From a bacterium (GTDB lineage Bacteria; CSSED10-310; JAJRTK01): DNA of 29,948 bases. Location: assembly GCA_024278345.1 (NCBI GenBank), contig JAJRTK010000292.1:1-29948 (forward strand), written 5' to 3'. A model generated the notes under the pieces. The model saw only the letters and a list, made by a program, of their open reading frames with translations. It searched no databases and was not told the DNA's origin. The translations under genes were made by a program, and so were the position numbers. Shown here piece after piece: positions 1-29,948 of this stretch; the first letter of the stretch is position 1; each line of letters begins with the position of its first letter.

Positions 1-241
1 AGACTCCGGGGAAACCGCCTCGCTACGCTTGGCGGCGGGCGGGCGGCGGGGGAGCTCGGAGCAAGACTCCGGGGAAACCGCCTCGCTACGCTTGGCGGCG
101 GGCGGGCGGCGGGGGAGCTCGGAGCAAGACTCCGGGGAAACCGCCTCGCTACGCTTGGCGGCGGACACGCGGCTGGGGAGCTCGGAGCAAGACTCTGGGG
201 AAACCGCCTCGCTACGCTTGGCGGCGGACACGCGGCTGGGG
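1..241. repeat. 63-bp tandem repeat array, four copies
   Basis: Four head-to-tail units of 63 bp begin at 1, 64, 127 and 190; the array runs off the left edge. Units 1-2 share one GC-rich tail (GGGCGGGCGGCGGGG) and units 3-4 another (GGACACGCGGCTGGGG), so the array grew by duplication of two variants. Each unit contains CCGCC...GGCGG, which can form a small stem. Because 63 is a multiple of three and there is no stop in this frame, the array reads as a 21-residue peptide repeat continuous with the acylase downstream. There are no unique spacers between units, so it is not a CRISPR array. Confidence 0.9.
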
Positions 242-2041
242 ACTCTGTCCCCACGTCCCCCTGGCAGGGCTTTGCCCTGCACCCACCAGGGAGTGGCACT
301 CCCTGGACCCACGTTTTTGTACGCCGTGCCTTTTCTTGGGAGGCAAAACGCTGCCCCGTGCCCTTCATCGCGGCTCTTTCAAGACGGCAACCGGGTCCTG
401 GCCAGGCGCGATCCTTCGTTGGTCCTTGGAAGCAACAACTGGGCCATCGCCGGGAGTCAAACCGGCACCGGCCATGCCATCCTGGCCAACGATATGCATC
501 TGGGGCTCCGCGTCCCCAACACCTGGTACCGCCTTTCTCTAGTCTGGCCCTCCGGTAACGAGCCTACCGGGGAGCGGCGCATCACGGGAGTGACCTTGCC
601 CGGCAGCCCCGCCGTGGTCGTCGGTAGCAACGGTTCGGTGGCCTGGGGCTTTACCAACAGCTACGGAGATTGGTCCGACCTTGTGATCCTGGAACCAGTA
701 GCGGGTGATCCTGAGTCCTACCAGACGCCCCTGGGACCACGGAAGTTTGAAATCTTCACGGAAAAACTTCGGAGCGCCCATGGCGAAGACGAGACCCAGA
801 AAATTCGCTGGACCCTCTGGGGCCCGGTCATGGACAAGGACCACCGGGGACGGTGGCGGGCGCTTCGCTGGACGGCCCACAGCCCCGAAGCGGTAACACC
901 CAGTTTCTCCGCCTTGGAGTCGGCTTCCAATGTCCGGGAGGCCCTTCGCCTGGCATCCGTGACAGGGGCGCCAGCGCAAAACTTTGTGGTGGCGGATAGC
1001 GCCGGACATATCGGGTGGACCATTTTGGGGCGGATTCCTCGCCGCTTTGGCTTCGACGGGCATATTCCGACATCGTGGGCCAGCGGTGAAGCAGGCTGGG
1101 ACGGCTGGATCGGCCCCAACGAAGCGCCCCAGATCGTCGATCCCCCGGGAGGCCGTATCTGGACGGCCAATGCCCGGGTAGTGGACGGGCCCATGCTTCA
1201 GAAAATTGGAGACGGCGGCTATGCTCTCGGCGCCAGGGCACGGCAAATCCGGGACGACCTCGTGGCCCTGGAAAAGCCGGAGATCCCGGAGATGTTGAAA
1301 ATCCAGCTCGATGATCGGGCTCTCTTTCAGGAGCGGTGGAAGAAGCTGCTTCTGGAAGTGTTGACGGACAAGAGCCCCTCTTCCAATCGACGCCGCCAAG
1401 AACTCTTTGAGCTGGTGCGGGACACCTGGACCGGCCGTGCCTCGGTGGACTCAGTGGCGTACCGCGTGGTCCGGGCCTTCCGGCTCAACGTGCGAGACGC
1501 CGTTCTGGAGCCGTTATTGGCGGACTGCGTGGCGGCGGACCGCCGTGTGGAAGGATTTTGGCCTCGCCAATGGGAAGGCCCGGTCTGGAAGCTTTTGGAA
1601 GATCGGCCGCGCCACTTGCTCGATCCAAAGTACGTCACCTGGAATGAACTCCTCCTGGCGACCGCGAACAGAACCATCGAAGAGTTTCTTCAGAAAGGTA
1701 ATTCTCTGGCCGGTCGCACTTGGGGGGAAAGGAATCTGGTCACCATCCGCCATCCTCTGAGCCCTTTCATCCCGATTCTTGGCAAGTGGCTCAACGTTCC
1801 GCCGGAACAGCTTCCCGGAGACTGGAACATGCCTCGCGCGCAATCCCCCACGGCCGGGGCATCGGAACGGTTGGCCGTCTCCCCCGGGCAAGAGGAACAA
1901 GGCTATTTCCACATGCCTGTGGGCCAGAGCGGTCATCCTCTGAGCCCCTTCTACCAGGCCGGTCACCAAGCCTGGGCCAAGGGAAAGGCAACTCCCTTCC
2001 TGCCGGGTCCCGCCGTGCATCTCCTGAAGCTCATCCCGTAA
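2..2041 (+). CDS. penicillin acylase family protein, 5'-truncated, in-frame with repeats
   Basis: N-terminal-nucleophile amidase of the penicillin/aculeacin acylase family, whose members hydrolyse amide bonds of acylated substrates, usually outside the cytoplasm. The beta-subunit hallmark GSNNW is at residues 134-138 counting from the TTG at 29, giving Ser135 as the nucleophile exposed by self-cleavage. It is followed by the family motifs ANDMHL and GSNGSVAWGFTN. The beta chain appears intact to the stop at 2039-2041. The signal peptide and most of the alpha chain (normally about 200 residues) are missing: homology starts only some 20 residues before Ser135. Upstream the frame runs through hairpins and tandem repeats to the window edge. 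The reading frame there is probably fortuitous, so this is likely a fragment broken by repeat insertion or rearrangement, or an assembly break. A working enzyme is unlikely unless the alpha chain resumes upstream. Confidence 0.8.
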   Translation, partial: DSGETASLRLAAGGRRGSSEQDSGETASLRLAAGGRRGSSEQDSGETASLRLAADTRLGSSEQDSGETASLRLAADTRLGTLSPRPPGRALPCTHQGVALPGPTFLYAVPFLGRQNAAPCPSSRLFQDGNRVLARRDPSLVLGSNNWAIAGSQTGTGHAILANDMHLGLRVPNTWYRLSLVWPSGNEPTGERRITGVTLPGSPAVVVGSNGSVAWGFTNSYGDWSDLVILEPVAGDPESYQTPLGPRKFEIFTEKLRSAHGEDETQKIRWTLWGPVMDKDHRGRWRALRWTAHSPEAVTPSFSALESASNVREALRLASVTGAPAQNFVVADSAGHIGWTILGRIPRRFGFDGHIPTSWASGEAGWDGWIGPNEAPQIVDPPGGRIWTANARVVDGPMLQKIGDGGYALGARARQIRDDLVALEKPEIPEMLKIQLDDRALFQERWKKLLLEVLTDKSPSSNRRRQELFELVRDTWTGRASVDSVAYRVVRAFRLNVRDAVLEPLLADCVAADRRVEGFWPRQWEGPVWKLLEDRPRHLLDPKYVTWNELLLATANRTIEEFLQKGNSLAGRTWGERNLVTIRHPLSPFIPILGKWLNVPPEQLPGDWNMPRAQSPTAGASERLAVSPGQEEQGYFHMPVGQSGHPLSPFYQAGHQAWAKGKATPFLPGPAVHLLKLIP
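238..306. repeat. cluster of three short perfect hairpins
   Basis: Three perfect stems, each with a three-base loop, follow the array directly: GGGGAC/GTCCCC with loop TCT (238-252), GCAGGGC/GCCCTGC with loop TTT (264-280), and CCAGGGAGT/ACTCCCTGG with loop GGC (286-306). No poly-T tract follows, so this does not look like a simple terminator. It resembles REP-type intergenic palindromes and was probably not part of a protein-coding gene originally. Confidence 0.75.
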
Positions 2042-2073
2042 CTCGATTCCTGTTGGAGCACAGCCCTGATGGA

Positions 2074-2095
2074 GCACAGCCGCCCTCGGCTGTGC
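2074..2095. repeat. perfect hairpin in the acylase-hydantoinase gap
   Basis: GCACAGCCG and CGGCTGTGC form a 9-bp perfect stem with loop CCCT, 33 bases after the acylase stop. It is preceded by a partial direct repeat (GGAGCACAGCC appears just before as well). A run of four A follows rather than T, so termination is only a possibility. The rest of the 313-base gap (2042-2354) shows no gene, tRNA or clear promoter; the hydantoinase RBS lies at its end. Confidence 0.6.
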
Positions 2096-2354
2096 AAAAG
2101 GCTCCCCTCCCATGGCCGGGTGGTGTTCCGCCTCCTTGAAACCCCCGTGAAAAGCGGGCAAAGAGCAGAACTGGCCGAACCTATTGATGGTGAAAGGCAC
2201 GGGCTTTCGCGACCGGCTACCCTGTGCTAGGTTGGCCTTGCCAGGCTCGGTCCAGGCCATTCTTCTTTCCGCGGAGAGGCCGGGAGTGGATTGGAGGCAA
2301 GCCCGGGCGGTGCAGTGATGCCAAAGCCATCGTTTTCGAACCAGGAGAGACCCT

Positions 2355-3749
2355 ATGTCCGTGCTCATTAAGAATGGCCGTCTGGTCACGGCCGTGGACG
2401 ATTACTATGCGGACGTTTTCGTCCAGGGGGAGAAGATCGCCCTCATCGGCGCCGATCTGACCGTGGAAGCCGACACCGTCATCGATGCCGCCGGCAAACT
2501 AGTGATTCCGGGCGGGATCGATCCCCACACGCATCTTGACATGCCGTTTGGCGGCTCGTTTACCGCGGACGATTTCCAGAGCGGCACCAAGGCAGCCGCT
2601 TTTGGGGGCACCACGACCATCATCGACTTCGCTATTCAGACCCAGGGGCGCTCGACCCTCGAAGGACTCGATGCCTGGCACTCCCGGGCCGCCGGGAAGG
2701 CGACCATCGACTACGGCTTCCACATGATCGTCACCGACATGCCCGTGGAACGGCTGGGGGAGATCGACAAGCTGGTGGAGGAAGGCGTTACCTCGTACAA
2801 GATGTTCATGGCCTATCCCGGTGTGCTCTATGCCGATGACGCCACCCACTACCGGACCTATCGGAAGGCCGGGGAAGTGGGGGCCAGGATCTCTCTTCAC
2901 GCCGAAAATGGCATCGTCATCGACGAGATCATCAGGCGCGAAGTCGCCCGTGGTCACGTGACGCCCACGTGGCATGGCAAGACGCGCCCCTGCCGCCTGG
3001 CGGCGGAGGCGGTTTTTCGCGCGGCGGCCATGGCGGAAGTCGCCGAAGTTCCCCTCTACATCGTACACCTCGACTGCAACGATGCCCTGGTAGAAGTCAA
3101 ACGGGCCCGGGAGCGAGGTGTCGATATCCTATGTGAGACCTGTCCCCAGTACCTTTTCCTAGATGACAGCTTCTATGATCGCCCCAATTTTGAGGGTGCC
3201 AAGTGGGTCATGAGCCCGCCACTTCGTCATCGATCCAACAACGAGCCCCTTTGGGCCGGGCTGACCAAGGGCGACATTTCTCTGGTGGCCACCGACCACG
3301 CGCCCTTCAATTTCGAGGGCCAGAAGGAAATGGGTCGCGAGCTCTTTACCAAGATTCCCAACGGCGCTCCGGGAATCGAAAACAGGATGAGCCTTATTTA
3401 CCATGGCGGCGTGGTCCAGGGCCGTTTTGGCCTCAACCGCTTCGTCGAGGTAACTTCCACCGCCGCCGCCAAAATCTTTGGCATGTTTCCCAAAAAGGGA
3501 ACCATCGCCATTGGCAGTGACGCCGACATCGTGATCTTCGATCCCGACGTCCAGCGCACGATTTCCGCCAGCGATCCGGCGACACACCACATGCGCGTGG
3601 ATTACAGTGCATACGAGGGACTGGAGGTCCAAGGCTGGACGGAAACGGTCCTGAGCCGCGGTCGCGTCATCGTGCAGGATGGTCAGATGGTTCAAGACGG
3701 AGGAGGCAAATACATCAAGAGAGCCCGCTGTGGCGAGCTCCTGCGATAA
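2355..3749 (+). CDS. hydA: dihydropyrimidinase / D-hydantoinase
   Basis: Cyclic amidohydrolase that opens dihydropyrimidine or 5-substituted hydantoin rings to N-carbamoyl amino acids; a cytoplasmic metalloenzyme, normally tetrameric. The 464-residue length is typical. The binuclear metal site is complete: His58 and His60 in DPHTH, carboxylated-lysine candidate Lys149 in TSYKMFMAYPG, His182 in SLHAENG, His238 in VHLDCN, and Asp314 in ATDHAPF. The MAYPG tyrosine and MSPPLR segment match substrate-site positions of the family. AGGAG lies 7 bases before the ATG. No carbamoylase, dihydropyrimidine dehydrogenase or purine/pyrimidine permease gene is nearby, so whether it serves pyrimidine breakdown or hydantoin use cannot be told. 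It converges with the oxidoreductase at 3901. Confidence 0.95.
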   Translation: MSVLIKNGRLVTAVDDYYADVFVQGEKIALIGADLTVEADTVIDAAGKLVIPGGIDPHTHLDMPFGGSFTADDFQSGTKAAAFGGTTTIIDFAIQTQGRSTLEGLDAWHSRAAGKATIDYGFHMIVTDMPVERLGEIDKLVEEGVTSYKMFMAYPGVLYADDATHYRTYRKAGEVGARISLHAENGIVIDEIIRREVARGHVTPTWHGKTRPCRLAAEAVFRAAAMAEVAEVPLYIVHLDCNDALVEVKRARERGVDILCETCPQYLFLDDSFYDRPNFEGAKWVMSPPLRHRSNNEPLWAGLTKGDISLVATDHAPFNFEGQKEMGRELFTKIPNGAPGIENRMSLIYHGGVVQGRFGLNRFVEVTSTAAAKIFGMFPKKGTIAIGSDADIVIFDPDVQRTISASDPATHHMRVDYSAYEGLEVQGWTETVLSRGRVIVQDGQMVQDGGGKYIKRARCGELLR

Positions 3750-3799
3750 ACGGGGACGTGACTACCGGGGATCCGGCCAGGAGCGCCAAACCATCTGAT

Positions 3800-3815
3800 T
3801 TGGGTATCTACCCAA
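3800..3815. terminator. small hairpin between convergent genes
   Basis: TTGGGTA and TACCCAA form a perfect inverted repeat (effective 6-bp stem, 4-base loop) in the 151-base gap between the convergent hydantoinase and oxidoreductase stops. No T-run follows on either strand, so a bidirectional terminator role is only suggested by position. Confidence 0.3.
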
Positions 3816-3900
3816 CGACACGATTCCCGGGACCGCCGCACCGCTCTTGACAAGCGCCGTGGAGAGTCTCCGGTGAACAAGATTGGTGGACATTGTCCAG

Positions 3901-5490
3901 TCACGTATCGCCTCGGATGATGTCCGCCACCACACGGCGGGCTGCGATTTGCCCTGGGAGACCCGTCAACCCTCCGCCAGGGTGCGTGCCGGCACCGCAC
4001 AGGTAAAGGCCCTTCAAAGGCGTCTGATAGTTGGCATACCCAACGAAGGGTCGGAAGAAGAAGAGTTGGTCCGGCGCATGCTCGCCGTGAAAAACATGGC
4101 CACCGCTCACTCCGTAACGTCGTTCCAGGTCTTCGGGCGTCGTGACACGGCGGTGGACGATCTTCCCCACGAGGTCCGGGCAGACTCGAGCCAGAGTAGA
4201 AACAACGTGGTCACCGAGTTTTTCGCGTTCGAGTTCCCAACTGGAATCTCTGAGGTTCCTGGGAACGTATTGAACTTGGACAGAGGCAACGTGACGGCCG
4301 GAGGCAGCGAGACTCGGGTCAAAGGCCGTGGGAATCAGCATCTCTAGCCAGGGTGTTTCCGGAACTCGACCGTATTTGACCGCATCGGCGGCACGCTCCA
4401 TCACTTCCAGAGACTTGGCGGGCCGGATTGCCGACTGCAGCACCGTGCCGTCTCGGTCGTCCGAGTCTCCGAAGGTCGGCAATCCCGATAGCACCAGATC
4501 GACCTTGGCTGTCGCGCCATGGGTTCGCCAGCGGAAAACCTTCCACAGGAACCTCGGTTCCAGCATGGCCGGATCGCAAAGACCTAGGAAAGTACTTCGT
4601 GGGTCCAGGCTGGAGAGGATAACCTCACCGCTGATCGTCTCCCCGTTCTGAAGCTGGACACCTTTGATCCGGCCCTTTACGGCCAGAATCCTCTGGACCC
4701 GCGCCTCTTTCCGGATCGTTGCACCTGACGCCGTCGCCGAGTTGGCCAAAGCCCGCGCCAGTCCCCCGGGGCCGCCCCGAGGCCAGGATTTTTGCCGTCC
4801 CACGTTTTGGACCAGCCTTGCATGGAACCAGTTGAGGGTCGTGTGCGGCGCCCAGGGGCCGTGGTGGCTTCCAAGTGCGGCGTCACCCGCCAGACCGGCC
4901 TTGAGCAGCTCCGTCTCGAAGGTGTCGTTCAGGAAGTCCCGCAGACTCATGGGGATCCACCGAAAGAGGCGCATCATCTGGCTCTGCCCCAACCGTCGAA
5001 CCTTCGCGCCCAACCCCAGCCAATCCTTCAAGTCGGACCAGGAGCGAGAATCCTGCTCTTGAGGCGATTTGGAAAGAACCGGCTGAACGATGTTCGACAG
5101 ATCTTCCAGGAAGCCGCAAAGCTCCAAGTACCGGTCCGCGTCGGACCGGCTCGTTCCCCGGATTTCCGCGGCGGCTTCCTTGGGCTCCACCGGAAGGAGA
5201 AGACCGGCTCCATCGGCTTGAGGAACAAAGACACCGCCTTCCCGTGGAAGAACCTCCAACCCGTGCCGGGCGAGCTGGAGCTCATGGCACAGGGGTGAAT
5301 CCAAGATTCCTGTCCCATGGTGCATGGCGGGAACCCGGCAGCCGTCGGGCAGCTCCTCCGTGGCCCCGAGGCCGCCTAGAACCGAGCGCGCCTCCAGCAC
5401 CAGCGGCCGGTGCCCCGCTCGCGCCAGAATCGCCGCTGCCACAAGGCCGTTAAATCCCCCGCCGACGATGATGATCTCCGTTGTTGCCAA
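3901..5490 (-). CDS. FAD-dependent oxidoreductase, PYROXD2/phytoene-desaturase-like
   Basis: Flavoprotein of the amine oxidase/phytoene desaturase superfamily, 529 residues. The N-terminal Rossmann dinucleotide-binding motif VGGGFNGLVAA is at residues 9-19, followed by the acidic ribose-binding residue in VLEARSVLGG. The C-terminus carries the second FAD contact, GAGTHPGGGLTGLPG, preceded by GGHVFHGEHAPDQLFF, a signature of the PYROXD2-like branch rather than true carotenoid desaturases. The start is TTG at 5490: GGAG sits six bases upstream and MATTEIIIVGGG gives the usual short lead into the Rossmann fold, while no ATG is suitably placed. No phytoene synthase or other carotenoid gene is adjacent, so the substrate is unknown. 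A sigma-70-like promoter lies about 360 bases upstream. Confidence 0.85.
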   Translation of the reverse strand: MATTEIIIVGGGFNGLVAAAILARAGHRPLVLEARSVLGGLGATEELPDGCRVPAMHHGTGILDSPLCHELQLARHGLEVLPREGGVFVPQADGAGLLLPVEPKEAAAEIRGTSRSDADRYLELCGFLEDLSNIVQPVLSKSPQEQDSRSWSDLKDWLGLGAKVRRLGQSQMMRLFRWIPMSLRDFLNDTFETELLKAGLAGDAALGSHHGPWAPHTTLNWFHARLVQNVGRQKSWPRGGPGGLARALANSATASGATIRKEARVQRILAVKGRIKGVQLQNGETISGEVILSSLDPRSTFLGLCDPAMLEPRFLWKVFRWRTHGATAKVDLVLSGLPTFGDSDDRDGTVLQSAIRPAKSLEVMERAADAVKYGRVPETPWLEMLIPTAFDPSLAASGRHVASVQVQYVPRNLRDSSWELEREKLGDHVVSTLARVCPDLVGKIVHRRVTTPEDLERRYGVSGGHVFHGEHAPDQLFFFRPFVGYANYQTPLKGLYLCGAGTHPGGGLTGLPGQIAARRVVADIIRGDT

Positions 5491-5565
5491 TCTCAGCTCC
5501 AGTGTCAGAGTTTTTTCTGTTAGTCGGCCTTTAGGAACCGTCTATCCCGCTTCGTCTCTGCCTTC

Positions 5566-5838
5566 TCAGGACCACGAATGCTCCAATTCCCAGGAGCGCC
5601 GGGCCAGCAGGAACCTGTTGCCTGCCGGCACCGCGCCGCCAGGTGTGGCGACCATTCCGTTGCCGCCGAGCACCGGCCGGGTCCACGAAAGCTCGCCGCC
5701 GTAAGGGCCATAAAGGTGTAGCGAACCCACTTTCAAAATGACTCGCTTCCGCTCTATCAGCTTCCGCTCGTTCACCCAGAGTCTCAGTGTCGCCGCCTGC
5801 ACTGGTCCCGGCGGCAGGCCTTCCGCTGCCGACGGCAC
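5566..5838 (-). CDS. hypothetical 90-residue protein, doubtful
   Basis: A 90-codon frame beginning with GTG at 5838 and ending 75 bases before the oxidoreductase start. I do not recognise it: there is no signal peptide, membrane segment or cysteine pattern, and the product is basic and tryptophan-containing. AAAGG lies four bases before the GTG, but the promoter at 5852-5880 would start the transcript only about 7 bases before that codon, which fits poorly with use of an RBS. It may instead be untranslated leader of the oxidoreductase mRNA or a decayed gene. Confidence 0.25.
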   Translation of the reverse strand: MPSAAEGLPPGPVQAATLRLWVNERKLIERKRVILKVGSLHLYGPYGGELSWTRPVLGGNGMVATPGGAVPAGNRFLLARRSWELEHSWS

Positions 5839-5851
5839 GAGACCTTTATTT

Positions 5852-5880
5852 TAGTATGCTCCCATTCCCCATCGTGTCAA
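5852..5880 (-). promoter_or_regulatory. sigma-70-like promoter upstream of the oxidoreductase
   Basis: On the minus strand TTGACA (5875-5880) is followed after 17 bases by ATACTA (5852-5857), with CATACT at 16-base spacing as an alternative -10. It lies in an A/T-richer pocket of the 501-base gap between the oxidoreductase (start 5490) and the regulator stop at 5992. It points toward the oxidoreductase. The rest of that gap (5881-5991) holds nothing I can identify, including no convincing terminator. Confidence 0.5.
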
Positions 5881-5991
5881 AAGGCAAAAACCCCGGACAT
5901 TCCCTGCCAACCAGCCCTTTGGGAGGAAGTTTCTTGAGGTGGTGGGTGGGAAAACATCTTCTGTATAGTGGCGAACCGTCGGCTTTCTCCA

Positions 5992-8900
5992 TCAGTGCGC
6001 CATTCCTTCGTCCGAAAGCTGAAGCCAGGCGCGAAGGCCCTGGGGAATGTCTTCCACGCGTTGACCGCGAAACAGTTTCCCGCCTTGCTTCTTGGCCTGG
6101 ATGGCGGCCTCCAGAATCTCCATGGCCCTGGCAATCTCGCTTCTGGGGCCAACGGCTGTCCCGCGGATCATTTCCCGGGCCTCCTCAAGCTCCGCGACAC
6201 CATTGCCACCGGTGGCCAGAGAAAGTCCACCGGCCTCGGACAGAGCTGTGGCAACATAGATCCTGCCACCCAGTTTTCGAAGGATCGACAACGAGTCGTC
6301 AAGGTGGCGCCGAGCCTCCTGGAACCGGCCGTGTACAAGGCGGCTCATTCGGGCCATTTCCCACAGTGTTCGGGCCTCGAATCGCTTGTTCTGGAGTTCC
6401 CGGTGGATCTCCAGCGCGCTTTCGAAAAAGGTCACGGCATCTTCCGGGCGCCCCTGATCGACGAGGAGGGTGGCCAGGTTGCTCAAGGTAAGTCCTTGGA
6501 GCCAGAGGTTATCGACTTCGCGGTGAATGACCAGGGCTTGGCCGTAGTGGTCGCCTGCTTCCTGCAATCGGCCCTGGAGATAGCGATAGAAGGCGAGGTT
6601 GTTGAGAGCCACGCCCTCGTGCCTCCGATCACCCAGCTCTCTGGCGATGGCCAGGGATCTCTCCGTAAGACGGCACGCCTCTTCGAGATCTCCCCGCTTT
6701 TCGTAGACCGTGGCCAGATTGTTGAGTGTCGTGGCTTCACCCCGGCGGTTTCCCACCTTCCGCTGGATGAGCAAACCCTGCTCGTAGAGCCTGTGTGCCT
6801 CTCGAAGACGTCCCTGATCGGAGTGAAGGCCCGCCAGGGCCATGAGAGTGCTGATCTCCTCTTGCTGGTCGCCGGCACTCTGCTGGAGGGAAAGCGCTTT
6901 TTGGTAGATGACCCGGGCAGCGACCAGCAGGCCGCCATCCTTGTGGAGGCGGGCAAGCTGGCTCAGGGTAAAAGCCTGATCCAGGGCATTGTCGAGCCCT
7001 TGCTGGATATTCAGTGCCTGCTCGAGCTGTTCCCTGGCCGATTCCACGGCACCTGTTTGAAGATAGAGATTGCCAAGCCAAGAAAGACCCCGGGCTTCCA
7101 GGGCAAGATCTTCGCTACGCCGGGCGTCCTCGATAGCCTCCAGCAAAAGCTCCCGCGCTTCTTCCCAGCGGCCTCGAAAAGCCAACACCCGCCGGGCAAG
7201 CTCCATGAGGGCCTCCGTCCGCTCGCGGCCTGGGCCTTCCGCCAGGGCTAGATAGGCGCGGTAGAGACGTTCGGCCTCCGTATGCGCCGAATGCTCGACA
7301 GCCTGCCTGGCGGCACTGAGATAACAGGCGCGGGCATTGGCCGCCGCCTCCGCAAGTTCCCAGTGTTGCCCGAGAATCGCCAGGCGACTGTCGAGGTCGT
7401 CGGAATAGAGCCTTTCGATCTCCTTGGCTGCCGCTTCGTGCAGGAGGCGGCGCCGGCGCTTATCGATGCTCTCCCTGGCAACCTCCTTCACCGTGTCATG
7501 GACGAAGCGAACGGCGCCCCCGCCCACGGGCTCCAGGATCTGAGAGCAAAAGAGCTTGGAAATCGCGTCGAACAGCTCGGCTTCTCCAAGAACTGTGACC
7601 CCCTCAAGAAGAAGCAAACTGGGCTCGCCGCCCAGTACCGCGACGGCATCCACCACAAGTTTCTGCGCACGGGGAAGCCTCTGGAGGCGTTCTCTGGCCA
7701 GTTCGCGAATATCCGTGGGCAACGGCAATTCTCGGTAGTTGTCCAGAGTTGCGCTTTCCCCGTCCGGACCCACGGCGTGCCAGATCCCCTCTTCATCTTG
7801 CCAGAGAAGGCCATGTTCCACCGCCGAAAGAACGTATTCCGCCACAAAGAACGGATTTCCCTTGGAATGCCGGTGCAAGAAGCGGCTGAAGTTGGCCGGT
7901 GGCGGCTGAACCGCCAGCATATCCCCTACGATGTCGGAAACATCGTCTTCCTGGAGGAGATCGAGATCGATTCTCTCGGCGCGGGGGTTCCTGAGAAGGG
8001 ACTCCAGGGCTGGCTGGGGCTTTTGGATCTGGCTCTGACAGGTTCCTAGAAGAAGGATCGATGAACCCCCTGTGGGCCGCGACCGCGTCAGGTAGTCCAG
8101 AAAACCCAGACTCATCTCGTCGGCCCACTGAAGGTTGTCGATGGTCAGGACAAGGACCCCCTGCTTCGCCAGATCGGTCAGAAGGCTTGTGATCGTGGCA
8201 AAAAGACGATTCTGGGCCGGTTCCGCCGGAAGATCTTCGGGATCGGGAAGTTTTTCGAGCCCTGGAAGCTCGTCCAAGGCTGGCTCGTAACTTGCCAAAA
8301 TCCTCACCTTGTCCCCCAGCAACCGTCGCGTTTCTTCCGGCCCCTGTTCGCGGCAGTAATTGATGAGGTAACGGAATGTCTTGCGGCAGATTTCCAGAGT
8401 GCGTCCGCCAGAATCGACGCATTCTCCACTCACCACAGTGGCTCCCTTGAGGCGAGCGAGGCGGGCCATTTCCCGAAGAAGTGTCGTCTTTCCCACGCCT
8501 CGGGCACCCCGAAGCCAAAGCAGAACGAGATCACCAGGCCGAAGGGTCTCCAGGCGAACGACAAGTTGGCTCAAAAGCTCCCTTCGCCCAGCAAAACCGG
8601 GACGATAGAGGTAAGGCCTGGGCGGCGCGGCACAGTCCAGCGGCTCCGAAGCGGACCCGAGCTTCAAAAGGACATTGGCCAAACTGGAGGCCGATCCAAG
8701 GCGGCGTTGAGGACTTCCAGCCAACAAACGGACCATGAGATCGTCCACATCCGCTGGAATCCCATCCAACAACATCGAAGGTTGAACGAATGGTTTCTCC
8801 GCCCTCGGACGCTCTTTCAGGCGCTCTGGAGAGCTCCCAAACGGCTGACGACCGGTGAGCACCTGGTACAGCATCGCCCCCACGGCATAGAGATCGGCAC

Positions 8901-11900
8901 GAGCATCGTAGGGCTGACCCCGCATCTGCTCCGGAGAAAGATAGGGAATTGCCTGAGCGTCGGATACTGGCTGACTCAGGGTTCCTTGCCAGCCGGGCAG
9001 CCCGAAGGGAACCACGGAACCACAATCGGCGATCTTCAGAGATCCATCCGGCAACACCGCGATGGCGCCGGGGTGAAGCGAACCGTGAACCAGGCCTTCG
9101 CCGTGCAAACCGATGAGGATCCCGCAAAGCCTCCGGAAAAGGCTGAAAATCGAATGGAGTGCCTCCGCCGGAATCGCCGGCTTCGGAAATGCCCGGAGCG
9201 CTCGCTCGTCCGTGGTCACCGTGCGGAGAAACTCGATGGTAGCCGACCAGCCCTCGGGAAATCCCGACACCGGACGAGTGGGATCCCAAAGCTTCCGAGC
9301 GGCCTCAAGAAGAGATTCTCCGCGCACAAGAGTGAGAGAAAGCCAATAGTAGTCACCCTGGAGCCCCCAGTCCAAAATGCGGGCCATCGAGGGGTGCCTT
9401 AGCCGCGCCAATGCCCGAACCTGACAGCGAAATGCCTGGATGGTTCTCCTGGGCTCACGACGAATCGTGCGAACGATTACGTCTGATTCATCCTTGGACC
9501 GGGCGCAGCGATAAAAACCGCCCTCTGGCGTCTCCCTAAAAACTTCGCGAAGTCGAAAATTCCTTGAGATCCCCTTTGCCTGCGTCAGAGCCTCCGAATC
9601 GGCCACCGAGGAACTGCCCGTTTCTCCCTCCGAAACCTTCCGAAGCTCTCTGAGCCATCTCCGCTGGTCCTCCGGGCCTTCACCTCTGAAAAGTTGCTCC
9701 TTCGCACCGGAATCAAAGGCAAATTGTGCCCGCTCCAAGCGCCCAACAGCCTGCGCCACCCTCCCGTTGGGGCGCACGCCAAGACGGCTGGAGAAGTTTC
9801 TGGCCTCCTCCAACCATTCCTCTCCCGAAACCCCCTTCACCAGCTCGAGATGCCCTAACTCGCAGAGCGCCAGGACCAGGCTTCTCCATATTCCCCGGGC
9901 CCGGAGATAGCCCGCCGCTTCTCGAAGAAGACGGCCTGCGCCTTGAAACGATTCTCCAGTCAGTCGCCAGAATCTGCCAGCGCAGATTTGGATGGAGGCT
10001 TCCAGGGATTCATCCCGGAGCTGACGGCAGAACATCAGCGCGTGACCCAAAAGAAGACGGGCCTCTTCAAGCTTGCCAACATCTATGTTGAGCATCGCCA
10101 AGCAACAGGAATGCCAGGCTTCCGCCCTCCGGTCTCCCGTCTGCCGGTGCAAGACAAGGGCGCTTTTGAGGTGTGCCTCGGCCTCCTTCGAATTCCCCCG
10201 GACCGCTTCCAGGCAACCCAAGCAACCCTCGGCACGCCCTTCCGCCGACCGCTCCTTGAGACGCCGAAACAGCCCCAGAGCCTCAATACAGGTCTGCCGG
10301 GCCTCCTCCAGGAGTCCCTGCTCTCGCTCCAGGTTGGCCAACTGAAGCAGCGTACGGCCCTCGCCAATGGGGTCTCGTGTCTCCCGGTGGAGCTCCAGCG
10401 CACGATCGTAGATCAAAAAGGCGGTCTCAGGGTTGCCTCGCTCGTCTTCCGCCTGACCCAACTGCCGTAAGATCTGGCCAAGAATCTCCCTTGATCCCCC
10501 CTGATCCGCAAGCTCCAGCGCTCGCTCCAACAGCTCCACCGAGCGGCCCAGCGCCCCGGATATCCGTTCGATCTCCCCGAGGGCAACCAACAGCCGACAT
10601 TCCAGTTTGATGGCGGCCGGCTGGGAAGATCCGTCGCCCCGCCGCCGGCCATGAAGACGGAGGGCCTTTTCAAAGAGGGGGCGGGACTGCCCAAAGGCGC
10701 CGCGCTCCAACAGAAGCTGCCCCATGAGCTCAAGGCAGTCAATCTCGAGACCGACATTCCCGCCCTCCCGGGCTGCCCCATGGGCCAGGCGAAGCTGGTC
10801 GATGGCTTCGGCTCTTCGGGCACCGTGGCGGAGCAGATGCCGCGCCAACTCGTACCGTGCCTCGGGGACCTTCCTTGGGTCGCCTTTTCCACGGAGCGAA
10901 GCGCGGTACATCCCTTCGGCTTCAGCAGGCGCCGCCAGGGCCCTGGCACGCCGGGCACCACGGAGCCAGGCGCGGCTGGCCTCCACCACCTCACCCGCCA
11001 GTTCCCGGCGTCTGGCAAGGGCTGCCAGCCACCGGCCAGGAAATCGTTCCCGGCGATCCTCCATCTGCTTCGCCAAAAGCCGGTGCAGCCGCCGCGATTC
11101 AGAGCTCTCCAGCCCACGGCCAAAAAGCTCGATGGTCTCTGGATGAACCCAATGCCAAGCCTCTCCAGAAGGAATCGACGGACGGGCACCCATCACAAGG
11201 AGCTCCTTGGCCTCCAGGCTTTCTAAAGCCGGCCTCAGCTCCTCTTCCTCCTCCTGCCCCTTGGAAAGATTCGGCAACATGGAAGCAAGAAAGCCCTCAC
11301 CCCACAACGCCACAAGCCCTAAACACCAGAACTCAGATGCGGACAGCTTCTCGAAACGCATGCGCAGCGCGCTATCCAACTCAAAAACCGCCAACTGCTC
11401 GGGCTCCGAAAGCTCCCGAAACCGCCATTGCCCCCCCTCCCCCACCAAAGCCCCCCTGTCCCTCAAGGAGCGGACAACTTCCTCGGTCAGACCGGGGTTT
11501 CCCCCGGTGACAGCCGCAATGGTCGAACAGATCCTTACCGGAAGCCCCACCACGTCCTGGAGCAGACTTTCGGCAAGGCGGACATCATCTTTCGGGCGGA
11601 GCGGATGAAGGACAAGAGGAAGAACGCGCCCCGTCATCTTGCGCCATGGAGCGGGGAGATCCACCATCGCCACTTCCGTGGTACTCAGAAGATAGATGGG
11701 GCGAGCGGCAAGATCCCCACAGGCCGCGGCCAGCATCTCCAACGAGGAACTGTCCGCATCATGAACGTCATCGAACAGAAACACCACCGGAGCTTCCGTG
11801 CTCCAAGCCGCCAATTGGCGTTTCAGTGCCAGTACGCCCCTGGAACGAAGCGTTCCCGCGGCACCGCCATCCAACGGAATGGACTCCCTCTCGGCCGCTG

Positions 11901-12495
11901 CCACTCCCAGAAGCCGGGTCAGCACCAGAAGATCATCGATATCTTCCGGTCGATGCCGAGCGCTGGGCCGCCAGTCACGGAAATCGCTCCGCTCCGATTC
12001 CCTTTCCCGCCGCCCCGCCAACTTGGGAGTCACCTCCAAGAGAATACGAGCAGCATCCACCAGGTTGGGGGCCTCAGGCAAGTCGAGACCGTCGTGAAAC
12101 GCCCTTCGAAGAAGCCCGTAGGGCTCCAACGCCATGGACGGAAGCCCCCCGGCCTCCAAGAGGAAGACAGTCCCAAAACGTCCGGCCAGCCAACGGCGAA
12201 ACTCCAACAACAGCCGCGTCTTGCCAACTCCCGTGCCCCCCGCAATCTCCAGGGCCGTCAAACGGTTTTGCCCGCGGCAGGCTTCGAACAAATCCTGCAA
12301 CCGCTCCAACTCAAACCGCCGCCCGATCATGGGGCGATGAGAACCAAGGACGGGGGCGATACCCTCCAGCGGCAAAACCACGGCCCGCGCCTCCCGGGTG
12401 CCTTCGGGCACCCGGCCGGAAACCGGGGCAGCGCAGAGCCGACAACCGGCGGCATCAGCCTCTCGAGGGCGACCGCAACTCTCGCAGTTTGCCAT
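5992..12495 (-). CDS. giant zinc-ribbon/NTPase/TPR/pseudokinase/NTPase/TPR protein
   Basis: A 2167-residue multidomain signalling protein. A four-cysteine ribbon (Cys4, Cys7, Cys18, Cys21) opens it. The first STAND/AAA_16-type NTPase has Walker A GGTGVGKT at 86-93 and Walker B FLFDD ending at Asp242-243. TPR-like helical repeats occupy about 500-900. A kinase-fold domain spans about 978-1290 and keeps SPE and DLYAVG, but its catalytic loop reads HGSLHPGA (1137-1144), so the HRD aspartate is Ser1139 and the lysine is His1141. The VAIK lysine is Arg1009 and the glycine loop is degenerate; only the DFG aspartate (Asp1157, DCG) survives. It is therefore a pseudokinase. A second NTPase follows (Walker A GARGVGKT with Lys1336, Walker B Asp1453), then TPRs at about 1745-2100. 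Related PknK-type proteins have a single kinase-NTPase-TPR set. GGAAGG precedes the ATG by 7 bases. Role inferred: sensor or scaffold. Confidence 0.85.
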   Translation of the reverse strand: MANCESCGRPREADAAGCRLCAAPVSGRVPEGTREARAVVLPLEGIAPVLGSHRPMIGRRFELERLQDLFEACRGQNRLTALEIAGGTGVGKTRLLLEFRRWLAGRFGTVFLLEAGGLPSMALEPYGLLRRAFHDGLDLPEAPNLVDAARILLEVTPKLAGRRERESERSDFRDWRPSARHRPEDIDDLLVLTRLLGVAAAERESIPLDGGAAGTLRSRGVLALKRQLAAWSTEAPVVFLFDDVHDADSSSLEMLAAACGDLAARPIYLLSTTEVAMVDLPAPWRKMTGRVLPLVLHPLRPKDDVRLAESLLQDVVGLPVRICSTIAAVTGGNPGLTEEVVRSLRDRGALVGEGGQWRFRELSEPEQLAVFELDSALRMRFEKLSASEFWCLGLVALWGEGFLASMLPNLSKGQEEEEELRPALESLEAKELLVMGARPSIPSGEAWHWVHPETIELFGRGLESSESRRLHRLLAKQMEDRRERFPGRWLAALARRRELAGEVVEASRAWLRGARRARALAAPAEAEGMYRASLRGKGDPRKVPEARYELARHLLRHGARRAEAIDQLRLAHGAAREGGNVGLEIDCLELMGQLLLERGAFGQSRPLFEKALRLHGRRRGDGSSQPAAIKLECRLLVALGEIERISGALGRSVELLERALELADQGGSREILGQILRQLGQAEDERGNPETAFLIYDRALELHRETRDPIGEGRTLLQLANLEREQGLLEEARQTCIEALGLFRRLKERSAEGRAEGCLGCLEAVRGNSKEAEAHLKSALVLHRQTGDRRAEAWHSCCLAMLNIDVGKLEEARLLLGHALMFCRQLRDESLEASIQICAGRFWRLTGESFQGAGRLLREAAGYLRARGIWRSLVLALCELGHLELVKGVSGEEWLEEARNFSSRLGVRPNGRVAQAVGRLERAQFAFDSGAKEQLFRGEGPEDQRRWLRELRKVSEGETGSSSVADSEALTQAKGISRNFRLREVFRETPEGGFYRCARSKDESDVIVRTIRREPRRTIQAFRCQVRALARLRHPSMARILDWGLQGDYYWLSLTLVRGESLLEAARKLWDPTRPVSGFPEGWSATIEFLRTVTTDERALRAFPKPAIPAEALHSIFSLFRRLCGILIGLHGEGLVHGSLHPGAIAVLPDGSLKIADCGSVVPFGLPGWQGTLSQPVSDAQAIPYLSPEQMRGQPYDARADLYAVGAMLYQVLTGRQPFGSSPERLKERPRAEKPFVQPSMLLDGIPADVDDLMVRLLAGSPQRRLGSASSLANVLLKLGSASEPLDCAAPPRPYLYRPGFAGRRELLSQLVVRLETLRPGDLVLLWLRGARGVGKTTLLREMARLARLKGATVVSGECVDSGGRTLEICRKTFRYLINYCREQGPEETRRLLGDKVRILASYEPALDELPGLEKLPDPEDLPAEPAQNRLFATITSLLTDLAKQGVLVLTIDNLQWADEMSLGFLDYLTRSRPTGGSSILLLGTCQSQIQKPQPALESLLRNPRAERIDLDLLQEDDVSDIVGDMLAVQPPPANFSRFLHRHSKGNPFFVAEYVLSAVEHGLLWQDEEGIWHAVGPDGESATLDNYRELPLPTDIRELARERLQRLPRAQKLVVDAVAVLGGEPSLLLLEGVTVLGEAELFDAISKLFCSQILEPVGGGAVRFVHDTVKEVARESIDKRRRRLLHEAAAKEIERLYSDDLDSRLAILGQHWELAEAAANARACYLSAARQAVEHSAHTEAERLYRAYLALAEGPGRERTEALMELARRVLAFRGRWEEARELLLEAIEDARRSEDLALEARGLSWLGNLYLQTGAVESAREQLEQALNIQQGLDNALDQAFTLSQLARLHKDGGLLVAARVIYQKALSLQQSAGDQQEEISTLMALAGLHSDQGRLREAHRLYEQGLLIQRKVGNRRGEATTLNNLATVYEKRGDLEEACRLTERSLAIARELGDRRHEGVALNNLAFYRYLQGRLQEAGDHYGQALVIHREVDNLWLQGLTLSNLATLLVDQGRPEDAVTFFESALEIHRELQNKRFEARTLWEMARMSRLVHGRFQEARRHLDDSLSILRKLGGRIYVATALSEAGGLSLATGGNGVAELEEAREMIRGTAVGPRSEIARAMEILEAAIQAKKQGGKLFRGQRVEDIPQGLRAWLQLSDEGMAH

Positions 12496-12613
12496 GGAAT
12501 GCCCTTCCTTCCCGGAAACGAGCGGAACTCAACCCGATAGAGAAAAAAGCCTTTCCTCGTGACAACGTGCCCCGAGCTTACCACCATCTGGAGAGCGAGC
12601 CCACGGGCATGAT

Positions 12614-12652
12614 ACCAGGTTTACACCCGAAGGGCCGGAGTCGAAACCTGGT
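12614..12652. terminator. inverted repeat after the PLP-enzyme gene
   Basis: ACCAGGTTT (12614-12622) and AAACCTGGT (12644-12652) are a perfect 9-bp inverted repeat with a 21-base loop, lying just 3' of the PLP-enzyme stop on the minus strand and about 120 bases before the regulator start. No T-run follows, so it could be a weak terminator, an mRNA-end structure or an operator. Confidence 0.35.
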
Positions 12653-12655
12653 GGC

Positions 12656-14092
12656 TCAGCTCAGGAATCCGTTGGCAAAAGAGAGAAACGCAAAGATGTC
12701 GGCAAAGTTCGTCACCGAACCCACGGAGACGCGAACGGCACCTGTCCCCTTGCTATCGATACAGCTCCTGAAATTCTCGTAAGTCAGCTCCTCTTCCTGC
12801 TTCAATGGCCGGAAGCAGCTCACGATCTCGTCCCTGGAAAGCCCCAACGCCAGTTCTCCCGCGCCAGGATTGCAAAAGCAACCCGTCCGCAAAGAGATCA
12901 TCTGTTTGTTCGCCCCCCCCTCGATGACCTCGTGATCAATGATTCCCCCTTCGGCAGTGAGAAAATTAACCGTAATCGTCCCTCCACGACCGTGGCGATC
13001 CCGAGGCCCATAGAGCAGGATGAGCGGGCGACCGTTCTTGTGCCGAAGCGACAACAGCCCTTCGATGAGCCAATGGGCCAAGCAAAGCACACGGTCATGG
13101 ATCATGTCGAGACCCACGGCATCGACAAAATCCAAACCAAACTCCACCGCCGGGATGTTCGTATAATCCAACGTTCCATCCTCGAAGGCCGGCGGACCCG
13201 ACACCAAGGAGTAAAGATCCGCCTGGACCGAAGCAACCGCTATGGTCCCGCCAGCAAACCAGGGCCGGTGGAGCTTGTCCAAAGCCTCCCGCCTGCCAAT
13301 GAGCGCGCCGACACCCGTGGGGTAACCGAACATCTTGTAGAATGAGAGAGCTACGTAGTCGGGATGCACCTGCCCAAGATCAAGGCGGTTCGTGGGGACA
13401 AACGCCGCCGCGTCAAGGAGCACGTCCCAACCCATGGAATGAGCCAGCTCAATCCACTCCAAAGGATGCTGCACTCCGGAGAAATTCGACTGCGCGGGAT
13501 AGGCAAAAAGCTTGTTCTCCCCACTACAGGGCCGACTGAGGTAACACTTGATCGTCGCCCAAGGAACCCGCAAAAGCGGCGGTTCCAGCGGTACATACAT
13601 CGTTTCGGCACCGCGAACCCGATCAAATTCACGGATGCCGTTCACCGAATTGTGATTGTCAAAGGTCAACAAGAACCGGTCGTCCTTGCCAAACGGATAG
13701 GACTCCCCCACAAGTTTCAACGCCTGGCTCGCGTTGGCTGTGAAGATGACCGCATATTCATCGGGAGAAGCATTAAAAAACTCCAGCACGCGACCACGGC
13801 ACCGCTCGATCCGCTCGGTTGTGGCCAGAGAAGTCGGGTTCGACGAGTGGGGGTTCCCGAAAACCGTCCCCAGCAATAGCTCCGTGTGCCTTCGAACCTG
13901 GCTCTCGGCATAGAGCCCGCCGCCGGTGTAGTCCAGGTAAACATGCCCCTCGGCATCCAGCCTGGAAAAATCGCGCGACCGAAGCTCGTCCAAGGAGAGG
14001 GTCGCCTCATACTCAGGACATGCGGCCAGGAAGGCCTGATAACTTTGCTCCATATCGGCTTCTGGAGGAAAACGGCCGTCGAAAGCGGTCAT
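12656..14092 (-). CDS. class V PLP enzyme, molybdenum-cofactor-sulfurase-like
   Basis: A 478-residue class V aminotransferase/cysteine-desulfurase-fold protein. Its closest motif matches are to the N-terminal domain of MoCo sulfurase: YLDYTGGGLYAESQ near residue 52, FGNPHSSNPTS near 78, the PLP lysine in SFYKMFGYPTGVGAL (Lys253), and LRTGCFCNPGA with Cys405 and Cys407. In the known enzymes this cysteine region carries the persulfide taken from L-cysteine. The MOSC domain of full-length MoCo sulfurases is absent, and no MOSC protein, molybdenum enzyme or Suf/Isc gene is in the window. It may act as a stand-alone cysteine desulfurase or a related lyase. AGGAG precedes the ATG by 8 bases. The regulator gene follows 160 bases downstream on the same strand, so co-transcription is possible. 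Confidence 0.8.
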   Translation of the reverse strand: MTAFDGRFPPEADMEQSYQAFLAACPEYEATLSLDELRSRDFSRLDAEGHVYLDYTGGGLYAESQVRRHTELLLGTVFGNPHSSNPTSLATTERIERCRGRVLEFFNASPDEYAVIFTANASQALKLVGESYPFGKDDRFLLTFDNHNSVNGIREFDRVRGAETMYVPLEPPLLRVPWATIKCYLSRPCSGENKLFAYPAQSNFSGVQHPLEWIELAHSMGWDVLLDAAAFVPTNRLDLGQVHPDYVALSFYKMFGYPTGVGALIGRREALDKLHRPWFAGGTIAVASVQADLYSLVSGPPAFEDGTLDYTNIPAVEFGLDFVDAVGLDMIHDRVLCLAHWLIEGLLSLRHKNGRPLILLYGPRDRHGRGGTITVNFLTAEGGIIDHEVIEGGANKQMISLRTGCFCNPGAGELALGLSRDEIVSCFRPLKQEEELTYENFRSCIDSKGTGAVRVSVGSVTNFADIFAFLSFANGFLS

Positions 14093-14691
14093 CTATTGCT
14101 CTCCTGAAAAATGGGTCTCTTTCCCAAGACTCTATGGAAAAAAACAAAAGAAGCAACTGGCAACAGAATCATTCCCCGAAAACCGGTTCGTAGACCCACA
14201 AAATCGATCTCCATCCAAACGTTCTTCACAAAAGTTGTACTCCGCTCCCATCGGCGTCCCTCCGGCCGCCGCTACTCGCCCATCACACCCACCGGCATCA
14301 ACTCCAACCCACCGGGAACGGACAACCGCCCAGCGAGCCGGAGCGCAGCGGAGAGAAAGGCTTTGCCTTGGGCGCGGAAGCCAATCCCGGAGAAAACTGG
14401 TATCCTCGCTCGAATCTGGGTGGTGCTCCAGCCCTAGGGCAATGGATCGAAGGGGCGATAATGGCGAGGAGCGGGGGCCGCGGGGAACTCGCGCCACAGG
14501 CGCGGGTCGAACCGATGTGAGCGGAACGCAACACAAAGGAAACAAAGGGTTTGCCGACAACTCCGCCCTAAAAGAAGAACACCACCCGAATCTGGGGTTC
14601 CAAAACCCTTGGCGAAATCAAACATTGACGCGGGAGCTTGGCGGAGAGTCCCTTGGCTTCAAGCACCGTGAAGACCGAAAGGTTAGGCGGA
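14093..14691. other. gene-free region with degenerate intergenic repeats
   Basis: About 600 bases lie between divergent genes. A 156-codon frame (14235-14705) crosses it but is low-complexity and rich in Arg, Ser, Gly and Pro with no family resemblance, so I do not call it. Small hairpins are visible: AAGGC/GCCTT with loop TTT (14357-14369), similar to the GCAGGGC-TTT-GCCCTGC hairpin at the window start, and CTCGCGCC/GGCGCGGG with loop ACA (14488-14506, one wobble pair). No tRNA cloverleaf was found. Promoters for the divergent genes should be here, but none stands out. Confidence 0.5.
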
Positions 14692-15612
14692 ATGAACGCG
14701 GTTGAGCTGGAAAAGGTGACGAAACGCTTTGGGACCCACGTGGCGGTGGACAGCCTGGACTTGGTGGTGCCAAAAGGCACAATCTATGGATTCATCGGCC
14801 CCAACGGATCGGGCAAGACGACCACGCTTCGAATGATCCTCCGGATCTTTCACCCCGATGAGGGGCGGATCCGGGTCATGGGCATCGAGAGAGGAAGCGC
14901 CGCCGATAACCAGGTGGGCTACCTCCCGGAAGAGCGTGGCCTCTACCGAAAGATGCGAGTTCGGGAACAACTCCAATTCTATGCCGCGCTCAAGGGGTTA
15001 CGGCGGAACCGGAAAGTGGTGGATGAATGGCTCGAGCGATTCGGCCTGGCGGAGTGGGCGGACAAGAAAGTGGAGGTGCTGTCCAAGGGGATGAGCCAAA
15101 AGGTGCAGTTCATCGCGGCGGTGGTCTCCCGCCCCGTGCTGGTGATCCTCGACGAGCCGTTTAGCGGCCTGGACCCCGTAAACATGGAAGCGTTGAAAGA
15201 TGCAGTCATCGAATTGCGGCGAAATGGATCCACCATCATCTTCTCCACGCACGACATGGAGATTGCGGAACGGATGTGCGACACGATCTTCATGATTTTC
15301 CAGGGGCGAAAGGTCCTTGATGGCACGCTGGCGGAGATCCAGGCCCAGTATGGGGAAGACGTCATCCGAGTGCGCGCCGCCGCCACGGAAAAAGATCTGG
15401 CCAAGATCCAGGGAGTGGCGCGGGTCAACGACTATGGACAAACCATGGAGCTCCGGATGGAAAAAGAAGCCGACTCCCAACAAATCTTGCGGGAATTGAC
15501 AGCCATTGGCCGGGTGGAGCGCTTCGAGCTGGCGCGGCCAGCGCTTCACGACATCTTCGTCCGCATCGCTGGACAGGAAGACCACCGTGAAGGAGGTGGG
15601 GCAAATGCATAA
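14692..15612 (+). CDS. ABC transporter ATP-binding protein (NatA-like)
   Basis: Cytoplasmic ATPase subunit of an ABC-2-type exporter, 306 residues. From the ATG at 14692: Walker A GPNGSGKT at 36-43, Q-loop region YLPEERGLY at 78-85 (the form usual in NatA-like ATPases), signature LSKGMSQ at 130-136, Walker B VILDEP at 151-156, and switch His187. A roughly 85-residue C-terminal domain follows, as is usual for drug- or Na+-export relatives. I chose MNAVELEKVTKRFG as the start because it begins the ABC fold directly and has AGGCGG just upstream; the frame stays open to 14638. It overlaps the permease gene by 8 bases, so the two form a translationally coupled pair. Substrate unknown. Confidence 0.9.
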   Translation: MNAVELEKVTKRFGTHVAVDSLDLVVPKGTIYGFIGPNGSGKTTTLRMILRIFHPDEGRIRVMGIERGSAADNQVGYLPEERGLYRKMRVREQLQFYAALKGLRRNRKVVDEWLERFGLAEWADKKVEVLSKGMSQKVQFIAAVVSRPVLVILDEPFSGLDPVNMEALKDAVIELRRNGSTIIFSTHDMEIAERMCDTIFMIFQGRKVLDGTLAEIQAQYGEDVIRVRAAATEKDLAKIQGVARVNDYGQTMELRMEKEADSQQILRELTAIGRVERFELARPALHDIFVRIAGQEDHREGGGANA

Positions 15613-16918
15613 AATCTGGATCATATCGAAGCGGGAATACCTGGCCATGGTCCGCACGAAGACCTTCATCGTGACCATCGTGTTGATGCCGTTATTGATG
15701 CTGGGCGGCATCCTGGCGCAAGAGTTCCTGGAAGGCCGAATCGACATTTCCGACAAGCACGTGGTGGTCATCGATCCCACCGGCCGGCTGATGCCGGGCA
15801 TGCAAGCCACGGCAGAGCGGCGAAACCTTTACGAGGTCTTCGACAAGAAGAGTGGACACCAGGTTTCCTCCAAGTTCGTGCTGGAAAGCGGGTCGAACAA
15901 GCCGTTGACCGACGAGGAACATCTGGCACTCTCGGAACGGGTCCGAAAAGGGGAGCTCTTCGCTTTCCTGGAAATCTACCCCGATATCCTAGAGCAGCGG
16001 GAGCTGGGGCGCCTGGAAACGAAGGCCGTGGTCTACTCCGAGAGTCTGGGGGCGGGATCACTGCGAAGATGGGTGTTTCTCTCGGTAAACGCGGCACTCC
16101 AGTCGGTGCGGCTGGCCGAGGCGGGGATCGATGCCATGGTGGTCATGCAGGCGATGGCTCCCGTGGACGTGGAAAATCTCGGCCTCAGCACCCGGACATC
16201 CGACGGGAAGATCAAGAGGGCGAACAAGGCGAGCCGGAAAGTCGCACAGCTCGTTCCCTTCGCAATCCTGATGCTCATGTTCATGACGATCATGATCGTG
16301 GCGAACCCGATGCTCCAAAGCGTCATCGAAGAAAAACAACAGCGCATCGCCGAAGTGCTTCTAGGATCGGCCCAGCCCTTCGATATCATGATGGGAAAAC
16401 TCCTGGGCAACGTGGGCGTGGCGCTGACTCTCCTTGTGGTTTACGGCTTTGGCGGGGTCTTTTGGGCCAGCCGGTACGACATGCTCGAGATCATGCCCCT
16501 TCACCTCGCTGGCTGGATCCTGGCATACGAAGTACTGGCCGTCATGCTCTACGGATCGGTCTTCATCGCCATCGGGGCCGCCGTCTCGGAACAGCGAGAA
16601 GCTCAAAGCCTGCTGACTCCAGTGGTCATGGTGATGATCTTCCCTCTTATGGTCTGGTTCGAAATCCTTCGGGAGCCCATGGGCGGTTTCGCCACCTGGC
16701 TCTCCCTCTTTCCCCCGGCGACTCCCATGCTGATGCCCATGCGATTGTGCGCCACTTCCGCGGTTCCCTTGTGGCAGCCCCTCTTGGGAATCGCCATCGT
16801 CCTACTCTCCACCCTTGCGACGGTTTGGGCCGCGGGACGGGTCTTCCGAATCGGCATCCTGGCCCAGGGCAAGGCGCCGAAACCGCGAGAGCTCATCCGC
16901 TGGATCCTGCGGGGCTAA
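15605..16918 (+). CDS. ABC-2 transporter permease (NatB-like)
   Basis: Membrane subunit partnering the ATPase just upstream, 437 residues. There is one transmembrane helix at about 20-38, then a large extracytoplasmic domain of about 180 residues. A C-terminal bundle of hydrophobic helices follows, starting near LVPFAILMLMFMTIMIV. The loop segment IEEKQQRIAEVLLGS after that first helix of the bundle is the typical NatB/ABC2_membrane_3 motif that contacts the ATPase. GGAGG lies 7-8 bases before the ATG, and the start lies inside the last codons of the ATPase gene. Likely an exporter of ions, drugs or lipids; the sequence does not fix which. Confidence 0.88.
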   Translation: MHKIWIISKREYLAMVRTKTFIVTIVLMPLLMLGGILAQEFLEGRIDISDKHVVVIDPTGRLMPGMQATAERRNLYEVFDKKSGHQVSSKFVLESGSNKPLTDEEHLALSERVRKGELFAFLEIYPDILEQRELGRLETKAVVYSESLGAGSLRRWVFLSVNAALQSVRLAEAGIDAMVVMQAMAPVDVENLGLSTRTSDGKIKRANKASRKVAQLVPFAILMLMFMTIMIVANPMLQSVIEEKQQRIAEVLLGSAQPFDIMMGKLLGNVGVALTLLVVYGFGGVFWASRYDMLEIMPLHLAGWILAYEVLAVMLYGSVFIAIGAAVSEQREAQSLLTPVVMVMIFPLMVWFEILREPMGGFATWLSLFPPATPMLMPMRLCATSAVPLWQPLLGIAIVLLSTLATVWAAGRVFRIGILAQGKAPKPRELIRWILRG

Positions 16919-16975
16919 GGAGCGGGCAACCGTTCTCAACAGCCCAATCGAACCTGCCTTTTTTCTAGGAAGATC

Positions 16976-18433
16976 ATGCTGGAGTTTTTCGCCGATGCAT
17001 GGCAGTACATCGCCGGAGCGCTCACGGTGACGATGACCCTAGTGGCCTCCATCCACGCCATTCTCTACAAGCGAGACGGTCGATCGGCCGTGGGCTGGGT
17101 GGGCGTGATTTGGCTGGTTCCAGTCTTGGGGGCGGTCTTTTACGTGCTTTTGGGCATCAACCGCGTGCGGCGGAAGGCGGCGGGACTTCGCACACCGGAA
17201 AGACAAGGACCGCCGGTCTCCATCGTGGCGGCGTTCCATGGGGAAAGGCTCGCTCGGCAGTTGGGTCCCAAGCGAGCACACCTCACCAACCTCGCCCAGC
17301 TCTCGGATCGGGTGGGCCGGTGGCCCTTGGTGTGGAACAACCGCATCGAGCCGCTACACAACGGAGACGAGGCCTTTCCCCGAATGCTGGAGGCGATCCG
17401 GTCCGCCACTCGATCCGTGGCTCTGGCCACCTACATCTTTGACAACGGCGTCACGGGAAAACAGTTCTCAACGGCCCTTGCCGACGCGGTCCGGCGAGGA
17501 GTCGAAGTCCGCGTCATCGTCGATGGAATCGGTGTGCGCTATACCTGGCCGTCGGTGCTTCGCTCCTTCCACGCGGCAGGAGTGCCCTACGCTATCTTCG
17601 TCTCCACCCGGGTCCCGTGGCCCCTCCGGATGCCCTATTTCAACCTCCGCACTCACCGCAAAATCCTCGTAGTAGACGGCAAAATTGGATTCACCGGCGG
17701 CATGAACATCCGGGACGGCCACGTGATGGGCCTTCAACCGCGCTGGCCGATCCGCGACCTCCATTTCGAGCTGGAAGGCCCCGTCGTGCAACATGCCATG
17801 CGCACCTTTCAGGAAGACTGGTTTTTTTGCACCAGAGAACGATTGGAGGGCGAAACCTGGTTCCCCAACCTCCAGCCCGCCGGCTCGGTGGCGGCTCGAG
17901 GCATTCCCGACGGCCCCGACGAAGACTTCGACAAGCTCCGCTGGACAATCCTGGGCGCCCTGGCCTGCGCCCGGAAATCCGTTCGCATCGTCACCCCCTA
18001 TTTCCTGCCCGATCAATGGCTCATCACATCCCTCTCCGTCGCTGCCTTGCGGGGAGTCGATGTCGATATCATCCTTCCCGAGGAAAACAATCTCAATCTC
18101 GTCAAGTGGGCGTCAGCCGCCATCATGTGGCAAATTCTTGAACACGGCTGCCGGGTCTACCATACACCGCCGCCATTCGAGCACACGAAGCTCATGCTGG
18201 TAGACGGGGCATGGGCCCTCATCGGTTCCGCCAACTGGGATCCACGGAGCCTCCGCCTCAATTTCGAGTTCAATATCGAGTGCTATGACCGAGACTTGGT
18301 CCGCGGCCTGGAAAAGACAGTCCTCGAACGGATCCGACGCGCCCGGCGGCTGACCTGGCAAAAAAGTGAAGGCCGAAATTTTGCCACGCGCCTTCGAGAC
18401 GGTATCGCGAGGCTGTTCATCCCCTACCTCTAA
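16976..18433 (+). CDS. cls: cardiolipin synthase, phospholipase D family
   Basis: Inner-membrane enzyme that joins two phosphatidylglycerol molecules into cardiolipin plus glycerol, 485 residues. Two N-terminal membrane helices (about 8-30 and 38-60; PLDc_N type) precede two PLD domains. The catalytic HKD motifs are intact: THRKILVVD with His227, Lys229 and Asp234, and EHTKLMLVD with His403, Lys405 and Asp410. Each is followed by the usual downstream sequence, GFTGGMN and GSANWDPRS. Length and layout match Cls A/B-type enzymes. AGGAAG precedes the ATG by three to four bases. It lies 57 bases after the ABC permease and may share its transcript. Confidence 0.93.
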   Translation: MLEFFADAWQYIAGALTVTMTLVASIHAILYKRDGRSAVGWVGVIWLVPVLGAVFYVLLGINRVRRKAAGLRTPERQGPPVSIVAAFHGERLARQLGPKRAHLTNLAQLSDRVGRWPLVWNNRIEPLHNGDEAFPRMLEAIRSATRSVALATYIFDNGVTGKQFSTALADAVRRGVEVRVIVDGIGVRYTWPSVLRSFHAAGVPYAIFVSTRVPWPLRMPYFNLRTHRKILVVDGKIGFTGGMNIRDGHVMGLQPRWPIRDLHFELEGPVVQHAMRTFQEDWFFCTRERLEGETWFPNLQPAGSVAARGIPDGPDEDFDKLRWTILGALACARKSVRIVTPYFLPDQWLITSLSVAALRGVDVDIILPEENNLNLVKWASAAIMWQILEHGCRVYHTPPPFEHTKLMLVDGAWALIGSANWDPRSLRLNFEFNIECYDRDLVRGLEKTVLERIRRARRLTWQKSEGRNFATRLRDGIARLFIPYL

Positions 18434-18511
18434 CTCATATCCTTGAGCTTGGACGGCTATGTGCCAGACGCTTCAAAGCGTGCGCCTTGATTCGAGGGCG
18501 CTGAAAGGATC

Positions 18512-19660
18512 ATGAACATGCCCTTGAGAGGCCCCATTCCTTGGCATCCGAAAAGTCCGGTGACACGACTCCGCGCTCTCTTCATGAGGGAATCGCGGGG
18601 CTTTTGTCTTCGGTTTCTGCTCCTTGCCCTGCTGATCTGGGGGGCCGGACCGCGGAGGGTGGCGGCCAAGGCAGAAGTCGTGACGGTGGGGACGTACCTG
18701 CACAACATCGAAGATATCGACCTTGAGCACAACAACTATGAGCTCTCCTTCCAGCTTTGGATGAAGTGGGAAGGGGAGATCGACCCCACCGCCTCCTTCC
18801 GGTTCACCAACCTCATCGAAGAATGGGCCCTCACGTCCCGGCCGGTCTTCCCCATACCCATCGTGCTTCCCGATGGCCGGAAATATCAGCGTTTCGTCGT
18901 GGAAGGCAGGTTTTTTCACAAGTTTTGGCTCGGCACCTTCCCTCTGGACTGGCAAAAAGTGACGCTGGAGGTGGAGGACGAAAATCACACCACGGAAGAA
19001 CTTCTTTACGCGCCCGATCTTGAAAACAGCGGCATCCACCCCGATCTGACCATCCCCGGTTGGGAGATTCTGGAGATCTACAATGAAAGCAAAGCCGCCA
19101 ATTACGGATCGGATTTCGGTTCCGGTCTCGGCAAGGCCGCCACCTTTCCACACTACAGGTTCGGCGTCCGCATCGAGCGACCCGTGCGATTCTATTTCTT
19201 GAAGATCATGCCACCCATCGTCATCACCCTGCTTTGCTGCCTGACGATCTTCTTCGTCGATCCCCGCTACGTCGATGCCAGGCTCGGCACGCCCATCGCG
19301 GTGTTGCTGGCCGAGGTCTTCCTTCAGCTCAGCTTCACCAATTCATTGCCGGATGTGGCGATCCTCCTTCTCATCGATCACCTGTTCAATTTTTCCTACA
19401 CCATCATCTTCTTGTGCCTGGTGGTCTGCATTTGGACGACGCGGTTGGTGTCAAGGCTGGAGAAGCTGGAAGCCGAGGTGGATTCCGCGGATCCGGGAAC
19501 GGTAGAAGCAGTGAAAGAAGAGATCTCGGCCATGGAGTCCAGGCTTCGCCGCATCGACAGGTTCGCGGGCTTTGGTCTGACGGCTGTTTTTTTTCTTGGC
19601 CTGGCGGCCATCACCTTCGCCCTTCGCGGCGGCTATCTCCTGGAAATGTTAGGGCGCTAG
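18512..19660 (+). CDS. pentameric ligand-gated ion channel homologue (Cys-loop superfamily)
   Basis: Prokaryotic relative of Cys-loop receptors such as GLIC and ELIC, 382 residues. A signal-peptide-like segment spans about 31-54 (FCLRFLLLALLIW, then VAAKA), after an unusually long basic lead. The extracellular beta-sandwich (about 55-226) carries the YELSFQLWMKW strand and FPLD at 143-146, the conserved core of the former Cys loop; as in other prokaryotic members, the loop cysteines are absent. M1 (about 227-249) contains the expected proline, M2 is DARLGTPIAVLLAEVFLQL (256-274), M2-M3 reads TNSLPDV, and M3 is about 282-308. M4 is about 351-372. A charged 40-residue M3-M4 linker (311-350) is much longer than in GLIC or ELIC. 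AAAGGA precedes the ATG. Ligand and ion selectivity are unknown. Confidence 0.85.
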   Translation: MNMPLRGPIPWHPKSPVTRLRALFMRESRGFCLRFLLLALLIWGAGPRRVAAKAEVVTVGTYLHNIEDIDLEHNNYELSFQLWMKWEGEIDPTASFRFTNLIEEWALTSRPVFPIPIVLPDGRKYQRFVVEGRFFHKFWLGTFPLDWQKVTLEVEDENHTTEELLYAPDLENSGIHPDLTIPGWEILEIYNESKAANYGSDFGSGLGKAATFPHYRFGVRIERPVRFYFLKIMPPIVITLLCCLTIFFVDPRYVDARLGTPIAVLLAEVFLQLSFTNSLPDVAILLLIDHLFNFSYTIIFLCLVVCIWTTRLVSRLEKLEAEVDSADPGTVEAVKEEISAMESRLRRIDRFAGFGLTAVFFLGLAAITFALRGGYLLEMLGR

Positions 19661-19730
19661 GAAGATCCGCCACCCCTGGTGATCAAGCCGATAGTCCATT
19701 CAGGGAACAGTGGCCAAAATTCCCGGGGAA

Positions 19731-20549
19731 TCAGGAAAAAAGTTCCGCCTGGCTCGTTCCCTCGGGAAGGATCTTGCTCCGCTTCCGACAAAGCTTGCGG
19801 AACCTGTGGGCCTCGTCCGGGTGAAGTGGCGAGGCGGGACCCGCAAACCGGCGCTCGAGCTCGCAAAGCTCTCTTTGGGAAGAGGCCTCTTCCATGTTTT
19901 GGAGAAGCTCGTAATACTGTGGAGAGAGAAGGCCAGCCGCCTCGCGGACCGCCAGCCAGGAGACCCGATGGGCCGGGGAAGCTCCCAGACTCCGGAGAGC
20001 CGAGAAATGGGCCTTGGTAGGGTAACCCTTGTGCTTGGCGAAACCGTAGCCCGGGAATTGCCGGTCCAGGTCTACCATGAGCCGGTCTCGGCGCTCCTTG
20101 GCCAGAATCGATGCCGCCGCGATACAAAGGTGAAGGCGATCTCCCTTGATGGGGCCTTGCTGCGGCAAATCGAGGGCGATTCTCCGGGCGTCCACCAGCA
20201 GGTAATCCGGGGAGGGCGTCAGCCCCAGGACCGCCCGCTTCATCGCTTCGAGGCCGGCCCGGTGGATATCCAGTTGGTCGATCTCCCCGGGGCCAATCTC
20301 CACGACACTGGTGGCGGTAGCCCGACGAAGGATCTCTCTTTCCAGCTCCCGCCGGTTCCTCTGGCTAAGGAGCTTGGAATCTTGGATGCCTTCCACGGAA
20401 AACCGAGGAGGCAAAATCACGGCAGCCGCCACGACGGGGCCGGCCAAAGGTCCCATCCCGGCCTCGTCCACCCCGGCCACGCGGGAAAAACCACGAGCCC
20501 AAAGCTCTTTATCCAGGAGACGATTGGGAAATTCTTTCGCAGGGGACAT
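19731..20549 (-). CDS. rnhB: ribonuclease HII with C-terminal extension
   Basis: Endonuclease that cuts the RNA strand of RNA-DNA hybrids and single ribonucleotides in DNA, 272 residues. Active-site carboxylates are Asp28 and Glu29 in AGVDEAGMGPLAGPV, Asp120 in LLVDARRI, and Asp155 in ASILAKERRD; GYPTKAH and HRVSW are also conserved. I start at the ATG at 20549, with GGAG seven bases upstream, because the frame further upstream has no RNase H resemblance. After the usual end near residue 204 it carries about 65 extra charged residues. It is divergent from the SGNH hydrolase, and its stop faces that of the channel gene across 70 bases. Confidence 0.93.
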   Translation of the reverse strand: MSPAKEFPNRLLDKELWARGFSRVAGVDEAGMGPLAGPVVAAAVILPPRFSVEGIQDSKLLSQRNRRELEREILRRATATSVVEIGPGEIDQLDIHRAGLEAMKRAVLGLTPSPDYLLVDARRIALDLPQQGPIKGDRLHLCIAAASILAKERRDRLMVDLDRQFPGYGFAKHKGYPTKAHFSALRSLGASPAHRVSWLAVREAAGLLSPQYYELLQNMEEASSQRELCELERRFAGPASPLHPDEAHRFRKLCRKRSKILPEGTSQAELFS

Positions 20550-20663
20550 CTTTTTTCTCCGGGGCAAGCGAGGGGTTTCCCCATTTTCGGAAAATCCTTC
20601 ATGATAGGCATCATCAACATGGGAATCGGACCACTGAAAAAGTCTATCCAATGGACGGGCATC

Positions 20664-21398
20664 ATGTTCATGAGTCGCGGGCTGGCGCTTTTTGTGTCGC
20701 TCCTGATGGGGCTCTTGACTGTAGGAATCGCTGGCCCCGGGTGCGGCAATGGCAAAAACGATCCGGACAATGGCGGCCCGGCTTTGTCGGTGCGCCTCCT
20801 GGCCGCCGGGGACTCCATCACCTATGGGGCAGGCGGCAACTATTTCGGGTACCGGCGGTTCCTGGTGGAGCTTGGCGGCGTGGCGGGGCGGGAGCTCCTG
20901 CTGATTGGATCGGTGACAGAAAACCTGGGTACGGGAGAGGGGCATGAGGGACATCCGGGCTGGACCGCCGAAGAGCTCCGGGTTGCGCTGCCCCTCTGGC
21001 TGGAAATCGAGGAACCGGATATCCTTGTGCTCCACATCGGCACCAATGACATTTATGAAGGGCTACCCCTGGCCGGAGCAGTGGAGGCCATCGACAAGAG
21101 CCTGGAAACCGTCTTGCGGCAGGCCCCGTCTTGCTTGACGGTCCTCTCCACCATCGGCCCGTACCGGAGCCCGAAAAACAGCCAGGCAGTCCAGCTCAAT
21201 CAGGAGCTTCGCGCCATGGCGGCGCGGCGGGCAGCGGCTGGACAACGGATCGTCTTGGCCGATAGTTACCGGACCCTGACCGACTCGGGGGTTTCCTTGG
21301 AACAACTTCTCTCCGACAGCGCCCACCCGTCGGACCTCGGGTATTACCTCATGGCGAAGGAGATCTGGCAAGCCCTGGCAGCCGCGAACAGCCCATGA
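20664..21398 (+). CDS. SGNH/GDSL-family hydrolase, secreted
   Basis: Esterase/lipase-type serine hydrolase of 244 residues. Block I is AAGDSITYGAG with nucleophile Ser51, the GHEGHPGWT segment is at 93-101, block III is HIGTND at 124-129, and block V is DSAHP with Asp218 and His221. The N-terminus is a hydrophobic signal (about 6-23) followed by GPGC; Cys27 could be lipidated, but Leu is missing at -3, so the lipobox is weak. The start is uncertain: in-frame ATGs also lie at 20601, 20619 and 20670. I favour 20664 or 20670 because the signal peptide then has a normal length and the divergent rnhB keeps room for promoters. Substrate (acetylated sugar or lipid ester) unknown. Confidence 0.85.
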   Translation: MFMSRGLALFVSLLMGLLTVGIAGPGCGNGKNDPDNGGPALSVRLLAAGDSITYGAGGNYFGYRRFLVELGGVAGRELLLIGSVTENLGTGEGHEGHPGWTAEELRVALPLWLEIEEPDILVLHIGTNDIYEGLPLAGAVEAIDKSLETVLRQAPSCLTVLSTIGPYRSPKNSQAVQLNQELRAMAARRAAAGQRIVLADSYRTLTDSGVSLEQLLSDSAHPSDLGYYLMAKEIWQALAAANSP

Positions 21399-21527
21399 AT
21401 TCAAGGAAAAGGAGCCGACCAAAGGAAGAGTCGTCTATACCGACGACCAATGGCCGATGCCGCAAGGAACGGGAAACAGCCGCAAGGGGGAATTGACTTT
21501 CCACTGGGAATCTCCGAGAGTTTTCCC

Positions 21528-21929
21528 ATGGCGACGGATAAGGCATTTTACGAACTCGGGCGAGTGGCTCCCAATCTGATTGCACGCCTGGCCGGTTTGG
21601 ACGCCCCGGGCGCCTACCGCTGGACGAGTCCTGCCGTAAAGGCTCTCGAGCGGCGCTTCGACGGAGTTCTGATTCCAACGGAAAAAGAGTTGCCTTGGCT
21701 CTTCGCGGAGTTCCAGGGATACCCAGACCGGGGCTTCCTTCGTCGCTGGCTCCAGGGAATTGCTACCTACCTGGCGCAAAACGACTATCGGGGACCTATC
21801 CGGGCTCTGGTGCTGTACGTAGAGGCGCCCTCGCGCCTGGAGGAGGCCTTGGACCTCCGGTGGGCCCCGGAGAAAGGGCTTCTCTTCCGACCAGAATCCC
21901 TCATCCTGAGTGAGTTCTCTCCGGAATAG
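21528..21929 (+). CDS. DUF2887/Rpn-like nuclease, N-terminal part cut short by TAG
   Basis: The first 133 residues match the N-terminal PD-(D/E)XK-type domain of DUF2887 proteins, relatives of the Rpn/YhgA transposase-like nucleases: MATDKAFYELG, RWTSPAVKALERRFDGV, then LPWLFAEFQ. Candidate catalytic residues are Asp45, Glu61 and Gln63. The frame stops at TAG (21927-21929), and the same frame continues at once with sequence expected of the rest of the family (21957-22487). The gene is therefore interrupted by a single nonsense codon, not a frameshift. Likely a pseudogene for the full-length nuclease; sequencing error or readthrough cannot be excluded. In 21399-21527 the only visible feature is GTCGTC/GACGAC (21430-21447). 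Confidence 0.7.
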   Translation: MATDKAFYELGRVAPNLIARLAGLDAPGAYRWTSPAVKALERRFDGVLIPTEKELPWLFAEFQGYPDRGFLRRWLQGIATYLAQNDYRGPIRALVLYVEAPSRLEEALDLRWAPEKGLLFRPESLILSEFSPE

Positions 21930-21956
21930 CTTCTGGAGCGGGGAGGTATTGAGGCC

Positions 21957-22487
21957 GTGCCACTTTTGCCCCTGACTCGCGTTCCGGCCCGGAAGCTGCG
22001 GGAACGGAGCCACGACTGGGCGGAAAACCTGGCCGCGCTGGCGCTTGCGCCCAGTCTCCAGGCAAGCTTGAGGGGCCTGCTGGCTGCCTTCCTGAGCCAC
22101 CGGCTGCCGGAACTCCGTCTGGAAGAACTGGAAAGACTCCTAGGAGGAAAAAAAATGGAAGATACTCATTTGGGACAACTGCTGCTGGAGCGCGGCATCG
22201 AACAAGGAATCAAGAAAGGACTGGATCAAGGGCTGGAAAAAGGGCTGGAAAAAGGCCTGGAAAAGGGAAGAGAAGAAGGGCGAACCGCAGAAGCACGGCG
22301 CCTTCTTCTTCGTGCTCTCCGCCGACGGCTCGGGGAGCCTTCCGCCGCCCTCGTGGCATGGATGGAATCTCGGAAGTCCGTGGAAGAGCTGGAAGAAGGC
22401 CTGGACCAGGTTCTCGAAGCCTCTTCCATGGAAGAACTGGAAGAGGGGCTCCGCGTTGGAAGTGGACGGGTTTTCGGGGCGGAATGA
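21957..22487 (+). CDS. DUF2887/Rpn-like protein, C-terminal part (DUF4351-like)
   Basis: Continuation of the gene split at the TAG 27 bases before. The GTG at 21957 is a possible restart with GGGGAGG ten bases upstream. Residues 1-60 are the helical middle of the family, then come the charged GLEKGLEKG repeat and a C-terminal DUF4351-like domain (RRLLLRALRRRLGE ... VEELEEGLDQVLEASSMEELEEGL). A much better internal start lies at 22155: ATG with a perfect AGGAGG seven bases upstream, giving a 110-residue protein MEDTHLGQLLLERG with the repeat and C-terminal domain only. In studied Rpn genes such internal products act as antitoxins to the full-length nuclease. Here only the small form may be made intact. 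Confidence 0.65.
   Translation: MPLLPLTRVPARKLRERSHDWAENLAALALAPSLQASLRGLLAAFLSHRLPELRLEELERLLGGKKMEDTHLGQLLLERGIEQGIKKGLDQGLEKGLEKGLEKGREEGRTAEARRLLLRALRRRLGEPSAALVAWMESRKSVEELEEGLDQVLEASSMEELEEGLRVGSGRVFGAE
22142..22157 (+). promoter_or_regulatory. strong internal ribosome-binding site and start codon
   Basis: AGGAGG (22142-22147), seven A and ATG (22155-22157) form a near-ideal Shine-Dalgarno plus start inside the Rpn-like gene, in frame with it. It is the strongest RBS in this part of the window and is placed just before the C-terminal domain. Confidence 0.7.
22218..22277 (+). repeat. 12-bp in-frame coding repeat (GLEK)
   Basis: Five 12-base units encode GLDQ, GLEK, GLEK, GLEK and GREE; the two central units are identical (GGGCTGGAAAAA). 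Such short slippage-prone charged repeats are characteristic of Rpn/DUF4351-type proteins and let their length vary between relatives. Confidence 0.85.
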
Positions 22488-22569
22488 ACCTCGATCGGCG
22501 AGAGTTTTCGGGCACCACCCCGGGCGGTGCCGTTCGGCGGTCCTACGGCGAACTCTTTGGAACAAGGCG

Positions 22570-23796
22570 ATGGAGTCTCTTTTTCGAGTGCCGGGAAAAC
22601 TGATGCTGGCCGGAGAATACGCGGTCCTGGATGGTTCTCCCGCCGTGGTGGCCGCAGTGGATCGGTATGTTGCGGTCCGGATAGAGCCCTGCCCCAGGGA
22701 AGAAGGGATTTCGTTTCGGTTGTGCCTCCCCGATGGCCAGGCGCTTTGGGTGGTCTTGGATCCATCCGTGCCTATTTCTCTTCCGGCGAAGGCCTATGAC
22801 CGTAATCCCCGCCGCGCTCCGGTTCCGAACCTCCTCCCGGAGCACGGGGCAGGAGAAGCAGTGCCCCCGCACAGCCACACGACGGCGATAGAGAACAATG
22901 ACCGACGATCCTCCATCCTTGCGCCTTGCCTTGAGATCCTGACGGCCCAATTGGGACCGGGTTGGCTACAAAAGGCCCGGTCTGCCCGGGTCACGGTGGA
23001 TTCCGCCGCCTTCGGCCAAGAGGCGCTGGGCCGTACAGAAAGGGTGAAGCTCGGTTTCGGCTCTAGCGCCGCCAGTGCCGTGGCTATTTTGGGGGCGCTC
23101 TTGGACCTCTGCCGCGGGATCGACGGAGCGCGGCAGGATCGGGATTTCCTGGTCAGCCTTGCGGACAAGGCGCACAGGGAGGCCCAAGGCGGCGTCGGGA
23201 GCGGCGCCGACGTGGCGGCTTCGGTCTACGGTGGGCTGATTCTCTACCGCCAGATAGCCACCGACGGCCGTTTCCTTCAAAAAGTCCAACCCATCTCTCC
23301 TACCCCCACTGGCTGCTGCGCCATTGCCTGCTGGACAGGGAAGTCCGCCAGCACGAAAGATCTCGTGGACAGGGTCTGGCGCTGGCGGCGCCATCAACCG
23401 GGGGCCTACCAAAGGCGGATGGCCGCGCTCTCCCAGGTTGCCTCCGGGATGGCCGGAGCCCTGGCCGCGGGCGATGGAAAGGATCTCCTTGCATCCGTGG
23501 ACGAAGGTTACGGCGCCATGGATCGGCTTGCCCGGGAGAGCGGTCTTCCCCTGGTTCTCGATGCCCACGTGGAGATCCGAAAACTTGCCAGACGTTTTGG
23601 GGGAACCGCCAAACCTACTGGCGCCGGCGGCGGAGACCTTGCCCTAGCCCTCCTTCCCTCCCGCCAGGCCGCGGAACGGTTCCTGGTCGATCTCTCCGGA
23701 ACCCCAGGAATCCCCATCCCCCTTGGCCTGGATCCCCATGGATTCGCCGAACAAACCTCGCCAACAAAGCGATCCCCGCGGTTCATCCAGCTCTGA
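22570..23796 (+). CDS. mvaK2: phosphomevalonate kinase (ERG8-type GHMP kinase)
   Basis: Cytosolic enzyme converting mevalonate 5-phosphate plus ATP to mevalonate 5-diphosphate, 408 residues. GHMP motifs: PGKLMLAGEYAVLDGSPAVV at 8-27, ATP loop LGFGSSAAS at 161-169, and TGAGGGD at 350-356. GGVGSGADVAAS (207-218) separates phosphomevalonate kinase from mevalonate and galactose kinases. The ATG at 22570 starts the first motif at the normal distance; AAGG is only a few bases upstream, so its RBS is weak. A His/Pro-rich segment (about 79-113) looks like an insertion. It converges with the decarboxylase gene (stop at 23876), so it is transcribed separately from the other two mevalonate genes. Confidence 0.88.
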   Translation: MESLFRVPGKLMLAGEYAVLDGSPAVVAAVDRYVAVRIEPCPREEGISFRLCLPDGQALWVVLDPSVPISLPAKAYDRNPRRAPVPNLLPEHGAGEAVPPHSHTTAIENNDRRSSILAPCLEILTAQLGPGWLQKARSARVTVDSAAFGQEALGRTERVKLGFGSSAASAVAILGALLDLCRGIDGARQDRDFLVSLADKAHREAQGGVGSGADVAASVYGGLILYRQIATDGRFLQKVQPISPTPTGCCAIACWTGKSASTKDLVDRVWRWRRHQPGAYQRRMAALSQVASGMAGALAAGDGKDLLASVDEGYGAMDRLARESGLPLVLDAHVEIRKLARRFGGTAKPTGAGGGDLALALLPSRQAAERFLVDLSGTPGIPIPLGLDPHGFAEQTSPTKRSPRFIQL

Positions 23797-23875
23797 GAAG
23801 AGGCCTGAGCTATCAAGATGCTGCCGTCGCGGGGAGAAATCGGTCTACTCCGCGGACAAGCACTTTGGCATCGTC

Positions 23876-24946
23876 CTAGAGATCGGTCGAGGATCCTGAC
23901 TCGCCGACCCCCTCACAACTCCCAGACAGTCCCTGCTCGGGGAGTAGGTGAGCTCCCGGTCCTGGACGGCACTCCGTCAGGCGCTGGACCGCCGGGCAGG
24001 CTTCGAGGTGCCGGGCCATTTCCGGCGCGGCCTCCCCTTGGCAGAGAACCTTGACGTGGGGCCCGGCGTCGATGGTGCAATAGGCCCGCATCCCTTGCTT
24101 CCGGAGGCCTTCCACGAGCTTGAGGATCTCCACCGTGGCCGGACTCCAGAAGAGGACCGGCGGATCCGCCGCCAGCGCCGTGGCGTGCATGGCCAAGGCA
24201 TTCCGCTCCACCAGCGGACCCAGCCGATCCAGGTCCCGCCGCCCAATGGCCTCCCGGGCCTCCCGGATATCCCGGGCCACGAGGCGGATCCAGCTCGGAT
24301 AGAAGGGCGACGTCCGGGCCGTCCGGCGCATGGCCTCCGACGAGGAAACCTCCTTCTTCCGGCTCGTGGTCTGGGCCACCAGGAGCCGGAGGTCCCAGTA
24401 GTCCGGCCCGAAGAGAGGCCTGGCATAACAGTCGGATCCATCGGGCCGGCTGCCCGGAAGCATCTCCACGAAGCCACCGAAAATCGACCGCGCCGCCGAC
24501 CCCGACCCCATCCTGGCCAGCCGGCTCGACCCTTCCCGGGAAACCTCCAGCCCCGCCGCGGCGCACGCCGCCAGCGCCAGCGCGGCAAAGGCCGACGCCG
24601 ACGACGCCAACCCCGACGCCGTGGGAAAATTGTTCCAGGACCGCACCACGGCGCTCCCCGAAACCCCGGCCTGCTCCCGGACCAGGTCCAGAAACCGGGA
24701 AACCCGCTCCGCAGCCGGTCCCGGCGCCGGCGTCCCCCCGAGCCAAACTTCGTCGGGCCCGCCGTCCCGGAAAGCCACCGAGGTCGTCGTGTGCAGCCGA
24801 TCCAACGTCATGGAAAGGCTCCCCGTGGCCGGAAGATTCAGCCCTTTCGGGACGGCCTCCCTCTTTCCCCAGTACTTCACGAGGGCAATGTTCGAATGGG
24901 CCCGGGCCGTCGCCTTTTTCCACCGGATCCCCGACTCCCCGCTCAT
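23876..24946 (-). CDS. mvaD: diphosphomevalonate decarboxylase
   Basis: GHMP-family enzyme that phosphorylates and decarboxylates mevalonate diphosphate to isopentenyl diphosphate, 356 residues. Motifs: ARAHSNIALVKYWGKR at 14-29, SWNNFPTASGLASSASAFAA at 103-122, GSGSAARSIFGGFVEM at 147-162, and the catalytic Asp293 in TIDAGPHVKV, where most relatives have GPN rather than GPH. The ATG at 24946 has GGAGG(GG) upstream and overlaps the TGA of mevalonate kinase (ATGA, 24943-24946), so translation is coupled. The longer frame upstream is Gly/Arg-rich and lies inside the kinase gene, so I exclude it. Confidence 0.93.
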   Translation of the reverse strand: MSGESGIRWKKATARAHSNIALVKYWGKREAVPKGLNLPATGSLSMTLDRLHTTTSVAFRDGGPDEVWLGGTPAPGPAAERVSRFLDLVREQAGVSGSAVVRSWNNFPTASGLASSASAFAALALAACAAAGLEVSREGSSRLARMGSGSAARSIFGGFVEMLPGSRPDGSDCYARPLFGPDYWDLRLLVAQTTSRKKEVSSSEAMRRTARTSPFYPSWIRLVARDIREAREAIGRRDLDRLGPLVERNALAMHATALAADPPVLFWSPATVEILKLVEGLRKQGMRAYCTIDAGPHVKVLCQGEAAPEMARHLEACPAVQRLTECRPGPGAHLLPEQGLSGSCEGVGESGSSTDL

Positions 24947-25905
24947 AGCCCCTCCTCCCCGTCCGCCCCTCCGGGCCGGATCCTGCGACGAAACGCGACG
25001 AACCCCGCTTTCTTCAGGGCCTCCTCGACCCTCCGGGCCCCCTCCTCGCTCCCGCATAGAGCTACCGCACACCCACCGCCTCCCGCCCCCGTGAGCTTCG
25101 CCCCCAAGGCCCCCGACGCCCGAGCCGCGGAGACGATCTCATCCAGCGCCGGACCGCTCACCCCCAAGCGCCCCAAAAGCTCGTGCCCCCGGTCCATGAG
25201 TTTCCCCAAAGCCTCGATATCCCCGGCGGCCAACGCCGCCCGACCCAGCCGCACCAGCTCTCCCAGCTCGTCGAAGAGCCCCTCGAACCGGGCACGATCC
25301 CTCTCCCACGCCCGCCGCACCAGGCCCACCTGCTCCGACGTGTCGCTCCCCAGCCCCGTCACCCCCACCGCCAGGTGCAGCGCCACCGGCAACTCCAGCC
25401 GCCGGCACGCCTCGCCCTTCCGGAACCAGACCAGCCCTCCATACGCCGCCACCGTGTTGTCGATGCCCGACGGCGTGCCGTGGAACGACCGCTCCCCCTC
25501 GTACGCCACCTCCGCCGCCTCACCGTCGGTGAGCCTCCGCCCCCGAAGCTCACCGAACGCCCGCGCCACGGCCACGCAAAGCGCCGCGGAACTCCCCAAA
25601 CCCGCCGAATGCGGAATCTGCACCTCGAGATCCACCTCCCAAGCCAGGCCCGCCTCACCCATCCGCCGAAGAATCCGCCGAACCGCCTCCGCCGACCGAT
25701 CCCCCGAATTCAGGGGAATCTCCATCCGCCAGTCCCGGCAACGAATCTGGCCCACCTTCCGGGCCGACGGCGCCACCTTGGCCGTCACGCCATCGGGAAG
25801 CCCCACGGCCAGTGCCGGCCGGCCATAGACCACGGAATGCTCGCCCAGCAAGATGATCTTGCCGCCGCCCCGTCCAAAGCCCTTGCACTCATTCAAGATC
25901 CCCAT
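24943..25905 (-). CDS. mvaK1: mevalonate kinase
   Basis: Phosphorylates mevalonate to mevalonate 5-phosphate, 320 residues. GHMP motifs: GKIILLGEHSVVYGRPALAV at 15-34, IPHSAGLGSSAAL at 97-109, HGTPSGIDN with catalytic Asp149, and AKLTGAGGGG at 269-278. The ATG at 25905 is preceded by GGAGG only one base away, which is too close for good use. TTG at codon 4 (25896), about ten bases from the same GGAGG, may be the real start; both fit the family. It lies 12 bases after the second ykgJ-like gene and overlaps mvaD by four bases, so it is the middle of a tight operon. Confidence 0.93.
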   Translation of the reverse strand: MGILNECKGFGRGGGKIILLGEHSVVYGRPALAVGLPDGVTAKVAPSARKVGQIRCRDWRMEIPLNSGDRSAEAVRRILRRMGEAGLAWEVDLEVQIPHSAGLGSSAALCVAVARAFGELRGRRLTDGEAAEVAYEGERSFHGTPSGIDNTVAAYGGLVWFRKGEACRRLELPVALHLAVGVTGLGSDTSEQVGLVRRAWERDRARFEGLFDELGELVRLGRAALAAGDIEALGKLMDRGHELLGRLGVSGPALDEIVSAARASGALGAKLTGAGGGGCAVALCGSEEGARRVEEALKKAGFVAFRRRIRPGGADGEEGL

Positions 25906-25917
25906 GCCTCCGAAGGT

Positions 25918-26466
25918 TCACTCTTTTGGTGGAGTTCCCCGCGGCGCCCGCTCTCCGCCCGGCGCACCCACGATCCAATATCTCCCCTGAAACCTGCTTC
26001 CCCGGAGCCCATGGGCGCAGACAGGGCCATCCCTCACCCGCGAAACCCCGGCACCGCCGATGAGCTCCGCCCGGTAGCCACACTGGGCAGGCAGGCTTCC
26101 GCCATAGAGGAACATCCTTGGGTGAGGATAGGCCCGGCAGAGATAGGGCCGACTGGCATGAACGGTGCAGAGACCGTCTTCTCCGAGACGGTCGCAGGAG
26201 AAAAGCAGGTCTCCCTCGCTATTCTGCCCCACAAGTTGGAACCGGGAATAAGTTTCCCGGTCCCGGCGAAGAAGCTCTCCCAAGTGGATCTTGTCCCGGA
26301 CGGGCCGACCGCGACTCCACAGAATTAGCCGGCGGCAGCATTCACCGCAAGCGCTGCACGAGCCCGCCATGCGAATTTGCCGCCGGTACCAGAGGCCAAT
26401 GACCCAGCGATCCAACCAAAACAAGATCTCCAGAAAGAAGCGGTGGATGGAATCCAAGGTGCTCAT
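25918..26466 (-). CDS. YkgJ-family cysteine-cluster protein, second copy
   Basis: Putative zinc- or iron-binding protein of the YkgJ/CxxCxxCC family, 182 residues; biochemical role not established. The full eight-cysteine pattern is present: CSACGECC (Cys37, 40, 43, 44), FSCDRLGEDGLC (Cys91, 100), RPYLCRAYP (Cys110) and AQCGYR (Cys129). A Trp-rich amphipathic or membrane-skimming segment lies at about 10-28. The start is the ATG at 26466, which overlaps the TGA of the preceding ykgJ-like gene as ATGA; the RBS is weak, so coupling is likely. It is followed 12 bases later by mevalonate kinase. Confidence 0.85.
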   Translation of the reverse strand: MSTLDSIHRFFLEILFWLDRWVIGLWYRRQIRMAGSCSACGECCRRLILWSRGRPVRDKIHLGELLRRDRETYSRFQLVGQNSEGDLLFSCDRLGEDGLCTVHASRPYLCRAYPHPRMFLYGGSLPAQCGYRAELIGGAGVSRVRDGPVCAHGLRGSRFQGRYWIVGAPGGERAPRGTPPKE

Positions 26467-26969
26467 CGTGGGGCCGACTCGACGGTCCCTTCCAAGGGGG
26501 AGCGCCCCTGTCCGGCGCCCGATTCCCGGCGGCGGATCTGGAAACCGCATCCAGGAAGCGTCCCCGAGGCCGTGAAATAGAAGACTGGCGGATAGTCCCT
26601 ACAAATTTTGGGCCGAAAGCGATAGTTTCCACAGCTTCTGGCCTGCCAGTGGAAGTTTTCACAGGTGAAGAGGAGATGGCCGCCAGCTCCGCAACCACGG
26701 TATCGAAAGGGATAGACAACTTCCGCAAAGGCACCGGACAAGGAGATCGCCCAATTCCTTGACGCAGCCCAGCGCGGCATTTTGAGGGCAATGCGCTCGC
26801 AACATGTTCCCGAGCGCCCACACGCCCCTATCCGTTCATGACGGGTCCCCAAGAACTTTTTGAGCCGCTTCTCTATGAGTCCGTCAAAGGCCTGCCAGAT
26901 CCACCAACCCGCCCGGAGAAACGCCACCAGCGGCCAGGCGATCCCAAATCGGCCCAGACCGCCCGGCAA
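26463..26969 (-). CDS. YkgJ-family cysteine-cluster protein, divergent first copy
   Basis: A second, more divergent cysteine-cluster protein, about 168 residues from the TTG at 26969. The N-terminus has a Trp-rich hydrophobic segment (AWPLVAFLRAGWWIW) followed by basic residues. The cluster reads CGRSGTCC (Cys50, 56, 57), lacking the second cysteine of CxxCxxCC, then CGAGGHLLFTC, SCGNYRFRPKICRDYPP and LPGC. The start is uncertain: the frame stays open into hsp20 (stop at 26992) without a good RBS, and TTG is the first start codon after that stop. It overlaps the next ykgJ-like gene by ATGA. Side-by-side paralogues suggest a paired function, unknown. Confidence 0.75.
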   Translation of the reverse strand: MPGGLGRFGIAWPLVAFLRAGWWIWQAFDGLIEKRLKKFLGTRHERIGACGRSGTCCERIALKMPRWAASRNWAISLSGAFAEVVYPFRYRGCGAGGHLLFTCENFHWQARSCGNYRFRPKICRDYPPVFYFTASGTLPGCGFQIRRRESGAGQGRSPLEGTVESAPR

Positions 26970-26991
26970 CCTGTTTCGCAGGCCCCTGGGA

Positions 26992-27432
26992 CTATTCCAC
27001 GACGACGTTGATAACTTTGGGCTTGATCTCAGCCGCCTTCGGCAAAATGACACGCAATACCCCATTCTTGAAACAAGCCGAAATCCGACTCTGCTCTACA
27101 GTGGAAGGAAGGGCGAAGGAGCGGCTAAACCGCCCGTACTGACGCTCGAGCCGATGATAGGATTCTGGAGAAATCCCTTGAGCCATCACCCGATCCCCCC
27201 GAACCGTCAAGGTGCGGCTTTCCAAATGGATCTCCACGGCTTCTTTTTCCAACCCGGGCAACTCCACGACAAGCACGTAGCTGCCATCATCTTCGTAGAT
27301 ATCCACGGGCGGTCTCCAGCTCCCTCCAGCCTCGGTCGGGCCAGTGGACCGGCGCGTGACGGTCTCGAAGAGGCGATTCATATCTTCCTGAAGCCCCGTG
27401 AGCTCCCTGAGGGGATCCCATCGTCTCATCAT
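26992..27432 (-). CDS. Hsp20 small heat-shock protein
   Basis: ATP-independent chaperone of the alpha-crystallin family, 146 residues. The alpha-crystallin domain spans about 40-135 (WRPPVDIYEDDGSYVLVVELPG, split here as WRPPVDIYEDD and YVLVVELPG); the closing GVLRVILPK is at about 123-131. The N-terminal MMRRWDPLRELTGLQEDMNR is typical of class A bacterial Hsp20. AAGGA lies about 9 bases before the ATG. The 70-base leader follows a good sigma-70 promoter; I see no CIRCE element. As first gene of the probable operon it may link ykgJ and mevalonate genes to stress or housekeeping expression. Confidence 0.93.
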   Translation of the reverse strand: MMRRWDPLRELTGLQEDMNRLFETVTRRSTGPTEAGGSWRPPVDIYEDDGSYVLVVELPGLEKEAVEIHLESRTLTVRGDRVMAQGISPESYHRLERQYGRFSRSFALPSTVEQSRISACFKNGVLRVILPKAAEIKPKVINVVVE

Positions 27433-27504
27433 GGCATTGGTCCTTTTCGTGCGCTTGTGTGAACAGATGTTGCGCGGCCTCCCGGCGCGGCTGCCTGGGG
27501 CGAT

Positions 27505-27533
27505 TTAATAATATCTTAGTCGGTCGATGTCAA
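27505..27533 (-). promoter_or_regulatory. sigma-70 promoter for hsp20 and downstream genes
   Basis: On the minus strand TTGACA (27528-27533) and TATTAA (27505-27510) are separated by exactly 17 bases, in an A/T-rich pocket of otherwise GC-rich DNA. The predicted start is about 65 bases upstream of the hsp20 ATG. No CIRCE inverted repeat or sigma-32-type CTTGAA box is evident. Confidence 0.7.
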
Positions 27534-27571
27534 GATAGGTTAATCTGTCGCGCCACATTTCTTCCCAGCTC

Positions 27572-27644
27572 GTTGGTTTTTTCGCGGCGCACCACGGTTA
27601 GTGCCCCGCGTCGCGGGCACCAACCAAGGTGACAAAAGGTGCCC
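27572..27644 (+). promoter_or_regulatory. structured leader with mutually exclusive hairpins
   Basis: The segment GGGCACC (27615-27621) can pair in several ways. GTGCCC (27601-27606) gives a hairpin extended by GGTT/AACC (27596-27625). GGTGCCC (27638-27644) gives a perfect 7-bp stem followed by TCTTGACTTTT. Farther upstream, GTTGGT (27572-27577) can pair with ACCAAC (27619-27624). This is the arrangement of an attenuator or riboswitch expression platform, about 110 bases before the methionine/folate fusion gene. I cannot match it to a known SAM, SAH or cobalamin riboswitch core, and I see no clear promoter for it. The 323-base gap (27433-27755) holds otherwise only the hsp20 promoter. Confidence 0.4.
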
Positions 27645-27755
27645 TCTTGACTTTTGCCAATTTTTGATCGAACGGTGGCGGTGCCGTCTGACGCCAACTC
27701 CCGGCGCAACCCGATACGAATACCATCACTTCGCGAAACCAAGCGGGATCTCCCG

Positions 27756-29675
27756 ATGACAGCCAAATTTTTGCAAGCTCTCCGCCGCGGACCTCTGGTC
27801 TGCGACGGAGCTATGGGCACTCAGCTTTACGAACGCGGGATCTACATCAACCGCAATTTCGATCTTGTCAACCTCGAGCGCCCCGACTTGGTGCGCCAGA
27901 TTCATCTGGATTATATCCTGGCCGGCGCACAGATTATCGAGACCAATACCTTCGGCGCAAACATCATCAAATTGCGAAAGCATGGTGCCGAGGAAGACTG
28001 CGACAAGATCGTCCGGGCCGGAGTGAAGCTGGCGAAGGAGGCAGCCCAAGACCGCTGTTTCGTGGCCGGTGCGGTAGGTCCCACGGGGCTCATTCCGGCG
28101 ATTCTTTCCGATGCGGAGATCGGGGAGATCCGAGACAGTTTCCGCCGTCAAGTAGAGACCTTGGCTGAAGGTGGAGTGGACCTTATCATCCTTGAGACAT
28201 TTCAACTTCTTAGCGAGCTCCGGCTGGCGCTGGAAGCCGCAAAAATCACGGGAATCCCGGTCATTGCCCAGGCGGCCTTTGATAGTGACCGTCTCACGTC
28301 CGACGGCGCAAGCCCGGCCAAGGCGACGCAGCTTTTGAAAGACTGCGGCGCCGACGTGGTGGGTGCGAACTGCGTGGAGGGACCCAGGGGCATCCACGAT
28401 GTGGTGGTGGAGATGCTGGGCCGCGGCGTACCGGTAAGCGCTCAACCGAACGCCGGCTACCCAAGGAAAATCGACGAGCGGCTGATCTACATGTCGAGTC
28501 CGGACTACTTCGCGGTGTACGCACGAAGGTTCTTCAAAGCCGGAGTCTCCATTGTGGGTGGTTGCTGTGGCACTGGACCCCGGCATATCCACGAAATCCT
28601 GGCCGCTGCCCGCATGATGGGTGGCGGAAGGACGGAAAGCGCAACGCCCATCGCGGTTTCCGCGCCAGAAGCCCCTGAGCGGGGCCTGCCTGTCGTTCCC
28701 ACGGCGGAAAAGACGCGCTTGTCCAAGAAAGTAAGGAAGATATTCGAAGAGCGTGTCAGGCCGGGACTCCGCCCTGAAATCACGCCGGAAAACTTTGTGG
28801 TCAGCGTGGAGGTCAACCCGCCCAAAGGCCTTAGTCCCGCTCGCGCCCTCCGGGGAGCAGCCATGCTCAAGGAAGCCGTAATCGATGTTATCAACAGTGC
28901 CGATGGACCTCGGGCATCGGTGAGGATGAGTAACACAGCCCTGGCCACCCTTGTCCAAAACCAAATCGGCCTTGAGGTGATCACTCATGTCTGCTGCCGG
29001 GATCGCAACCTGCTTGGGCTCCAGTCGGACCTTTTGGCGGCTCATGTACTGGGTCTCCACAATCTGGTCATCATCACCGGCGACCCTCCGAAAATGGGGG
29101 ACTACCCCCACGCTACCGCCGTTTACGATCTGGATTCCATCGGTCTTCTCCGGGTGGCCAATGGCCTCAACCACGGCCTTGATCCAGCCGGAAAGGGCCT
29201 CAAGGAGGTCACGCGCTTCTTCCTGGCTTGCGGCGCCGAGCCCGCGGCCAAGGACTACGACAGGGAACTTCGGCGCCTTGAGGAAAAGAAGAAAGCCGGC
29301 GCGGAACTTATCATGACGCAACCTGTCTACGATCCCGAGCTTCTCCGGCGATTCCTTCACGACATCAAGTTCCTCGATTTGCCGGTGCTGGTGGGCCTCC
29401 TTCCCCTGGCCAGCGCACGAAACGCGGAGTTCCTCCACAACGAGGTCCCGGGAATGAGTGTGCCGGAACCGATCCGGAAAAGGATTGCCTCGGTGCCCCA
29501 AGGGCCGGAAGCAAGGAGGGTTGGCATAAAAATCTGCCAGGAAGCCTTGATGGAAGTCGTCCACGACGTGGTGGGCGCCTACATCATGCCCCCTTTCAGC
29601 CGCTACGAATCGGCCATCAAGGTGATGGAGCCCCTAGGCTACTCTCTGCCGCCGACGGCCCTGGCCTGGCCGTAA
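27756..29675 (+). CDS. bifunctional homocysteine S-methyltransferase / methylenetetrahydrofolate reductase
   Basis: Fusion of two one-carbon enzymes, 639 residues, like Bacillus YitJ. Residues 1-290 form a homocysteine-binding TIM barrel: LVCDGAMGTQLYERG near 14-28 and zinc ligands Cys206 (GANCVEGP), Cys270 and Cys271 (GGCCGTGP). After a linker, residues about 345-630 form the FAD-dependent MTHFR barrel: SVEVNPPKG, the HVCCRDRN segment, NLVIITGDPPK, and QPVYD. The enzyme is thought to reduce methylene-tetrahydrofolate and to methylate homocysteine to methionine; the methyl donor is not shown by the sequence. No cobalamin-binding domain is present. The ATG at 27756 begins the barrel directly; its RBS is weak (GGGAT), and the frame stays open upstream to 27654. 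A structured leader precedes it. Confidence 0.92.
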   Translation: MTAKFLQALRRGPLVCDGAMGTQLYERGIYINRNFDLVNLERPDLVRQIHLDYILAGAQIIETNTFGANIIKLRKHGAEEDCDKIVRAGVKLAKEAAQDRCFVAGAVGPTGLIPAILSDAEIGEIRDSFRRQVETLAEGGVDLIILETFQLLSELRLALEAAKITGIPVIAQAAFDSDRLTSDGASPAKATQLLKDCGADVVGANCVEGPRGIHDVVVEMLGRGVPVSAQPNAGYPRKIDERLIYMSSPDYFAVYARRFFKAGVSIVGGCCGTGPRHIHEILAAARMMGGGRTESATPIAVSAPEAPERGLPVVPTAEKTRLSKKVRKIFEERVRPGLRPEITPENFVVSVEVNPPKGLSPARALRGAAMLKEAVIDVINSADGPRASVRMSNTALATLVQNQIGLEVITHVCCRDRNLLGLQSDLLAAHVLGLHNLVIITGDPPKMGDYPHATAVYDLDSIGLLRVANGLNHGLDPAGKGLKEVTRFFLACGAEPAAKDYDRELRRLEEKKKAGAELIMTQPVYDPELLRRFLHDIKFLDLPVLVGLLPLASARNAEFLHNEVPGMSVPEPIRKRIASVPQGPEARRVGIKICQEALMEVVHDVVGAYIMPPFSRYESAIKVMEPLGYSLPPTALAWP

Positions 29676-29800
29676 CGATCATGGAAGCTCTGGCCAACAC
29701 CCCGGGAGATGAAAAAAGGGGACGAGAACTAAGAAAAATACGGTGTGCCGAGCAGAGGGAGATGCCGAGCATAAGCGAGGCCTACCGTACAAAAATGTGG

Positions 29801-29948
29801 ATAGGGGTAGGGAAAGCGCATTGGTTTGCGCCTCCCCTCCCTCCGAACCGTACGTGCGGTTCTCCCGCATACGGCTCTCCAGTCGGTAGGGTCTCTCATC
29901 TAGACTGGCAGGCTGCAGCATGGGCTACTTCCACGGAAAAGAACCCAA
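29801..29948 (-). mobile_element. group II intron, 3' end (cut by window edge)
   Basis: Read on the minus strand, a domain V hairpin is followed by a domain VI stem (GGCGCA...TGCGC, loop near AACCAA) and the 3' terminus CCCTACCCCTAT, giving an intron end near 29801. The rest of the intron, including any reverse transcriptase-maturase gene, would lie beyond the right edge; the 70 bases left of domain V contain no recognisable maturase end. The insertion lies about 125 bases after the MTHFR fusion gene, in the opposite direction. Confidence 0.85.
29845..29877 (-). ncRNA. group II intron domain V
   Basis: A 33-base hairpin on the minus strand starts GAGCCGTATGCGG, turns through GAGAA and closes CCGCACGTACGGTTC. 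It has the AGC catalytic triad near its 5' end and the conserved ACGGTTC 3' strand, as in bacterial introns; it is one base shorter than the common 34-base form. Confidence 0.85.

Follow-up and report, generated by a model that had tools for sequence, protein, structure and literature searches.

A clade of bacterial pentameric ligand-gated channels with a long charged M3-M4 linker predicted to form a helical hairpin

The window, i.e., the whole stretch of 29,948 nucleotides that was analysed, encodes a subunit of a pentameric ligand-gated ion channel (pLGIC) of 382 residues (P0001, ORF at 18512-19660, + strand) whose M3-M4 linker exceeds the most common length among bacterial members of the family by 24 residues. 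Proteins with linkers of this kind constitute a single clade, in which M3 and M4 are predicted to continue into a helical hairpin. The best explanation, to which a probability of roughly 0.55 is assigned, is that an ancestral insertion of about 24 residues provided this subfamily with cytoplasmic coiled-coil hairpins serving the stability or conductance of the channel.

P0001 is a pLGIC subunit, as proposed by the initial annotation from the sequence. It is matched by TIGR00860 (E-value 3.3e-14) and weakly by PF02932 (3.8e-4), both under their curated cut-offs. The best solved chain for P0001 by sequence is a GLIC/GABAA chimera (phmmer, 3.9e-9), the best PDB match of a profile of the 16-member subfamily is ELIC (7.5e-16), and a wider profile that takes in ten other bacterial pLGICs matches GLIC at 3.6e-52. 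In the AlphaFold2 model, one chain consists of an extracellular beta-sandwich and four transmembrane helices, and the top-ranking matches of this model in Foldseek and VIA are pLGIC chains only. All 1000 re-aligned chains reach a Z-score of at least 8, the best being sTeLIC, ELIC, and GLIC (Z 18-19); the rmsd values, for the most part 8-10 A across some 270 residues, are probably due to a differing angle between the two domains in a lone modelled chain. Pro144 and Asp146 (the FPxD of the Pro-loop), the pre-M1 residue Arg223, and Pro280 between M2 and M3 are invariant in 26 of 26 pLGIC sequences. The Pro-loop FFHKFWLGTFPLDWQK contains no cysteine and thus lacks the disulphide-forming cysteines that flank the animal Cys-loop.

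The start of the gene is marked by a Shine-Dalgarno-like stretch, GAAAGGA, a few bases 5' of the ATG (GCTGAAAGGATC, 18500-18511, + strand); no such stretch precedes the alternative start at Met25 (18584). Residues 1-53 (18512-18670, + strand) form a putative signal peptide with a long n-region, the hydrophobic core of which (residues 32-44) is helical in the model. The periplasmic beta-sandwich, a ligand-binding domain, follows at residues 54-222 (18671-19177, + strand), with AlphaFold2 strands at pLDDT mostly 85-98, and contains the Pro-loop GRFFHKFWLGTFPLDWQ (residues 132-148), a motif nearly invariant among the 16 subfamily members. In the model, M1 spans residues 225-248 (19184-19255, + strand), and the M2 pore helix was placed at residues 256-278 (19277-19345, + strand) by the GLIC alignment, conservation, and the model. 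With Pro280 counted as 23', M2 carries Asp255 at -2' (just ahead of the helix), Arg257 at 0', and Gly259 at 2', followed by Leu266 (9'), Phe270 (13'), and Leu273 (16'). All 16 members combine an acidic residue (-2') with Arg (0'), Gly (2'), and Leu (9'), and the acidic -2' position, aligned with the Glu of GLIC at -2', suggests by analogy that the channels of the subfamily are selective for cations. The P0001 channel is probably both homopentameric and cation-selective.

The length of the linker was determined between two anchors found in almost every bacterial pLGIC, an Asp close to where M3 begins (Asp289) and the Asp of the [IL]DR..R motif just ahead of M4 (Asp349), and was counted in the 97 bacterial pLGICs that allowed both to be located. 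This spacing amounts to 60 in P0001, where the long charged linker occupies residues 311-352 (19442-19567, + strand), against 36 in GLIC and 34 in ELIC (both counted on alignments), which bears out the contrast drawn by the initial annotation between a long charged linker and the very short loops of these two channels. Outside the subfamily, 70 of 81 bacterial pLGICs show a spacing of 35-37 (36 in 49, 35 in 15, and 37 in 6 proteins); the others range from 39 to 47, which is the maximum. P0001 also falls outside the abbreviated loops (less than 15 residues) of typical bacterial pLGICs. A second, smaller group (L048-L051) has a spacing of 44, apparently an independent extension by eight residues.

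Within the subfamily, 13 of 16 members (P0001 and 12 of its 15 relatives) have a spacing of exactly 60, and the others have 50, 61, or 77. As one member (L006/L025) has a linker shorter by 10 residues, the exact length is not essential. Both length and charge of the linker are conserved among the 16 members, with a near balanced charge in every one of them. These properties bear on the possibility that the extension is neutral, i.e., a tolerated elongation of helices that merely connects M3 and M4. Animal loops have been exchanged for a GLIC heptapeptide with function retained (PMC3335078), and sequence conservation is lower in the linker than in the core, as a neutral extension would allow; however, a constant spacing of 60 despite only 39-47% identity to P0001, together with a helix-compatible sequence and a maintained charge balance, suggests constraint and renders neutrality quite improbable.

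The seven close relatives of P0001 identified in a genome scan all come from Myxococcota metagenome-assembled genomes (MAGs) and share 43-49% identity with it. A profile search of 195 Myxococcota genomes found subfamily members in 14 of them and brought the subfamily to 16 proteins, P0001 and 15 from Myxococcota; none is encoded in seven other genomes of the window's own phylum, and 10 of 385 other sampled genomes contain other, more distant pLGICs or fragments. In a tree of 94 proteins, constructed from the region N-terminal to the linker (linker and M4 being omitted), all 16 long-linker proteins form one clade with a support of 1.0, and its sister group, the nearest neighbours in the tree, has a spacing of 36. 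The placement of all long linkers in one clade with a short-loop sister is most simply explained by a single insertion of about 24 residues in an ancestor.

Some pLGICs of other architectures were met among the proteins collected. Two from Myxococcota, L027 (1-2301, - strand) and L029 (1-2370, - strand), contain a family-5 solute-binding protein domain (SBP_bac_5, E-values 1e-32 and 2.7e-29, respectively) that is attached C-terminally to M4 and faces the periplasm. Similar long ORFs occur in G388, G459, G461-G463, G498, G501, and G540, the SBP_bac_5 domain being confirmed in L027 and L029 only. The accessible part of a 2004 survey describes PBP-I domains fused at the N-terminus and PBP-II encoded by separate genes within operons, and makes no mention of a C-terminal solute-binding fusion. 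L019 (1408-3357, - strand) is a pLGIC of 650 residues (PF02931, E-value 3e-16) whose roughly 340 N-terminal residues resemble, by eye, a HAD-phosphatase-type domain, with no Pfam match in this region. In the pLGIC-like proteins L009, L015, L016, and L018, the long N-terminal part has, on visual inspection, the look of a Cache sensor (with no Pfam match in L016); Cache fusions are already known.

Residues 311-350 of P0001 contain two heptad-like charged segments, RLVSRLEKLEAEV (311-323) and VEAVKEEISAMESRLRR (331-347), as described in the initial annotation. Hydrophobic residues recur at positions 309/312/316/319/323/326 and 334/338/341/345/348, while the charges lie at other positions, and this spacing in both segments would be compatible with an antiparallel two-helix coiled coil. 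At a period of 3.5, the heptad periodicity in P0001 alone corresponds to shuffle P values of 0.044 (residues 309-326) and 0.007 (residues 331-352); the family average is weaker (P 0.04-0.10, with values of 0.04 and 0.05 for the family mean), and in the L032-L036 group two of the seam positions, 338 and 341, are Arg and mostly Ala. Since this signal is only moderate, heptad periodicity was discarded as stand-alone proof, and structure prediction for two members was used as evidence; it is the conservation in the family and the predicted helices that back the two segments. The region of the turn is rich in Pro, Gly, Ser, and Asp in most relatives.

Single-chain AlphaFold2 models were obtained for P0001 (26 aligned sequences; mean pLDDT 87.8) and for L032, a divergent member with fewer large hydrophobic residues in the linker and prolines near the turn. 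In the P0001 model, M3 and its cytoplasmic extension form one unbroken helix (residues 283-325, 19358-19486, + strand), followed by the five-residue hairpin turn ADPGT (residues 326-330, 19487-19501, + strand) and by a second unbroken helix that comprises an extension similar to the MA helix of animal receptors and M4 (residues 331-381, 19502-19654, + strand). The pLDDT is 94-97 across residues 291-370, being about 94-96 in the M3 helix from residue 291 onwards, and declines to about 80 at the C-terminal end. The L032 model has the same layout (M3 at 250-288, M4 at 294-335, pLDDT 93-94). The linker is thus predicted to be an ordered helical hairpin in which the M3 and M4 helices are joined by a short turn; the two outcomes that the initial annotation regarded as contrary to its proposal, a disordered linker and a fold without the beta-sandwich and four helices, are not those of the model, with the linker at pLDDT 94-97 and the layout present. 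As AlphaFold2 readily gives long confident helices, the models do not prove coiled-coil contacts or the formation of a bundle. A match of PF11026 (DUF2721) to residues 310-371 (19439-19624 of the window), spanning the charged hairpin and M4, lies below threshold (E-value 8e-4, 19.8 bits, cut-off 28.3) and was seen in two of eight members; homology of the M3-linker-M4 hairpin to DUF2721 was rejected on these grounds, the match probably reflecting common composition instead.

According to the favoured explanation, P0001 is part of a pentameric ligand-gated channel that faces the periplasm, and the roughly 24 inserted residues would have lengthened M3 and M4 on the cytoplasmic side into an antiparallel coiled-coil hairpin of two helices. 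Five hairpins might surround the cytoplasmic mouth of the pore and clamp M4 to M3, potentially stabilizing the assembly and coupling M4 to gating, while their charged surfaces could create a short vestibule with an effect on the flow of ions, much like the MA helices in animal cation receptors. As in known members of the family, a periplasmic stimulus would open the cation pore; the default expectation for the ligand is a small periplasmic solute or ion that would open a cation leak. The roles in conductance and assembly are drawn from animal receptors only. Alternatively, the hairpin might act as a docking site, where the charged coiled coil is recognized by a partner in the cytoplasm or the membrane for clustering, localization, or signalling, and would then serve neither stability nor conductance. 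Animal M3-M4 loops bind gephyrin and RIC-3 (PMC549065; PMC9354082), and some charged positions of the linker are conserved (Arg/Lys311, Asp/Glu320, Arg/Lys344, and Asp/Asn349); yet docking appears unlikely, as the relatives share no conserved gene neighbour, the surface residues of the linker are more variable than the remainder of the protein, and the spacing varies (50, 60, 61, and 77).

The gene next to that of P0001 is cardiolipin synthase-like, as the initial annotation had recognized: it encodes a member of the PLD family (16976-18433, + strand; TIGR04265, E-value 8e-86, 288.9 bits against a cut-off of 290; PF13091, E-value 9.6e-46) and ends 78 bp upstream of the channel gene, in the same orientation. 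It is preceded in this strand run by an ABC-2 type transporter pair (14692-16918, + strand) comprising an ATPase (PF00005, with a DrrA-like C-terminus) and a permease (PF12698), while an RNase HII gene (19731-20570, - strand) lies downstream of the channel gene in convergent orientation. None of the cardiolipin synthase-like, transporter, and RNase HII genes was found in the flanks available for seven relatives (tblastn of the neighbouring genes against all loci and all-against-all flank comparison), and the neighbourhood therefore carries no functional weight. The possible lipid link raised by the initial annotation, a channel that senses lipids in functional connection with cardiolipin synthase, was consequently abandoned: apart from the adjacency in the window it would have to accommodate zero of seven relatives with the synthase nearby, and the ABC-2 pair in the same run implies that co-transcription need not mean shared function, which leaves this explanation very improbable. 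Elsewhere in the window are genes for a penicillin amidase (29-2038, + strand), an amidohydrolase (2355-3746, + strand), an amine oxidase-like protein (3901-5490, - strand), a class-V aminotransferase (12656-14092, - strand), and a GHMP kinase (22588-23793, + strand). The RNase HII shares 48-52% identity with Myxococcota genomes (E-values to 2.5e-58) and 43-49% with genomes of the same phylum (E-values to 1.3e-45); being somewhat closer to Myxococcota, it suggests that the MAG lineage may be near Myxococcota or that the contig may be a stray.

Among the known channels, GLIC, the proton-gated pLGIC of Gloeobacter, shares with the subfamily the fold, the Pro-loop, and the acidic -2' residue of M2, and its pre-M4 sequence ITRASRIAFP is related to the subfamily motif [IL]DR..R..FP. 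Its identity to P0001 is about 19-20% over the structural alignment, and approximately 16 residues of its loop A region, including the IWIPE stretch, are missing from the subfamily. ELIC and sTeLIC are the best structural matches of the P0001 model (Z 18.4-19.0); to our knowledge, neither contains a cytoplasmic hairpin. DeCLIC, which also comes from a former deltaproteobacterial lineage, has a pLGIC core like that of P0001. It carries in addition a two-lobed N-terminal domain (PMC9897478), whereas the first strand of P0001 begins at residue 55, directly after the signal peptide; a DeCLIC-like architecture, which the initial annotation had suggested for comparison, is thereby ruled out.

Bacterial pLGICs have been described as having, in every version, an abbreviated M3-M4 loop (Tasneem et al., PMC549065) of less than 15 residues (PMC3335078) and as lacking an intracellular domain (PMC9354082). 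The long-linker clade is an exception to these statements. No bacterial pLGIC with a long or coiled-coil linker was found in the open-access literature searched, and an earlier description elsewhere is possible.

The suggested likeness to the intracellular domain of animal receptors (5-HT3A, nAChR; features MA and MX as given in PMC9354082 and PMC3335078) holds in part. As with MA, M4 is prolonged into the cytoplasm as one continuous helix in the P0001 and L032 models. The MX helix, located at the membrane after M3 in animal receptors, is missing in P0001, where M3 is itself extended and is predicted to run on to residue 325, and the animal loop, mostly disordered and longer than 75 residues (PMC3335078), is replaced by a predicted five-residue turn within a region of pLDDT 94-97. 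The continuous M4 might be taken to indicate that the hairpin is homologous to the MA/MX domain and represents its ancestor; yet the MX helix and the long disordered loop are absent and the insertion is limited to one bacterial clade with a short-loop sister, so that an independent origin is far more likely and homology is scarcely credible. A bolder and less certain reading is that the five helical hairpins constitute an independently evolved, structured cytoplasmic domain, a stalk of ten helices that would lengthen the ion pathway and control conductance or gating. A clade with a short ordered hairpin would provide a compact model for the influence of cytoplasmic extensions on assembly, conductance, and gating, while the size and predominant disorder of the animal intracellular domain have made it hard to study. 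If the ten-helix stalk exists, it would be a minimal analogue of that domain.
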